From NCBI RefSeq assembly GCF_003268595.1, contig NZ_CP029797.1:1819501-1883500 (forward strand): a stretch of DNA of 64,000 nucleotides. The letters run 5' to 3'. The notes below the pieces were generated by a model. That model saw only the letters and a list, made by a program, of their open reading frames with translations. It was not told the origin of the DNA and made no database searches. Source of the DNA: Paraliobacillus zengyii (lineage in GTDB: Bacteria; Bacillota; Bacilli; Bacillales; Amphibacillaceae). The translations under genes were made by a program, and so were the position numbers. Of this stretch, positions 1-64,000 are shown piece after piece. Position 1 is the first letter of the stretch; each line of letters begins with the position of its first letter.

Positions 1-432
1 ATGAAAGATTGGCAAATCACTAGTAAGGAAGAACTTGACGATTATACGTATTATGTAGCCGGACTAGTTGGTGTGATGTTATCAGATATTTGGAAATGGT
101 ATGACAACACGGAAACAGATAAAGAATTAGCGATTGCTTTTGGTAGAGGTTTGCAATCTGTTAATATATTACGGAACCAAGAGGAAGATAGTGAACGCGG
201 GGTTAGTTTTATGCCGGATAATTGGAATCGTGACGACATGTTTCATTATGCAACAACGAATCTTAATTTAGGTCAGGAATACATAAAAGATATTAGTAAT
301 CGTAATATTCTGATTTTTTGTAAAATCCCTTTGGCTCTCGCAAATAAAACATTAAAAGCGTTAAAAAGCGGAAGAGAAAAGATCACCAGAAATGAAGTAG
401 AATCTATCGTGGATCAGGTAACTACTGAGTAG
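1..432 (+). CDS. Squalene/phytoene synthase family protein, 3' part only
   Basis: The frame is open from the first base to a stop at 432 and encodes 143 residues. It looks like the C-terminal half of a trans-isoprenyl diphosphate synthase of the squalene/phytoene synthase family. Visible are the helix YYVAGLVGVMLSDIW (about 17-31) and the second Asp-rich region NILRNQEEDSERG (about 57-69), which in the family binds Mg-diphosphate. The first DxxxD motif is missing and the family is usually 270-290 residues, so the gene almost certainly begins upstream and the initial ATG is an internal Met. These enzymes condense two prenyl diphosphates for carotenoid or related terpenoid synthesis at the membrane. 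The exact product cannot be told from this fragment. Confidence 0.75.
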   Translation: MKDWQITSKEELDDYTYYVAGLVGVMLSDIWKWYDNTETDKELAIAFGRGLQSVNILRNQEEDSERGVSFMPDNWNRDDMFHYATTNLNLGQEYIKDISNRNILIFCKIPLALANKTLKALKSGREKITRNEVESIVDQVTTE

Positions 433-543
433 AGATATTTTCCTTTTAACCTAAAACATAAAATTAGACTTCTTGCTAGTAAAAGCTTAGAATTAAATTA
501 TCTTGTTTTCGAGATGATTTACTTTAAATGAGGGGGATATGAA

Positions 544-1104
544 ATGTTAAAAATAGGTATTATTTTAGGAAGTGTCCGTCAAGGACGTAATGGAGAAGCG
601 GTAGCTAACTGGACGTATGATTTTGCAACAAATCGTAACGATGAGGCTTCATATGAGATTGTTGACTTAGTGGATTATAACTTACCATTTTTAGGGGCGG
701 CAGTACCCGAAGCTGGTAAACAAGAGGCGGAAGCGGCTATCAAGGCATGGTCAGAAAAGATTGCCTCGTTTGATGGGTATATTTTTGTTGCACCAGAATA
801 TAACCATTCAATAGGTGGTGCTTTGAAAAATGCACTAGACTACTTGAATCCAGAAATAAATAATAAAGCTGCAGGCTTTGTTGGTTATGGTGGAATGGGT
901 GGTGCGAGAGCATATGAAAACTTACGTTTAATCTTAGGTGAATTACAAGTCGCTGATGTGCGAACTGCTATTGGATTTTCATTAATGACTGATTTTGAAA
1001 ACTTTAGTGTATTCAAACCGGCAGATTACCATGCAGCTAATGCCAATGAGATGCTTGATCAACTCATTTCATGGAGTGGAGCATTAAAAACGATTAGAAA
1101 ATAA
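544..1104 (+). CDS. NADPH-dependent FMN reductase family protein
   Basis: This 186-residue protein has the flavodoxin-like fold of NAD(P)H-dependent FMN/quinone reductases. GSVRQGRNG (about 9-17) is the phosphate-binding loop for FMN, and PEYNHSIGGALKNALDYL (about 84-101) is the second conserved flavin-binding segment. The family moves electrons from NAD(P)H to flavin, quinones, azo compounds or chromate in the cytoplasm; the physiological substrate is not predictable. The ATG follows an AGGGGGATATGAA Shine-Dalgarno region. It appears to be a single-gene unit closed by a terminator just downstream. Confidence 0.85.
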   Translation: MLKIGIILGSVRQGRNGEAVANWTYDFATNRNDEASYEIVDLVDYNLPFLGAAVPEAGKQEAEAAIKAWSEKIASFDGYIFVAPEYNHSIGGALKNALDYLNPEINNKAAGFVGYGGMGGARAYENLRLILGELQVADVRTAIGFSLMTDFENFSVFKPADYHAANANEMLDQLISWSGALKTIRK

Positions 1105-1113
1105 AAAGACAAG

Positions 1114-1149
1114 AAAACTTTCGTGCTACATGTGCATGGAAGTTTTTTT
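1114..1149 (+). terminator. Rho-independent terminator after FMN reductase
   Basis: A 13-bp imperfect stem (1114-1126 with 1134-1146) closes a 7-base loop and runs into a T tract, ten bases after the reductase stop. Confidence 0.75.
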
Positions 1150-1246
1150 GTTGATATTGTAAATGATATAATAGAAAATAAATATGGTTTTTATGTTAAA
1201 GTTATATATAGCTAGATAATGTAGTTCATAGTTTAGGAGCTTGGAT

Positions 1247-2191
1247 ATGGAAAAAAGTAAATACTCAAGATTCATGTCGTTTACAAGAGATGAATGGGCT
1301 AAGTTTCGCTCAAATACGCCGCTAACTATCTCACAATCTGAAATTAAATTCCTACACGGAATAAATGAACAGATATCTTTAGAAGAAATAATCGATATAT
1401 ATTTACCACTAATTCGATATTTGTCCTATAGAATGGAAGCAGTTAAAAAAACAGATAAAGTTAATGAAGCATTTTTTCAACAGGATATTAAGAAAGGTCC
1501 TTTTATTATTGGTGTAGCAGGAAGTGTTGCAGTAGGAAAAAGTACGACGTCAAGAATTTTAGAATCTTTACTGTTAAATTCACCTAATCAACCAAAAGTT
1601 GCTCTCATTACAACAGACGGCTTTTTATTTCCAAACGATGTTCTTGAGGCTAAAGGAATTATGAATAAAAAGGGTTTTCCTGAGAGTTATGATATAAAAG
1701 CTTTGATTACTTTTATGAAACAAGTTAAGTTAGGCGAAAAAAAGCTTCAAGCACCAATATATTCACATGAAAAATATGATATCATACCAGATCAATACAT
1801 AGACATTAATGAACCAGATATTGTAATCATTGAAGGAATAAATGTTTTACAGACATCAAAATCCATAGGTGAACGTACACCAAATATTTTTGTTTCAGAC
1901 TTTTTTGATATTTCGATTTATGTGGATGCAGATGAACCTGATATTAGGAAATGGTATATTGAACGTTTTAAAATACTGAAAAATACCGCTTTTGCTAAAA
2001 AGAATTCTTATTTCAATAAATATGCGGAGCTTTCTGATCAAGAAACGGAAGTTATTGCAAGAGATATTTGGAATAAAATAAATAAAAAGAACCTTAAACA
2101 GAATATAAGACCAACGAAAAAGCGTGCTGATATTATATTAAAGAAAGGAGAAGATCATCGGGTATCTTCTGTTAAAATACGTAAAAGATAG
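1247..2191 (+). CDS. coaA: Pantothenate kinase, type I (CoaA)
   Basis: Predicted ATP:pantothenate phosphotransferase, the first step of coenzyme A synthesis, cytoplasmic. The P-loop GVAGSVAVGKST lies at about 89-100, followed by ITTDGFLFPN and the IIEGINVLQ strand typical of the PRK/CoaA kinase family. The 314-residue length fits the 310-320 usual for type I enzymes. I chose ATG 1247 because AGGAG at 1235-1239 is 7 bases upstream; an in-frame TTG at 1241 would almost touch it. Many Bacillaceae use the type III kinase (CoaX) or carry both; whether this strain has CoaX cannot be seen here. Confidence 0.93.
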   Translation: MEKSKYSRFMSFTRDEWAKFRSNTPLTISQSEIKFLHGINEQISLEEIIDIYLPLIRYLSYRMEAVKKTDKVNEAFFQQDIKKGPFIIGVAGSVAVGKSTTSRILESLLLNSPNQPKVALITTDGFLFPNDVLEAKGIMNKKGFPESYDIKALITFMKQVKLGEKKLQAPIYSHEKYDIIPDQYIDINEPDIVIIEGINVLQTSKSIGERTPNIFVSDFFDISIYVDADEPDIRKWYIERFKILKNTAFAKKNSYFNKYAELSDQETEVIARDIWNKINKKNLKQNIRPTKKRADIILKKGEDHRVSSVKIRKR

Positions 2192-2527
2192 TGCTGAGAT
2201 AAATACCACTATTTTCGTTTAAGTCTCTAAGAGAATGAATAATTACTCATTTGACATCTTTAAAGAATTAGACGCAAAGTTATTACAAAGACATAATCGT
2301 CTACATGTACCAAATGATATTTATCGACTGAGCTTTCTCGTATGTTCACTCTATTGACTTTGTTGAAATATGATGTGATAATTTTAAAGGATCGCTAGTA
2401 ATCTGGTAATCCATAATATAGTTTTATTGGTGAAAATTTTTAGTTAATCTTAATTATTTCTGGCATGATTTAAGTCATGCACTATTTTTTTACAACAATA
2501 GAACAAACAAAAGAAAGAGGGATATTA
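2192..2527. other. Intergenic stretch without a supported gene
   Basis: These 336 bases hold no convincing gene. A 40-codon reading frame starts at ATG 2235 and ends at 2357, but it lacks a ribosome binding site and I do not recognise the product. It could be a remnant. The region presumably also holds the promoter of the downstream ABC operon. Confidence 0.5.
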
Positions 2528-4090
2528 TTGGAAGGAAAAAGTAAACGATTTTCAAAAAAAACAATTTGGCTTACTGTTATTATAGCTGTCATAATAGTTG
2601 GAGGAACGATCACAGCTACAACATTTCTCACCAAAACGTCAAAACAAGCCTACTTTTTGGCCGAACTGAATGCAGCTAATTTCATGACAGAAGTGGTAGA
2701 GGACCGTTATAGTGATGAATTAGATTGGGCAGAAAAAATAAAAGAAACGCCAAGTGAATCCAATTTAGAGCTTTCAGCTGAATTTAATGATCCATCTGGT
2801 TATGATTCAACAGGAATGCAAGAACTTATTAATAATTCTACTATATCTGTAATGAGCGGTTTAGATCCAGAGAATAAAGAAATGAAATTTAAAGGTTCGA
2901 TCAACGTAGGTGAAATTTCAATCGAGGATATTGAATTTTATCTTACATCTGATAGAATGCTGGCTTCGTTATCATTTCTTGATCAATATGTACAAGTAAA
3001 AGAAAGCGAAATTGGTACCTTACTATATGAAATAGATCCAATGAGTTATACAGGAGAAGAAGAAATTGAGTTTGATCCTTTCTTTGATCAAACTGTGCTA
3101 AGTGAGGAAGATAAAGAACATTTCCAAGATACATATATCAAAATGGTTTATGAAGAACTACCTGATGATGCCTTTACTTCAGAAGATGAAACAATAGAAG
3201 TTAATGGGGATTCAATTGCGACGTCAAAGGTTACACTTCAATTATCTGAAGAAAAGATAAAAGATATTATGAATAAAGTACTCACTGAAGCTGAACAGGA
3301 TGAGACGTTAAAAGAAATTATTCAAAATCAAGCTACCTTTGATACTATTTCTACTAATTCTGATGAACTTGCCCAAATTACCGAAGACTTTGAAGCGGAA
3401 ATCTCTAAGGCAAAAGAAGCAATAAATGATTTTAGTATTCCTGGTGGATTGACTTCTACGTTGTGGATAAAAGATGACCTTATAGTTCAACGTGATTTTT
3501 CTATGGAAATGGGACCTTCTGAATCGGAGTTAATGGTGTTTAGTTTAATGGGTACACAATTAATGAATGAACAAAACCAAACGTTTGATTATGAGTTAGC
3601 AGTAACAGATGAATTTGGAACAAATACAATTAATTTAAATGGTGATTTATCTTGGCAAGATAATGTTGCAGATGACCATATTACCCTTTCAGCAAATGCT
3701 TTTGAATTATCCTATACAGGAACGGAAGAATTAAATGATGGAACGAGAAATTTTGATCGTAGATTAACTTTTCAAGATGAATCTTCTTCTCCGATGGAAG
3801 TAATCTGGAACGGAACATCTACTTATAATAATGATCAAACAAATACGGAACAGTACCTATCTCTTACTGGTGAAGGTATAAGTGAGAATGACTTTAAGTT
3901 ACATATTAATTCCAATTCAAAATTAGTAAAAAGCTTAGATATCGATACAGAATCAATGGATGTCGTGAATTTAGGTACGATGAGTTCAGATGAAATCGAC
4001 ACATTTATGATGGATGAAGTAACACCTCAGTTTCAGCAATGGCTGGCAGAGTTTTATGGATCAATGTTTGATGCTGGTGCTGGTTTTTAA
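2528..4090 (+). CDS. Membrane-anchored extracytoplasmic protein heading an ABC operon (DUF6583-like)
   Basis: I do not recognise a defined function. The protein has a basic N-terminus, one membrane helix (about 13-33) and about 485 acidic residues predicted outside the membrane, arranged as two lipoprotein-like beta-rich halves. It resembles the uncharacterised DUF6583-type proteins of Bacillaceae, which is recollection rather than a search result. The start is probably TTG 2528, 5-6 bases after GAAAGAGGG; an upstream in-frame ATG at 2477 has no ribosome binding site. It ends 18 bases before the first of two ABC-2 permease genes, so it is probably an accessory or substrate-recognition subunit of that transporter. 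Confidence 0.6.
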   Translation: MEGKSKRFSKKTIWLTVIIAVIIVGGTITATTFLTKTSKQAYFLAELNAANFMTEVVEDRYSDELDWAEKIKETPSESNLELSAEFNDPSGYDSTGMQELINNSTISVMSGLDPENKEMKFKGSINVGEISIEDIEFYLTSDRMLASLSFLDQYVQVKESEIGTLLYEIDPMSYTGEEEIEFDPFFDQTVLSEEDKEHFQDTYIKMVYEELPDDAFTSEDETIEVNGDSIATSKVTLQLSEEKIKDIMNKVLTEAEQDETLKEIIQNQATFDTISTNSDELAQITEDFEAEISKAKEAINDFSIPGGLTSTLWIKDDLIVQRDFSMEMGPSESELMVFSLMGTQLMNEQNQTFDYELAVTDEFGTNTINLNGDLSWQDNVADDHITLSANAFELSYTGTEELNDGTRNFDRRLTFQDESSSPMEVIWNGTSTYNNDQTNTEQYLSLTGEGISENDFKLHINSNSKLVKSLDIDTESMDVVNLGTMSSDEIDTFMMDEVTPQFQQWLAEFYGSMFDAGAGF

Positions 4091-4108
4091 TGAACGGAAG
4101 TGTTTATA

Positions 4109-5332
4109 ATGTCTAGTTTAAAGAGAATTTTATTTTTTATAAAACATTATCAGAAACAGCTACAAAAGAAGTGGAAGTCTATTCCTCTTCTTTTGTTGTT
4201 TCCAATTCTAATTGTTGGTTTGTGTTTTACTATTGTTGTCACTCTGCTATTACCGAGCGAAAATAAGCCTATAGAAGTAGGTTTGATCGATTTAGACCAA
4301 TCTGAGGAAACTACAATGTTAGTCAATGTGATTGATGATTCCTCTTTATTGGGTTCTTACATACATATTAGCAAATACACGGAAGAAGAGGCAGATCATG
4401 CAATAGAGCAAGGTACCATTAGTACGTACATTATGTTTCCAGAAAACTTCACAGATGATTTATATAATGGAAACTCTGTAGGTGTTTCCATCATTGGTAA
4501 TCCTGATATGCCAATAGATAGTTACATGATTAAAGAACTCATTGATAGTATGACTAGATATATTGCATCGGCACAAGCAAATATATTAACGATAGATAAA
4601 TATGCAAAGCAATTACCAATAGACAATCAAAAAAGACAAGAAATACTAATGGAACAGTTTAATCAATTTTTACTATTTACCGTATCAAACGATAAAGTGG
4701 TTTATGAAAAAGAAATAACGAACTTAACAACCACTTCACCAATCGAATTCTTTTCACTTTCCGGTTGGTTTGTGATATTTACAATATGGATTATTGCAAT
4801 TTATATTGTATTAGGAAAAGATGAGAGCTTGTCTTTGTGGAACCGAATGCGTTTATATGGTGTAACTATGTTACAACGGCTTATTTCTCGATTAATTTTA
4901 TCACTATTTTACGGGTTTATATTAGCAATAGGTGGATTTTATCTCTTTATACAAGTAATGGATATAGAATTTTATCTTATTGACTATGCAAGAATTGGAA
5001 TGTTAGTTAGTTTTTTCTGTACATTGTTTTTAGTCGGTTTATCATTTATTGACTTATTAATAAAATCAAAGAAATTAGCACTAATAATACAGCTCTTTTA
5101 TACTAGTAGTGTATTATTTATGAGTGGATCGATTTTACCAACTTTGTATTTTCCAGAAGATGTGAAATATTATCTACCATACTTATTTTCAGCAGAGACA
5201 TTTTATTGGTTAACTGAGATAGCGATTAAGGGACGAATGTATGTTGATTACACATTACTTTTCCTACTTGTTGTCATTAGTGTAGCAACTTTAATTGCAC
5301 TAGCTATGTGGAAGGAGCGTCGACATAGATGA
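4109..5332 (+). CDS. ABC-2 type transporter permease, first subunit
   Basis: This 407-residue membrane protein has the ABC-2 exporter layout: a first helix (about 25-47), an extracytoplasmic domain of about 160 residues (PSENKPIEVGLIDLDQSEET onwards), and a block of roughly five helices in the C-terminal half ending in a basic tail. ATG 4109 has GGAAG 8 bases upstream; the in-frame GTG at 4100 overlaps that site. The stop overlaps the next start as ATGA, so the two permeases are probably translationally coupled and form a heterodimer. The cargo is unknown; relatives export drugs, lipids or peptides. Confidence 0.8.
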   Translation: MSSLKRILFFIKHYQKQLQKKWKSIPLLLLFPILIVGLCFTIVVTLLLPSENKPIEVGLIDLDQSEETTMLVNVIDDSSLLGSYIHISKYTEEEADHAIEQGTISTYIMFPENFTDDLYNGNSVGVSIIGNPDMPIDSYMIKELIDSMTRYIASAQANILTIDKYAKQLPIDNQKRQEILMEQFNQFLLFTVSNDKVVYEKEITNLTTTSPIEFFSLSGWFVIFTIWIIAIYIVLGKDESLSLWNRMRLYGVTMLQRLISRLILSLFYGFILAIGGFYLFIQVMDIEFYLIDYARIGMLVSFFCTLFLVGLSFIDLLIKSKKLALIIQLFYTSSVLFMSGSILPTLYFPEDVKYYLPYLFSAETFYWLTEIAIKGRMYVDYTLLFLLVVISVATLIALAMWKERRHR

Positions 5333-6465
5333 AAGCAATTTTATATACGCGCATAATACATTGGAGTAAACACCCTGTTAGTATGATATGTTGGCTTCTG
5401 TTACCAATTATTGCAACATGTACATTTTTTTCAGTAACAGATCTATGGCAAAGTGAAACACAAATTCCAGTTGGGCTAGTAAATGAGGATGAGTCTATTA
5501 TGGCTGAGAACTTATCTCAATCAATAGGTGATATACCTCTTCTTGCTGTTAAAGAAATGAATAAGGATCAAGCATTGGTTCAACTCGAACAACATGAATT
5601 AGACAGCGTTTTTATTATTAAAGATGGTTATCAAGATAGTATCCAGAGCAATAGTCGTAATCAAGTAATAACGGCTTATATATCTGATATGTCCATAGCA
5701 TATATTCCGGTAAAAGAAGCAATTACCTCCTTTGTTCAGCAAGACGCTGGTAACTCAAAAGCTGCACATGTTGTTGACCAGTTAGTAACACAATATGGAG
5801 GAAATATAAGCTGGGAGTGGGAAGAAATTGTCGTAACGAGTAATGAGATTCGGGAGGAAGAGGCGTTATTACATTCAACTTTTTCTTTTTATAATCAAAA
5901 GGATCCAAAGCAACAAGACAGTAGTATTTCCTTATGGAATGTTTGGGGGATTTGGTCCTTTTTTGCTTTATTAACAACTTTTTATATTTACGACTGGGTT
6001 ATTAAAGAAAGGCGATCTACTGTTAAAGTTAGATTGTCTCTTTTAAAGATCTCTTTTAGATCATATATGATTGGAAATGCCTTTATTTATCTAGCTTTAT
6101 TAAGTCTATTTGATGTAATAAATGCTGCGCTTCTCGTTATTTATTTTGAGCAAACAATAAACTTTGTACAAATAATGACGTTAGTGAGTTTTCGTTTAAC
6201 GATTAGTATAGCAGCTTTCTTGTTTGCACTATATTTCCAAACAACCTTTATATATTATGTTTCTTCTATGCTTGTAACTATATTTTTTTCTATCATCGGA
6301 GGATCTCTCATATCAATAGAAGGAGTAACAAATCGTTGGCCGTGGCTAACCTATGGAAGTCCAATTTATGCCTTTTTAGAAGGTTGGATTATCAATCCTT
6401 GGCTTATTGTTCTACTTGTCCTGCTCTTTATTTGGTACTGGAGAAAGGAGAAAATCAATGCTTAA
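5329..6465 (+). CDS. ABC-2 type transporter permease, second subunit
   Basis: Paralogue-like partner of the preceding permease with the same topology: one N-terminal helix (about 15-37), an extracytoplasmic domain that begins VGLVNEDES and ends near residue 200, then five to six C-terminal helices. The 378-residue protein overlaps the upstream gene by 4 bases and the downstream ATPase gene by 8 bases, which fits a tightly coupled exporter operon. Substrate unknown. Confidence 0.8.
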   Translation: MKAILYTRIIHWSKHPVSMICWLLLPIIATCTFFSVTDLWQSETQIPVGLVNEDESIMAENLSQSIGDIPLLAVKEMNKDQALVQLEQHELDSVFIIKDGYQDSIQSNSRNQVITAYISDMSIAYIPVKEAITSFVQQDAGNSKAAHVVDQLVTQYGGNISWEWEEIVVTSNEIREEEALLHSTFSFYNQKDPKQQDSSISLWNVWGIWSFFALLTTFYIYDWVIKERRSTVKVRLSLLKISFRSYMIGNAFIYLALLSLFDVINAALLVIYFEQTINFVQIMTLVSFRLTISIAAFLFALYFQTTFIYYVSSMLVTIFFSIIGGSLISIEGVTNRWPWLTYGSPIYAFLEGWIINPWLIVLLVLLFIWYWRKEKINA

Positions 6466-7129
6466 AGTAAATGATCTATCAAAACATTTCGGTTCTAAAC
6501 AAGTACTGACAAATGTCTCCTTTCAAATAAACAAGGGAGAAGTAGTAGGTTTAGTTGGCGAAAATGGTGCGGGGAAATCAACATTGTTAAGCACGCTAGC
6601 AACACTGCTTTCTCTTGAAAAAGGCGCGATAATTTATAATGATCTTGATTTTGCTTCGGATAAACAGAAATTTAGGAAAAAAATCGGTTATATCCCACAA
6701 GAAATTGCTATATGGGAGGAATTTACTGTCGAAGAAAACATGGTTTTTTTTGAACAGTTATCATGGGAGAAAAAATCCAAGAAGCAGCTCAGACAAATTT
6801 GCCTAGATATGAAACTGACGCATTGGAAAGAAAAAGCAAAGACTCTATCTGGTGGAATGAAGCGTAAATTAAATATTGCGATTAGTCTTATCCATGATCC
6901 AGAAATTTTACTATTAGATGAGCCAACCGTTGGAATAGATTTGCGCTCAAGAAAAGAAATTGGCAGCTATCTTTATAATTTAGCTAAAGAAAAAGATAAA
7001 ATTATTATTTATACCTCGCATGACATGGAAGAAATAATTTCTTTTTGTGATTACATCTTTTGTATTGGGGAGGATCCCTTTTACAAGGAGATATTAGAAG
7101 ATAAAGGTAAACCTGTTTTCGTGTTATAA
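6458..7129 (+). CDS. ABC transporter ATP-binding protein of the ABC-2 exporter
   Basis: A single nucleotide-binding domain of 223 residues. It shows Walker [10 protein letters not shown], signature LSGGMKRKLNIAISL, Walker B ILLLDEPTVGID and a switch His in YTSHDMEE. The sequence belongs to the CcmA/DrrA-like exporter ATPases and would power the two upstream permeases. ATG 6458 follows AAAGGAG by 7 bases; the longer frame from 6407 adds residues that lie inside the permease gene and have no ribosome binding site. The domain is short, with no C-terminal extension. Confidence 0.9.
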   Translation: MLKVNDLSKHFGSKQVLTNVSFQINKGEVVGLVGENGAGKSTLLSTLATLLSLEKGAIIYNDLDFASDKQKFRKKIGYIPQEIAIWEEFTVEENMVFFEQLSWEKKSKKQLRQICLDMKLTHWKEKAKTLSGGMKRKLNIAISLIHDPEILLLDEPTVGIDLRSRKEIGSYLYNLAKEKDKIIIYTSHDMEEIISFCDYIFCIGEDPFYKEILEDKGKPVFVL

Positions 7130-7209
7130 AATGTAGTTTATTGAGGGTGGAAAGGGAAATGCTGACCTTGCAATTATTATAGTATAAATCAAAGAAGGGA
7201 GTGTTTAAT

Positions 7210-7413
7210 TTGAATAATGAAAAGATTGAAAAGTTGAGACGATTAAAAAATATCCTGTTTTCTATAATGATAATCTGTGTTGTTTCCTTACTAATATTTC
7301 GGTATTTTGATTTAGATACTTTAGCAGACTATGCATATGCAGTGGCTCCTATCGCTGGAATTTGTGTGATTGTACTTAATAGAGTATTAAGAAAAGAATT
7401 AAATAAGAAATAA
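7210..7413 (+). CDS. Small two-helix membrane protein, unknown function
   Basis: A 67-residue protein with a charged N-terminus (NNEKIEKLRRLKN), two predicted membrane helices (about 14-33 and 40-57) and a basic tail. The start is probably TTG 7210, 8 bases after GGGAG at 7197-7201; the GTG at 7201 overlaps that site. It follows the ABC exporter by 80 bases and may or may not be co-transcribed. I do not recognise a family. Confidence 0.5.
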   Translation: MNNEKIEKLRRLKNILFSIMIICVVSLLIFRYFDLDTLADYAYAVAPIAGICVIVLNRVLRKELNKK

Positions 7414-7512
7414 ACAGTGTTAGTATTTAAGTGTTTTAAATCACAGCAGTGATAATAATTATCATATATAATTGGAATAGATAAATTATTAAATTATAGG
7501 AGCTGCTAACTA

Positions 7513-7857
7513 GTGAAAAAAAATAATATAAATGACTTTGTAGAATTTAAAACAGATAGTTTAACAAAACGTGTAGTAATCAAGGATGGTAAGATGACAG
7601 TATTCATTCTAAACTTTAAACCTGGCCAATCATTACCAGCGCATAAGCACCCAGGATCGAATGTGCAATTATTAGTTTTAGAAGGTAATGGGGAATTTAA
7701 TATTGATGGAGTAACTGTTGGGGTAGAAAAGAATGACACGATTTTTATTGGCGGGGACGAGGAGCTTGCTTTTTTAAATAATGGATCTGAGAATGTAAGT
7801 CTTTATGTAGTACTAAATAATATTCCGGATGATAGATATGCTGAAAATTTTAGATAA
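7513..7857 (+). CDS. Cupin domain protein
   Basis: A single-domain cupin of 114 residues. The first cupin motif is seen in PAHKHPGSNVQLLVLEGNGEF (about residues 37-57) and the second in the GDEELAFLNNGSENVSLYVV region. The His residues of motif 1 suggest a bound divalent metal, while motif 2 lacks the usual His. GTG 7513 is preceded by AGGAG at 7498-7502. Such stand-alone cupins may be dioxygenases, isomerases or sensors, and the substrate cannot be inferred. It is monocistronic with a terminator downstream. Confidence 0.75.
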   Translation: MKKNNINDFVEFKTDSLTKRVVIKDGKMTVFILNFKPGQSLPAHKHPGSNVQLLVLEGNGEFNIDGVTVGVEKNDTIFIGGDEELAFLNNGSENVSLYVVLNNIPDDRYAENFR

Positions 7858-7874
7858 TATGTGGAATTAATCGT

Positions 7875-7927
7875 AAATGTTAGGTAACAAATGGACAATT
7901 GTCTTTTTGTCGCCTAACATTTTTTTA
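7875..7927 (+). terminator. Terminator after cupin gene
   Basis: Ten-base inverted repeat AAATGTTAGG/CCTAACATTT (7875-7884 with 7913-7922) ends in a T run. Confidence 0.75.
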
Positions 7928-7978
7928 GTTATCATTTCATATAGGTAATTGTTATACTGTGAACAAAGGGGGAATTCC

Positions 7979-8629
7979 ATGAAAAAAAAGTTGGTTTTAT
8001 TTTTAATTTTGGCATTGTTTTTAACACAAATGCCACTTGTTGGTACATACTTTTCAATTGTTAATACGTTACTACATGAAACAGGTCATGCATTGATGTC
8101 AATTATTACTGGTGGTAATGTACAATCAATATCCTTATTTTCAAATACGGAAGGCGTTACACTTGCTAGTCATCGCTATTGGTTTGGTGGTTTTTTAACT
8201 AGTGCAGCTGGGTATGTATTTGCATCTTTTATGGCCTTTTTATTTATGACATTGATTTATAAAAGAAAAAGCAACTATGTATTAGTAATTATATTAGGAA
8301 TACTACTTATTAGTTTACTGTTTTGGATCCGTAACGCATACGGTCTATTCTGGATTATTACAATCATAATTGTATTTTCATGGGTTTTGGTTAAAGGTTC
8401 TAAATCAATTATAGATTATTCTGCACTATTCATAACCTCGTTATTATTAGTAGAGTCTGTAACTTCATCATTTGAAATTATGTACATTAGCTTAGTCTCA
8501 CCTAGTAGAGCAGGAGATGCAACGAACTTAGCTAATATGACAGTACTTATTCCAACAATGGTATGGGGCGTTATTTTCTTTTTACAATCTCTCTTTTTCG
8601 CTAGATTAGGATTAAAAAGATACTTTTAA
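7979..8629 (+). CDS. M50B-type membrane metalloprotease-like protein
   Basis: A 216-residue polytopic protein with an N-terminal helix (about 5-24), the zinc-binding motif HETGH at 33-37, and four or five further helices. The HExxH-type motif within a membrane segment followed by SIITGGNVQSI is typical of the small M50B peptidase-like proteins of Firmicutes, which resemble site-2 proteases. Whether it cleaves proteins is unknown. ATG 7979 has AAGGGGGAA upstream; the frame open from 7949 is not supported by a ribosome binding site. No linked anti-sigma factor is visible. Confidence 0.7.
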   Translation: MKKKLVLFLILALFLTQMPLVGTYFSIVNTLLHETGHALMSIITGGNVQSISLFSNTEGVTLASHRYWFGGFLTSAAGYVFASFMAFLFMTLIYKRKSNYVLVIILGILLISLLFWIRNAYGLFWIITIIIVFSWVLVKGSKSIIDYSALFITSLLLVESVTSSFEIMYISLVSPSRAGDATNLANMTVLIPTMVWGVIFFLQSLFFARLGLKRYF

Positions 8630-8723
8630 GTTTTATGTTAGGAGAATTCCAAACGCTTTTCTGGTAACTACAGTTTCTAAGCTTTACACTTATATAAGAT
8701 AAGTATAGAAAGGATGAATGAAA

Positions 8724-9446
8724 ATGGCACAAGAGATAAAAGGAAAAATTGCTTATATAACAGGAGCAAGCAGTGGGATTGGAAAGTCAACTGCACTTCA
8801 ATTGGCTAAAGAAGGTGTAAATGTTGGACTCATTGCGCGCACAGAAACAAAATTACTTGAAGTAAAGAAAGAGGTTGAAACATTTGGGGTAAAATCTCAT
8901 ATAGTAATTGCTGATATTGCAAATATGGTAGAAGTAGATCAGGCAATTACAACACTTGAAAACAAACTGGGTCCAGCGGATATATTGATTAATAATGCTG
9001 GCATTGGATTGAGAGGATCATTTTTAGAGACTGAACCAGCAGATTGGAAACATACGTTTGAAGTAAATGTATTTGGTACGTATCATGTTACGCGTGCTGT
9101 GTTACCACAAATGATTAAAAAAGATCAAGGCGATATCATCACTATTTCATCTAGTAGTGGCTTAAAAGGTACAGCAGGTTCTACATCCTATAGTGCTTCT
9201 AAATTTGCGATTCAAGGAATGACAGAAGCTTTAATGCAGGAAGTGAGACGTAATAATATCCGCGTATTTACACTCAATCCAAGTTTAGTTGCAACTGAAC
9301 TCGCTTTTGGTGATAACTTAGATGAAAAGAATGACGATAAGTTTATGCAACCAGAGGATCTTGCAGAATATATGGTTGCACAATTGAAATTAAATCCACG
9401 TATCTTTATCAAGCAATCCTTACAGTGGGCGACAAATCCATTTTAA
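8724..9446 (+). CDS. Short-chain dehydrogenase/reductase, YoxD-like
   Basis: Classical SDR of 240 residues. TGASSGIG (about 13-20) binds the NAD(P) cofactor, NNAG is the stabilising strand motif, and the Ser/Tyr/Lys triad is seen in ISSSSG and YSASK. The C-terminal MQPEDLAEYMVAQLKLNPR strongly resembles B. subtilis YoxD, annotated as a 3-oxoacyl-ACP reductase homologue; the true substrate is unknown. ATG 8724 is 9 bases from AAAGGA; ATG 8718 is too close to it. Confidence 0.85.
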   Translation: MAQEIKGKIAYITGASSGIGKSTALQLAKEGVNVGLIARTETKLLEVKKEVETFGVKSHIVIADIANMVEVDQAITTLENKLGPADILINNAGIGLRGSFLETEPADWKHTFEVNVFGTYHVTRAVLPQMIKKDQGDIITISSSSGLKGTAGSTSYSASKFAIQGMTEALMQEVRRNNIRVFTLNPSLVATELAFGDNLDEKNDDKFMQPEDLAEYMVAQLKLNPRIFIKQSLQWATNPF

Positions 9447-9514
9447 ATAAAAATGCTCATGTGTGTAAACTTTCTATAAGAACCAGTATATTTTGCTAAA
9501 ACAATTAGCTAATA

Positions 9515-9560
9515 AAATGCGACTAACTATTAATTTTGTATAGTTAGCCGCATTTATATT
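9515..9560. terminator. Bidirectional terminator between SDR and CAP-domain genes
   Basis: A 15-base inverted repeat (9515-9529 with 9541-9555, one mismatch) lies between two convergent genes, with T-rich flanks on both strands. Confidence 0.75.
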
Positions 9561-10691
9561 CTATTTAGTTATAAAGTTTTCTGTGTAATAGGGCTGTGAA
9601 TCTTCATTAAATGCGACGCCAACAGCAAGCGATTCAAATTCGGTTTTTAATATATTTTCTCGATGACCGAGTGAATTCATTAAACCCTCATGTGAAAAAA
9701 TACTACTTGGTTGGCCAGCAGCAAGGTTTTCTCCTGCCATCGTGTAACTGATATTATCCTCAGTCATTCGGTCAAAAGGAGATTGACCCTCTAGATTTGT
9801 ATGACTAAAGTAATTGTTTTCAGCCATATCTAAACTATGATCGCGGGCAGTCGTCCTGACTGATTCTTCCCATGATAAAACGGAAAGTCCGTGCTCCACT
9901 CGTGCCGCATTAGTAAGATCAAACAATTGATATTCAAAACCTTCTTTTAGCGCATCACTTGCTTCTCCGAAATACTTTTCTCTTTTTTGTTCCATTTCAT
10001 CACTGATGATTTGAATAGCTGTTACCGTGCTATCTTCATGTTTGTCATAAAATATCGTTACATAATTATCGTTGATAAGAAATATATCATATTCTTGATT
10101 TTGCTGCACTTGATAGCTTATTAACCCCTTTTTTATGCTTTCCAGTGGATCATTTAATACATTAAGCACGGAATCCCTTGTACTTTCAAAGGAGATGTCT
10201 TTTGTGGAAGTTAATAAATTCTGATTGGTATATAATCCTATTACTTTGTTTTCCTCATTATAGGCTGCCATAAAAAAATTATGATAATCTTCATGGTAAG
10301 CAACCCAATTGACCTTATATTCATTCATGGAAGATCGTTTCGGTTCTCCAACTTGTGCTTCTACTTTTGAACGATCATCACCAATTTCAACATTATGAAT
10401 TGAAAATGGTTGTTCAGTAGGTTCATCTAATGCAGGATCATCTGGAACGGATTCTTCAACATTTTCACTATCTTCGCTATCTCCTTTAACGCTATTAATC
10501 AACTGCTGCAATTCTGTATTAAAAGATTCAACAGTACTAATTACCCTTGGATTCTCTTTTATTGCATTTACATCTGATTGTATTTCATTATATACACCTG
10601 GAAAACCAGACTGGTTAAATGTATCTCCATAAAAATGCCAAAAAGCAGCTACAAGAAGTAATATAAAGATAATATTTCGTATTTTTGGCAT
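9561..10691 (-). CDS. CAP/SCP-domain secreted protein, YlbC-like
   Basis: A 376-residue protein with an N-terminal membrane anchor or signal (about 5-20), an acidic linker, a CAP-associated N-terminal domain (about 100-230: IGDDRSKVEAQVGEPKRS region) and a C-terminal cysteine-rich-secretory/CAP domain (about 255-376: LFDLTNAARVEHGLSVLSW, HSLDMAENNYFSHTNLEGQS, AGENLAAG). This is the architecture of B. subtilis YlbC. It probably acts outside the membrane; CAP domains bind lipids or peptides, and the role in bacilli is unknown. The ATG is preceded on the minus strand by AGGAGCG. Confidence 0.85.
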   Translation of the reverse strand: MPKIRNIIFILLLVAAFWHFYGDTFNQSGFPGVYNEIQSDVNAIKENPRVISTVESFNTELQQLINSVKGDSEDSENVEESVPDDPALDEPTEQPFSIHNVEIGDDRSKVEAQVGEPKRSSMNEYKVNWVAYHEDYHNFFMAAYNEENKVIGLYTNQNLLTSTKDISFESTRDSVLNVLNDPLESIKKGLISYQVQQNQEYDIFLINDNYVTIFYDKHEDSTVTAIQIISDEMEQKREKYFGEASDALKEGFEYQLFDLTNAARVEHGLSVLSWEESVRTTARDHSLDMAENNYFSHTNLEGQSPFDRMTEDNISYTMAGENLAAGQPSSIFSHEGLMNSLGHRENILKTEFESLAVGVAFNEDSQPYYTENFITK

Positions 10692-10862
10692 AAATCAACG
10701 CTCCTACTGTTACTTGCTTTCTAAATAATTATTGTAGCAAGTTTTACTATTATAAACAACTTAGATGTCTATTAAACGAGGGTTAATATTAGACAACTCA
10801 GTAGTTGTATATAATTACTTTTAAGGTTAATCCAGTGTTGGGACATTTAAGTCTTCATATTT

Positions 10863-10886
10863 GTTTAAGTAGTGGGAGAGGGGTAT
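10863..10886 (+). promoter_or_regulatory. SigB-type promoter upstream of yozQ-like gene
   Basis: GTTTAA (10863-10868) and GGGTAT (10881-10886) match both consensus elements of the general stress sigma factor SigB perfectly, with a 12-base spacer at the short end of the usual range. It would give a leader of about 70 bases before the ATG at 10966. Confidence 0.6.
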
Positions 10887-10965
10887 AAAATTATTTGCAA
10901 ATAAAGGAATAAATATTTTTTTGTTTTTTTCACATGCTAGTTATTATATATGAGGAGGATGAATT

Positions 10966-11205
10966 ATGAAAAATAATAATAATGAATCAATTGAAAACGC
11001 AAAAAAAGTTGCGGGAAAAGTGTATGACGTTTCTGATTATAAAAGTAATGATCCCACCGACAAGGGGATAGCAATAACTCATGAACAGGTATCAGATGAT
11101 TATATGGAAGGTACAATTGATGCAAAAATAGATAAGGTAAATAACGATGGTGAGTTAAAAAGTCATAAAGGAAAAGAAATACCAAGAAGAGGTTATTTTA
11201 AATAA
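10966..11205 (+). CDS. Small hydrophilic protein, YozQ/DUF4025-like
   Basis: A 79-residue charged protein without membrane segments. The core GIAITHEQVSDDYMEGTID resembles the DUF4025 (YozQ) family of Bacillaceae, whose function is unknown. GAGGAGG stands 8 bases before ATG 10966. A SigB-type promoter about 80 bases upstream suggests induction by general stress, which would fit a small protective or regulatory protein. It is monocistronic and closed by a strong terminator. Confidence 0.75.
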   Translation: MKNNNNESIENAKKVAGKVYDVSDYKSNDPTDKGIAITHEQVSDDYMEGTIDAKIDKVNNDGELKSHKGKEIPRRGYFK

Positions 11206-11219
11206 AAAAGATAAATAAT

Positions 11220-11262
11220 AAACGAGTTTTATCCATTATAATGGAATAAAACTCGTTTTAAA
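11220..11262 (+). terminator. Terminator after yozQ-like gene
   Basis: Perfect 13-bp stem (11220-11232 with 11246-11258) followed by TTTTAAAAT. It can also serve the convergent chemoreceptor-like gene. Confidence 0.8.
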
Positions 11263-11285
11263 ATAGAAATTATTTTTGTTTGTAA

Positions 11286-12281
11286 TCAGATTGACTCGGT
11301 AACAATGACAGACCAACCTTTACCTTTATAGGCATTATAACCTTCCGTTAAGCAGTAAGCATAAATTTGGTTATTTTCAATGGTGTACCCTCTTTGGTCT
11401 TTACCGGAAAGAACATTTTTTACTGCTTTTAAATCATTTAAATTTTTTTCTAGAATACCTTTACGGTCTTGCGAAGCGATAATATAGCCTTTCGAGTTGA
11501 TCGCATAAAGTTTACTTTTTTCATGAAGCTTAGCACGATCAATAATGTCATAAATAAATTCCCAGTTAAATCTAGTAGTGAAGACACCAATAATTTCTCC
11601 TTGGTCATTATGAATAGGGGAGGAATAGCCCATTGTATATCCACCAACTGCTTCAGAATAGTACATATCCGTTACATGGACAGCGTTTGTTCTAATTGTC
11701 TCATTAAACCATTCTCTATCTGACATATTAGCTCCAACTTGACTTTGATTTTGAGCTGCGACTGTTATTTCGCCTGATATGTCAACCACAAATAAATCAA
11801 AGTAGACTTCATATATATCATAAATATTCTTCATAAATGATTTAGCGCTTTTTTTCATTTCAGGAGTTGGATTGGTTAGACAATCTTTTATTGCATCAAA
11901 TGTAGCCCATGCTTGTACATCACAGTTTCTTTCGAAAAGGTTACGGTCAATCTTATCAATCGTATCAAAAGCGATATCAACAGTGCGCAAGGCAATTATT
12001 TCGTTTGCTTTATTTTGAATTCTATTTATTAAAACTTCACTCTCTTTACTTGAATCTAAACACTCCTCAGCAAACTTCTTGATTTCTTTTGCAACGACAG
12101 AAAATGCTCTACCAGCTTCCCCAGCACGAGCTGCTTCAATTCCTGAATTTAGTGCTAGAATATTTGATTTCATGGAAATATCTTTTATTTTATGCATAAC
12201 ATCTTCCATATTTCTATTATCTAGCTTAAGCTCATTCATTAGTATCGACACATTTAGATTTTTTTCAATCGTGCTTTCCAT
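11286..12281 (-). CDS. Soluble chemoreceptor-like protein: MA signalling segment followed by Cache sensor
   Basis: This 331-residue protein begins with the conserved methyl-accepting signalling tip ([19 protein letters not shown], about 41-59; [13 protein letters not shown] follows) and continues into a Cache-type sensor (about 115-325; motifs [40 protein letters not shown]). This is the reverse of normal receptors, where the sensor precedes the membrane and signalling regions. I see no membrane helix or signal peptide, so it is predicted cytosolic. The signalling part is only about 70-90 residues, shorter than a full MCP hairpin. ATG 12281 follows GGGGGGA on the minus strand. It may sense an internal metabolite and join receptor arrays; that is inference. 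Confidence 0.75.
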
Positions 12282-12504
12282 AACAGTAATCCCCCCAAAG
12301 AGTCATTATCTCTATAATTAATTATACCTATATTATTTCTATAATATGTAAAAACTGCTAGCTCAATAATACACAACAGTAATTATTATGTCAATATAAT
12401 TAAAAGATAATTTAAAATATTTAGAATATAATCATTGGAGTTTTTGAAGAGAATGAATATAAGTTAAAATTATTGTAATTATTTTAACTCACTATTTTCT
12501 AGAT

Positions 12505-12552
12505 AAAAAAGCACCTTTAATCTCAACACATTTGAGAAAAGGTACTTCCTTT
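12505..12552 (-). terminator. Terminator after alpha/beta hydrolase gene
   Basis: Imperfect inverted repeat (arms about 12509-12525 and 12531-12547) with a run of A residues at 12505-12510, read as a T tract on the minus strand. Confidence 0.65.
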
Positions 12553-12558
12553 TTAAAT

Positions 12559-13512
12559 TTACATATAGTTATCAACAAAACCCCATACTGTTTTCCAATA
12601 AAGTTCTGGATCTACATTTTCAGCTTGACCATGTTCTGCACCTGGAATCACTAATCTTTCTTTATCTACCTTTGCAGCACGATAGACCTCATCTAACATT
12701 TCAAACGGGACAAAACTATCGGCTTCTCCATGAATAAATAGCATAGGGGTAGTGCTTTTGGAAACCTGATCAATAGCTGATGCATCATTTAAATCGTATC
12801 CAGCTCGTATTTTTGTAATAGTGTTTGCTGCATTCATTACAGGGAAGGGTGGTAAATTAAATAAATCATCTAATTGATACGTAAACACATCCATTACAGA
12901 GGTATATCCACAATCCTCCACAATAACTTTTACATTATCAGGTAATGTTTCACCTGAAGTCATCATAACAGTAGCGCCACCCATCGAGATACCGAATAAA
13001 GCAATTTCAGCGTCTGGATCTTTTTCTATAATAGTATCAATCCATTGCAACATATCTTTCCGATCATCCCATCCCATGCCAATGTAATCTCCTTCACTTT
13101 CACCGTGTCCACGTAAGTCAGGTGCTAACACACTATAACCTTTATCGTAGAAATTACGAATCCATCTGGTCATTTGTGTGCTATTTGATGTATAGCCATG
13201 TGCAACTATAGCCCATTTATGATCTGCATTGTTATTTTCATATACATTGGCGTTCAGTGTTAGATTATCCTCAGAAACAATATTTTCTTGGCTTGGTATG
13301 TTTGTATCTGAAAAAGTGATATCTAATAATTCATTTTCTTCAGCTACTAATGCTGACACTGCTTCAGATTCACCTAAATTGGGGTTATCTTGTAGAAACT
13401 CTTTCTCTTCTTTAGGATTTAAAGCAAAGTTATAAAAATAGTTACCTACAAACCCGTAGGAAATAATGAGGATTCCAATAACTGATGTAGCAATTATGTA
13501 ACGTTTTTTCAT
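12559..13512 (-). CDS. Membrane-anchored alpha/beta hydrolase
   Basis: A 317-residue alpha/beta hydrolase with an N-terminal helix (about 5-25). The oxyanion HG pair is at 105-106, the nucleophile elbow GISMGG has Ser176, and the probable acid and base are Asp265 (HGEADSFVP) and His294 (PGAEHGQ). It resembles B. subtilis YqkD-type hydrolases of the BAAT/Peptidase S9-like group. The helix places the domain outside the cytoplasm or at the membrane. The substrate, an ester or peptide, is unknown. The start follows GAGGAG on the minus strand. Confidence 0.82.
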   Translation of the reverse strand: MKKRYIIATSVIGILIISYGFVGNYFYNFALNPKEEKEFLQDNPNLGESEAVSALVAEENELLDITFSDTNIPSQENIVSEDNLTLNANVYENNNADHKWAIVAHGYTSNSTQMTRWIRNFYDKGYSVLAPDLRGHGESEGDYIGMGWDDRKDMLQWIDTIIEKDPDAEIALFGISMGGATVMMTSGETLPDNVKVIVEDCGYTSVMDVFTYQLDDLFNLPPFPVMNAANTITKIRAGYDLNDASAIDQVSKSTTPMLFIHGEADSFVPFEMLDEVYRAAKVDKERLVIPGAEHGQAENVDPELYWKTVWGFVDNYM

Positions 13513-13685
13513 ACTAAATCTCCTCGCGTCTAATACTGTGAATTTTTATTTCAAATTATAATATAGCATATAGAAGGATAAAAAGGTTAGGATAAAGATT
13601 ATTATTTGAGGAATAGTGTGATAGAATCATGTTCAGAGAAATAGTTCAAACTAAGATAAATTATTTGTTATGAAGGAGCATAATT

Positions 13686-14318
13686 TTGACTAAAAAAAAG
13701 TACTATGTTGTTTGGTCAGGTAAAAATACTGGGATTTTTGATACATGGGATGCATGTAAGAAACAAGTTATTGGAATAAACGGAGCAAAATATAAGTCTT
13801 TTCCTTCAAAAGCTGAAGCTGAAACTGCTTTTAAAAATGGACCTAAAATGCAGACGAATTCTAAGCAAAAAGTCTCGACAAAGGGACAGGCATCTTCAAA
13901 AATAGAAACAACGTTTATTGAAGATAGTATAAGTGTTGATGCCGCATGTAGTGGAAATCCAGGAGTAATGGAATATAAAGGAGTTTACACAAAAAACAAT
14001 GAAGAGTTGTTCCATTTTGGTCCTGTATCAAATGGAACAAACAATATCGGTGAATTTTTGGCAATCGTACATGCATTAGCTTTATTAAAAGAGAAGAGCA
14101 GTAGTTTACCAGTTTATTCGGATTCTAAAACGGCAATCAGTTGGGTTAGAAAAAAACATGCGAACACGACGATACCAAGAGACTCTTCAACTGAACACTT
14201 ATGGGAATTAATTGATCGCGCAACGAACTGGCTAAATCAAAATAGCTATAAAACGGAGATTATTAAATGGGAAACGAAGCTTTGGGGTGAAAGCAAAGCA
14301 GATTTTGGTAGGAAATAA
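13686..14318 (+). CDS. rnhA: Ribonuclease HI with N-terminal hybrid-binding domain
   Basis: Degrades the RNA strand of RNA-DNA hybrids. Residues 4-50 (YYVVWSGKNTGIFDTWDACK, FPSKAEAETAF) form the viroplasmin-like hybrid-binding domain. Residues 80-210 are the RNase H fold with the four expected acidic residues Asp85, Glu123, Asp146 and Asp206. Length and order match Bacillus halodurans RNase HI. The start is TTG 13686, 8 bases after GAAGGAG. All catalytic residues are present, unlike the degenerate RNase H-like YpeP/YpdQ proteins of B. subtilis. Confidence 0.9.
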   Translation: MTKKKYYVVWSGKNTGIFDTWDACKKQVIGINGAKYKSFPSKAEAETAFKNGPKMQTNSKQKVSTKGQASSKIETTFIEDSISVDAACSGNPGVMEYKGVYTKNNEELFHFGPVSNGTNNIGEFLAIVHALALLKEKSSSLPVYSDSKTAISWVRKKHANTTIPRDSSTEHLWELIDRATNWLNQNSYKTEIIKWETKLWGESKADFGRK

Positions 14319-14335
14319 ATTAGAAAATACAATAG

Positions 14336-14376
14336 GAGTGAAGTTCTCTACTAGGAAAGTGCTTCACTCTTTTTTG
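14336..14376. terminator. Terminator between rnhA and DUF2161 gene
   Basis: GAGTGAAG (14336-14343) pairs with CTTCACTC (14362-14369) and is followed by TTTTTT on the plus strand. It overlaps the stop of the convergent gene. Confidence 0.6.
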
Positions 14377-15077
14377 TAAAACTTACAAACTTCAGGATAT
14401 TGTTTCATTTCTTTATGACCTTTCTCACTAAGAGCATAAATCCCTCGTTTAACTCTTTCAAACCACCCATAGTAATTCTTTGTTAGTATAGAGGGAGTTT
14501 TCTTACCAGCTCCCATTTCAATTAATGCTTTTGGGGATAGTGAACCAGCATATTCAAGGTAACAGGCAATTTGAATACAATTCTCTCTATAAGCAGTCAT
14601 AATTTGTGTTCTATTTGATCCACCAATATTAAAATCCGCACTTCGTCCATTAATTTCTTTCAGTACTTCTTGTCGCTTTCGCTTATTTTTCCCAATCAGT
14701 TTTTTACGATTAAATGGTGTAGGGTGAAAAATAATTTCTGTCTTTTTCGTGTTTCCTGAAAAAGTAACTAGAATTAGTCCTAAATCTAATCGTCTTACTA
14801 AATGGCATATATCTGTCCACCGTTTAGATCTACGGTTATACTTCGGTTTTGGAATTGCTATGTATACAAATTCGGATAAGCGTTGTCTTTTCGCTGCTTG
14901 TATAAGCAACTCGACAGTTAAATTCAGCTTTAATTCAATGATGATTAGTTCATCATCTTTTATGACTGCGATATCACAGTCTTTTACTTCTCCGTAAACT
15001 TGATAACCCTCTCTAACAAAGTGGCTTTGAATAGGCTTGTATAAATCAGATTCTAGTATTTTATTTGTCTCTTTCAT
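14364..15077 (-). CDS. DUF2161 family, PD-(D/E)XK nuclease-like protein
   Basis: A 237-residue protein. The N-terminal half carries a PD-(D/E)XK-like signature: Asp35 in VKDCDIAVI and ELK at 48-50 in ELIIIELKLNL. The C-terminal part (about 150-237) is helical with a winged-helix look. It matches the DUF2161 family of putative phosphodiesterases, whose function is not established. I prefer ATG 15077, since DUF2161 proteins start near KETxxxxxSDLYxPI. The longer frame from 15134 has a weak ribosome binding site and hydrophobic residues that do not fit the family. Confidence 0.75.
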   Translation of the reverse strand: MKETNKILESDLYKPIQSHFVREGYQVYGEVKDCDIAVIKDDELIIIELKLNLTVELLIQAAKRQRLSEFVYIAIPKPKYNRRSKRWTDICHLVRRLDLGLILVTFSGNTKKTEIIFHPTPFNRKKLIGKNKRKRQEVLKEINGRSADFNIGGSNRTQIMTAYRENCIQIACYLEYAGSLSPKALIEMGAGKKTPSILTKNYYGWFERVKRGIYALSEKGHKEMKQYPEVCKFYKKE

Positions 15078-15249
15078 ATTGCACCGTCCAATTTCAAAAA
15101 TCATTTCTACTAATATTTTATCATAAATGAGCATGATTAAGCTTGAAATAAGATACTTTGTATACCTATTCTTACGATAATATCAATGTGTATATAAGAT
15201 CTTTAGAAATAAAGAGAGAAAGGAGCTTCTCTTCATTTCCTTTAAATGA

Positions 15250-17061
15250 TTATTTTGCAACTGGTTGACTAATTGTCTGTAGGCTGTGATCAAAGACAGC
15301 AGCAGTGTGTTTTGAATTATGAAGCAAGGGATAATTGCCAGTTACTAAAAGACTGGGTGGAATTGGTTTGCATGCTTGTGCAAAATTACTTTCTTGGTTT
15401 AGAATTATCGCATACTGCATTTGATTCTGAATGTGTTTTGGCGTAATTCCGATAGGATATTTATTTTGTTTAAATAGTTTTTTCGCTAATTTAATTGCTC
15501 GTCGTAATTCATTCATGTCGCTTCTCCAACATGCAGTTGGAATCAAAAAGGTTAGGGATCCAGCAATTATAATGAATGCTAAATAAAGAAATGTAGCAGT
15601 TGTGAAAGTGAAAAAAAGACTTTGTAAAAAAATTGCACACAATAAAAGGTTTAGAAGTAATTTGCGGCAATTGTAGACTAAAACAATGGCCCCATATAAA
15701 GTAAAACTAAGAATGACTGTGTATTGTTGGTTACTTCCCCAAACATCATTTAAAACTAGATAAGTAAACATCCCAAGGGTAAAGAAAACAAGTGAGAAAC
15801 TAAATAGTTGAAAGGGAATGTAGTTTGTTTTTATCTTGTTAAAGGAATCATACTTTTTAAGTAGTGGACACCATTTATCGAAGTTAGACATATCCGAATT
15901 TGTCGTACGTTTCTTCTTTGAACGACATTTGTTTTGTTCAAAGATCATCATTGATTCAAGTAGGAAATAGGGACCTTGTTCATCATGCTTTGTAAATAGC
16001 CAATTCTTCAAATGAAGTTCAGGTTCATCTAGTTTTTGATGTACTCTTTTCCAGGTGAAACGAAATGTTGTACCTTGATTTAAAGCAGATGGGACCTCTG
16101 ATAGTGTAATTATGTTGCGTTTGTGTAAGGAGAAAAGTCCGGCTATAATAGCTTCTTTTGTTAGTTTTGCATGTTTATTTACGTAATGAACAATTAACGG
16201 ATCTGTCTTTTCCATTAATGCTAATAGTGCCTTTTTATTCTTTTTTTCATGGTTTATGGTGTTTGGATGTCTTAAAATAAGATATGCTCCAATAACTATA
16301 CTACTTATTATAGCAATAAGCAGAATGGAAACCTTACTGTTAAAATTATCTTCAACATTCTTATAACGGGATTGCAATGCACTTTCTGAAATTAGAAGTT
16401 CATTTTTAAAATTTTTTGCTTCATCAATTGGTCGATTAGTTAATTCGATAGCAGGGAAAATAAATCTGAAATCAATAGACTCTGATTGAGAAAGGAAATC
16501 ATATGTGTAGTAGGTCTCATCATCAACGGTATGAATAATTGGTTGGTTACTAGAATGAAAAAAGATAAAAGTATCCTGATTTTTCTGTTTCTTAGGAGTG
16601 CTTAGTTTAAGCATTACATCATCAATACCACCATCTTTTATTTCATCAAAAAAGATGTACTGTAAATCGGCAATATCGTTATATTTTGTAATAGCATCTT
16701 TAATATCATAGCTAAAAACGATTTGTTTTAATTCATTTTCGGAGGAAGAGCTAATTTGATAGTCATTTTTCATTTTTTTAACAGTTAAAGGTTCTAGATT
16801 GAGCGTTTCAAGATCTTTCTCTGCAAGTTGATTTGGTGCATGATAGGCTTCGAAGTTTTCAATATTGTCATCCATAGATCTAGTAGTTTTATTGAATGAA
16901 TTGTGATAAGTGTATAACTCTGTTATATGTACTGTTCCGTCACTGTCTATATTAGCTTGAATATTTGCAGATTCAATTGTTAGAGCATGGTTGTTATCTC
17001 CGCAGCTAACTAACAATAATAAAAGTGGAAACAGACAAAATAATCGGTGCTTTATTTTCAA
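15250..17061 (-). CDS. DUF2207 membrane lipoprotein
   Basis: About 603 residues. A signal peptide ends in the lipobox LVSC (Cys20 from the TTG start). The extracytoplasmic DUF2207 domain (about 25-240: ITELYTYHNSF, VFSYDIKDAI) is followed by a helix near 245-265, a cytoplasmic loop, and a cluster of three to four helices (about 410-515). Family members are uncharacterised membrane proteins. An ATG at 17070 is in frame but sits directly on AAAAGG; TTG 17061 has AAGGA 7 bases upstream and is more likely. The Gly-rich tail common in the family is absent. Confidence 0.75.
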   Translation of the reverse strand: MKIKHRLFCLFPLLLLLVSCGDNNHALTIESANIQANIDSDGTVHITELYTYHNSFNKTTRSMDDNIENFEAYHAPNQLAEKDLETLNLEPLTVKKMKNDYQISSSSENELKQIVFSYDIKDAITKYNDIADLQYIFFDEIKDGGIDDVMLKLSTPKKQKNQDTFIFFHSSNQPIIHTVDDETYYTYDFLSQSESIDFRFIFPAIELTNRPIDEAKNFKNELLISESALQSRYKNVEDNFNSKVSILLIAIISSIVIGAYLILRHPNTINHEKKNKKALLALMEKTDPLIVHYVNKHAKLTKEAIIAGLFSLHKRNIITLSEVPSALNQGTTFRFTWKRVHQKLDEPELHLKNWLFTKHDEQGPYFLLESMMIFEQNKCRSKKKRTTNSDMSNFDKWCPLLKKYDSFNKIKTNYIPFQLFSFSLVFFTLGMFTYLVLNDVWGSNQQYTVILSFTLYGAIVLVYNCRKLLLNLLLCAIFLQSLFFTFTTATFLYLAFIIIAGSLTFLIPTACWRSDMNELRRAIKLAKKLFKQNKYPIGITPKHIQNQMQYAIILNQESNFAQACKPIPPSLLVTGNYPLLHNSKHTAAVFDHSLQTISQPVAK

Positions 17062-17249
17062 TTTAATCATCCTTTTTAGTTACATAAAATACATCAAACT
17101 TGTCCAAATATCTGATAGTTAAATCTATGATGAAAAGCTACTGAACATGTATAGAACGATGAATAATATAATCCTTATAAAAAATACGGATAATTTAGAA
17201 GCATAATTACCATGCTAAGTGTCAAAATCACTAGAAAGGAGTGGGCACA

Positions 17250-17411
17250 ATGGGAAGAGACGAACATCAACATGGCAAACATAATAAAGCGAAATTGCCA
17301 CAAACACCCAAAAACCAAAAGGATTCGGATGGTGTTGATATTGAAATGTCCAACAATCCAGAAGTTCAATTTGGTGTTAATGAAGCAGAAGAAAAAGATA
17401 ATAGAAAATAA
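17250..17411 (+). CDS. yfhD: YfhD family small protein
   Basis: A 53-residue hydrophilic protein starting MGRDEHQHGKHNKAKLPQTP, with the family's LPQTPKNQK and DGVDIE segments and an acidic end. AAAGGAG is 8 bases before ATG 17250. The YfhD family occurs in spore-forming Bacillaceae and resembles small acid-soluble spore proteins in size and composition; its function is unknown. The gene is too short for many gene callers. Confidence 0.8.
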   Translation: MGRDEHQHGKHNKAKLPQTPKNQKDSDGVDIEMSNNPEVQFGVNEAEEKDNRK

Positions 17412-17412
17412 A

Positions 17413-17453
17413 AGAGTAGCATCCATTCATTCAATGGATGCTACTCTATCAAG
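17413..17453. terminator. Bidirectional terminator between yfhD and cyclophilin gene
   Basis: Perfect 15-bp stem (17413-17427 with 17433-17447) between two convergent genes. Confidence 0.8.
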
Positions 17454-17454
17454 A

Positions 17455-18117
17455 TTACTCAACATTCGGCTCTGGATAATCATAACCAAATGTATTAACA
17501 ACAACAGTTTTCATACGTTGATCGTTAAGGGGTTTGTCAGTTGCATTTGGATCTAGTTCAGATGCTACAATTGTATCTACAACTTCCATACCTTCGATAA
17601 CCTTTCCAAAACTAGCATATTCACCATCTAGACTAGGTGAATCAGCTACCATAATGAAAAACTGTGATCCTGCTGAATCAGGTTCGTTTGTTCGTGCCAT
17701 TGATAGTACCCCTCGTTCATGTAATAAGTTATTTTCGAACCCATTAGAACTAAATTCACCTGGAATCGAGTAACCTGGACCACCACCTCCAGTACCATCA
17801 GGATCTCCTCCTTGAATCATAAATCCAGGAATGACACGGTGAAAGATAAGCCCGTCATAAAAACCTTCTTCAATTAAGCTGATAAAATTCGCAACTGTAT
17901 TTGGAGCGATTTTTGGATATAGCTCTAAGATTATTTCTGTTCCATTTTCCATTGTAATAGTAACAACTGGATTTTCCTCGACATCCGACAAGTCTAATTG
18001 TTCACTCAATTGCTCTTCAACATCATCTGTTTCTGTTACAGAACCACAACTTGCGATTAGTAATAGTAGTAAAAGGCTACTAATCAAAGTTAGGATTGGT
18101 TTTATTTTTATTGTCAT
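17455..18117 (-). CDS. Cyclophilin-type peptidyl-prolyl isomerase lipoprotein
   Basis: A 220-residue protein with a lipoprotein signal (lipobox IASC, Cys24), an acidic spacer, and a cyclophilin domain (about 50-210). FHRVIPGFMIQGGDP carries the catalytic Arg and the Phe/Met/Gln pocket, and GSQFFI follows. It probably catalyses prolyl cis-trans isomerisation at the outer face of the membrane, assisting folding of exported proteins. B. subtilis PpiB is cytosolic, so this is a surface relative. AGGAGGAAT precedes the ATG on the minus strand. Confidence 0.88.
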   Translation of the reverse strand: MTIKIKPILTLISSLLLLLLIASCGSVTETDDVEEQLSEQLDLSDVEENPVVTITMENGTEIILELYPKIAPNTVANFISLIEEGFYDGLIFHRVIPGFMIQGGDPDGTGGGGPGYSIPGEFSSNGFENNLLHERGVLSMARTNEPDSAGSQFFIMVADSPSLDGEYASFGKVIEGMEVVDTIVASELDPNATDKPLNDQRMKTVVVNTFGYDYPEPNVE

Positions 18118-18346
18118 AATTGCTATTCCTCCTGTTAAATTATCTCATCTTAAACGTTTCAATATAGTATTATATCACGTGCTTGTTACAAATTAGTAGC
18201 GGTACTTTTCGTTATTTGCAACGATATAATTTTTCGGAACCCTTCTTGTAGAATGGTTTAGAAGGAAAAAATTCCACTATTATGGATATAAAATTTGGAT
18301 TTGGGAAACGTAAACATAATACGGTAGAAATGGAGATGATCATTTA

Positions 18347-18817
18347 ATGCGTAAACTTTTGTTTGTTTTATCAATAATAGCTTTCTTTACATTAACAGGT
18401 TTTAGTTCTAATACAACTGATATAAATGTGGATGACATCATAGTTAATAAAGAAGAGGTACAAGTGAATTCCAATATCTTTATGCAAGATAGGATAAATA
18501 ATAGTAGTGATACCACAATTATGGAAGGAGTAAATACTGTTTTAGCGACCATTGAGGCGTTAAAATATACTGCAGTTCATTCCCCTAACGATAGTGCTAA
18601 AATAATAAAAATTGGTAAGAAGTTGAAAGAAGATTGGGAGCTTATTGAAGAAAAAGTAGAAGCTGCTTACCCTGAGGATTATACGAATATTGAAGAGAGT
18701 TTTTATCCATTAATTGAGGAGACACAACACGATAAACCAGATACAGATGTGTTAATGAAACTGACAGCAGAAGTAAATGATAAATTATTTAAATTCAAAG
18801 AAAAAATATCTGCTTAA
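18347..18817 (+). CDS. Secreted helical protein, unknown
   Basis: A 156-residue protein with a signal peptide (about 1-20) and a mostly helical mature part. The region KKLKEDWELIEEKVEAAYPE faintly resembles the extracytoplasmic helical domains of FTR1/EfeU-type iron permeases, but no metal motif is clear and no iron genes are nearby. The first ATG at 18347 follows GGAGATGAT. It is monocistronic with its own terminator. Function unknown. Confidence 0.6.
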   Translation: MRKLLFVLSIIAFFTLTGFSSNTTDINVDDIIVNKEEVQVNSNIFMQDRINNSSDTTIMEGVNTVLATIEALKYTAVHSPNDSAKIIKIGKKLKEDWELIEEKVEAAYPEDYTNIEESFYPLIEETQHDKPDTDVLMKLTAEVNDKLFKFKEKISA

Positions 18818-18842
18818 ATAAAATTGTATAGATAAATAATAA

Positions 18843-18880
18843 AAAGACATTAGATGGTTTTGATCTAATGTCTTTCTATT
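18843..18880. terminator. Terminator between 18.3 kb gene and EamA gene
   Basis: Perfect 13-bp stem (18843-18855 with 18863-18875) between convergent genes. Confidence 0.8.
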
Positions 18881-18883
18881 ACG

Positions 18884-19795
18884 TTAATTCATCTTATTTA
18901 CTGTTGATCTCTTTATTCGAAAAGAAAAAACAGTTAAAAATAAAGATAAAAATACAAGTATAAAGCCAAATACCTGCCAACTGCTCAACATTTCATCTAA
19001 TAGGAGGAGACCTATTAAAACGGCTACAACTAACTCAAAAGAAGAAAGGATAGAAGCTTTGCTTGATTCGACATAAGAAAGCCCGATAGTGAATAAAATA
19101 TAAGCGAAGATTGTAGAGATGATTGAAATCCCTAAGATGTTCAACCAAACTTCTTTCATGATAAAAGCTTCTTTTTGCGTCCAAATTCTACTTGTAGGAA
19201 TCATAAAAATACTGCCGCAGATCATCGAATATACTGTAATTGTAAGTGGATGGTAGATTCTACTAGCAGATTTCCCAATAATACTGTAAGACGAACAACA
19301 TAGGCCAGATAATAATCCTAAAACAATCGTAGTCGTTGTTAAAGAAAAGTGTCCAATAGGTAAAAATTGAATGACAAGTCCACATCCTAAAATAGTTAAT
19401 AAAACAGCGATTATTTTCTGAAGTGGTAATTTTTCTTTAAATAAGAATCTGGCTATTATGGCCGTGAAAGCAGGTGATGTATAAATGAATATAACAGCGA
19501 CAGAAAGGGTTGATCTTTCTATTACTTCAAAATAACACCAATTAAACAGGGCCATGCTTACTACACCAAGTGCAATAAAGTAAGGTAAATCTTTCATTCT
19601 TATCTTTAGATAACTTCTTGCGATACTCGCTAGAATGATAAATAATATCAAACTGGATATACTTAAGCGAACCGTTACTACTTGCCATGGTGTGAAACTA
19701 AACGTGTACAAATTCTCGACAAATAAACCTGTTAACCCCCAAAAGGATGCTCCCAGAATTACAAGTCCGTAAGCAAAATAATGATTCATTTGCAT
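18884..19795 (-). CDS. EamA/DMT family transporter
   Basis: A 303-residue protein with about ten hydrophobic helices in two EamA repeats (GLVILGASFWGLTGLFVENL at the N-terminus; VLGLLSGLCCSSYSIIGK in the second half). The drug/metabolite transporter superfamily exports amino acids, nucleobases or other metabolites; the substrate is not predictable. ATG 19795 follows GGGAGGG by 7 bases on the minus strand. The frame continues to 19867, but those residues lack a ribosome binding site. Confidence 0.85.
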   Translation of the reverse strand: MQMNHYFAYGLVILGASFWGLTGLFVENLYTFSFTPWQVVTVRLSISSLILFIILASIARSYLKIRMKDLPYFIALGVVSMALFNWCYFEVIERSTLSVAVIFIYTSPAFTAIIARFLFKEKLPLQKIIAVLLTILGCGLVIQFLPIGHFSLTTTTIVLGLLSGLCCSSYSIIGKSASRIYHPLTITVYSMICGSIFMIPTSRIWTQKEAFIMKEVWLNILGISIISTIFAYILFTIGLSYVESSKASILSSFELVVAVLIGLLLLDEMLSSWQVFGFILVFLSLFLTVFSFRIKRSTVNKMN

Positions 19796-20014
19796 GGTTA
19801 TACCCTCCCATTTCTCTCTATCTACTAGGTTCAGGATAACTATTATAATGTTGTGAAAAATTTTCACTTATATTAAGTAAGTTTAACGTATATGTAGCTC
19901 TAAAGCAATATTTGTATTTTTATGAATGATTCAATTAATTTTGCGGATGATGTTTTAATAATTAGTTAGACTATGTTACAATATCCAAATAATTAGGATG
20001 GAAGGAGAACTACA

Positions 20015-20797
20015 ATGACAATCAATAAAAAATGGTTATTAAGTTTATTTCTCGTATTATTTGTGCTTGTACTTGCGGCATGTAATAGTGACGATGAAAC
20101 AACGGAAGATACGAACGATGAGACAGCGACAGAAGAGGAAGAAAGTGAAACAGCAACTACCGAAGAAGCAGCAATGCCTGAGGCGGATTTGGAAGGCATA
20201 CCTGAAGTTGTTGCTGAAGTAAATGGAGAAGAAATAACACGTGAAAAATTTGAGACAACTTATCAAGGGCAACTCCAACAAGTGGCTTTACAAGCACAAA
20301 TGTCTGGGTCAACAGAAGAGATAGATCAAGATCAATTAAAGACACAAGTTGCAGAAGGTATGGTTGGACAAGAACTCTTAATACAAGAAGCAAATAATCG
20401 TGATTATGATGCTTCAGATGAAGCTGTAGATGAAGTTTTAAACGGATTAGTTGAACAAAATGGACTTGAATCGCAAGAAGAGTTCCTCGCAGCTATAGAA
20501 GAACAAGGAACAGAGCAAGAAGAAGTAATGTCCCAAATTGAGTTGCAAGTAAAGGTTGATCAACTTATTGCAAATGAATCAGCAGACATCGAGCCAACAG
20601 ACGAAGAAATGCAAACCTATTATGATCAATTAGTGGAACAACAAGAGCAAACGGGTGAAGAAGGAGTAGAAATCCCTTCTTTTGAAGAGGCAAAACCACA
20701 GATTGAAGAACAGTTAAAGAGTCAAAAAGAAGCAGAAGTAACGCAAACTCTTATTAATACGTTACGTGAAGACGCAGACGTAACGATTAATATATAG
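20015..20797 (+). CDS. SurA_N-domain lipoprotein (foldase-like, no rotamase domain)
   Basis: A 260-residue lipoprotein with lipobox LAAC (Cys23) and a very acidic Thr/Glu-rich linker (about 25-55). A SurA N-terminal-like helical domain follows (about 60-250: VAEVNGEEITREKFETTYQG, VAEGMVGQELLIQEANNRDY). It resembles the chaperone part of PrsA but lacks the parvulin rotamase domain, so prolyl isomerase activity is not expected. It is probably a surface chaperone for exported proteins. GGAAGGAG stands 8 bases before ATG 20015. Confidence 0.82.
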   Translation: MTINKKWLLSLFLVLFVLVLAACNSDDETTEDTNDETATEEEESETATTEEAAMPEADLEGIPEVVAEVNGEEITREKFETTYQGQLQQVALQAQMSGSTEEIDQDQLKTQVAEGMVGQELLIQEANNRDYDASDEAVDEVLNGLVEQNGLESQEEFLAAIEEQGTEQEEVMSQIELQVKVDQLIANESADIEPTDEEMQTYYDQLVEQQEQTGEEGVEIPSFEEAKPQIEEQLKSQKEAEVTQTLINTLREDADVTINI

Positions 20798-20803
20798 TGT
20801 AAT

Positions 20804-20836
20804 AAACAAGGTCCAATATAATTGGACCTTGTTTAC
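20804..20836. terminator. Terminator after SurA_N lipoprotein gene
   Basis: Perfect 14-bp stem (20804-20817 with 20821-20834) with a 3-base loop; convergent with the acetyltransferase gene. Confidence 0.75.
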
Positions 20837-20881
20837 ATATTTTTACAGCCCCAAAACCTATAATGGTTATTTAAAAGTCTT

Positions 20882-21334
20882 TTATTCATTTGATAAATTT
20901 CTTTCCATTAAGGTAGAAACTTCACGGAAACCAAGACTTTGATATAAATATTTAGCATGATTTCCAGAAAAGACATTCAACTGGATGTCATGATACCCTT
21001 GAGCTTTTAACCGTTTGAATACCTCTTTACACAATTGCTTTGCGATTCCTTTTCTTCGATAGGGAGGAAGCACATACACTTCAGAAATATGGCCAATCAA
21101 TTTGTTAGAATAATAATCAAAACTTTCTCCTACACCAATCCAACCATTAATATAACCGTCCTTACTATATACCATATAATAACCACCGCTCGCTAAAAAG
21201 TTGGATACTATTCGATGTGCTTTTTCTTGACTTGGTTTACCATATCCCATAGTTGCTTCTTTTAGCACAACAGGTGCATGGTTTACTATTGTTTGTATCT
21301 CACTATACGTAGCTTTGTTAATATTAATAGTCAT
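20882..21334 (-). CDS. GNAT family N-acetyltransferase
   Basis: A 150-residue single GNAT domain. The acetyl-CoA pyrophosphate loop is PPYRRKGIAKQL (about 90-101), with the strand HISEVYVL before it and YQSLGFREVSTLM at the end. The substrate is unknown. ATG 21334 is preceded by AGGAGTTTTAAC on the minus strand. Confidence 0.85.
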   Translation of the reverse strand: MTININKATYSEIQTIVNHAPVVLKEATMGYGKPSQEKAHRIVSNFLASGGYYMVYSKDGYINGWIGVGESFDYYSNKLIGHISEVYVLPPYRRKGIAKQLCKEVFKRLKAQGYHDIQLNVFSGNHAKYLYQSLGFREVSTLMERNLSNE

Positions 21335-21427
21335 GATGTTAAAACTCCTTATGGCAATGTTGCTGATTTAAGAGAAAAATAACAACTTTTAATGCATAGA
21401 AAGGCTAATTGCATTAAAGAATAATGC

Positions 21428-21670
21428 TTATTTTTTAATATATTTTGTGATCAATGGACTCACTTGTTTGATCATTGGGCTTACCTGCGTGTAAATACCT
21501 TGCACTTGTTGAGCAGTTGCTGTTATTTTATCAAAATCAAAATTTCCATCAGCTGTTTTAAATTGTGTTAACAAACTTTGCTTCTTTTGAACTGGAGGCA
21601 TTTGATATGGTCTTCGATTTGGTATTAACGGATAAGGTTGATTTGGACGTACTGGCCTTTCTGGAAACAT
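21428..21670 (-). CDS. YppG-like small protein
   Basis: An 80-residue protein with a proline-rich N-terminus (FPERPVRPNQPYPLIPNRRP) and a helical C-terminus containing FKTADGNFDFDKI and TQVSPMIKQVSPLI. This is the pattern of the YppG family of spore-forming bacilli; a coat or spore-associated role has been suggested for similar proteins but is not proved. AGGAGGTGAAGAA lies just before the ATG on the minus strand. Confidence 0.72.
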   Translation of the reverse strand: MFPERPVRPNQPYPLIPNRRPYQMPPVQKKQSLLTQFKTADGNFDFDKITATAQQVQGIYTQVSPMIKQVSPLITKYIKK

Positions 21671-21796
21671 TTCTTCACCTCCTATAAATTATAGTTGGTA
21701 TATATTATTCAAGTTGGGGAGTTATGGAAAGGTATTTGTCCATATATTTTCTGTGTTAAAGTTTTTTCTTTCTTCACCAACTTAACGGACAATAAA

Positions 21797-21832
21797 AAAC
21801 CAAGTCAAAATCAATTTGAACTTGGTTTACTT
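21797..21832 (-). terminator. Terminator after RpiR-type regulator gene
   Basis: Inverted repeat AAACCAAGT/ACTTGGTTT (21797-21805 with 21820-21828), with A residues upstream that read as a T tract on the minus strand. Confidence 0.65.
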
Positions 21833-21849
21833 CATTTTGTTAACTTCAC

Positions 21850-22707
21850 TTAAATACGTCTAGATGATATAGCTCTTCTCACTCTTCTCATGGATTCTTT
21901 ACCAGCCTCTTTTTGAGCAATTAGAACATTTACATAAATCGCATCAATTAAACTGAGCTGGGCAATACGGGAAGATAAGGCCTCCGAGCGATAGTCTGTT
22001 TCTTCAGACAACGTGTGTAATGGGATATCTACCTTTTGACTGAGCGGTGATTTAGCTAAACTAGTAATTCCAATTGTTTTAACTCCGTTCTCTTGTACGA
22101 TTTCCAGTATGTCTAAAATGTCTTTCGTTGTACCAGTATGGGAAATAAGTACAGCTACATCATCACTAGTCATTTGTGAGGCTGACATGAGCTGCATATG
22201 TGTATCAACTTGAGCAAAGACAGGAATACCTGTTCGAATAAATTTATGGTAAGCATCTTGGGCAATAACGCTGGACCCGCCATTGCCAAAAAATTCGACT
22301 CTTTTTCCTTGAAGAATTAATTTTATAGCAGATTTAAGGGCATGCTCATCCATTACTTTTAATGTGTCCTCAAGTGTTTTTATGTTGGAGTGAAAAATTT
22401 TTTCTGCTACAGTTTTTTCTGTGTCTTCTGGTAGAATTTTTTCGTGAATGTCATTTACAGGTTCTGTAATTTCAGAAGCTAATACTATTTTCATAGATTG
22501 ATAACCTTTAAAACCAATTCGCTTGCAGAAACGGAAAACTGTTGAGTTTGCAATGCCGATATCATCTGCAACCTGGTTAATTGTACCGTAAACAACTTTA
22601 TGAGGCTTTTCTAATATATAATCAGCAATTCTTTTTTCTTTATGACTAAATGTTGCGTAGTGTGATCTGATTCGTACCAGGCAATGTTGCATTTCAGTGG
22701 TTGGCAT
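21850..22707 (-). CDS. MurR/RpiR family regulator of the gluconate operon
   Basis: A 285-residue regulator. The N-terminal HTH_6 domain (about 1-77; IGIANSTVFRFCKRIGFKGY is the recognition region) is joined to a SIS sugar-phosphate-binding domain (about 125-255; FFGNGGSSVIAQDAYHK, LISHTGTTKDIL). Such proteins sense phosphosugars. It is divergent from gnd-gntP-gntK with a 176-base shared region, so it probably controls these genes in response to 6-phosphogluconate. It replaces the GntR-family regulator of the B. subtilis gnt operon. GGAGGG is 6 bases before the ATG. Confidence 0.88.
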   Translation of the reverse strand: MPTTEMQHCLVRIRSHYATFSHKEKRIADYILEKPHKVVYGTINQVADDIGIANSTVFRFCKRIGFKGYQSMKIVLASEITEPVNDIHEKILPEDTEKTVAEKIFHSNIKTLEDTLKVMDEHALKSAIKLILQGKRVEFFGNGGSSVIAQDAYHKFIRTGIPVFAQVDTHMQLMSASQMTSDDVAVLISHTGTTKDILDILEIVQENGVKTIGITSLAKSPLSQKVDIPLHTLSEETDYRSEALSSRIAQLSLIDAIYVNVLIAQKEAGKESMRRVRRAISSRRI

Positions 22708-22776
22708 TAAATACCCTCCTTATTTATATCTATTACTATTATTATATAGGGAAATACGAATAAAGGAAATATTTTT

Positions 22777-22790
22777 TTATAACGCTTTCA
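22777..22790 (+). promoter_or_regulatory. cre-like box 1, gluconate operon
   Basis: TTATAACGCTTTCA fits the CcpA consensus TGNAANCGNTNNCA except at two positions. Confidence 0.4.
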
Positions 22791-22809
22791 AAAAAAGAAA
22801 TATTTTTTC

Positions 22810-22823
22810 AGAAAACGCTTGCA
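22810..22823 (+). promoter_or_regulatory. cre box 2, overlapping the gnd -35 region
   Basis: AGAAAACGCTTGCA matches the CcpA consensus except for the first base. It overlaps the -35 element, where bound CcpA would repress transcription in the presence of glucose. Confidence 0.6.
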
Positions 22824-22848
22824 AAAGAATAATATTTTTTTGTATAAT
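22819..22848 (+). promoter_or_regulatory. Promoter of gnd-gntP-gntK
   Basis: TTGCAA (22819-22824), an 18-base spacer and TATAAT (22843-22848) form a good SigA promoter. Confidence 0.65.
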
Positions 22849-22883
22849 GAATTTAAGAAAAAAATTTCCGGGAGTTGAAATAT

Positions 22884-23780
22884 ATGAAAATAGCAATGAT
22901 TGGTTTAGGGAAGATGGGTATGAACTTAACACTTAATTTATTAGATCATGGTCACCAAGTTGTGGCCTACGATGTTTATTCAGATTCTGTTAAACGAGCA
23001 GCAGACCAGGGGGCTGAAGCAGCTGAATCACTTGAGGATCTCGTAGGAAAGGTAGAATCACCTAGAGTCATATGGATGATGGTGCCAGCTGGGGATGTTA
23101 CAGAAACAGTAGTGTCTGAGATTAATAGATTGTTAGATAAAGATGACATATTGATTGATGGTGGAAATTCAAACTATAAAGATACCGTTCGTCGTGCAGC
23201 AGAATTAGCAGAACAAAGTGTTTATTATTTAGATGTTGGAACAAGTGGTGGAACAGATGGTGCAAGAGAAGGTGCCTGTACAATGATAGGTGGAGATGAA
23301 ACAGCTTTTAATCAAGTAGAAAAATTATTTTCTGACACATGCGTTGAAAGCGGTTACCTTTATACAGGTAAATCAGGAAGCGGTCACTTTTTAAAAATGG
23401 TTCATAATGGAATTGAGTATGGCATGATGCAAGCAATTGGAGAAGGTTTTGATATATTAGATAAAAGTGAATTTAATTATGACTACGAAAAGGTAGCACG
23501 TGTTTGGAATAATGGTTCTGTCATTCGTTCCTGGTTAATGGAACTTATGGAAGACGCTTTCTCTGATGATAGTAATTTAGATGATATAAAAGGTATTGTT
23601 CATTCATCAGGAGAGGGTAAATGGACGGTGGAAACAGCATTAGACTTGCAAGTTTCTGCACCAGTAATCGCTCTATCTTTAATGATGCGGAATCGCTCAT
23701 TAGAATCAGATACGTTTAGTGGTAAGGTAGTTGCAGCACTCAGAAATCAATTTGGTGGTCATGCAGTAGAAAAGAACTAA
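22884..23780 (+). CDS. gnd: 6-phosphogluconate dehydrogenase, short NAD-type (YqeC-like)
   Basis: Oxidatively decarboxylates 6-phosphogluconate to ribulose 5-phosphate. The 298-residue length fits the short YqeC-type class rather than the 470-residue form. GLGKMG (7-12) starts the Rossmann fold; Asp30 at the end of strand 2 (VVAYDVYSD) suggests NAD preference (inference). IDGGNSNYKDT and SGSGHFLKMVHNGIEYGMM hold the substrate-binding and catalytic Lys regions. ATG 22884 follows GGGAG by 9 bases; TTG 22875 directly abuts that site. First gene of the gluconate operon. Confidence 0.9.
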   Translation: MKIAMIGLGKMGMNLTLNLLDHGHQVVAYDVYSDSVKRAADQGAEAAESLEDLVGKVESPRVIWMMVPAGDVTETVVSEINRLLDKDDILIDGGNSNYKDTVRRAAELAEQSVYYLDVGTSGGTDGAREGACTMIGGDETAFNQVEKLFSDTCVESGYLYTGKSGSGHFLKMVHNGIEYGMMQAIGEGFDILDKSEFNYDYEKVARVWNNGSVIRSWLMELMEDAFSDDSNLDDIKGIVHSSGEGKWTVETALDLQVSAPVIALSLMMRNRSLESDTFSGKVVAALRNQFGGHAVEKN

Positions 23781-23807
23781 TACATAATACATTAGGAGGA
23801 ATGCATC

Positions 23808-25151
23808 ATGTCAGGAACAATATTAATTTTAGTAGCAGTAGCTGCAATTTTTACATTATTATATTTAGTAATTCGAATAAAGCTTCATGCATTTGTAGCA
23901 TTAATGGTTGTAAGTTTACTAGTAGGTATTGCTGCAGGAATGCCATTAGATCATGTTATTGAATCTGTCGAAAATGGAATGGGTGGTACATTAGGCTTTG
24001 TAGCAATTGTTGTTGGTCTAGGTGCCATGTTTGGAAAGATGTTAGAAGTTTCAGGAGGGGTAGAACGCCTTGCACAAACGTTATTAAATAAATTTGGAGA
24101 AGATCGCTCACAGTGGGCATTAGGTATTACCGGATTTTTGGTAGCGATTCCAGTATTTTTTGATGTTGGTTTTATCATTTTAGTACCATTAGTATATGGT
24201 TTAGCGAAGAAAACAGGTAAATCATTATTATACTATGGTATTCCTTTGTTAGCAGGTTTAGCTGTTACACATAGTTATATTCCACCAACTCCAGGCCCAA
24301 TTGCTGTAGCAGATTTAATTGGTGCAGATCTTGGTTGGGTAATATTATTCGGTATTATCGCAGGTATACCGTCAATGATTATTGCTGGTCCTCTATTTGG
24401 TAAGTACATTTCAAAGAAGATACACATTACAGTACCTGATTATATGAATTTTGAAGAAAAAGAGTATGATAAAGATCTACCAGGCTTTGGGATGATTACA
24501 TCTATTATCATGGTTCCATTAGTTCTGATTTTAATTAATACACTATCAGCAGTAATGCTTCCAGAAGGAAATACATTCCGAGCGTTCACTACTTTCGTCG
24601 GTAACCCGATTGTTGCATTAACGATCGCAACATTATTGACATTTACATTTTTGGGTACAAAAAGAGGATATTCAAGGCAAGATATACAAGATATAGCAAC
24701 AAAAGCATTAGAACCAGCAGGTATTATTATTTTAGTAACAGGTGCAGGTGGGGTATTTAAAACAGTTTTAATTGACTCAGGTGTTGGTGATGTTTTAGGT
24801 AATATTATGGCAGGTTCGGCTTTACCACCAATTCTTTTAGCGTTTTTGATTGCTGCGGTTGTACGTGTTGCACAAGGTTCAGCAACAGTGTCGATGGTAA
24901 CAGCTGCCGGTTTAATTGCACCTGTGATTGGCATTATGGGTCTAGAAGGTCCTGTTTTAGGATTAATCGTTATCTCAATTGCCGCAGGTGCAACCGTCCT
25001 TTCACATGTTAATGATTCTGGATTCTGGTTAGTTAGTAGATATTTCGGTCTTGATGTGAAAGACACATTAAAAACATGGACAGTGATGGAAACATTAATA
25101 GGTGTTGTTGGTTTAATTACTGCACTTACACTTGGTCTATTTATTTCATAG
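23808..25151 (+). CDS. gntP: Gluconate:H+ symporter (GntP family)
   Basis: A 447-residue membrane protein with about 12-14 helices. Typical GntP segments include SYIPPTPGPIAVADLIGADL and VAQGSATVSMVTAAGLIAP, and SHVNDSGFWLVSRYFGLD near the C-terminus. It imports gluconate with protons. It lies 27 bases after gnd with AGGAGG before the ATG, and a hairpin separates it from gntK. Confidence 0.93.
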   Translation: MSGTILILVAVAAIFTLLYLVIRIKLHAFVALMVVSLLVGIAAGMPLDHVIESVENGMGGTLGFVAIVVGLGAMFGKMLEVSGGVERLAQTLLNKFGEDRSQWALGITGFLVAIPVFFDVGFIILVPLVYGLAKKTGKSLLYYGIPLLAGLAVTHSYIPPTPGPIAVADLIGADLGWVILFGIIAGIPSMIIAGPLFGKYISKKIHITVPDYMNFEEKEYDKDLPGFGMITSIIMVPLVLILINTLSAVMLPEGNTFRAFTTFVGNPIVALTIATLLTFTFLGTKRGYSRQDIQDIATKALEPAGIIILVTGAGGVFKTVLIDSGVGDVLGNIMAGSALPPILLAFLIAAVVRVAQGSATVSMVTAAGLIAPVIGIMGLEGPVLGLIVISIAAGATVLSHVNDSGFWLVSRYFGLDVKDTLKTWTVMETLIGVVGLITALTLGLFIS

Positions 25152-25154
25152 GAT

Positions 25155-25188
25155 GGAAGGAGCGCCTAAAAAAGCGCTCCTTGTGTTT
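25155..25188 (+). terminator. Hairpin between gntP and gntK
   Basis: AAGGAGCGC/GCGCTCCTT (25155-25163 with 25172-25180) followed by TGTGTTTT. It looks like a weak intra-operon terminator that would lower gntK expression. Confidence 0.6.
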
Positions 25189-25237
25189 TAATTGAAAAGA
25201 TAGGAAAATGTACATAAATGTTATTGGAGGTATAATG

Positions 25238-26782
25238 ATGCAAAAAAAATATTTGTTGGGTGTAGATATCGGTACGACTAGCACAAAGGCAGTATTATTT
25301 AATCGATCTGGAAAAATACAAAGCCAGCATGCAGTTGAATATCCATTGCATACGCCTGTTCCTGGGGCCGCTGAACAAGATGTGGAAGAAATTCTGCAAG
25401 CTGTTAAAATATCAATTCGAGAAGCAATCAAAAAAAGTTCGATCAACCAAGATGAACTATTATTCATTTCATTCAGTGCTGCGATGCATAGTTTGATTGC
25501 AGTGGATGTTGATGGTAAACCATTAACACAGAGTATTACATGGGCTGATCAACGTAGTGAACCGTGGGCTAAAAAGTTAAAAGCAGAGAATGGACATCAA
25601 ATCTATTTACGAACGGGTACGCCGATCCATCCGATGTCTCCACTAGCAAAGATTATTTGGTTAAAAAATGAACAACCAGAACTATTTAAAAAAACAGCTA
25701 AGTTTATATCGATTAAAGAATATATTTTTAAACAATTTTTCGATACTTATATCATTGACTTTTCCATCGCATCAGCAACAGGGTTATTTAATTTAGAGAA
25801 TCTTACATGGGATCAAGGTGCATTAGATGCTGCGGGAATCAGTAATGATCAATTATCAACTATTGTTCCAACTACACATAAGATACATGGTTTACAGCAA
25901 GAATTGGCTGATGAACTTGGAATAGATGCTAATTTACCATTTATAGTTGGTGCTAATGATGGTGTGCTATCAAATCTTGGTGTTAATGCAATTGAACCAG
26001 GTGTTGTAGCACTAACTATAGGAACTAGTGGAGCAATACGAACGGTGACAGACCGTCCAGTGACAGATCCTAAAGGCAGAATTTTCTGTTATGCATTAAC
26101 AGAAAATCATTGGGTTATTGGTGGACCTGTTAATAATGGTGGAATGGTTATGCGTTGGCTTCGAGATGAAGTCTGTCATGAAGAAGTATTACAAGCAAAA
26201 GAGCAGGGAATTGATCCTTATGATCTAATGACAGAAAAAATAAGCAACGTACAAGCTGGTGCAGAAGGATTGATTTTCCACCCTTATTTAGCAGGAGAAC
26301 GTGCTCCTTTATGGAATGCAAATGCGAGAGGTTCGTTCTTCGGTTTAGGCATGCATCACAAAAAGGAACATATGATGCGTGCAGTACTAGAAGGGATTAA
26401 TTTGAATATTTATACAGTCCTGCTAGCACTAGAAGAGATTATCGGAATTCCTGAGAAAATTCATGCGACCGGTGGTTTCGCCAAATCACCAGTATGGAGA
26501 CAAATGCTTTCCGATGTTTTTAATCAAGAGGTTCAAATTCCAGAAAGTGTTGAAAGCTCTTGCTTAGGTGCAGTTGTGCTTGGGTTATATGCGTTGGGTG
26601 AAGTAGATGATCTAAACGTCGTATCAGAAATGATTGGTACAACTGAAAGTAATCGTCCTAACCAAGATCAGGTGGATATTTACACAGAGTTAATACCAAT
26701 TTTTATCCGTCTTAGTCGCCTTTTTGAGGAAGACTATGATGCAATTGTTGCATTTCAACAAAAGCACGTAAAAACTGAATAA
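25238..26782 (+). CDS. gntK: Gluconokinase (FGGY family)
   Basis: Phosphorylates gluconate to 6-phosphogluconate with ATP. The 514-residue protein has the FGGY fold with GVDIGTTSTKAVLF at the N-terminus, WADQRSEPWA for the sugar site, and TIGTSGAIRTV and ATGGFAKSPVWRQMLSDVFN in the ATPase C-terminal half. Either ATG 25235 or 25238 could start translation; the latter has better spacing (7 bases) from GGAGG. Together with the symporter and dehydrogenase it completes gluconate use through the pentose phosphate pathway. Confidence 0.93.
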   Translation: MQKKYLLGVDIGTTSTKAVLFNRSGKIQSQHAVEYPLHTPVPGAAEQDVEEILQAVKISIREAIKKSSINQDELLFISFSAAMHSLIAVDVDGKPLTQSITWADQRSEPWAKKLKAENGHQIYLRTGTPIHPMSPLAKIIWLKNEQPELFKKTAKFISIKEYIFKQFFDTYIIDFSIASATGLFNLENLTWDQGALDAAGISNDQLSTIVPTTHKIHGLQQELADELGIDANLPFIVGANDGVLSNLGVNAIEPGVVALTIGTSGAIRTVTDRPVTDPKGRIFCYALTENHWVIGGPVNNGGMVMRWLRDEVCHEEVLQAKEQGIDPYDLMTEKISNVQAGAEGLIFHPYLAGERAPLWNANARGSFFGLGMHHKKEHMMRAVLEGINLNIYTVLLALEEIIGIPEKIHATGGFAKSPVWRQMLSDVFNQEVQIPESVESSCLGAVVLGLYALGEVDDLNVVSEMIGTTESNRPNQDQVDIYTELIPIFIRLSRLFEEDYDAIVAFQQKHVKTE

Positions 26783-26793
26783 TTGATATAATC

Positions 26794-26829
26794 AAACGGT
26801 ATTAGTAATCCTACTAATGCCGTTTTTTT
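26794..26829 (+). terminator. Terminator of gluconate operon
   Basis: A 14-bp stem (26794-26807 with 26812-26825, one wobble) followed by a T run. Confidence 0.8.
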
Positions 26830-26902
26830 GTGTTGTCATTTAAAATAGCAGCATATTAATAATATAAAGCTATTTCTATTCAATGTTTTATTCTAACTAT
26901 GC

Positions 26903-26935
26903 TATAATAAATTCATTTAATTGGAAGCGTTTCCA
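26903..26935 (+). promoter_or_regulatory. Promoter -10 and perfect cre box of sugar-sensing operon
   Basis: TATAAT (26903-26908) with a weak TTCAAT -35 at 26879-26884. TGGAAGCGTTTCCA (26922-26935) matches the CcpA consensus at every defined position, inside a 16-base near-palindrome. Its place just downstream of the start point suggests a CcpA roadblock. Confidence 0.7.
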
Positions 26936-26960
26936 AAATATAAAATAAGGAGGTTCTTAC

Positions 26961-27956
26961 TTGAAGAATCTACTTTTCGTTTACTTATTATTGATTAGTT
27001 TATTTGTATTGTATGTTTATCATTATCAAGCAAATGAGTTAACGACTCAGGAATGGTCAAAGAATGAACTACAAGGAAATATGGATGAAACATATGTGAT
27101 GGTAACCTTTCAGGTTGGAATTGATTATTGGAAACGTGCACTGAAGGGTTTTGAAGATGCTGCAGGAGCATTAAATGTTTCTGTAGAATATCGTGGGGCG
27201 AGAGAATATGATGTCAATGAAGAGATTACCGTCCTAGAACAAGTAATTGCAAAAAATCCTGCAGGCATAGCGATATCAACAATGGATCCTGAGGCGTTAA
27301 GTTCCGTAATCGATAAAGCAGTAGAAGCTGATATTCCGTTAGTTATGTTTGATTCTGATGCACCTGAGAGTAAAGCATATACATTTTTAGGAACGAATAA
27401 TTATCACGCGGGAGAAGAAGCAGCACATAAGATGGCTGCATTAGTTAATGAAAAAGGAAAAATTGGGGTTATTACACAACCGCATCAATTAAATCATCAA
27501 GAAAGAACGCAGGGTTTTCAAGATACTATTTTCATGGAATATCCTGAAATGGAGGTTGTTTCTATTAAGGATGGAAGAGGAGATCAGTCGGAATCTAAAT
27601 TAGTTGCACATGATATGATAACTGAGTTTCCAGATTTAGTTGGTGTATTTGCTACTGAAGCAAATGGCGGAGTTGGAGTAGGTCTAGCAAGCTTAACTAA
27701 TAATTTAGAGGATTCATTAAAAATCATTAGTTTTGATACGGATAAAGGAACGCTGGATATGATTCAAGACGGGGTTATCTCTGCAACCTTGGCACAAGGA
27801 ACATGGGAGATGGGTTATTGGTCATTACAATTTTTATTTCATTTACAGCATAAGATTGTAGAAGAGGAAGATGCAGAAACACCATTACCACGTTATGTTG
27901 ATACGGGTATTACGATCGTTACACAAAAAAATGTAGATTCGTATTATCCGCAATAA
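26961..27956 (+). CDS. Membrane-anchored sugar-binding protein (sensor subunit)
   Basis: A 331-residue periplasmic-binding-protein (Peripla_BP_4, RbsB-like) fold tethered by one N-terminal helix (about 3-21) instead of a lipobox. Motifs include VMVTFQVGIDYWKRALKGFED, VMFDSDAPES and IISFDTDKGTL. It directly precedes a YesM-type kinase and YesN-type regulator, the arrangement of the XylFII-LytS sugar-sensing complex of Clostridium beijerinckii. It therefore probably binds a sugar outside the cell and transmits this to the kinase rather than feeding transport. TTG 26961 follows AAGGAGG. The sugar is unknown. Confidence 0.8.
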   Translation: MKNLLFVYLLLISLFVLYVYHYQANELTTQEWSKNELQGNMDETYVMVTFQVGIDYWKRALKGFEDAAGALNVSVEYRGAREYDVNEEITVLEQVIAKNPAGIAISTMDPEALSSVIDKAVEADIPLVMFDSDAPESKAYTFLGTNNYHAGEEAAHKMAALVNEKGKIGVITQPHQLNHQERTQGFQDTIFMEYPEMEVVSIKDGRGDQSESKLVAHDMITEFPDLVGVFATEANGGVGVGLASLTNNLEDSLKIISFDTDKGTLDMIQDGVISATLAQGTWEMGYWSLQFLFHLQHKIVEEEDAETPLPRYVDTGITIVTQKNVDSYYPQ

Positions 27957-27980
27957 AACTTCTAGAATGGACTGATAGTA

Positions 27981-29804
27981 GTGAAACGTTGGATAAAAAT
28001 TAATAATTTACCCATTCGATTTAAGTTAATCTCACACTTTCTGTTTGTTAGTATCATTCCTATTATCTGTCTTGGCTTTTTAATCAATTGGACGGTAGAG
28101 CGTGTTTTAGAAGAACAAGTTAATAATAATACATTCCAACTTATAAATAAAGTTAATGAAACCCTAGAATTTCACCTCAATAACATGCAAAGCATCACAT
28201 ATTTCATTGCAGCTAATAAAGATATACAACAATTTCTAGATCAAAATCAGGAAGAAGAAGTTATTAATAAAGTTAATGAATATGACATGACAGACTACCT
28301 TCGAAAAATTACGACTTTATCACCTGAAGTAGCAGGATTATTAGTAATAAATAGTGAAGGAGACTACATAAGCAATGAACTGTATGCACCGTCAGAGAAA
28401 AATTTGACGGATGAGTATTGGTACCAAGAAGCAGTTGATAATAAAGGAATTTTTAAAATTATTGGAAAACCTAAGGGACGTAGCATAACATCATTAGTGA
28501 ATTATAAAAATGATGAAGTGATATCAGTTGTTCGTGCAATAGTAGACCCCTATACACAAAAGGTTCAAGGTGTTATTTTAATAGATTTAAAAGTTCGAGT
28601 TATTGCTGAAACAGTAAGAGACATCCGCTTGGGAAAAACTGGTTATCTAATGGTTATAGATGATCAAAATAATACTATCTATCAACCGAATGATCCCTTA
28701 ATTGAATCAATACCAGATCAGTGGCTAGAAGAAAAAAACACTGGTACTTTCTCTAAATTAATAAAGGGACAGAAACTGCAATTTATTTTCAACAAGTCAC
28801 CCTTTGCTAATTGGACGACGATTGGTGTTTTTCCTGCCGAAGAGACAATATTTGAAATCCGTGAAATACGATTTTATTTAGTTTTTTTTGTTTTTATACT
28901 CATGTTATTCGGAATTCCTGTCTCCTATTTTTTATCCAATTCGATATCGAAACCAATTTCAGAATTAATGCGTTTCATGCAAAAAGCTGAAGGAGGAAAT
29001 CTAGCAGTTCGTTATCATGAAAACCGGCATGACGAAATAGGATTACTTGGACGAAGTTTCAATAAAATGTTGGTGCAAATGAATCATTTAATGTTTTTAA
29101 CAAAGCGACACGAAAGACAAAAACGAGAAGCTGAATTTAGAAGTCTACAAGCAAATATTAATCCGCATTTTCTCTATAATACGTTAGATACAATTCAATG
29201 GATGGCTAGAAAGCAAAAAGCAGATGATGTTGCTGAGGTAGTTGAGTCATTGGCTAAATTATTTCGAATAGGGTTAAGTAAAGGAAGAGATAAGATTACC
29301 CTTTCTGAGGAAATAGAACATATAGAGAGCTACTTAATCATTCAACAAATAAGATATCGAGAGAAATTAAACTATCAAATTCAAATTGGTGAAAATTATC
29401 GTTCTTTGTATGTTTTAAAATTCATTTTGCAGCCCATTGTAGAAAATGCTATTTATCATGGCATTAAGGAAAGACGTGGTTTGGGTCATATTACTGTAAC
29501 CGCAAACGCAAAAGAAGAAAAGCTATCTATTATCATTCAGGATGACGGAGTCGGGATGTCAGAATTGCAGTTAGAAGAGATGCGACTGGCTTTAAGTGAG
29601 GCGATTATACGTACAGAAAATCGAGAAGAAAATAGAGAGAAAAAAGGTTACGGTATGTTAAATGTTCAAGCTCGGATTCTTTTAACGTTTGGAGAGGAAT
29701 ACGGAATTTATATAGATAGTGAGAAAGGTGTTGGAACAAGGGTTGAAATCACATTACCAATTTTAGGTGATTATATACTAAAAGGGGATAGGCCTAATGC
29801 TTAA
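27981..29804 (+). CDS. YesM-type sensor histidine kinase
   Basis: A 607-residue membrane kinase: helix about 15-38, extracytoplasmic Cache-like domain (about 40-290), second helix about 297-317, HAMP linker, His_kinase domain with the phosphoacceptor His396 in NPHFLYNTLD, and HATPase_c (IVENAIYHG, DDGVGMS, GYGMLNVQAR). It is likely to detect the sugar-loaded anchored binding protein encoded upstream. It starts at GTG 27981 with a weak ribosome binding site, and its stop overlaps the regulator gene by 8 bases. Confidence 0.9.
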   Translation: MKRWIKINNLPIRFKLISHFLFVSIIPIICLGFLINWTVERVLEEQVNNNTFQLINKVNETLEFHLNNMQSITYFIAANKDIQQFLDQNQEEEVINKVNEYDMTDYLRKITTLSPEVAGLLVINSEGDYISNELYAPSEKNLTDEYWYQEAVDNKGIFKIIGKPKGRSITSLVNYKNDEVISVVRAIVDPYTQKVQGVILIDLKVRVIAETVRDIRLGKTGYLMVIDDQNNTIYQPNDPLIESIPDQWLEEKNTGTFSKLIKGQKLQFIFNKSPFANWTTIGVFPAEETIFEIREIRFYLVFFVFILMLFGIPVSYFLSNSISKPISELMRFMQKAEGGNLAVRYHENRHDEIGLLGRSFNKMLVQMNHLMFLTKRHERQKREAEFRSLQANINPHFLYNTLDTIQWMARKQKADDVAEVVESLAKLFRIGLSKGRDKITLSEEIEHIESYLIIQQIRYREKLNYQIQIGENYRSLYVLKFILQPIVENAIYHGIKERRGLGHITVTANAKEEKLSIIIQDDGVGMSELQLEEMRLALSEAIIRTENREENREKKGYGMLNVQARILLTFGEEYGIYIDSEKGVGTRVEITLPILGDYILKGDRPNA

Positions 29805-30990
29805 ATGGAAAGTGTTAATTGCAGATGATGAAATGATGATACGGGAGGGAATTCGGTCCTGCATCAATTGGGAAAAGTATGAAATGGAAGTAGTAGGGGA
29901 AGCGGAAGATGGAGAAGAAGTAGTGCAGTTGGCAATTAAGAATCAAATTGATTTATTATTAATAGATTTAAATATGCCTATAATGGATGGTATTACAGCT
30001 ATGAAACAAGTAAAGGAACAACTACCACAATGCAAAATGGTTGTAATATCTGGATATGATACGTTTCACTATGCGCAAGATGCCATTAGATTGCAAGTAG
30101 TAGATTATATTCTAAAACCTGTAAATTCAGAAAAACTAGGAAATATATTAATGACATTAAACCAAACGCTTATAACAGAGGTAAATCAAGAAATATATTT
30201 AAAACAAGCTGAAAAACAACTATTAAAAAATCATGAACAACTTAAAGATCGATTTTTAAAAGATTGGATAGCAGCTAAATTAACAGATGATGAGATAATA
30301 GATCAATTACATTTTTTAGGATTACCAATAGTGATGCCTCAACAATATTTGGTAGTGATGTGGCCTGGTTATCAACAAAGCAATACAATTATTACAGAGA
30401 ATGAAAGAGCGATTTTCATATTCGCAATTGATAATATAGTTGAGGAAATACTGGATTCATCAGCTATTTTTCAGTTTAGAGAAGGTTCTGAGTTACTTCA
30501 TGTTTGTATATGGAAGACTGTCACAAAGGAACAGATAACCGAACTAGTACTGGAAATAAAAAAATGTTTGAAAATTAATGTTTATGTACAAATGGAAGAT
30601 ATTCATATTACGGAATTAACGGATTTGTACAAAATTCATGACTTATGTAAGGTAAAAGTCGCTAAGCAAGCACGAGTTTCTCCTATTGTTAAACAAGCGC
30701 AAACATACGTCCAACAACATTATCAAGATTCGTCCATTACACTTGAAAAAGTTGCAGAGAATACGCATGTTTCAACAGTTTATGTAAGTCGAATGATCAA
30801 ACAAGAGTTAGGTATCTCTTATATTGCTTTATTAACACAATTACGCATAAATAAAGCAGCAGATTTATTAAAAACAACAAATATGACAATTAGAGAGATA
30901 GCAGAAATTGTAGGTTATGAGACACAGCATTATTTCAGTACTGCTTTTAAGAAAACAACAGGTATTTCTCCAAATCAATTCAGAAAGTAA
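29797..30990 (+). CDS. YesN-type response regulator with AraC DNA-binding domain
   Basis: A 397-residue regulator. The receiver domain (1-120) has Asp57 in LLIDLNMP and KP in YILKPVN; a helical middle region is followed by two AraC-type HTH motifs (about 300-395: SITLEKVAENTHVSTVYVSR, MTIREIAEIVGYETQHYFST). It overlaps the kinase gene by 8 bases and should be its partner. The likely target is the ChvE/GguAB-type importer promoter just downstream. Confidence 0.92.
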   Translation: MLKWKVLIADDEMMIREGIRSCINWEKYEMEVVGEAEDGEEVVQLAIKNQIDLLLIDLNMPIMDGITAMKQVKEQLPQCKMVVISGYDTFHYAQDAIRLQVVDYILKPVNSEKLGNILMTLNQTLITEVNQEIYLKQAEKQLLKNHEQLKDRFLKDWIAAKLTDDEIIDQLHFLGLPIVMPQQYLVVMWPGYQQSNTIITENERAIFIFAIDNIVEEILDSSAIFQFREGSELLHVCIWKTVTKEQITELVLEIKKCLKINVYVQMEDIHITELTDLYKIHDLCKVKVAKQARVSPIVKQAQTYVQQHYQDSSITLEKVAENTHVSTVYVSRMIKQELGISYIALLTQLRINKAADLLKTTNMTIREIAEIVGYETQHYFSTAFKKTTGISPNQFRK

Positions 30991-30996
30991 AAATTA

Positions 30997-31049
30997 ATAA
31001 CATCGCTACATATTAGCTAGAAGCTTATATGTAGCGATGTTATTTTAAT
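30997..31049 (+). terminator. Terminator of sensor operon
   Basis: Perfect 17-bp stem (30997-31013 with 31028-31044) followed by a T-rich stretch. Confidence 0.8.
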
Positions 31050-31106
31050 TTAAAAAGTTGTCATATTTCAATTTGATTAAATTTTTATAAAAACACTTTA
31101 AAATAA

Positions 31107-31120
31107 TGTAAAGGCTTTCA
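31107..31120 (+). promoter_or_regulatory. cre-like box before sugar importer
   Basis: TGTAAAGGCTTTCA matches the CcpA consensus apart from one core base (GG instead of CG). A TAAAAT -10-like element lies just upstream at 31099-31104. Confidence 0.45.
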
Positions 31121-31176
31121 TTTATTTAAATGCTATTGTAGTTACGAGGAAGTTAAATTGAAAGGGGTTACAAAAG

Positions 31177-32283
31177 ATGAAGAAATTAGTCTTACTTGCA
31201 CTATTATTTAGTTTTATGGTTGTACTTGCTGCATGTGGAGGGGATGACAGTACTTCTAGTAGTTCTGATGATGGGGGCGAAACTGTATCAAATGATGCAT
31301 CAATCGGTATAGCAATGCCAACGAAATCATCAGCTAGATGGGTGGATGATGGTGACAACATGGTGGAACAATTAGAAGCCCTTGGTTTTGAAACGGATGT
31401 ACAATATGCGGAAGATGATGTAGATAAACAGATCGAACAAATTGAAAACATGATTGTCAAAGGTGCGGATGTTTTAGTAGTTGCATCAATTGATGGTACA
31501 GCATTATCTAATGTATTAGCAAAGGCAGCTGACCAGGATATTGAAGTTATTGCCTATGACCGATTAATTATGGAAACACCTGATGTTAGCTACTATGCAA
31601 CATTCGATAATTTTCAAGTAGGTGTATTACAAGCAACATACATTGAAGAGGCATTAAATCTTGCAGAAGCAGAGGGACCATTTAATATTGAATTATTTGG
31701 TGGATCACCTGATGATAATAATGCCTATTTCTTCTGGGATGGTGCAATGTCAATCTTACAACCACATATTGATAGTGGAAAAGTTGTCATACAAAGTGCA
31801 CAGACAGAATTTGAACAAGCGGCAACTATGCGTTGGGATGGAAATAACGCAAAATCTCGGATGGAAAACATTCTTAGTAAAGCATATTCTGGTGGAGAAA
31901 CTGTTGATGCAGTGCTATCTCCATATGATGGGATTAGTCGTGGGGTAATTCAAGCATTAAAAGGTGTCGGTTATGGTTCGGGTGATTTACCAATGCCCGT
32001 TATAACAGGTCAAGATGCTGAATTAGCTTCCATTAAATCAATTGTTGCACAAGAGCAAACACAAACTGTATTTAAAGATACACGAGATTTAGCTGCTGTT
32101 GTAGTTACAATGATTGACGCAATCCTTACAGGCGAAGAAGCAGAAGTTAATGATACAGAAACGTATGACAATGGTATAGAAGTTATCCCGTCTTATTTAG
32201 TAGAACCAGTGTCCGTAGATATAGATAATTATCAAGAAATTGTAATGGACAGTGGTTACTATTCAGAAGATGAACTAGAGTAG
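31177..32283 (+). CDS. Monosaccharide-binding lipoprotein, ChvE-like
   Basis: A 368-residue lipoprotein with lipobox LAAC (Cys20), a Ser/Asp-rich linker and a Peripla_BP_4 domain. Segments such as [32 protein letters not shown] and [16 protein letters not shown] are typical of ChvE/XylF-type multiple-sugar receptors. It captures an aldose for the ABC importer encoded downstream. GAAAGGGG stands before the ATG. A hairpin after the gene probably raises its transcript level relative to the transporter genes. Confidence 0.9.
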
Positions 32284-32292
32284 TATAGCGTG

Positions 32293-32322
32293 AAATTAGT
32301 GGTGGGAGGCCACCACTAATTT
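32293..32322 (+). other. Intra-operon hairpin after binding-protein gene
   Basis: Perfect 13-bp stem (32293-32305 with 32310-32322) with a GAGG loop and no proper T run. It is placed to stabilise the upstream message or attenuate read-through, as is common after ABC binding-protein genes. Confidence 0.65.
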
Positions 32323-32357
32323 AAATTATTTCTTTAAGTGGGGAAGGTGGCGAGTGT

Positions 32358-33908
32358 ATGTCGGACTATATTTTAGAGATGCGTAACATAACGAAAACAT
32401 TCCCTGGTGTTAAGGCACTAGATAATGTAAATTTAAAGGTTGAAAAAGGAGAAATTCATGCGTTAGTTGGTGAAAATGGTGCAGGTAAATCAACTTTAAT
32501 GAAGGTTTTAAGTGGTGTCTATCCAAACGGGTCCTATGAGGGTGGCATCTACTTTGATGAAAAAGAGTGCCATTTTAAAGATATAAAGCAAAGCGAAAAT
32601 GTTGGTATTGTTATTATTCATCAAGAATTAGCGTTAAGTCCATTTCTTTCAATTGCAGAAAATATCTTTTTAGGTAATGAAAGACACGTTCGTCAGATCA
32701 TGGATTGGAAAGATACTTTTTCGAAATCCAAGGAATTATTAGAACAAGTAGGATTAAAGGATTCTCCAGAGACAGCAGTTATGAACATTGGTGTTGGTAA
32801 ACAACAGTTAGTTGAAATTGCAAAGGCATTATCAAAAAATGTCAAGTTGCTGATTCTTGATGAACCAACAGCAGCCTTAAATGAAACAGATAGTGCAAAT
32901 CTGTTGAAATTATTAAATGACCTAAAAAAACAAGGGATTACATCTATCCTTATTTCTCATAAGTTAAATGAAGTTTCTTCTATATCGGATTCCATTACAA
33001 TTTTACGTGATGGTCAAACAATCGAAACAATAAAAAGTAATGATGGTAATGTTTCTGAAGATCGTATTATTAAAGGCATGGTTGGTCGTGAATTAACTAG
33101 TCGTTTCCCAGTAAGAACTGCAGAAATCGGTGAAACCATTTTTGAAGTTAAAGATTGGAATGTTTATCATCCACAGCAACGTGATCGCAAAGTTCTTGAT
33201 AATGTGAATATTCATATTCGTCGTGGAGAAGTTGTTGGGTTAGCGGGTTTAATGGGAGCAGGAAGAACAGAGTTAGCGATGAGTATTTTTGGTAAGACAT
33301 ATGGTAAAAAAATAACAGGTTCGTTATATAAGAATGAGCAAGAAATAAATGCTAATACAGTTAGTGAAGCAATTGCAAATGGGATAGCGTATGTTTCGGA
33401 AGATCGAAAAACATACGGATTAAACCTCATTGATGATATCAAACGAAATATTACATTATCTAACTTAAAACGTGTTTCGCATCATTCTATTATTGATGAG
33501 AATATGGAAATAAAACAAGCACAATTATTACGTGAGAAATTAAACATAAAAACACCTTCGCTTGAGCAGGTCACTGGTAATCTTAGTGGTGGGAATCAAC
33601 AAAAAGTTGTATTAAGTAAATGGATATTCACAGAACCAGATATTTTAATCTTAGATGAGCCTACACGTGGTATTGATGTTGGAGCTAAGTATGAAATATA
33701 TTCTCAAATTAATGAATTAGCAGCAGAAGGAATGGGTGTATTAATGATTTCATCTGAGCTTCCAGAGGTACTTGGTCTCTCAGATCGGATTTATGTAATG
33801 AATGAAGGCCGTATAAGTGCGGAGCTTGATCGTACGGATGCGGACCAAGAAAATATTATGCGTCATATGACTGGATTTGGAGGTGCTAATCGTGCAGACA
33901 TTAATTAA
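32358..33908 (+). CDS. Sugar ABC transporter ATPase, duplicated domain (GguA/MmsA-like)
   Basis: A 516-residue protein with two ABC domains as in RbsA/XylG/GguA. The first has [16 protein letters not shown] and the Walker [12 protein letters not shown]; the second has a degenerate P-loop [12 protein letters not shown] but a full signature [15 protein letters not shown] and [12 protein letters not shown]. It energises uptake through the permease encoded next. The start is ATG 32358 behind GGGAAGGTGG. The stop lies inside the permease gene (17-base overlap). Confidence 0.93.
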
Positions 33909-35058
33909 TTTATTTCGTAATAATATTCGTCAATATGGAATGATTATTGCACTTGTATTTATTACGGCATTATTTTGGGTACTGACAGAAGGAATTACTT
34001 TTAATCCTTTAAATTTAACGAACTTGATTCTGCAAAATGGCTTTATTCTAGTATTAGCAGTCGGTATGGTTTTGGTTATTATTACAGGAAACATTGATTT
34101 ATCAGTCGGTTCTGTCGTTGCTTTTGTAGGTGCTATTGCAGGTGTACTGATGATAAACAATAATGTACCAGTTTGGCTAGCAATAATTCTATCTATAATT
34201 GTAGGTGCTTTAATTGGTGTTTGGCAGGGGTTTTGGATTGCCTATATCGGAATACCCTCTTTCATCGTTACGTTAGCTGGGATGTTGATTTTTCGAGGAC
34301 TAACCTTATATCTATTAGATGGACAGTCGCTTGCACCATTTCCGGATTCATTTGGTTTTCTCAGTGGTGGTTTTCTACCAGATATGTTTGGTTCAGGTGG
34401 TTTGCATACTCTGACGATCATTTTGTCCGTAATACTATCAATCATTCTAGTATATTTAGAAATTAAAAATCGAAAAACACAGTTACAATATAGTTTTGAA
34501 GTTGTTCCGATGTGGATTAGTATTACAAAACTTGTGTTATTGCTATCTGTTATTAACTGGTTTGCTTATCAACTGGCATTGAACAAAGGTATCCCAATGG
34601 TATTAATTATTGTAATTATACTGATTGTAGTTTATACCTTTATTATGAATAATACAGTAATGGGAAGAAGGATTTATGCAACAGGAGGAAATAAAAAAGC
34701 TGCTGATTTATCCGGTATAAAAACAAAAGGTGTTGTATTTTGGGTATTTGTTAACAACGGGGTTATTGCAGCATTAGCTGGATTAATGTTTGCATCTCGG
34801 TTAGATTCTGCAACACCTGCAGCAGGTAATATGTTAGAACTAGATGCAATAGCTGCAGTATTTATTGGTGGTGCTTCTATGTCGGGTGGGGTCGGTACGA
34901 TTATTGGCGCAATAGTTGGTGGTCTTGTTATGGGTGTAATGAATAACGGGATGTCATTAATCGGTATTGGTATTGATTGGCAACAAGCGATAAAAGGGAT
35001 GGTACTATTACTTGCAGTCGGATTTGATGTATATAATAAAAATAGAGCTGGAAAATAA
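33892..35058 (+). CDS. Sugar ABC transporter permease (GguB/XylH-like)
   Basis: A 388-residue BPD_transp_2 family permease with about ten helices. [22 protein letters not shown] and [21 protein letters not shown] are hallmark segments of ribose/xylose-type permeases. The start is GTG 33892, 8 bases after GGAGG, overlapping the ATPase gene by 17 bases. It forms the channel of the importer. Confidence 0.92.
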
Positions 35059-35064
35059 GTAGTC

Positions 35065-35110
35065 AGAAGAAACATCACGTGATTTTATTTCGTGATGTTT
35101 CTTCTAATAA
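35065..35110 (+). terminator. Terminator of sugar importer operon
   Basis: Perfect 15-bp stem (35065-35079 with 35091-35105). Confidence 0.75.
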
Positions 35111-35198
35111 CACCCACTACTCTATTAAAATGTTTAAAGAATAGATGAAAAGGCTAAATACATGTATTAGTGAATGAATTTAGTTGAGGAGGCTAACT

Positions 35199-35966
35199 AT
35201 TTATTACTTAGCAACAACATTGAAACATTTTAATATTCGAGCAACGGATGATGTATTAGGAAAGATAAAAGATATCTATTTTGACGATAAGTTCTGGACA
35301 GTACGTTATTTAGTAGCTGATACGGGTAAATGGCTCCCAAGTGAAAAAGTATTGTTATCACCTTTGTCAGTTAATAAAGTAGATTCTGAAAACGCGACAG
35401 TAGATGTGTTAGCATCGAAAGAAAAGGTTAGAAATGCACCAAATAAAAAAGCGGATGAACCAATCTCAAAACAAGATGAAATAGACTTGACTGGATATTA
35501 TGGATGGCCAAATTATTGGAGTCAAATTGGACCATGGGGAGGCTTTAGTACCCCAGCTGCTCTTGCTGTTGCTGATAAACAACGAGAAATTCAAGAAAAA
35601 GCTAAAGCTGACCAAAAAGAAAGTCATCAATTAAGAAGTGTTAATGAAATAAAAGGTGAATTAACTGGGTACAAAGTAGAAGGTATTGGTGGGAAAATAG
35701 GTCATGTTTCTGATGTTATTATAGATGAAGAGAATTGGAAAATCACCTACTTAGTAATAGAAACAAGTAAATTCTTAGCAGCGAATTTTATTTTAATAGC
35801 TACGGATTGGATAAGTGATATACACTGGTATGATAAGAAGATCTATGTTGAAGTAGATAACGAAAAGGTGAAAAATGTAACGGATTTTGATATACATGCA
35901 CCACTAACGAAAGAATATGAGGAGAAACTCTATTCTGACTTAGGGAAACAAAAGAAATCCGAATAA
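35199..35966 (+). CDS. PRC-barrel domain protein with probable ATT start
   Basis: About 255 residues with two PRC-barrel domains (about 5-70 and 155-225), each with the pattern GKIKDIYFDDKFWTVRYLVAD or GHVSDVIIDEENWKITYLVI, joined by a linker. PRC barrels act in RNA processing, photosynthetic reaction centres and stress proteins; the role here is unknown. The reading frame is open from TTG 35184, but that codon overlaps the strong site GAGGAGG (35186-35192). The codon with correct spacing is ATT 35199 (6 bases), giving the usual family start M-YYLATTLKHF. The next in-frame TTG (35220) is too far away. Confidence 0.75.
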   Translation: MYYLATTLKHFNIRATDDVLGKIKDIYFDDKFWTVRYLVADTGKWLPSEKVLLSPLSVNKVDSENATVDVLASKEKVRNAPNKKADEPISKQDEIDLTGYYGWPNYWSQIGPWGGFSTPAALAVADKQREIQEKAKADQKESHQLRSVNEIKGELTGYKVEGIGGKIGHVSDVIIDEENWKITYLVIETSKFLAANFILIATDWISDIHWYDKKIYVEVDNEKVKNVTDFDIHAPLTKEYEEKLYSDLGKQKKSE

Positions 35967-35980
35967 ACAGATGTAAATCT

Positions 35981-36024
35981 AGAGACTGTCATGAAAGTTT
36001 ACTTTCAGATAGTCTCTATTTTAT
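35981..36024 (+). terminator. Terminator after PRC-barrel gene
   Basis: Imperfect stem (35981-35997 with 36002-36017) followed by ATTTTATT. Confidence 0.65.
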
Positions 36025-36138
36025 TACCCTACGCTCATCTATAAAACTCTTCTAATAATTATGACATTATTGTTTATACTATCCGTATAAATAGTGAATA
36101 TTTATCACTGTTATCAATTAATAGAAGTAGGTGTATCT

Positions 36139-37131
36139 ATGAAAAACCGCCTTATCTCTATCATTATTCCTTCTTATAATGAGTCAAATAATATTGAAAT
36201 AATATATGATGCGATAACCAATGAATGTTTAGACATTGATTATAACTTTGAAATTTTATTCATTAATGATGGTAGTACGGATAATACGCTTAACCTAATT
36301 AAAAAGTTGGAATCAACTAATGCCAACGTAAAGTACATTTCTTTCACACGGAATTTTGGAAAAGAAGTTGCACTATTAGCTGGTTTTCAACATGTTAGTG
36401 GAGAAGCTGTTATTGTAATGGACGCTGATTTACAACACCCATGTAATTTGATAAAACCATTTATACATGGCTATGAGGAAGGATATCATCAAGTGATAGC
36501 ACAACGTAATCGAAAAGGTGAAAATCGACTCCGTGCCTGTTTTTCATCGATTTATTATGGCCTAGTAAACAAAATAGTTGATGTAGAAATAAAAAATGGG
36601 GTAGGGGATTTTAGATTATTAAGCCGGAAAGCTGTTGAGGCCCTTCTATTATTGAATGAAGGGAATCGCTTTTCAAAAGGCCTTTTTTCTTGGATAGGTC
36701 TAAGCCAAAAAACTATTTACTATGATAATATTTCACGTAAAAATGGTAAATCCAAATGGTCCATTTCTATGTTATTTAATTATGGAATTGATGGGATTAT
36801 CTCTTTTAATAATAGGCCACTCAGAATTTGCTTTTATTCAGGTGCGTTCATATTATTTTTATCTCTTTTGTATATATTTATTAACTTGTTCTTTATTATA
36901 ACTAATGGAATCACAGAGCCAGGATATTTTACTATAATGTCAGCAGTTCTTTTTTTAGGTGGTATTCAGTTACTTTGTCTTGGTGTTATTGGAGAGTATA
37001 TTGGTAGGATTTATTATGAAACGAAACATCGTCCACACTACTTAATACAAGAAACAAACATTTCAACAGGAGAAAATTATGAGCATACGCAGCCAAGAAT
37101 TTATAAAATTCATCATCGTGGGCATCATTAA
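36139..37131 (+). CDS. csbB: Family 2 glycosyltransferase, CsbB/GtrB-like
   Basis: A 330-residue GT2 enzyme with a cytoplasmic catalytic domain (IIIPSYNESNN, INDGSTDNT, MDADLQHP as the DxD-type metal site) and two C-terminal helices (about 230-255 and 265-290). CsbB-type enzymes load a sugar, GlcNAc in B. subtilis, from a nucleotide sugar onto undecaprenyl phosphate. The next two genes encode a flippase-like GtrA protein and a YfhO family transferase, completing a three-component wall glycosylation system. ATG 36139 is preferred over upstream in-frame ATG 36094, which lacks a ribosome binding site. Confidence 0.87.
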   Translation: MKNRLISIIIPSYNESNNIEIIYDAITNECLDIDYNFEILFINDGSTDNTLNLIKKLESTNANVKYISFTRNFGKEVALLAGFQHVSGEAVIVMDADLQHPCNLIKPFIHGYEEGYHQVIAQRNRKGENRLRACFSSIYYGLVNKIVDVEIKNGVGDFRLLSRKAVEALLLLNEGNRFSKGLFSWIGLSQKTIYYDNISRKNGKSKWSISMLFNYGIDGIISFNNRPLRICFYSGAFILFLSLLYIFINLFFIITNGITEPGYFTIMSAVLFLGGIQLLCLGVIGEYIGRIYYETKHRPHYLIQETNISTGENYEHTQPRIYKIHHRGHH

Positions 37132-37453
37132 TACGTGCAATTACTATGCTGTTTATTTATTCATACATGCATATTGGGAAATTAACTATCTGGTTTCACA
37201 TATCACAGGATTTATTTTAAGTTTAATTATATCCTTTTTTTTAAGCTCTTATTTCACGTTTCAAGTAAAGCCAACAGTAATGAAATTTATTCAATTTTCG
37301 GTTACGCAAGTTATTAACATTATTGTTTCCTCTATATTCATTTATGTCTTTATCGAATATTTGGTACTCGGTAGCACGATAGCACCGATTGTTTCCATGA
37401 TTTTTACTGTTCCTCTTACATTTTTTGTAGCAGGAAAAATTTTAAGAAAATAA
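37079..37453 (+). CDS. GtrA family membrane protein, GtcA-like
   Basis: A 124-residue protein with four helices, the size and pattern of GtrA/GtcA proteins (FIKFIIVGIINTCNYYAVYLF). It is thought to flip the lipid-linked sugar made by the upstream transferase across the membrane. The start at ATG 37079 has AGGAGAAAATT before it and lies 53 bases inside csbB, so translation is probably coupled. Confidence 0.85.
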   Translation: MSIRSQEFIKFIIVGIINTCNYYAVYLFIHAYWEINYLVSHITGFILSLIISFFLSSYFTFQVKPTVMKFIQFSVTQVINIIVSSIFIYVFIEYLVLGSTIAPIVSMIFTVPLTFFVAGKILRK

Positions 37454-37465
37454 CGGGGAATACAT

Positions 37466-40039
37466 ATGCTGATCAAACGAAAAATCCTCTATCTTATAAT
37501 AAGTAGTCTAGTCGTTGCTGTATTAGGTCATTTGTTTTTTTTGAGAGAATGGCTATTAGATAGATATATGGTCGGACCAAATGATGGTTTGCAACAGATG
37601 GTTACCTTTAAAAAAATTTTGTATGAACAATATAAAAGTGGAAATTACTTTTATTCCTATCAATTTGGTCTTGGAGGTGGAACGTACAGCCAATTAGCAT
37701 TTTATTTCTCCACATCATTTCTATTCATTTTGTCAGCAATTTTTATTTTTGTATTACAAGCCTTAGATGTTATTGGACCTGCTGATACACTGTTTTGGGC
37801 AAATGCTTCAATATTTATAAGTATTGTTCGATTAACTTCAATCATTGTTATAACAAGTATTGTATTTCATTATATGAAAAGTGATTGGTTGCCTGCATTT
37901 ACAGGGGCCTGTTTCTATGGATTAGCTACTATTTATTTCCGACATGTGACGTATTGGGAGTTCTTTGCCGATGCAATGATCTGGATTCCACTACTCGTAT
38001 TTGGAGTTGAAAAAGTTTTCCGAGAGAAAAGACCAAATTGGCTCATTTTTGCGATAGCTGTAACGCTTATTAATAATTTTTACTTTGCATATGTTAATTT
38101 AATTTTTATTATTCTATATATTATCTTTCGTTGGTTTATTCCGTTGGCAGAGAATGAATCAGATAAAGGCAAGTACGCTAAGCTTTTTATTTGTTCAGGT
38201 TTTTTAGGATTTGGAATTAGTGCAGTAGCTTTTATACCAGCTGTTTATGGATATTTACATAACTTTCGACCAGCATATCAGAAATCCGTATCTTTTTTTA
38301 GCTGGGATAATATTTTATTTGATAGTCGTTATATTATTCTACCTACCGTATTTTTACTACTTTTATTCAGTCTTTCTCTTTTCAAAGTGCAGACATTTAG
38401 ACTGTATTCTGTTTTAAGTAGTTTTTTTATCTTCTTTCATTTTAGTCCACTTGTTGCAAGTGCATTCAATGGCTTCTCAGCACCTCAATATCGTTGGGAA
38501 TACTTGATTTCTTTTTCTATTGCAGGAGCTATTTCATTTGGTTTAGAACACATTCAACGTGTAACGAAAAGAAGAATGATCTTATCAAGTGTAATTGTAC
38601 TAATTCTTTATCTTGGTACAATTATATTTATTGATGATTTACATGTTTTTTCACTGCTTTCTTTGGCAATTTTATTAATGGTATCTATTACTATCTTATT
38701 ACTTTTTTATGCTGTATTTAAAAAAGAAAAAAGTGCTTTTTATATTATGTATGTAGGACTTTTGTTACTCGTAATCATTTTTGCGAATAGTTTTCAATAT
38801 GGTCTTTCTCAAGCAGGGGAAGTTAGTAAATCCTCTAAAAATTATTTGTTGAGCGATAAATATAACGGAAAAGAACAAAGAGAGCTTTTGCAACAAATTA
38901 AAAACAAAGACCCCGATTCGCTATACCGGATTGACTGGAAAGTAGACAGACTTAATAATACACCAATTGTGCAAGATTTTAACGGAATAAGTGTGTACGG
39001 TAGTATACTAAACGAACACTTGATCGATCTTTATTTGAACGATCTAAATATTGACACAGGGAGGGAAAGTGTTAGTAGATATGCAACATTTGGTAATCGG
39101 GCGCACTTATATAGTTTATTTCAAGGAAAGTACATGATAAGGGAGAAGGAAAGCGAAGAGGGCGTACCATATGGATTTTCAAAAATACTTGAATCAAAGA
39201 ACTATATCGTTTTAGAAAACAATAATGTATTGCCTTTTATTCGAACAACTAAAAATTTCTTTTCAGAAAAAGATGTCGAACAGGTTTCTGATTTAAGTAA
39301 AGAGTATGCGATGCTCGAAGGTGTAATTATATCCAACACGAAACAAACAAACGCAGAAATAGCACAAGACGCTAATCTTATCGACCAAACGAAAATCATG
39401 ATGGTTGGTGCTTCTTATACGAATAACGTATTAACTGTTACTGAGGAAAATGGTGGTTTAGATATAGAAACAGATTCATTAACGTCTGCAGCAAAGGATC
39501 TGTACGTACACTTTCATTTAGAGAACACTGCAGTCGATCAAGGGTTTACATTAAAAGTAAACGATTATAAAACTGCACGAAAATCTAATCAATCTATTTA
39601 TAAAACATATGATGATGAGCTAACAATCCGCGTAGATAATTCGAATAAAATTCGAATTAGACTACCTAAAGGAAAGTACATCTTAAGAGATTTAGAACTA
39701 TATCAAACAGACTATGCCCGTTTGGAATATCAAAAAAACAAGGTATCAAATAATAGTACGTTAAAGTGGAAAGATAATCGAATATCCATAACTTTTAACA
39801 ACGATAGAAATGATTATTTCATGATGCTACCTATTCCATTTGAAAAAGGGTGGCAAGTTAAAGTTAATAATAAAAAGCAAAAAATTGAGAAGGTTAACTA
39901 TGCTTTTATTGGATTTCCCATAGACAAAGATGAAAACGAGATAGAATTACTCTATTATCCACCTTATTTTATACTATCGATTGTTTTATCGAGTTTTAGC
40001 CTACTCTTATCTATATTAATTTGCAGAAGAAACCAATAA
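37466..40039 (+). CDS. yfhO: YfhO family membrane glycosyltransferase
   Basis: An 857-residue GT-C fold protein with about 12-14 helices in the first 450 residues, a large extracytoplasmic domain (about 460-830) and a last helix before a basic C-terminus. The first loop, with RYMVGPNDGLQQMV, holds the catalytic Asp expected for YfhO. It should transfer the sugar from the lipid carrier to an external acceptor; in B. subtilis and Listeria, CsbB/GtcA/YfhO-type sets decorate lipoteichoic acid. It lies 12 bases after the gtrA-type gene. Confidence 0.88.
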   Translation: MLIKRKILYLIISSLVVAVLGHLFFLREWLLDRYMVGPNDGLQQMVTFKKILYEQYKSGNYFYSYQFGLGGGTYSQLAFYFSTSFLFILSAIFIFVLQALDVIGPADTLFWANASIFISIVRLTSIIVITSIVFHYMKSDWLPAFTGACFYGLATIYFRHVTYWEFFADAMIWIPLLVFGVEKVFREKRPNWLIFAIAVTLINNFYFAYVNLIFIILYIIFRWFIPLAENESDKGKYAKLFICSGFLGFGISAVAFIPAVYGYLHNFRPAYQKSVSFFSWDNILFDSRYIILPTVFLLLLFSLSLFKVQTFRLYSVLSSFFIFFHFSPLVASAFNGFSAPQYRWEYLISFSIAGAISFGLEHIQRVTKRRMILSSVIVLILYLGTIIFIDDLHVFSLLSLAILLMVSITILLLFYAVFKKEKSAFYIMYVGLLLLVIIFANSFQYGLSQAGEVSKSSKNYLLSDKYNGKEQRELLQQIKNKDPDSLYRIDWKVDRLNNTPIVQDFNGISVYGSILNEHLIDLYLNDLNIDTGRESVSRYATFGNRAHLYSLFQGKYMIREKESEEGVPYGFSKILESKNYIVLENNNVLPFIRTTKNFFSEKDVEQVSDLSKEYAMLEGVIISNTKQTNAEIAQDANLIDQTKIMMVGASYTNNVLTVTEENGGLDIETDSLTSAAKDLYVHFHLENTAVDQGFTLKVNDYKTARKSNQSIYKTYDDELTIRVDNSNKIRIRLPKGKYILRDLELYQTDYARLEYQKNKVSNNSTLKWKDNRISITFNNDRNDYFMMLPIPFEKGWQVKVNNKKQKIEKVNYAFIGFPIDKDENEIELLYYPPYFILSIVLSSFSLLLSILICRRNQ

Positions 40040-40282
40040 GAGAAAAAGTCATATTTTGCGGTTGCCCGGGTAATATTTTCGGAAAGTCTTATATAAATCA
40101 GTTGTTTTCTTATGGAATTTGTTATTAGAGGAATTCTAAGCACCAGTTTTAATGAGGATATAGGAATTAGTTGTTAGAATATTTAAGAAAAGAATATCTA
40201 AATTTAAGCCTCCGTTATGGAAGATCAGTCCACACGTAAAACCTTTTTATTTCATATAAAGGTAGTGAAGGAGGTTTGACAA

Positions 40283-41092
40283 ATGCCGAAAATTTTTATT
40301 GATCCTGGACATGGGGGAAATGATTCAGGTGCAAGTAGTAACGGGTTAGTAGAAAAGGATATAACATTAAATATTGCTCTAAAATTACAACAGATATTGA
40401 ACGATTCTTATCAAAATGTCACCACACGTCTATCAAGAACAACAGATCAGTCAGTTTCCCTGACCAATCGAACAAACGCTGCGAATGATTGGAATGCCGA
40501 TTACTATCTTTCCATTCACATTAACGCAGGTGGCGGTGTTGGTTTTGAAAGCTATATATGGAATGGTAATTTTGCTTCGAAATCTGAAACAGAACGATTG
40601 CGATCTACTATTCACGACGAAATTGTTGAAACGATTGGATGGCGTGATCGAGGTAAAAAAGAAGCGAATTTTCATGTGTTAAGAGAAACGACGATGCCAG
40701 CAATATTGACAGAAAATGGTTTTATAGATAATGATGCTGAAGCTGAAGAAATGAAAACGCCACAATGGATTGAACAAGTAGCACGTGCACATGCATCTGG
40801 TATCGCACAAGCATTTGAATTAGAAGAAGACTCGAATGCAGAAGAACCTGATACGTCATCTTTTTACCGAGTTGTTACAGGTTCGTTTCAATCCGAGAAA
40901 AATGCGAAGCAACGTAGATATGTTCTAAATAGGCATGGTTATAGTAGTTTTATAACGGAATTTAATGACCAAGGGCAAGTTTACTTCCGAGTGATTGTTG
41001 GGTCATTTCAAAACAGGTCCAATGCTGAAGGCCGTGTAGATGAATTAAATGAAATAGGGTTTGATTCATTTATTAGTACGTTCAACGGATAA
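40283..41092 (+). CDS. cwlC: N-acetylmuramoyl-L-alanine amidase, CwlC-like
   Basis: A 269-residue Amidase_3 enzyme: zinc ligands His10 (DPGHGG), Glu24 and His79 (SIHIN), and the catalytic Glu in LTENGFIDN. It ends in two SPOR repeats (FYRVVTGSFQSEKNAKQRRY and YFRVIVGSFQNRSNAEGRV). No signal peptide is seen, as in B. subtilis CwlC, a SigK-dependent enzyme that lyses the mother cell at the end of sporulation. GAAGGAGG precedes the ATG. Upstream, CATATAAAG at 40253-40261 only partly fits a SigK -10 element. Confidence 0.88.
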   Translation: MPKIFIDPGHGGNDSGASSNGLVEKDITLNIALKLQQILNDSYQNVTTRLSRTTDQSVSLTNRTNAANDWNADYYLSIHINAGGGVGFESYIWNGNFASKSETERLRSTIHDEIVETIGWRDRGKKEANFHVLRETTMPAILTENGFIDNDAEAEEMKTPQWIEQVARAHASGIAQAFELEEDSNAEEPDTSSFYRVVTGSFQSEKNAKQRRYVLNRHGYSSFITEFNDQGQVYFRVIVGSFQNRSNAEGRVDELNEIGFDSFISTFNG

Positions 41093-41133
41093 AAGAAATC
41101 TCCACTATGTTTAAGTGGAGATTTCTTTTATTG
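41091..41133. terminator. Bidirectional terminator between cwlC and lexA
   Basis: Perfect 16-bp stem (41091-41106 with 41114-41129) with T runs on both strands. It overlaps the cwlC stop codon. Confidence 0.85.
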
Positions 41134-41766
41134 TTAATGGATATTTCTATATAAGCCTATTACTCTACCTAAAATGGAAACATTATCATATATGAGTGGT
41201 TCCATTGTTGCGTTTTCGGGTTGTAGACGAATATGGTCTTTTTCTTTGAAAAAGCGCTTAACTGTAGCCTCATTCTCATCTGTCATGGCGACTACAATTT
41301 CTCCATTTTGAGCGGTTTGCTGTTGTTTTACAATTACCATGTCACCATCTAATATACCTGCTTCGATCATACTTTCGCCTTCAATTACAAGTACAAAAAT
41401 TGACTGATCGGTAGCATCTCCATGTGTAAGAGTTAAAGGTAGTGGGATGTATTCTTCAATGTTTTCAACAGCAGTAATGGGGATACCAGCAGTAACTTTC
41501 CCTATAACAGGTGCAAACGTTACTTCTCCTTTAGGAATACTAGAGTCATCAGCGGCATGTAATACTTCTATTGCTCTAGGTTTCGTTGGATCTCTACGTA
41601 TGTATCCTTTTTTCTCTAGTCGAGCAAGGTGCCCATGTACGGTGGAACTTGATGCTAGACCAACAGCCCCGCCAATTTCTCTTACTGAAGGTGGATATCC
41701 TTTTGCTGCTACTTCATCTTTAATATAATCTAAGATTGCTTGTTGACGTTTTGAAATTTTCGTCAT
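41134..41766 (-). CDS. lexA: LexA, SOS repressor
   Basis: A 210-residue LexA. The winged-helix domain (1-65; [20 protein letters not shown]) is joined to the S24 autoprotease domain: cleavage site Ala93-Gly94, nucleophile Ser132 (EGESMIEAG) and Lys170. On DNA damage RecA filaments trigger self-cleavage. ATG 41766 has GGAGGTG upstream on the minus strand; the longer frame to 41829 runs into the promoter. An SOS box overlaps its own promoter, so it is autoregulated, and it is divergent from the SOS operon. Confidence 0.96.
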
Positions 41767-41800
41767 AATGATGCACCTCCGTACATATTTTATTAGTGAA

Positions 41801-41829
41801 AGTATAGCATGTTTATCACAAATACACAA
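41801..41829 (-). promoter_or_regulatory. lexA promoter
   Basis: On the minus strand, TTGTGT (41824-41829), a 17-base spacer ending TGC, and TATACT (41801-41806) give an extended -10 promoter. Confidence 0.55.
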
Positions 41830-41840
41830 ACATAAGTTCT
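41827..41840 (-). promoter_or_regulatory. SOS box at lexA promoter
   Basis: On the minus strand AGAACTTATGTTTG fits the Bacillus LexA operator CGAACNNNNGTTCG with two mismatches, both at outer positions. It overlaps the lexA -35 region. Confidence 0.65.
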
Positions 41841-41849
41841 AAAAAAGAC

Positions 41850-41877
41850 TTGACAGGAACAATCGTTCGGTTATAAT
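41850..41877 (+). promoter_or_regulatory. Strong promoter of SOS operon
   Basis: Consensus TTGACA (41850-41855), a 16-base spacer and consensus TATAAT (41872-41877). The first SOS box fills most of the spacer. Confidence 0.85.
41856..41869 (+). promoter_or_regulatory. SOS box 1 of peptide-yneB operon
   Basis: GGAACAATCGTTCG, one mismatch to CGAACNNNNGTTCG, lies between the -35 and -10 elements. Confidence 0.85.
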
Positions 41878-41889
41878 AAAATACAGATG

Positions 41890-41903
41890 CGAACAATCGT
41901 TCT
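41890..41903 (+). promoter_or_regulatory. SOS box 2 of peptide-yneB operon
   Basis: CGAACAATCGTTCT, one mismatch to consensus, is centred 34 bases from box 1 and lies just downstream of the expected start point. Two boxes suggest tight repression. Confidence 0.85.
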
Positions 41904-41925
41904 TAATATCAAAGGAGGAAACAAA

Positions 41926-42027
41926 ATGTTTAATAAAATAACTAATATTACTATGGTGGATTTATTCTATTTCATTTCGTTCATTCTTACGTTAGGATTT
42001 ATGTATATGGGTTTAGTTTCTAGTTAA
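41926..42027 (+). CDS. 33-residue SOS-controlled membrane peptide in the yneA position
   Basis: The ATG lies 7 bases after a perfect AAAGGAGG (41911-41918), the best ribosome binding site in this region, and the frame ends at TAA 42025-42027. The product has a short polar N-terminus (MFNKITNITMVD) and one hydrophobic segment (about 11-31: LFYFISFILTLGFMYMGLV). It is the first gene of a LexA-controlled operon followed by yneB and ynzC. In B. subtilis this place is held by yneA, a LysM-bearing SOS cell-division inhibitor; this peptide has no LysM domain. By position and size it may be a division inhibitor comparable to the 29-residue SidA of Caulobacter. That function is inference; no homology is claimed. 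Confidence 0.75.
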   Translation: MFNKITNITMVDLFYFISFILTLGFMYMGLVSS

Positions 42028-42040
42028 AAAATATGTTTAA

Positions 42041-42724
<684 letters not shown>

Positions 42725-42726
42725 AT

Positions 42727-42766
42727 AGACAAGGAATCCATATTAAAGGATACTTGTCTTTTCTGT
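42727..42766 (+). terminator. Hairpin between yneB and ynzC
   Basis: AGACAAG pairs with CTTGTCT with an inner GGAATCC/GGAT part and a short T-rich end (42727-42763). A partial terminator, so ynzC may receive reduced read-through. Confidence 0.55.
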
Positions 42767-42801
42767 TTTCGAGAAAACTTTATACGTAAAGGAGAAGAAC
42801 G

Positions 42802-43026
42802 ATGTTAGCTAAAGATAAATTAGATCGTATTAATATGCTGGCTAAAAAGGCCAAACAAGAAGGGTTAACAAGTGAAGAAAAAGAAGAACAGCAAAAACTA
42901 AGACAAGAATATTTAAAAAATGTACGACAATCTTTTAAAAATGAATTCAAAGGGATGAAGATCATTGATCCTAATGGAGATGATGTCACTCCAGAAAAAG
43001 TGAAGAATTTGAGAAAAGAAAATTAA
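42802..43026 (+). CDS. ynzC: YnzC, DUF896 family protein
   Basis: A 74-residue helical protein beginning [20 protein letters not shown], the DUF896 signature, followed by [18 protein letters not shown]. Known YnzC structures are two-helix hairpins. The gene is SOS-regulated in B. subtilis, with unknown function. AAAGGAG lies 8 bases before the ATG. Confidence 0.92.
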
Positions 43027-43133
43027 AAATAATTGAATATTCTTGAAGATAGTACTTGTTTATTATCCGTTTTCATTATAGGATATTAATTGTACGTACA
43101 TATTTTCATAATTTTCGAAAGGGGATACAAAGT

Positions 43134-45140
43134 ATGTCAAAACAAACTGAACAACGCTCTATTAACACGATTCGCACGCTATCTATTGATGCAATTGAAA
43201 ATGCTAACTCTGGGCACCCAGGATTACCAATGGGGGCAGCACCAATGGCATATACATTATGGACTGACTTTATGGACCATAATCCGAAAAACTCTAGTTG
43301 GTTTAACCGAGATAGATTTGTATTATCAGCAGGACACGGATCTATGCTATTGTACTCGTTACTACATTTATCAGGTTACAACGTATCAATTGAAGATTTA
43401 AAAGGATTTCGTCAGTGGGGATCTATCACTCCAGGTCATCCTGAAGTAACACACACGGACGGAATTGAAGCAACTACTGGGCCATTAGGACAAGGTGTTG
43501 CGATGTCTGTTGGTATGGCAATGGCTGAAGAGCACTTAGCTGCTAAATACAATAGAGATAATTTTAATGTAGTTGATCACTTTACTTATGCGCTTGTTAG
43601 TGATGGCGATCTAATGGAAGGTGTTTCACATGAGACAGCATCTTTAGCTGGACATTTAGGCTTAGGTAAACTTATTGCACTATATGATTCTAATGACATT
43701 TCATTAGATGGTGAATTAGACCAGGCTTTTTCTGAAAATGTAGAAGATCGTTTTAAAGCATATGGCTGGGAAGTAATTCGAGTAGAAGATGGCAATGATA
43801 TTATCGCTATTCGTGAAGCGATCAAAAAAGCGAAAACAAATCTAGATCAACCTACTTTAATTGAAGTGAAGACTGTTATTGGATATGGTTCACCAAATAA
43901 ATCAGCTTCTTCTGCTTCACATGGTGCGCCATTAGGTGCAGATGAAATTAAATTAACAAAAGAATTTTATGACTGGAGTCATGAAGATTTCTTCGTGCCT
44001 GAAGAAGTTTATCAAGATTTTGAAGAGAAAATTGTAACACGTGGTAAAAAGACTGAAGCAGAGTGGAATGATGTATTTTCAGCATATAAAAAAGCACATC
44101 CAGAGCTTGCTAAGGAACTGGAAGATGCAATCAAAGGTGAACTACCATCAGATTGGGCAAAAGACCTTCCAGTATATGAAGCTGGCGAACATACACTTGC
44201 TACAAGAGCATCATCAGGTGAAGTTTTAAATGCAGTAGCGGAAGCAGTACCATATTTCTTTGGTGGAAGTGCTGACTTAGCTGGTTCAAATAAAACAAAA
44301 ATTAATGGTGCAGAAGATTTCTCTAAAAATAATTATTCTGGTCGAAATATTTGGTTTGGTGTACGTGAATTTGCGATGGCTGCAGCCTTAAATGGTATGG
44401 CATTACATGGCGGATTAAAAGTTTTTGGTGGCACATTCTTTGTATTCAGTGACTATTTACGTCCTGCTGTACGTTTATCTGCCATTCAAGAATTACCTGT
44501 CACATATGTTTTGACACACGATTCTATTGCTGTTGGGGAAGATGGTCCAACACATGAGCCGGTTGAGCAGCTTGCTGCATTTAGAGCAATGCCAAATCTA
44601 TCAGTTATTCGTCCAGGTGATGGTAATGAAGTACAAGCAGCATGGCGTCTAGCTTTAGAGTCTGAAAAGGTACCAACTATGCTTGTTTTAACAAGACAGA
44701 ACCTACCAACATTACCAGATACGAAAGATAATGCATATGAAGGTGTTAAAAAAGGTGCTTATGTAGTAAGTGCTGCAACAAAAGCAACACCTGATGCACT
44801 ATTACTTGCTTCTGGATCTGAAGTTCAGTTAGCAGTAAAAGCACAAGCCGAATTAAAAGAAAAAGGTTATGATGTAAGTGTTGTGAGTATGCCATCTTGG
44901 GATCGTTTTAATAAACAAGATAAAGCATACAAAGAACAAGTCATACCATCTACTGTTAAGAAGCGTTTAGCAATTGAAATGGCATCACCATTTGGTTGGG
45001 AACGTTATACAGGTGATGAAGGTGACATATTAGCAATTGATACATTTGGTGCATCTGCTAATGGTGATAAGATCATGCAAGAATATGGTTTCACTGTTGA
45101 TAATGTAGTTAAAAGATTTGAAGCGATGATTAAAGCGTAA
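43134..45140 (+). CDS. tkt: Transketolase
   Basis: A 668-residue thiamine-diphosphate enzyme of the non-oxidative pentose phosphate pathway. [17 protein letters not shown], the ThDP-binding GDGDLMEG-like segment SDGDLMEGV (about 156-164) and the C-terminal [22 protein letters not shown] are all present. ATG 43134 has AAAGGGG upstream; the frame open from 43056 is not supported. It links with the gluconate genes metabolically and sits in the conserved ynzC-tkt-sirA order. Confidence 0.96.
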
Positions 45141-45151
45141 TTTAACCAATT

Positions 45152-45187
45152 CCTCACTTTATTTCACAATAAAGTGAGGTTTTTTTT
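45152..45187 (+). terminator. tkt terminator
   Basis: Perfect 12-bp stem (45152-45163 with 45168-45179), 4-base loop, eight T residues. Confidence 0.9.
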
Positions 45188-45190
45188 GGA

Positions 45191-45266
45191 TTTGACAAAA
45201 GCTTATTATTTTTTTACTTCATTATGACAAGATATGCATCTTTTTTTTTGTATACTGTTTGTCAAA
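45191..45266. promoter_or_regulatory. Spo0A-box-like sites upstream of sirA
   Basis: TTTGACAAA (45191-45199, reverse strand TTTGTCAAA) and TTTGTCAAA (45258-45266) both fit the 0A-box consensus TTTGTCRAA. A -10-like TATACT is at 45251-45256. In B. subtilis sirA is activated by Spo0A-P. Confidence 0.55.
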
Positions 45267-45282
45267 AGAGGGGGACAAGCTT

Positions 45283-45711
45283 ATGCAAAAATATTATGTG
45301 TTTTTTTTAAATAGTGAAGTTTGTTATTCTTATTTCTATAAACCAGAGTTACTAAATCGGTTTTTTCAATCTTATTTTGATCAGCAAAACAGAAAAGATT
45401 TAGCTGCACAATTTCTATACATAACTAGGACGATATCTGCTGATCAATTGCTGCATTATGTAAATGAAAATGCAAAAAAAAATCGTTATGTCCAGAATAA
45501 ACGTATTGTCTATTATTTTAACCAGAATGCTACTAATACATTTACTGTGCATGAAAGATGGCTTGAAGTAGATTGTGAATCACTAGAGGTAGCCAATACC
45601 ATGTTATTTGAATGGCTAGAGAAGTATGATCACTGTTGTTATATTATGGAGAAGAGTGGCATGAATTACGGCTGGCTCTCTCCAATCAAAAAACAAGTCT
45701 TGCTTTCCTAG
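45283..45711 (+). CDS. sirA: SirA, sporulation inhibitor of replication
   Basis: A 142-residue protein in the exact place of B. subtilis sirA (yneE), between tkt and yneF. Similar features are the aromatic N-terminus KYYVFFLNSEVCYSYFY, a hydrophobic middle and the end MNYGWLSPIKKQ matching the YGWLNPVKE end of SirA. SirA binds DnaA and blocks replication initiation as cells enter sporulation. ATG 45283 follows AGAGGGGG. Confidence 0.82.
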   Translation: MQKYYVFFLNSEVCYSYFYKPELLNRFFQSYFDQQNRKDLAAQFLYITRTISADQLLHYVNENAKKNRYVQNKRIVYYFNQNATNTFTVHERWLEVDCESLEVANTMLFEWLEKYDHCCYIMEKSGMNYGWLSPIKKQVLLS

Positions 45712-45782
45712 CTCTACTATTGTAATCTTTGTTATTGTCTACTATACTATATGAGAGAGAATTTGAAGGAGGAAGGCTAGAC

Positions 45783-46007
45783 ATGGGCACGATTTGGATT
45801 GTAGTTATTGCTATAGTAGCTTTAATTGCTGGTGTTGCGCTTGGGTTTTTCATCGCTAGAAGATACATGATGAATTATTTGAAAAAGAACCCACCAATTA
45901 ATGAACAAATGTTACGAACACTAATGATGCAGATGGGTCAAAAACCATCACAGAAAAAGATTAATCAAATGATGCGTGCAATGAATAATCAAAATCAAAC
46001 GAAATAA
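45783..46007 (+). CDS. yneF: YneF family membrane protein
   Basis: A 74-residue protein with one N-terminal helix (about 4-24) and a basic tail with [19 protein letters not shown] and [17 protein letters not shown], the full YneF signature. Function unknown although widely conserved in Firmicutes. GAAGGAGG lies 9 bases before ATG 45783. Confidence 0.93.
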
Positions 46008-46048
46008 TATATTCAATGATTCAATGATTCGATACGTATAGGCATTGC

Positions 46049-46100
46049 AACTTATAAATCCCTTGCCACCAATTGGTGCAAGGGATTTATAAGTTTTAAC
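46049..46100 (+). terminator. Terminator after yneF
   Basis: Perfect 18-bp stem (46049-46066 with 46078-46095) whose loop contains the small palindrome ACCAATTGGT. Confidence 0.85.
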
Positions 46101-46141
46101 GCAAATATTATCATCTAAAATAAAATGTAAAGGAAGTATAA

Positions 46142-46612
46142 ATGATGTTTTGGGCTATAGCTAGTACAGTTGTGGGATTAATAATGGCAACAACGATGAT
46201 TATTGTTCGTGCACGCGCATCAAAAAGGCCGACAAACGCGGCACGGATCTTACTACCACCTCTTTTTATGAGTACAGGTGCTTTTATGTTTGTAGTGCCT
46301 ATATTTCGCGTCTCTTTCTCACAAGTTGCAGAAGCATTAATTGTGGGAATGGTCTTCTCAATATTTCTTATTAAATCAACTTCGTTTACCTTCGAAAAAG
46401 GGAATATTTATTTAACGCCTTCAAAATATTTTGTTGTTATTTTGGTAGGTCTATTAATTGTTCGAATTATATTAAAGTTAGCTATCAGTTCCTCTATATC
46501 TATTGGTGAAACGAGTGGTATGTTTTTTTTGTTAGCTTTTGGTATGATTGCGACATGGAGATTAGTAATGTTCACGAAATATTTAAAAATAAAAAGTGAT
46601 AATTTCGAATAA
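46142..46612 (+). CDS. ccdC: CcdC-like membrane protein
   Basis: A 156-residue polytopic protein with four to five helices and a cytoplasmic loop RARASKRPTNAARILLPP, the pattern of CcdC (YneJ, DUF1453). In B. subtilis it lies near ccdA but is not essential for cytochrome c maturation. Here ccdA and the yneI response regulator are missing next to it. Two adjacent ATG codons (46142, 46145) are possible starts. Confidence 0.82.
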   Translation: MMFWAIASTVVGLIMATTMIIVRARASKRPTNAARILLPPLFMSTGAFMFVVPIFRVSFSQVAEALIVGMVFSIFLIKSTSFTFEKGNIYLTPSKYFVVILVGLLIVRIILKLAISSSISIGETSGMFFLLAFGMIATWRLVMFTKYLKIKSDNFE

Positions 46613-46798
46613 TCTAATAGTTCGTACGACTCATTATGTTATCATATACTTTATACCTACTTAAGTTTTATTAAAAAAGATTAATTTATCACTATTTTCG
46701 CTAATATTTACTACAAATTGCTAATATACATGAAATAACTGTGTTATCATTGTTAAGTAATGGTAGGGTGGGTTTGGTTCCTTGAAAGGGGGTATTTT

Positions 46799-47923
46799 AT
46801 GTCAGGTTATGAAATTGATGAAAATACAGACAATGCTATTTTAGCAACATTCTCAATTGCAAAGAAACCCAAACAATTTAAACTAGCCAGTTTACCGGAA
46901 GAAGTATTAAATTGGATTGATAAACAAGGGTTTGATTTTATTACAATTTGTAATGATAAAAGTGAAGTAATTTACGTTTCTAATTCTATAGAGAAGGTTT
47001 TAGGTTTTGAAAAAGATGAACTAATTGCAAGTAATGCTATTAGTTATTTTTCACCAATGGACCAAGAAAGAATTCCAGAAAAAATTAACAAAAACGAAAA
47101 AAAAGTTCAAAAATTCACTGCTAACATTCGAGATGCATTTGGAAGATATAGGAGCATTGATTCTGTAATTGCTTCATTGTTTTCAAGAGATACACAAGAA
47201 AAATTATATATCTGCTTGTCTAAAGATATCACAGACAAAAAAGAAGCAGAACAAATGTTAATTCGTTCTGAAAAAATGTCGATAGCAGGTCAATTAGCAG
47301 CCGGTGTCGCGCATGAAATTAGAAACCCGCTTACATCCTTGAAAGGGTTTGTTCAACTGCTTCAGGCTGGTATAGATCGTAAAGAAGAATATTATAAAAT
47401 TATGATTGATGAAATTGAAAAAATAGATGCTATATCATCGGAACTTTTATTTATTGCTAAACCAATGACAGATGAACGAAAAAATGAGAGTGTATCTGAT
47501 ATGGTTCAAGATGTTATTACATTACTGAACACACAGGCTAAAGTATATAATATTAATCTTATTTCGCAAATTGAAGTAGATCAGACGGTCTATTGTGATC
47601 GTACACAAATAAAACAAGTCCTTATAAATTTAATTAAAAATGCAATTGAAGAAATGCCTAATGGTGGTACGATACAGATTCATGTAACAGATGATCAAAC
47701 ATATTGTTCTATTTCTGTTATTGACGAAGGTCCAGGGATACCAGAGAGTTTATTACATAAGTTAAAAGAACCTTTCTTTACAACAAAAAAAGAAGGTACT
47801 GGATTGGGTTTAATGATTTCAAATAAGATTATAGAAAACCATAATGGTGTATTAGATATCCTACAAAATCAAGATAAAGGAAGTACCTTTTGTGTTTCCT
47901 TACCACTAATTAATAATAGCTGA
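46799..47923 (+). CDS. Soluble PAS sensor histidine kinase, sporulation-kinase-like
   Basis: A 374-residue kinase without membrane helices: PAS domain (about 40-150), HisKA with phosphoacceptor His172 in AAGVAHEIRNPLTSLKGF, and HATPase_c (INLIKNAIEEMPNGG, DEGPGIP, GTGLGLM). The H-box is like those of the KinA/KinE sporulation kinases that feed Spo0F. No response regulator gene is adjacent, so it is an orphan, fitting a phosphorelay input; neighbouring sirA and spore protein genes support that only weakly. ATG 46799 follows AAAGGGGG; the frame from 46760 adds residues without support. Confidence 0.82.
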   Translation: MSGYEIDENTDNAILATFSIAKKPKQFKLASLPEEVLNWIDKQGFDFITICNDKSEVIYVSNSIEKVLGFEKDELIASNAISYFSPMDQERIPEKINKNEKKVQKFTANIRDAFGRYRSIDSVIASLFSRDTQEKLYICLSKDITDKKEAEQMLIRSEKMSIAGQLAAGVAHEIRNPLTSLKGFVQLLQAGIDRKEEYYKIMIDEIEKIDAISSELLFIAKPMTDERKNESVSDMVQDVITLLNTQAKVYNINLISQIEVDQTVYCDRTQIKQVLINLIKNAIEEMPNGGTIQIHVTDDQTYCSISVIDEGPGIPESLLHKLKEPFFTTKKEGTGLGLMISNKIIENHNGVLDILQNQDKGSTFCVSLPLINNS

Positions 47924-47927
47924 TTAT

Positions 47928-47968
47928 ACGTAAAAACAGCCGAGATTAACATGGCTGTTTTTACGTGT
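47928..47968. terminator. Bidirectional terminator between kinase and sspP
   Basis: Perfect 14-bp stem (47928-47941 with 47953-47966). Confidence 0.85.
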
Positions 47969-47975
47969 AATCAAA

Positions 47976-48086
47976 CTATAAATCATGACTTGCATTTTTC
48001 TTTTGTCGACTATGATTTCTATTTTTAACTTTTTTTGATCCACTTAAAGGTTTGTTAGGTTTTTCTGTTTGTTTTTTATCTGCCAT
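47976..48086 (-). CDS. sspP: Small acid-soluble spore protein P
   Basis: A 36-residue basic peptide ending PLSGSKKVKNRNHSRQKK and ASHDL, close to the C-terminal core of B. subtilis SspP. GAGGTGG is 6 bases before the ATG on the minus strand. SspP is a minor spore core protein made in the forespore. Upstream on the minus strand, AGAATA and CACATTA give a weak SigG-like promoter. The location beside acnA is as in B. subtilis, though sspO is not seen. Confidence 0.85.
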   Translation of the reverse strand: MADKKQTEKPNKPLSGSKKVKNRNHSRQKKNASHDL

Positions 48087-48303
48087 TTGTTGTCACCACC
48101 TCAATAATTAATGTGTGTTTCTATATGGTTTTTATTCTTTAAATTATCGATTTGATTAACACAATGACTGACAAATGTAGACGAATTATTTTACTTATCT
48201 GTCGATTTCAATTAAAATGAAATATACGTAGATGTTTGGAATCCTACTATTGATAGGATACGGGGAGTATTATGAGTTTTATTTAATATGGGGGGTATCA
48301 TGT

Positions 48304-51012
48304 ATGACAGAAATAAATCATACTATTAACGCGCAAAAAAAGTTCGATTTAAATGGTAAAACGTATAATTATTATCAACTAAAAGCCTTAGAAAAGGCAG
48401 GAATTGGAGAAATATCTAGGTTACCTTTCTCTATTCGAGTACTATTGGAATCTTTACTTAGACAATATGATGGAAGAGTTATTAAAGACGAGCACATAGC
48501 AGGCTTAGCAAAATGGGGTCAAGTAGCTAAAACAGACGTACCATTCAAGCCTTCACGTGTTATCTTACAGGACTTTACTGGTGTTCCTGCTGTAGTTGAT
48601 CTTGCATCCCTTCGAAAAGCGATGGTTGATCTTGGTGGTTCACCTGATAAAATCAATCCCGAAGTACCGGTAGATTTGGTTATTGATCACTCTGTACAGG
48701 TTGATGAATATGGTTCAAATAAAGCTCTATTAGCTAATATGAGTTTTGAATTTGAACGTAATGCAGAACGCTATGAGTTTTTGAATTGGGCTCAAAAGGC
48801 ATTTGAAAATTATCGTGTAGTACCACCAGCAACAGGTATTGTTCACCAAGTTAATTTAGAGTACATTGCAAATGTAGTACATGCAACTGAAAATAAAGAA
48901 GGTGAATTTGATGCTTACCCTGATACATTGGTTGGAACTGATTCACATACAACAATGATTAATGGTTTGGGTGTATTAGGTTGGGGTGTTGGCGGTATTG
49001 AAGCTGAAGCAGGCATGTTAGGTCAACCTTCCTATTTACCGGCTCCAGAAGTAATAGGAGTGAAATTCACTGGAAGTTATCCTGATGGAACAACTGCTAC
49101 AGACTTAGCATTAAAAGTAACACAAGTGTTACGTGAGAAAAAAGTGGTAGGTAAATTTGTTGAATATTTTGGACCTGGCTTACAAGACATGCCACTTGCT
49201 GATCGTGCTACCATTTCAAATATGGCTCCTGAATATGGAGCAACTTGTGGATTCTTCCCAGTTGATCAAGAATCGTTAGATTATTTACGTTTAACAGGCC
49301 GAAGCGAGGATCATATTGCTTTAGTCGAGAAATACTGTAAAGAAAATAGTCTTTGGTATTCACCAGATCAAGCAGATCCAGAATTTACAGATTTAGTTGA
49401 AATAAACTTATCTGATTTAGAACCGAATCTATCTGGTCCGAAGCGTCCACAAGACTTAATTGCTCTATCTGACATGAAAAAGCTTTTTCATGAAACTATT
49501 TCTAATCCTGCCGGAAATCAAGGGTTCGGTTTAGAGAAATCTGAATTTGAAAAAGAAGCCTTAATTGAACATCCTGACGGTAGTACATCTAAGATGAAGA
49601 CTGGCTCATTAGCAATTGCTGCGATTACATCTTGTACAAATACATCAAACCCGTATGTAATGTTAGGAGCAGGTTTACTTGCTAAGAAGGCTGTAGAGAA
49701 AGGGCTAGATGTACCAAGTTATGTAAAAACATCTTTAGCACCAGGTTCAAAAGTGGTGACAAGATATCTTGAAGATGCTGGTCTAATGACTTATTTAAAT
49801 AAATTAGGTTTTAATTTGGTTGGATATGGTTGTACAACTTGTATCGGTAATTCTGGTCCGTTATTGCCTGAAATTGAACAAGCTATTGCAAATGCAGACT
49901 TAACAGTATCATCTGTTCTATCTGGTAACAGAAACTTTGAAGGACGTATCCATCCACTTGTTAAAGCAAATTATCTAGCTTCTCCACCACTTGTTGTAGC
50001 TTATGCTTTAGCTGGAACGGTTGATATAGATATTAAAGATGAACCACTTGGTATGGACAAAGATGGAGAACCTGTTTATTTTGCTGATTTATGGCCAACA
50101 ATGGAGGAAATTCGTTCAGAGGTTGCTAAAGTTGTTACGCCAGATATTTTCAAGAAAGAGTATGAGAATATTTTCAAATCAAATGAACAGTGGAATGCAA
50201 TTGAAACAACTGATGAGCCTATATATGAGTGGGATGATGATTCTACCTATATTCAAAACCCTCCATTTTTTGAAGGTTTAGCTAAGGAAGCTGATCAAGT
50301 TAAAGCACTATCTGGTTTACGCGTAATTGGAAAATTTGCTGATTCTGTTACAACAGACCATATTTCACCAGCAGGTGCAATTGCAAAAGATATGCCAGCA
50401 GGGCAATACTTGCAAGAAAATGGTGTAACACCAAGAAACTTTAATTCATATGGTTCGCGACGTGGAAATCACCAAGTGATGATGCGTGGAACGTTTGCTA
50501 ATATTCGTATTAAGAACAAACTTGCACCTGGTACGGAGGGTGGATATACAACATATTGGCCAACGGATGAAGTGATGCCAATTTATGATGCAGCAATGAA
50601 ATACCAAGAAGATAATACAGGTTTACTTGTTATTGCAGGAAAAGATTACGGCATGGGAAGTTCGCGTGACTGGGCTGCAAAAGGTACCAAGCTATTAGGT
50701 ATTAAAACAGTGATTGCAGAAAGTTATGAACGTATTCACCGTAGTAATTTAGTTATGATGGGCGTTTTACCATTGCAATTTAATGAAGGCGAATCAGCTG
50801 AATCATTAGGTTTAACTGGAACAGAAACATTTGAAATAAATATTGATGAAACAGTTCAACCCAATCAACTTGTAAATGCAAAAGCAACAAGAGTAGATGG
50901 AAGTGAAGTAAGTTTTCAAGTTGTAGCTCGCTTTGATAGTGAAGTGGAGATTGATTACTACCGTCACGGTGGAATTCTGCAAATGGTCTTACGTAATAAA
51001 CTGAAAGACTAA
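48304..51012 (+). CDS. acnA: Aconitate hydratase
   Basis: Interconverts citrate and isocitrate in the citric acid cycle; bacterial AcnA/IRP type that can also bind RNA when its cluster is lost. The 902-residue protein has the [4Fe-4S] ligands Cys444 (ITSCTNTSN), Cys510 and Cys513 ([12 protein letters not shown]), and the C-terminal swivel domain ([20 protein letters not shown]). ATG 48304 follows GGGGGG by about 8 bases; the frame open from 48232 is untranslated leader. Confidence 0.97.
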
Positions 51013-51023
51013 TAATAAATGAG

Positions 51024-51056
51024 AAGAGGTTTCGCAATTGCGGAACCTCTTTTTTC
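51024..51056 (+). terminator. acnA terminator
   Basis: Stem 51024-51035 with 51040-51051, one mismatch, tetraloop AATT, then six T residues. Confidence 0.85.
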
Positions 51057-51125
51057 GATTTTTAAAAGTATAAATTATCAGAATAATGGGAAAGATCTAT
51101 TTAATCAAGAAAAGGAGTGGTAGGA

Positions 51126-51272
51126 ATGGTTCGAGCTAAGAAATTGTCGTTTCAAACACTAGTGGCAGAAAATAGAAAAGAAATTATGCAGGATGAAAAA
51201 ACGATAGAAAAAATTACAGATCGAATAGAAGACAAGATTCATGCAACGATAAAGACAAATATTTCTTCATGA
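51126..51272 (+). CDS. FbpB-like small basic protein
   Basis: A 48-residue helical peptide with SFQTLVAENRKEIMQDEKTI, the pattern of the FbpB family (small Fur-regulated basic proteins). In B. subtilis, FbpA/B/C help the small RNA FsrA repress iron-rich enzymes under iron shortage. AAAAGGAG stands upstream of ATG 51126. I could not find a clear Fur box, so iron control is unproved. Its place right after the iron-sulfur enzyme gene acnA, a known target class of that system, is suggestive. Confidence 0.72.
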   Translation: MVRAKKLSFQTLVAENRKEIMQDEKTIEKITDRIEDKIHATIKTNISS

Positions 51273-51280
51273 AAAGATCT

Positions 51281-51310
51281 TGTATAAATACAATACCCTA
51301 AGCCAAACTA
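51281..51310 (+). promoter_or_regulatory. SigG-type promoter of sspN-tlp
   Basis: TGTATA (51281-51286), a 17-base spacer and CAAACTA (51304-51310) each differ by one base from the forespore SigG consensus TGAATA/CATACTA. Confidence 0.6.
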
Positions 51311-51337
51311 ATTGTGAACAACGAAGGGGGCTTTTTG

Positions 51338-51481
51338 ATGAGTAATCCTAAACGAGATAGTGAGCAATTTCAACCTGATCATTATGGCACACAGCCGAGA
51401 AAAGCTGAAAGCAACAAAGGAAAACAAATGGGTATGAAAAGTAATGAACAACCCGACCTCATACAACAAAAAGGCAAATAG
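51338..51481 (+). CDS. sspN: Small acid-soluble spore protein N
   Basis: A 47-residue peptide matching SspN: MSNPKRDSEQFQPDHYGTQP then NKGKQM. Minor spore core protein of unknown role. AAGGGGG precedes ATG 51338, tlp follows after 12 bases, and a SigG-type promoter lies upstream, the same sspN-tlp pair as in B. subtilis. Confidence 0.88.
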   Translation: MSNPKRDSEQFQPDHYGTQPRKAESNKGKQMGMKSNEQPDLIQQKGK

Positions 51482-51493
51482 GAGGTATAAATA

Positions 51494-51718
51494 ATGAGTG
51501 AAAACAAACCAAATCCAGATAATCGTGCCGATAATGTAGAAAAATTACAAGAGATGGTTCATAATACAATTGAAAATATTGAGCAATCACATGATGCGTT
51601 GCAACATGCAACCGATCAAGAGAAAGAAAATATCGAAGCTAAAAATGAAAGAAGAGAAGAGTCCTTAGAAGCAATACGTGTAGAGATCAAAGATGAATAT
51701 AAAAATCAACAAAAGTAA
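51494..51718 (+). CDS. tlp: Small acid-soluble spore protein Tlp
   Basis: A 74-residue, all-helical, charged protein. The N-terminal NKPNPDNRADNVEKLQEMV and the ERREESLEAIRVEIKDEYK end are diagnostic of Tlp, a minor spore protein. GGAGGTATAA precedes ATG 51494; it is the second gene of a SigG-type operon. Confidence 0.94.
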   Translation: MSENKPNPDNRADNVEKLQEMVHNTIENIEQSHDALQHATDQEKENIEAKNERREESLEAIRVEIKDEYKNQQK

Positions 51719-51789
51719 TTTTTATGCTATATTGGATAAAGAAGCGCTGTTAATGGCTTCTTTATCTACGTTATTAAGAGAACGTTTGG

Positions 51790-52290
51790 TTAGATCTGCC
51801 TGTTATAGCGTAGTGTAACCTGTTCTTCTCCAGTTTCCGTTTGAGCTATTTTTTTTTTTTTTTTCTGAAAGGTAAATCCACGTGCTTCATAAAATGGGAT
51901 ACCTCGTTGGTTTCCATCCTGTACAGATACCCATTGCTCTTTTACATTTATTTTAAGTTGATATTCTGTAAATCTTTCAAGAAGTTGTTTTCCGACGCCT
52001 TTATATCTGTATTCTTCATCTACATAAAAAACAAAAATTTCTCCTATATTTGGCTCTTTTAATCCTCCACCAATTACACCAACGACTTTATCGTCTATAA
52101 GGGCTACATATGTATAAATTCCTTTCTCAATATCCTGTTTAACACGTTCCTTTTGATACCAAAAAGCAACAGTTTTCACTTGATGTTTGTCACTTAATTT
52201 ATTTTCAACCGTTTGTTTCCAGCCATTTGTACAGATTGTAGCAATTTCACTTGTATGATTTTCACTTGGTTTAACAATCGTTAGTTCCAT
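51790..52290 (-). CDS. GNAT family N-acetyltransferase with A16 homopolymer in coding strand
   Basis: A 166-residue acetyltransferase: strand IGEIFVFYVDEEYRYKGVG with acetyl-CoA loop YRYKGVGKQLLER (about 94-106) and final YEARGFTFQ. The substrate is unknown. ATG 52290 follows GAGGTGGG; the frame to GTG 52299 starts inside that site. After GFTFQ the coding strand has a run of 16 A residues (51849-51864) encoding five Lys, a site prone to slippage that could switch the last 25 residues out of frame. Confidence 0.85.
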   Translation of the reverse strand: MELTIVKPSENHTSEIATICTNGWKQTVENKLSDKHQVKTVAFWYQKERVKQDIEKGIYTYVALIDDKVVGVIGGGLKEPNIGEIFVFYVDEEYRYKGVGKQLLERFTEYQLKINVKEQWVSVQDGNQRGIPFYEARGFTFQKKKKKIAQTETGEEQVTLRYNRQI

Positions 52291-52328
52291 TATTCCCACC
52301 TCATTAGTACTATTATTGAAATAAATTT

Positions 52329-52919
52329 TTATATTTTAAGATTGGGTAGTTTTGTGTGTTCTGATACTATTTTTGCAGCTTTAGGCAGGGTATCTTGCTT
52401 ACTCCAAGAATTTTGTTCCCATATACCAGAACGTTGAAATGCTTTGGCACAATGAATGAAACATTCTTCTACTTCTATAGCAATTCCCAAAAGGGGTTTT
52501 TCCCCTTTGACTATCATTTCGTCAAGTAATTGCTTATCTTTAACTAAGCAAGCTTTTCCGTTAATTCTTAATGTTTCTCCGAGACCAGGTATAAACAAGA
52601 GAATACCGACGTTGGGGTTGGACAAGATATTTCGTAACGAATCGCTACGTTTATTCCCAGATCTTTCAGGGATGAATAATTGTTTTTCATTTATTACTTT
52701 AACCAAACCATTACGATCTCCTCGGGGTGATACATCACAATTTCCGGAGTTATCTGAAGTGGCCAATGTTAAAAATGGAGATTTCGAAATGAAATCTATA
52801 CAATTTTGATCTAAATAGTTTATCACTTTATTTTCTACCAGTTCACTTGGTTGACCAACTAGCGTACGAAGGTCTTCAGGTGTGTTGATCATATCTTTAA
52901 AAACAAATATATTATTCAA
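52329..52919 (-). CDS. PPOX-class flavoprotein, pyridoxamine 5'-phosphate oxidase family
   Basis: A 196-residue split-barrel FMN protein. FLTLATSDNSGNCDVSPRGD and GNKRSDSLRNILSNPNVGI fit the MSMEG_1061-type branch of pyridoxamine 5'-phosphate oxidase-like proteins. It probably binds FMN or F420-like flavins, and its reaction is unknown. It begins at TTG 52919, 7 bases after AGGAGTTG on the minus strand. Confidence 0.82.
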   Translation of the reverse strand: MNNIFVFKDMINTPEDLRTLVGQPSELVENKVINYLDQNCIDFISKSPFLTLATSDNSGNCDVSPRGDRNGLVKVINEKQLFIPERSGNKRSDSLRNILSNPNVGILLFIPGLGETLRINGKACLVKDKQLLDEMIVKGEKPLLGIAIEVEECFIHCAKAFQRSGIWEQNSWSKQDTLPKAAKIVSEHTKLPNLKI

Positions 52920-53137
52920 AAAAACAACTCCTATATTTAGTTATTTCAAATACCATAATAAACGTATCTTTATTTTATCATAAAAAATCAGAAAACTCTG
53001 TAAAATAAAATTAAATATAGGGCCCGATTAAGATGCTATCATAAAAAAACTCATACCTAGTGTTTAAAATCTTTCGAGTCAACATAAACAGATAGTTATG
53101 ATAAAATGTAGTTGTAAGTGAAGGGAGCGGTTATTTT

Positions 53138-55417
53138 TTGAGAAACACAATTACGGAAGCAGAGATTATAAAGTGGGATACGTTAGAAACAGAAGTTCCA
53201 CTTACTGAAGTTGACACATTACGTATGTTAGATCAATTGGAGTCAAATGAAAGAGATTATTCAAAGCAGGCGATCGCTGTTCTCTATAGTATGTTGGCTT
53301 TTCATCGATTAAAACGTCTTGAAAACTCAGACTATTTAATTGATTTATTACTAGATAAAGCAGCGTCATATGATGATACAGTAACTGTATATCAATCATT
53401 GCGTGATATAAAAACGTATTTTCATTTTTATAATGAATTAGAAAAACTTGAAGTAGCTACATGGTCGATTAGAGAGACAGATTTCGATCCAGTTAATTTA
53501 AAAAAATTAAATGAATGGCTGATACAATTACAACAATTGAAAAAAAATGCGATTACAAAAAGGGAACCAAATGAAACACAACCTGAAATCGTTTCGATTT
53601 ATAAACGTATAGAGAAGACGATAAGTGATTTTATAGAGATAGTAGAAGATAGCATTGCTTCATTAGAGAATAAACGATCAGGTATTCCAGTACAGCGCCT
53701 AAATGATTACATCAAAGAATTAGTCGGTCTGAAAAAGGACTTTTATCGTGCATTTCCTGATGTATTACGTGCATCTAATGAAAAAAGTCCATTAGAAAAA
53801 TTGGATGAAATGGTTGGTTTAGACGATGTAAAAAAATATATTTCGCAATATTATCATTACCTTAAATATCAAAAAGAACGTAAACATATGGGCTTTCACA
53901 TGATTGATGAACCTGGTTTACATATGGTAATGACAGGTAACCCTGGGACTGGTAAAACGACAATTGCTCGTCTCTTAGCAGAAATCTATCATGAGTTAGG
54001 TTTATTAGATACCAAAGAAGTAACAGAAGTAAATCGATCGCATTTAGTTGGCTCATATGTTGGTCAAAGTGAAGAAAATACAATGTCATATATTAAACAA
54101 TCCCTTGGTGGAATCCTTTTTATTGATGAAGCTTATAGTTTAAAACGTCCCGAACAAAGCGGTAGTGATTATGGACAAGCTGTTATTGATACACTTGTTT
54201 CCGCTATGACTGGTAAAGAATACGCGAATAAGTTTGCCGTTATTTTAGCTGGTTATCCAGAAGAAATGCGTCAGTTTTTATGGTCGAATACTGGACTACG
54301 TAGCCGTTTTCCTGAACAAAACGTTGTTTCATTACCTGATTTTAAAATGGTTGAGTTAGTACAAATAGCTCAAAATACTGCATTAAGTAATGATTACTTT
54401 TTTACGGAAGAAGCCTTAAATCGCTTCGAAAGTGTCATTGATCGAGCGAAAGTGGATGATACTTTTGGTAATGCACGAACGGTAAGGGACCTTGTATTAA
54501 AAGCTATCTTTAAAAAAGGTGCTACTAAAACAATTAATTCGTCAGATAATTGGTTAGAACACATGCGTATCGATGTTAGTGATTTAGATATTATGGAAGA
54601 TAATGAAAGATTAAAAAATGAACCGATGAAGCAATTAGATAATTTAATTGGATTAACAAATATCAAAGAAGAAGTAAAAAAACTTTCATCATTTGTTACT
54701 GCACAACAAAAACGAAAGAAACTAGGATATCCAGCTGTGCCAATTCAATTGCATGCAGTCTTTTCTGGTAATCCAGGGACGGGTAAGACAACAGTTGCAA
54801 AGATTTATTCACAATTACTGAAAGAATGTGGTTTATTAAAAAGAGGACATTTCGTATTAGCATCTAGAAGTGATCTTGTGGCTGGATATGTTGGTCAAAC
54901 TGCAATCAAGACAAAACAAAAGATAAGAGAAGCGCTTGGCGGCGTGTTGTTTATTGATGAAGCCTATGCTTTATTTCGTGGAGAAAACGATTTTGGTAAA
55001 GAAGCTATTGATACGTTAGTAGATGAAATGACAAAACACAATGAAAATTTGGTTGTTATTTTAGCTGGATATGAGAATGAAATGAAACAATTTATTAATA
55101 GTAATCCAGGATTATCATCTCGATTTAAAAAATATTTTAAGTTTCTTGATTATAATGGGAAAGAACTGGTTGAAATCACAGACTATCATGTAGCTCGCTA
55201 TCAATATCAACTTGATAAATACGCTAAAACCTATATTCAAAAACAATATCAAGCACATTCAATTAAAGGTAACGCACGTTTTGTCGTTAATTTAGTTGAT
55301 GAGGCAATTCAATTTCAATCATTACGTATTGCAGACGAAAAATACTCAACGGATACACTATTATTGCTAAAACAAGAGGATTTTGAAAAAGCATGGCAAA
55401 CGGTCAAGGGGGTTTAA
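53138..55417 (+). CDS. Tandem AAA ATPase, SpoVK/CbbX-like
   Basis: A 759-residue cytoplasmic protein: a helical N-terminal region (1-220) without a recognised domain, then two CbbX/SpoVK-type AAA modules. Each has a Walker A GNPGTGKT (about residues 267 and 544), Walker B LFIDEAY, and Arg finger segments (GLRSRFPE; GLSSRFKKYF). B. subtilis SpoVK has one such module, so this is a fused double version. It probably remodels protein complexes, perhaps in sporulation, but the target is unknown. The start is TTG 53138 after AAGGGAG; yneP follows 6 bases after the stop. Confidence 0.85.
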   Translation: MRNTITEAEIIKWDTLETEVPLTEVDTLRMLDQLESNERDYSKQAIAVLYSMLAFHRLKRLENSDYLIDLLLDKAASYDDTVTVYQSLRDIKTYFHFYNELEKLEVATWSIRETDFDPVNLKKLNEWLIQLQQLKKNAITKREPNETQPEIVSIYKRIEKTISDFIEIVEDSIASLENKRSGIPVQRLNDYIKELVGLKKDFYRAFPDVLRASNEKSPLEKLDEMVGLDDVKKYISQYYHYLKYQKERKHMGFHMIDEPGLHMVMTGNPGTGKTTIARLLAEIYHELGLLDTKEVTEVNRSHLVGSYVGQSEENTMSYIKQSLGGILFIDEAYSLKRPEQSGSDYGQAVIDTLVSAMTGKEYANKFAVILAGYPEEMRQFLWSNTGLRSRFPEQNVVSLPDFKMVELVQIAQNTALSNDYFFTEEALNRFESVIDRAKVDDTFGNARTVRDLVLKAIFKKGATKTINSSDNWLEHMRIDVSDLDIMEDNERLKNEPMKQLDNLIGLTNIKEEVKKLSSFVTAQQKRKKLGYPAVPIQLHAVFSGNPGTGKTTVAKIYSQLLKECGLLKRGHFVLASRSDLVAGYVGQTAIKTKQKIREALGGVLFIDEAYALFRGENDFGKEAIDTLVDEMTKHNENLVVILAGYENEMKQFINSNPGLSSRFKKYFKFLDYNGKELVEITDYHVARYQYQLDKYAKTYIQKQYQAHSIKGNARFVVNLVDEAIQFQSLRIADEKYSTDTLLLLKQEDFEKAWQTVKGV

Positions 55418-55423
55418 TTATAT

Positions 55424-55843
55424 ATGAAGGTGAGAACACCAATTAAAGTACGCTATCAAGAAACAGATCAAATGGGGGTTGTGTATCATGCGAATTACCT
55501 CATTTGGTTTGAAATAGGTAGGACAGCATTTATAGAAGAATTAGGTTTTCGTTACTTTGATATGGAAGAGAACGGCATTGTTTCTCCAGTCGTAGATGCG
55601 CATATATATTTCAAACAACCAATTCGCTACGGTCAACCTGCCTATGTAGAAACATGGGTAGAAGCTTATGATGGTTTACGGACAACATATGGCTATAACG
55701 TTGTAAATCAGGAAGGTAACATTGCCGTTACAGGTTCGACAAAGCACGTAATAGTAAAAAAAGAAAACTTTCGTCCCGTTTCCTTGCGTAAGAAATTTCC
55801 AGAATGGCATCTTGCTTACCAAAAAGCGATGGGTGATGAATAA
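55424..55843 (+). CDS. yneP: Acyl-CoA thioesterase, YneP-like
   Basis: A 139-residue hotdog-fold 4HBT thioesterase. QETDQMGVVYHANYLIWFEIGR carries the catalytic Asp and the Tyr/His/Asn segment of the YbgC-type group. It hydrolyses acyl-CoA thioesters. It is sandwiched between the AAA gene and yneQ, both within 6 bases, so the three are co-transcribed. Confidence 0.88.
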   Translation: MKVRTPIKVRYQETDQMGVVYHANYLIWFEIGRTAFIEELGFRYFDMEENGIVSPVVDAHIYFKQPIRYGQPAYVETWVEAYDGLRTTYGYNVVNQEGNIAVTGSTKHVIVKKENFRPVSLRKKFPEWHLAYQKAMGDE

Positions 55844-55845
55844 GG

Positions 55846-56145
55846 ATGGCTTTTGGAATTAAACGGAAAGAATTGATGGAATGGAAAACGAATGTCGAGC
55901 AAGGAAATATTGCATTTTTAACACATTATTGGTTAGATGATAGATTTCCTGGTTGTAATACCGTAACAAAAGTTGGGTGTAATAACATAGAAAGTTTAAT
56001 CAAGTGGGGCAAAAAGTACGGTTTAGAGGCAAGCTGGATTCATAATGACCCTATACATCCACATTTTGATTTATTTGGGATGAAACAAAAAGAAATACTA
56101 ACAAAAGAAGAACAGTGGAAACAAATAGAACATTTTAACTTATAA
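55846..56145 (+). CDS. yneQ: YneQ-like conserved protein
   Basis: A 99-residue soluble protein. MAFGIKRKELMEWK, FLTHYWLDDRFPGCNTVTKV and WIHNDPIHPHFDLFG closely follow B. subtilis YneQ, a Bacillaceae protein of unknown function. It starts 2 bases after the yneP stop. Confidence 0.85.
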   Translation: MAFGIKRKELMEWKTNVEQGNIAFLTHYWLDDRFPGCNTVTKVGCNNIESLIKWGKKYGLEASWIHNDPIHPHFDLFGMKQKEILTKEEQWKQIEHFNL

Positions 56146-56250
56146 TTTTTTTGCAAACTAAGACTGGTGTCCACAGAAAGCAAGTACATTTTATTTAATC
56201 GGAGTCTATAGTAATTTAGTTGGAAATAACAACCTTTTAGAAAACAGATT

Positions 56251-56286
56251 AAAAAACGCGAATCTCATCTAGATTCGCGTTTTTGG
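56251..56286. terminator. Bidirectional terminator between yneQ and yidD, overlapping the yidD end
   Basis: AACGCGAATCT/AGATTCGCGTT with a 5-base loop (arms about 56253-56265 and 56271-56283). Its downstream arm encodes the last residues and stop region of yidD. Confidence 0.75.
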
Positions 56287-56501
56287 CGTTTTTCGGGAAC
56301 TGGGTCAAAACCACCTGAATGAAATGGCTGACATTTTATTATCCGTTTAACCGTTAAATATCCACCTTTTAATGCACCAAATCTTCTAATTGCTTCCATA
56401 CCATATTGTGAACAGGTAGGATAGAAGCGGCAACTTGGTGGTTTGATAGGACTTATAATTTTTTGATAAATACGAATGATTCCTAGAAAAAGGTACTTCA
56501 T
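56265..56501 (-). CDS. yidD: YidD, membrane protein insertion efficiency factor
   Basis: A 78-residue protein with an amphipathic N-terminal helix and the diagnostic core [19 protein letters not shown] plus [13 protein letters not shown]. YidD assists the YidC/SpoIIIJ insertase. It starts 12 bases after the folE2 stop, so the two are likely co-transcribed. Confidence 0.94.
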
Positions 56502-56513
56502 CTTAGCCCTTCT

Positions 56514-57443
56514 TTATTGTTCGGCATATTTATCATAAGTAACAGAAGCAATTGCATCGTGTAAATGAATTGATTCTTCATTTCGACAACCAACGTAAAA
56601 TGCTTGAACAAATGCATATTCATACAGATCAGCAGCTACTAAACGAACCATATCTTCAACAAATCGTGGATTTTCATAAGCTTGCTCGGTTACCATCTTT
56701 TCATCTGGCCGTTTTAAAACGGGGTGGATACGAGCGCTTGCATTACTTTCAGCTGCTTCTAATAAAGCGTATTTCCAATCTACTTCCTCTTCATCAAAAT
56801 CTTCCGTTAATTCAACTTCCATCGTGATTTTTCCACGTTGATTATGAGCACTGTATTCACTGATTTCTTTGGAACAAGGGCATAAAGTTGTAATGGTACC
56901 AGTCAATCCTACCGTTATATCATAACCTAATTCAGTGTCGTACTGTATACGGATCGTAGCATCTGCATGGTTAAGTCCCGAAAAATCGGAAGAAGGTCCT
57001 TTTCTTTCAAAAAACCAAGGGAAAGTTACTTCTATAAATGCATCCCGTTGTTTTAATCGTGTAGCTAATTCTTCGGCAAATTTTTTCAAATTAGTAAGCG
57101 ACAAGGTGAATGAGCCATCTGCATGATATTCTTGTAATTGTTGTGTAAAACGACTCATGTTTGTACCTTTACTATCTTTTGTGATACTAGAAGAAAAAGT
57201 GAAGGTTCCAATAGTTGTTTGTAAAGCAGGCTCCATTTTACTAGTTATTTGGATCGGATGTTTTACATTAGCGATCCCTACAGCATCTAAATCAAACAGA
57301 AAATCACTTTGTGTATTTTGAAGATCAGACATCAGATCTTTATCTATCGGTTTAGTTTTGGCTCCAGGTTTAACGGATCCAAATAATGTATGTCTTTCTA
57401 ACTTATTTGGTAAAACTTTTTTATGGTGTTTTTGTGCATCCAT
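56514..57443 (-). CDS. folE2: GTP cyclohydrolase IB (FolE2)
   Basis: Converts GTP to dihydroneopterin triphosphate for folate synthesis. The 309-residue enzyme carries the FolE2 catalytic Cys segment LCPCSKEISEYSAHNQRG (about 193-210) and FPWFFERKGP. FolE2 works with metals other than zinc and often backs up FolE under zinc shortage. No Zur box is visible upstream, so I cannot say that it is zinc-regulated. ATG 57443 follows AAAGGGGG on the minus strand; a longer frame to 57482 exists but lacks a site. Confidence 0.93.
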   Translation of the reverse strand: MDAQKHHKKVLPNKLERHTLFGSVKPGAKTKPIDKDLMSDLQNTQSDFLFDLDAVGIANVKHPIQITSKMEPALQTTIGTFTFSSSITKDSKGTNMSRFTQQLQEYHADGSFTLSLTNLKKFAEELATRLKQRDAFIEVTFPWFFERKGPSSDFSGLNHADATIRIQYDTELGYDITVGLTGTITTLCPCSKEISEYSAHNQRGKITMEVELTEDFDEEEVDWKYALLEAAESNASARIHPVLKRPDEKMVTEQAYENPRFVEDMVRLVAADLYEYAFVQAFYVGCRNEESIHLHDAIASVTYDKYAEQ

Positions 57444-57539
57444 AATGATGCCCCCTTTCATACTCTTATTTAGATATTTCAAAGTATACTGAACAACATA
57501 TTAAAGTTCAATTTTTTTGACTTGAACGTACATAATTTG

Positions 57540-57581
57540 ACAAAATGGTCTATATTTCAACTGAAATATAGACCATTTTGT
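57540..57581 (-). terminator. plsY terminator
   Basis: Perfect 18-bp stem (57542-57559 with 57562-57579) separates plsY from folE2 on the minus strand. Confidence 0.85.
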
Positions 57582-58166
57582 TTACATCCAACTAATTTTA
57601 GGCTCTGTTTTATTAAGAATTCGCTTGATATTTGCTCGATGTCGATAAAATATAAAAACAGTTAAAATACTTGTTACGATTACTAAACCATAATCTTCTA
57701 TAAAAATAGAAGCCGTAATAGAAATTAGCCCTGTTATCATAGATGATAATGATACGTACTTACTTATGTACAATGTAAGAATAAAAGATAGTAATATAAT
57801 ACCGAATAATAATGGACTAAGTCCTAATAACATGCCTCCAGAGGTAGCAACAGCTTTGCCTCCTCTAAATCTAGCGAAAACAGGATACATATGTCCAATT
57901 ACCGCAAAAACACCGATTATAAGAGGACTAATTTCGGTCAAATTAAAAATAATTGGTAATAAAGTAGCAATTGTTCCTTTAAAAATATCCCCAAGTGTCA
58001 CGATAATGCCAGCCTTTTTACCTAATACGCGGAATGTATTTGTTCCACCTAAATTCCCACTTCCATGTTCACGTATATCGGTCTTGTAGCCAATTTTGCC
58101 AACTAATAGTCCGAATGGAACAGAGCCTATGAGATAAGCTAATATTGCCATTAATATATAAGTCAT
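57582..58166 (-). CDS. plsY: Glycerol-3-phosphate acyltransferase PlsY
   Basis: A 194-residue integral membrane enzyme with about five helices that transfers acyl groups from acyl-phosphate to glycerol 3-phosphate, the first step of phospholipid synthesis. Motifs: [18 protein letters not shown], the glycerol-3-phosphate/acyl-phosphate loop, and [14 protein letters not shown]. Usual members have GATN where this one has GGTN, a small change. It occupies the yneS position of the B. subtilis region. Confidence 0.95.
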
Positions 58167-58331
58167 AATACTACTCCTTTTCCAATCAATCTATATACAG
58201 TATCGTTATTTTAACACGAATTCATGTATCCTTGTACAACTATTTAAATGCATATTCATGTAACTTTATTAAAAATGTTTGGTTTATCAAAAAAATGGGA
58301 ATTGACTATATAATAATATGGAGGTGCACGT

Positions 58332-59312
58332 ATGATTGAATTTGATCAGGTTACAAAAAGATTCCCTGATGGAACAGAAGCCGTAAAAGACTTCTCGCTA
58401 TCTATTAAAGAAGGAGAATTATTAACATTAATAGGACCAAGTGGCTGTGGGAAAACAACCACTTTGAAGATGATTAACCGTTTGGTAAATGAAACAGAAG
58501 GTACGATAAAAATAGCAGGCAAGGATATTACTACATATGATTTACACCAGTTAAGATGGAATACTGGTTATGTAATACAACAAATTGCACTATTTCCTCA
58601 CTTAACTATAGCAGAAAATATTGCAATAGTTCCAGAAATGAAAAAGTGGAAAAAAGACAGTATTTTATTACGAACCGAAGAACTTCTAAATATGGTCGGT
58701 TTAGATCCAAAGCAATTTATGAATCGAATGCCTTCTGAATTATCAGGTGGACAACAACAACGAATAGGTGTTGTACGTGCACTAGCTGCGGATCCAGATA
58801 TTATTTTAATGGATGAACCGTTTAGTGCTTTAGACCCAATTAGTCGTGAACAATTGCAATTAGATATTCAATCATTACAACAAAAAATTAAAAAAACAAT
58901 TGTATTTGTAACACATGACATGGATGAAGCATTAGCTATTTCTGACCGAATTTGTTTAATGAAAGATGGTAAAATTATTCAAATTGGTACGCCTAAAGAT
59001 CTAATTCTACATCCAGCAAATGACTTTGCTAAAGAATTTATTGGTGATAAAAGATCGCCATGGCAAGAAATGATGGATACGGTTATCCAAACGATTAAAT
59101 CGCTATCTGATCAATCCACTGTACAAACTGAAGGACTTGTTTCAATTAGACACGACCAACAAGTGATAGATGCAGTTAAACTGTTTGAGGAATCTGAGAG
59201 AACAGCGATTCAAGTTGTAAAAGAAAATGAAGTTATTGGAACAATAACCTATCAAGACATTTTTCGCTTTTTACGTGAACAAGTAAAAATGGAAAAAGGG
59301 GTGATTAAGTAA
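58332..59312 (+). CDS. opuFA: Osmolyte ABC transporter ATPase with CBS domain, OpuF/OpuCA-like
   Basis: A 326-residue ATPase of the glycine betaine/choline/carnitine importers. Walker A GPSGCGKTTTLKMINRL, signature LSGGQQQRIGVVRAL, Walker B IILMDEPFSALDP, and at the C-terminus about 90 residues of CBS-like sequence that in OpuA-type systems senses ionic strength or nucleotides. Its stop overlaps the ATG of the next gene (TAATG). Together they resemble the two-gene OpuF system. Confidence 0.88.
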   Translation: MIEFDQVTKRFPDGTEAVKDFSLSIKEGELLTLIGPSGCGKTTTLKMINRLVNETEGTIKIAGKDITTYDLHQLRWNTGYVIQQIALFPHLTIAENIAIVPEMKKWKKDSILLRTEELLNMVGLDPKQFMNRMPSELSGGQQQRIGVVRALAADPDIILMDEPFSALDPISREQLQLDIQSLQQKIKKTIVFVTHDMDEALAISDRICLMKDGKIIQIGTPKDLILHPANDFAKEFIGDKRSPWQEMMDTVIQTIKSLSDQSTVQTEGLVSIRHDQQVIDAVKLFEESERTAIQVVKENEVIGTITYQDIFRFLREQVKMEKGVIK

Positions 59313-60838
59313 TGGATAACTTTTTTGACGTATTTCAGGACAGAAAGGGAATGGTGTTCGAATTAATTCTTGAACATCTTCAGTTATCGATCGTATCTTT
59401 ATTAATCGCCATTTTAGTTGCAGTTCCCTTAGGTTTATTATTAACACGCAAGCAAAAAATTGCTGAGCCAATTATAGGTGTAACAGCAGTATTACAAACA
59501 ATCCCTAGTTTAGCAATCCTAGCATTTTTAATTCCTTTCCTAGGTATTGGACAAACCCCTGCTATCGTAGCACTCATTGTATATGGGTTACTACCTATTT
59601 TACGTAATACATATACGGGAATAAAAGAAGTTGATCCTGCTTTAAATGAAGCAGCTACAGGTATGGGTATGAGCTCATATAGACGCTTAATGAAAGTGGA
59701 ATTACCAATTGCAATGCCCGTCATTATGGCAGGTATTCGCACATCAATGGTCTTAATCGTCGGAACAACTACAATAGCAGCATTAATTGGTGCCGGCGGG
59801 CTCGGTGAACTGATTCTACTAGGGATTGATCGTGGTGGAGATATAAACCTAATTATCTTAGGTGCTATCCCAGCTGCATTACTAGCAATTATTTTAGATT
59901 TAGTATTACGACTGTTTGAAAAAATATCAAAAAAATCAGCATTCACATCAATAATTATAATGGTCGTGCTTGCATTGGCATTAGTTTTTGTACCTTGGAT
60001 TATAAATCAAGATCAAGAACCAGATTTAGTATTAGGTGGAAAGCTTGGTTCTGAACCATCCATCTTAATTAATATGTACGAGTTATTAATCGAAGACCAA
60101 ACAGATTTAGATGTTGAACTAGAAACAGGACTAGGTAAAACGACATTTGTTTTTAGTGCATTACAAGAGGGAAGCATCGATATTTATCCAGAGTTCACTG
60201 GAACGTCGATTGTAACGCATTTAGAAGAGCAAGCAGTTAGTAACGATGCCGAAGAAGTATATGAACAGGCAAAAGAAGGTATGCTTTCAACATATAATAT
60301 GGCTTATTTAGAACCAATGGCATTCAATAACACATACACATTATCAGCTAAGCAATCTTTCTTAGATGAAAATAATTTATCAACCATTGCAGATCTTCGT
60401 TCAATGGATGATGAAATAACAGCAGGTTTCACTTTGGAATTTAACGACCGTGAGGATGGTTATGTTGGAATTCAAGATGTCTATGATATCGAATTTGGTG
60501 AAGTGAAAACAATGGAACCTGGAGTACGACAAGAAGCAATACAAAATGATGAAGTAGATATAATAGACGCTTATTCTACATCATCCTATATGGTAGAATT
60601 AAATCTTGGATCTCTAGAAGATACAGAGAATTTATTCCCGCCTTATCAAGGCGCGCCTTTAATGCGACAAGAGACTTTAGAACAGTATCCGGAACTTGAA
60701 GAAATATTGAATCAATTAGCGGGCAAGATAACAGATGAAGAAATGAGAGAAATGAACTATCAAGTTGACTTTGAAGATAAAGCACCGGTTACAGTCGCTA
60801 GAGAGTATTTAGTAGCTGAAGGCTTATTAGCAGAGTAA
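59312..60838 (+). CDS. opuFB: Osmolyte transporter permease fused to substrate-binding domain, OpuFB-like
   Basis: A 508-residue hybrid. Residues about 1-230 are a BPD_transp_1 permease with six helices and the EAA loop (NEAATGMGMSSYRRLMKVEL). A helix near 215-230 leads into an OpuAC/ProX-type binding domain (about 240-508: GKLGSEPSILINMYELLIED, GSIDIYPEFTGT). Such fusions import glycine betaine, choline derivatives or other compatible solutes under salt stress. The binding domain would sit outside the membrane. Confidence 0.88.
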   Translation: MDNFFDVFQDRKGMVFELILEHLQLSIVSLLIAILVAVPLGLLLTRKQKIAEPIIGVTAVLQTIPSLAILAFLIPFLGIGQTPAIVALIVYGLLPILRNTYTGIKEVDPALNEAATGMGMSSYRRLMKVELPIAMPVIMAGIRTSMVLIVGTTTIAALIGAGGLGELILLGIDRGGDINLIILGAIPAALLAIILDLVLRLFEKISKKSAFTSIIIMVVLALALVFVPWIINQDQEPDLVLGGKLGSEPSILINMYELLIEDQTDLDVELETGLGKTTFVFSALQEGSIDIYPEFTGTSIVTHLEEQAVSNDAEEVYEQAKEGMLSTYNMAYLEPMAFNNTYTLSAKQSFLDENNLSTIADLRSMDDEITAGFTLEFNDREDGYVGIQDVYDIEFGEVKTMEPGVRQEAIQNDEVDIIDAYSTSSYMVELNLGSLEDTENLFPPYQGAPLMRQETLEQYPELEEILNQLAGKITDEEMREMNYQVDFEDKAPVTVAREYLVAEGLLAE

Positions 60839-60864
60839 AAACAGTGAAGAAAGTGAGTGGAAAA

Positions 60865-61284
60865 ATGGATTATAAGCAGGCTGATAAAGAAACGATGAAA
60901 GACATTTTAGAGAATACAAAGACAATTGCAGTAGTTGGATTATCAGACAACCCAGAGAGAACATCATATCAGGTATCAAAGGCCATGCAAGCAAATGGCT
61001 ATCGTATTATTCCGGTTAATCCAACTATTGAAGAATCACTAGGTGAAAAAGCTTATCCTTCTTTAGCTGATGTACCTGAACCATTTGATGTTATTAATGT
61101 ATTTAGAAGATCTATATTTTTAAAAGATGTAGCAGATCAAGCGGTAAAAACAGATGCAAAAGTTTTCTGGGCACAGCAAGGTGTCTTCGATCAAGCCGCT
61201 TATGAAGACTTATCAAGTAAAGGTTTTACAGTTATTATGGATATGTGTATAAAAGTTGCGCATGCCATCACAATTGGTAAATAA
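60865..61284 (+). CDS. yneT: CoA-binding protein, YneT-like
   Basis: A 139-residue Rossmann-like CoA-binding domain (TIAVVGLSDNPERTSYQVSK, RIIPVNP, FRRS). It matches YneT/YccU-type proteins, whose role is unknown. The frame is open from GTG 60844; ATG 60865 fits the family start MDYKQADKETMKDIL better. It sits directly before parE as in B. subtilis. Confidence 0.85.
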   Translation: MDYKQADKETMKDILENTKTIAVVGLSDNPERTSYQVSKAMQANGYRIIPVNPTIEESLGEKAYPSLADVPEPFDVINVFRRSIFLKDVADQAVKTDAKVFWAQQGVFDQAAYEDLSSKGFTVIMDMCIKVAHAITIGK

Positions 61285-61290
61285 TATGAA

Positions 61291-61320
61291 AAAAATCTCT
61301 GTTTCGGCAGAGATTTTTTT
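61291..61320 (+). terminator. Terminator after yneT
   Basis: Perfect 11-bp stem (61291-61301 with 61308-61318) ending in T residues. Confidence 0.85.
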
Positions 61321-61515
61321 CTGCTTTTTGATAAAAAAATCAATTGATTTTAAAAAAAACTAGATTTACATTATATAATCAATGCTATACTAGGAGAAAT
61401 AAGCTTTACATAAACAAACGTCTGTTCTAAGATAATAGATGTATTATTCATTTGTGTTAGTGTATATGTTATAAACAAATTAGTTAGGAATGTAAGAGAA
61501 AGGGGCTTAATAAAA

Positions 61516-63468
61516 GTGAGTAAACAAACAACCTCTTATTCAGATGATTCGATTCAAGTATTAGAGGGACTAGAAGCTGTTCGAAAACGCCCAGGGATGT
61601 ATATTGGTAGTACGGATGCAAGAGGGTTACACCACCTTGTATTTGAAATAGTAGACAATGCTGTAGATGAGGCATTAGCTGGTTTCGGTAACAAAATAAT
61701 GGTTACGATACATAAGGATAATAGCATTTCTGTATTGGATGAAGGTCGTGGAATGCCGACGGGAACACATCGAAGTGGACGACCAACACCAGAAGTTATA
61801 TTAACAGTCCTACATGCAGGTGGTAAGTTTGGTCAAGGTGGTTATAAAACATCTGGAGGATTGCACGGTGTAGGTGCATCGGTGGTTAATGCTTTATCAG
61901 AACGTTTAACTGTTACCATTTATCGTGATGGGCAAACATATAAACAAGAATTTAATAATGGCGGTATACCCACAAAGCCTTTACAAAACCAAGGGAAGAC
62001 GAAAAAAACGGGAACATTAATTCACTTTAAACCTGATAAATCTATTTTTTCATCGACAACATATCAACAGGAAATGTTGGCAGAACGATTAAGAGAATCA
62101 GCCTTTTTGTTAAAAGGTTTGGAAATAGTTCTTCATGATGAGCGAAGTGAAAAAATTGAATCTTACTGCTATCCAGATGGATTAAAATCATTTGTAGAAT
62201 ATCTAAATGAAGAAAAAGATGTTTTACATCCGGTTGTATCATTCGAAGGTGAGAACCAAGATATGGAAGTAGATTTTGCTTTTCAATTCAATGATGGTTA
62301 CGCTGAAAGTATGCTCTCATTTGTTAATAACGTAAGAACAAAAGATGGTGGAACACACGAATCAGGTGCTAGATCAGGTGTTACACGCGTATTTAATGAA
62401 TATGCAAGAAAGACAAACTTGCTAAAAGAAAAAGATAAAAATTTAGAAGGAAACGATATAAGAGAAGGCTTTACTGCGATAATTTCGGTTCGGATCCAAG
62501 AAGCCAAATTACAATTTGAAGGACAAACAAAAGGCAAACTAGGAACATCAGAAGCTAGATCTGCAGTAGATGCAGTTGTATCTGAGAATATTTCTTATTT
62601 TATGGAGGAAAACCCTGATATAGCGCTAATGTTACTTAAAAAAGCTGTCCGAGCAAAAGAGGCTCGCGAAGCAGCGCGCAAAGCTAGGGAAGATGCACGT
62701 AGTGGTAAGAAAAAGAAACGAAGAGATTCATTACTAAGCGGTAAGTTAACACCAGCACAATCTAAAAATGCAGAAAAGAATGAACTGTATCTCGTAGAGG
62801 GTGATTCAGCTGGTGGATCCGCTAAACAAGGAAGAGACCGAAGATTCCAAGCTGTTCTGCCTCTTCGTGGAAAAGTAATTAATACTGAAAAAGCAAAACT
62901 TGCAGACGTACTGAAAAATGAAGAAATTTCAACCATTATTCATACAATAGGTGCTGGTGTAGGTGGCGATTTTAATATAGATGATGTACAGTACAATAAA
63001 ATTGTAATCATGACCGATGCAGATACAGATGGTGCACATATTCAAGTATTACTACTTACATTCTTTTATCGATATATGCGACCTTTAATCGAATCTGGAA
63101 AAGTATTTATAGCTTTGCCACCGCTATATAAAGTTTCTAAAGGTAAAGGTAAGAAAGAAGTGGTTCATTATGCTTGGAACGAAGATGAAATGAAAAAAGT
63201 AATAAAAGAGTTGAAAACCGGTTATTTACTACAACGCTATAAAGGTTTAGGTGAGATGAATGCAGATCAACTATGGGAAACGACAATGCGTCCAGACACA
63301 AGAACGCTAATTCGTGTAACAATTGATGACTTAGCACGTGCAGAACGTCGTGTAACCACGTTAATGGGTGATAAAGTCGCACCTAGACGTAAATGGATTG
63401 AAACCAATGTTGCATTCGGTTTAGAAGAAGATTCAAATATAATGGATAATGAAAATATTCATTCCTAG
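61516..63468 (+). CDS. parE: DNA topoisomerase IV subunit B
   Basis: ATPase subunit of the decatenating topoisomerase IV. The 650-residue protein has the GHKL ATP site (EAVRKRPGMYIGSTD, VDNAVDEALAG, KTSGGLHGVGASVVNAL) and the TOPRIM region (LVEGDSAGGSAKQGRDRRFQ, MTDADTDGAHI). It starts at GTG 61516 behind AAAGGGGC; parC follows 15 bases later. Confidence 0.97.
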   Translation: MSKQTTSYSDDSIQVLEGLEAVRKRPGMYIGSTDARGLHHLVFEIVDNAVDEALAGFGNKIMVTIHKDNSISVLDEGRGMPTGTHRSGRPTPEVILTVLHAGGKFGQGGYKTSGGLHGVGASVVNALSERLTVTIYRDGQTYKQEFNNGGIPTKPLQNQGKTKKTGTLIHFKPDKSIFSSTTYQQEMLAERLRESAFLLKGLEIVLHDERSEKIESYCYPDGLKSFVEYLNEEKDVLHPVVSFEGENQDMEVDFAFQFNDGYAESMLSFVNNVRTKDGGTHESGARSGVTRVFNEYARKTNLLKEKDKNLEGNDIREGFTAIISVRIQEAKLQFEGQTKGKLGTSEARSAVDAVVSENISYFMEENPDIALMLLKKAVRAKEAREAARKAREDARSGKKKKRRDSLLSGKLTPAQSKNAEKNELYLVEGDSAGGSAKQGRDRRFQAVLPLRGKVINTEKAKLADVLKNEEISTIIHTIGAGVGGDFNIDDVQYNKIVIMTDADTDGAHIQVLLLTFFYRYMRPLIESGKVFIALPPLYKVSKGKGKKEVVHYAWNEDEMKKVIKELKTGYLLQRYKGLGEMNADQLWETTMRPDTRTLIRVTIDDLARAERRVTTLMGDKVAPRRKWIETNVAFGLEEDSNIMDNENIHS

Positions 63469-63483
63469 TAGGGGGTAAGCTTT

Positions 63484-64000
63484 TTGGCTTCAACAGAGAA
63501 ATTTCTTGATTTACCATTAGAAGATGTGATTGGAGACCGTTTTGGTCGATATAGTAAATATATTATTCAAGATCGTGCATTACCAGATGCACGAGATGGT
63601 TTAAAACCAGTTCAACGACGAATTTTGTTTGCTATGCATGAAGAGAAGAATACGTTTGATAAAGCTTTCCGGAAAGCGGCAAAAACAGTCGGTAACGTAA
63701 TTGGTAATTATCATCCACATGGCGATAGTTCCGTTTATGAAGCAATGGTTAGATTAAGTCAAACTTGGAAGGTTAGAAACGTATTAGTAGAAATGCATGG
63801 TAACAACGGTAGTGTCGATGGTGATCCACCAGCCGCTATGCGTTATACCGAAGCAAGACTATCAAGTATTAGTTCTGAGTTATTACGTGATATAGATAAA
63901 GAAACCGTGGATTATATTCCGAACTTTGATGATACAATTGATGAACCTGTTGTATTACCAGCACGGTTTCCTAACCTATTAGTCAATGGTTCTACTGGGA
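63484..64000 (+). CDS. parC: DNA topoisomerase IV subunit A, 5' part
   Basis: The first 172 codons of parC; the gene runs off the window. It starts at TTG 63484, 8 bases after GGGGG. The quinolone-determining region reads [13 protein letters not shown] with Ser82 and Glu86 at the positions equivalent to S80 and E84 of Staphylococcus GrlA, the susceptible wild-type pattern. The catalytic Tyr is Tyr121 in MRYTEARLS. It breaks and rejoins DNA together with ParE. Confidence 0.97.

Follow-up and report, generated by a model that had tools for sequence, protein, structure and literature searches.

The DNA between lexA and yneB in Paraliobacillus zengyii bears on the way in which septal wall synthesis is halted by small SOS membrane proteins, and it poses that question in a reduced form: what kind of gene holds the position of yneA when the reading frame found there has only 33 codons? 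The window, i.e. the whole stretch of 64,000 nucleotides analysed here, belongs to a host genome made up of one contig of 3.73 Mb. The frame (41926..42027, forward strand, ATG start, stop codon counted in) encodes MFNKITNITMVDLFYFISFILTLGFMYMGLVSS, a membrane peptide listed here as a candidate LysM-less form of YneA (mini-YneA). A transmembrane (TM) helix is predicted at approximately residues 13–31 with no charged residues inside it, Lys and Asp lie N-terminal to the helix, and there is no C-terminal domain. The extracellular LysM domain is absent, the frame stopping right after the helix. No match to the peptide was found among Pfam, NCBIfam and PHROGs models, including the NCBIfam model for YneA (NF010723); a sub-threshold match to JDVT-CTERM (E 0.077) was seen with the peptide of one relative.

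The neighbourhood is that described by the first-pass annotation, and Pfam matches confirm it. The gene for the SOS repressor, lexA (41134..41766, reverse strand; LexA_DNA_bind 1.4e-27, Peptidase_S24 5.3e-36), is divergent from the peptide gene. The immediate downstream neighbour is the resolvase-like yneB (42059..42724, forward strand; Resolvase 8.8e-26), followed by ynzC (42802..43026, forward strand; DUF896, 3e-31) and by tkt, which was identified by eye, giving the order lexA / peptide / yneB / ynzC / tkt. Upstream of lexA, an ORF at 40283–41092 appears by eye to be amidase-like with C-terminal SPOR-like repeats.

A ribosome-binding site, AAAGGAGG (41911..41918, forward strand), ends 7 nt upstream of the peptide ATG. 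An alternative in-frame start at 41887 would give 46 amino acids and runs over the second SOS box; it was set aside because the frames of relatives begin 3' of the ribosome site. The promoter is of the sigma-70 type, TTGACA-16 nt-TATAAT (41850..41877, forward strand), and agrees with the consensus in all 12 of its 12 bases. The scanned stretch holds 10 promoter-like sites, against 7.0 in shuffles, and the full score is unique to this one. Two SOS (LexA) boxes accompany it on the forward strand, GGAACAATCGTTCG (41856..41869) within the promoter spacer and CGAACAATCGTTCT (41890..41903) directly downstream of the -10 hexamer, each one base off the consensus CGAACNNNNGTTCG. The short ORF with its strong ribosome site, the consensus promoter and the two boxes thus all stand as first proposed. 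At one mismatch or fewer, CGAACNNNNGTTCG has 3 matches in the window where 0.63 are expected; since 3 of 100 shuffles also give 3, the call leans more on position and conservation than on match count. A stricter SOS consensus is CGAACRNRYGTTYG, which has no matches genome-wide, and neither box in the window fits it. One box in the hexamer spacer and another after the -10 hexamer would let LexA occlude the promoter. SOS control of the peptide gene is predicted with high confidence.

The frame is conserved well beyond this genome. A search with the 33-residue query matched 44 of 61 genomes at E<=10, many of them by chance; among the 30 loci taken from it (the window's included), 26 are flanked by lexA and yneB and 4 lie elsewhere. 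The window's own family, here labelled f1, includes Terribacillus, Oceanobacillus, Virgibacillus, Gracilibacillus, Lentibacillus and Amphibacillus types, these names being approximate. With yneB as the anchor, found in 148 of 159 f1 genomes, the upstream DNA was examined in all 148, and the peptide is present in 136. A GAACNNNNGTTC box occurs in 135 of these 136 and is absent from 10 of the 12 without the peptide (Fisher 7e-13, relatedness ignored). No peptide was seen beside lexA in 10 f1 genomes that have lexA and no yneB match. Across 141 distinct peptide sequences, Phe and Tyr are present in every one and Asp in 140. The dN/dS ratio is approximately 0.15 over 57 disjoint pairs, in a set that leaves out the 18 of 219 peptide loci without canonical spacing; a test for conservation along one face of the helix comes out marginal (p 0.052). 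The ORF is a real gene: its frame is conserved across families and under purifying selection, far beyond chance. The check proposed at first pass, for conserved short ORFs between lexA and yneB in relatives, thus turned up 136 of 148 genomes of the same family and four further families. In the f1 genome G114 (L154 / L430) the peptide frame is broken, and the SOS box and ftsW are still there.

To place the peptide in the order, 44 of the 47 families seen there were sampled with one or a few genomes each (f23, f35 and f37 were left out; genus names given for families are approximate). The families f1, f2 (Salirhabdus type), f7 (Halobacillus type), f36 (Pontibacillus type), f32 and f42 have a peptide of 35 residues or fewer flanked by lexA and yneB. 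In f3, f6, f21 and f34 the yneA position is held by proteins of 58 to 91 amino acids that lack LysM. A search next to lexA in the representatives of f11 (L230), f22 (L257) and f16 (L260) gave no yneA-like frame, and the other 31 families have LysM YneA at the locus. Taken together with the 34-residue form of f42, the LysM-less proteins at the yneA position in f3, f6, f21, f34 and f42 (L250, L255, L241, L223, L248, L232) span 34 to 91 amino acids.

A profile built from the short peptides was scored on the first 45 residues of 29 LysM YneA representatives, with class-preserving shuffles, which keep hydrophobic and polar positions, as the null. Relatedness of the single N-terminal TM helix to that of YneA was detected in 7 of the 29 at p<0.05, three of them at the floor of 0.0025, and the other 22 have no significant match; Fisher combination over all 29 gives 1e-6 with related families taken as independent. 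The f5 protein (L267) has a LysM domain and is counted as YneA-type; its p against shuffles is 0.44. The LysM-less forms of f3, f6, f21 and f42 also beat the shuffles, and that of f34 does not. None of 303 background TM segments scores 5 bits or more with the profile. Segments that carry LysM or the peptide motif are left out of this background, as are two that proved to be true family members, and non-gene frames may be among the rest.

The residues critical in B. subtilis YneA are K5, F10, V11 and F14, according to the excerpted text of PMC13396833. Their spacing is copied by K/R-x4-[FYW]-[VILM]-x2-F, with the acidic residue (E6) shifted by one. This pattern fits 110 of the 141 distinct peptides, 5 of the 303 background TM segments and 6 of the 60 YneA N-termini examined. 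We do not use it as proof, because it was chosen post hoc, E6 is displaced, and the copy in the window, which is three residues longer at the N-terminus, fails it.

A LexA+YneB tree (76 rows, quick method, SH-aLRT support) contains a 99% branch with f1, f2, f7, f36 and f32 on one side. The opposite side takes in every one of the 35 LysM rows, together with f42, f11, f22 and the 4 longer forms that lack LysM. The 34-residue peptide of f42 looks like a separate LysM loss because it is placed among LysM families, and the LysM-less forms of f3, f6, f21, f34 and f42 are probably separate losses. When 151 genomes drawn from the class were searched with a LysM YneA, 31 had a match, 10 in the same order and 21 in other orders, and all 30 loci taken from this search carry lexA, 20 of them from other orders. 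Having been picked by a LysM query, these loci show that lexA-linked LysM YneA exists outside the order and say nothing of its frequency. Most simply, LysM is ancestral and the short peptide derived.

From synteny, the profile likeness to 7 of 29 N-termini and the tree, descent of the peptide from YneA through loss of LysM is strongly supported, and the peptide is very probably the orthologue of yneA. The peptide stands at the position of yneA, as first proposed; on these same three lines, an unrelated replacement is less apt a description than yneA without LysM. A yneA homologue elsewhere in the genome, which was named at the outset as evidence against the proposal, was not found: of 18 LysM hits in the window's genome, not one passes the YneA cut-off, and the frames that hold them are each 205 amino acids or longer. 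With no hit over the cut-off and none in a shorter frame, a standard YneA elsewhere in this genome is not indicated. The cut-off is exceeded in 9 of 159 f1 genomes, in one case, among the matches listed, by a 653-residue frame, and some f1 relatives may have a second YneA.

A link to division comes from the distribution of ftsW. The FtsW of the window's genome was searched against all 159 f1 genomes and told from the two other SEDS genes of that genome by eye from its neighbours, ftsW lying near a ctaB-like gene and the SpoVE-like gene near a murD-like one; at the ftsW loci, further neighbours were assigned by eye to what we take to be ylaN, pycA and ctaA. Best hits form two groups, at E<=1e-114 or at approximately 1e-78 to 1e-89, with G071 (3e-42) and G154 (no hit) as outliers. 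G154, which is 80% complete and has no lexA or FtsW match, was excluded, leaving 158 genomes in the table. G071 was scored as ftsW-present since its locus holds a frame-broken copy, and the co-loss P was computed both ways. Orthodox ftsW is found in 135 of 136 peptide-bearing genomes and is missing in 15 of 22 peptide-less ones (Fisher 7e-15, relatedness ignored).

A tree was drawn with 83 genomes from this table, every one of the 22 peptide-less genomes and 61 of the 136 peptide-bearing ones; its outgroup rows are scattered, with f7 and f36 inside f1. On it the peptide is lost 6 times and ftsW 5 times, and 4 of these losses fall on shared branches. The branches are those of G025, of G106, of G179 and of a clade of 12 with Amphibacillus, Halolactibacillus and G035, in which the inner forks are only partly resolved. 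Random placement of the losses on branches gives P 2e-5 to 6e-5, the tree being taken as given. A stricter starred-branch pair test, in which G071 counts as ftsW-absent, has only 3 pairs, hence no power, and gives no significance. The absence of ftsW is visible at the locus in G179, where the gap between presumed ylaN and pycA is approximately 390 bp (near C1:1600531-1600921) and the congener G029 has ftsW between them. In G031 and G063 ylaN was seen, and the only SEDS hit (40–42%) lies approximately 28 kb away; for the other ftsW-less genomes absence is read from the FtsW search, G025 being 90% and G106 94% complete. Counter-cases occur in both directions. G024 has an ftsW-free ylaN–pycA gap of approximately 465 bp, yet retains the peptide, and six g26 genomes and G114 have ftsW but no peptide. 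The correlation supports a functional tie between the peptide and FtsW, direct contact not being implied, and lends indirect support to a function in division.

At the best remaining hit, G031, G024 and G009 have a tandem pair of other SEDS genes (L460 7422-9720, L461 8385-10822, L462 7962-10270), which suggests a replaced division polymerase in the several f1 lineages without orthodox ftsW. In G031 (Amphibacillus type) a 193-residue LysM protein is encoded directly after the pair (L460 10063-10644).

The following sequence of events would account for these observations. On DNA damage LexA would leave both promoter boxes and the peptide would be made in bursts. It would insert in the membrane with its Lys- and Asp-bearing N-terminus inside, as expected from the positive-inside rule. 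The helix would then pack against the septal peptidoglycan polymerase FtsW, like the helix of B. subtilis YneA, so that septal synthesis stalls and septation is delayed until repair is done. The best explanation of the locus, and a fairly likely one, is thus an SOS-controlled yneA orthologue cut to its N-terminal membrane helix and halting septation via FtsW. An FtsW-linked role in division is probable to the same degree, and inhibition by the helix alone is a tentative proposal that may well fail. Induction, FtsW binding by the peptide, division arrest and a LysM-free mode of inhibition are all steps that we infer. In B. subtilis the YneA helix is reported to bind FtsW TM7, with inhibition depending on LysM; deprived of LysM, the helix goes to midcell but is not toxic and does not block division, and the TM7 changes V204F and P206L are reported to confer YneA resistance (excerpted text of PMC13396833). 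Since the helix by itself does no harm in B. subtilis, the peptide has to be either more potent, a gain that SidA indicates to be possible at 29 residues (PMC4211646, in the part available), or milder in its action.

Other readings of the locus have to be weighed against this one. Membrane helices easily converge, and 22 of 29 LysM YneA N-termini are unmatched by the profile, as might be expected if an unrelated short peptide had displaced yneA, possibly taking over the same role. We consider this improbable, given that locus and control are those of yneA, that the remaining 7 N-termini match where no other TM segment reaches 5 bits, and that other families have graded LysM-less forms. It is more doubtful still that the peptide is an inert remnant or leader tuning the expression of yneB. 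It does lie directly before yneB with no 12/12 promoter between, but what is conserved is amino acids, not bases (the low dN/dS, invariant Phe and Tyr, near-invariant Asp), and yneB is kept without the peptide in 12 of 148 genomes.

TisB of Escherichia coli is a short SOS-induced membrane peptide with a charged amphipathic helix that depolarises the membrane. A peptide of this kind, one that promotes dormancy and does not inhibit division, could equally have the SOS-type control sites and the lone short TM helix seen here. Such a function is unlikely here: the helix resembles that of YneA by the profile comparison, its predicted TM segment is uncharged, unlike that of TisB, and co-loss with ftsW is not predicted. 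Leader, TisB-like pore and unrelated replacement were accordingly rejected or ranked below the reading as LysM-less YneA. That reading is shared up to its last step by a peptide that binds FtsW for localisation or modulation without arresting division, a lesser possibility of some weight. Co-loss with ftsW fits it, as does the non-toxic localisation of the helix in B. subtilis (excerpted text of PMC13396833), but a search of the window's genome turned up no LysM YneA that could finish the job, and the peptide has nonetheless been kept with its SOS-type control.

No description of the short form was found in titles and opening abstracts of the open PMC literature, outside of which most subscription papers lie. 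SosA is already known as a lexA-linked inhibitor without LysM (PMC6851548, in part), so that the lack of LysM is not in itself a novelty. What appears to be new is a TM-only form common to several families, and its co-loss with ftsW. A 2026 study of YneA (PMC13396833) attributes FtsW binding to the helix and the inhibitory effect to LysM, whereas the families described here appear to run the checkpoint with the helix alone; in them nature has set up an experiment that bears on the part responsible for inhibiting FtsW. We tentatively suggest that the helix of about 30 residues left after LysM loss, an event that would have occurred several times in Bacillales, might be a working SOS checkpoint by itself in several families, inhibiting FtsW within the membrane, unlike the B. 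subtilis helix, and that lineages without orthodox FtsW then mostly dropped it. The peptide is kept in a large group of salt-tolerant Bacillus relatives and is mostly gone where FtsW is gone, and the lineages that lack both offer a comparative handle on the target. It is also a candidate ligand of about 30 residues for a peptidoglycan polymerase of drug interest, and it represents a type of gene that the Pfam, NCBIfam and PHROGs models searched here do not catch.

Among known systems, YneA (B. subtilis; NF010723) is closest. It shares the position divergent from lexA, with yneB and ynzC next in line in relatives within the order, and a LexA-type SOS box in the promoter (135 of 136 for the peptide); it differs in having approximately 100 amino acids with LysM, against 27–35 and no extracellular domain. 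TisB is likewise a short membrane peptide under SOS-type control, but its gene position and sequence type, compared by description, are different. The third comparison is with Caulobacter, which belongs to a different phylum. Its SidA is a 29-residue SOS-induced inner-membrane protein acting on FtsW (PMC4211646, in the part available). SidA and the peptide are in the same size class and SOS boxes precede the peptide gene, the two having been compared by description and not by sequence alignment; low-confidence models place SidA on the opposite side of FtsW TM7 from the YneA helix (excerpted text of PMC13396833). SosA of Staphylococcus, by the available text of PMC6851548, is an SOS division inhibitor whose gene is linked to lexA. 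It has a single TM helix, lacks LysM, and includes in its 77 residues an extracellular tail required for activity and turnover. In contrast, the alignment of 141 distinct peptides has no tail after the TM helix.
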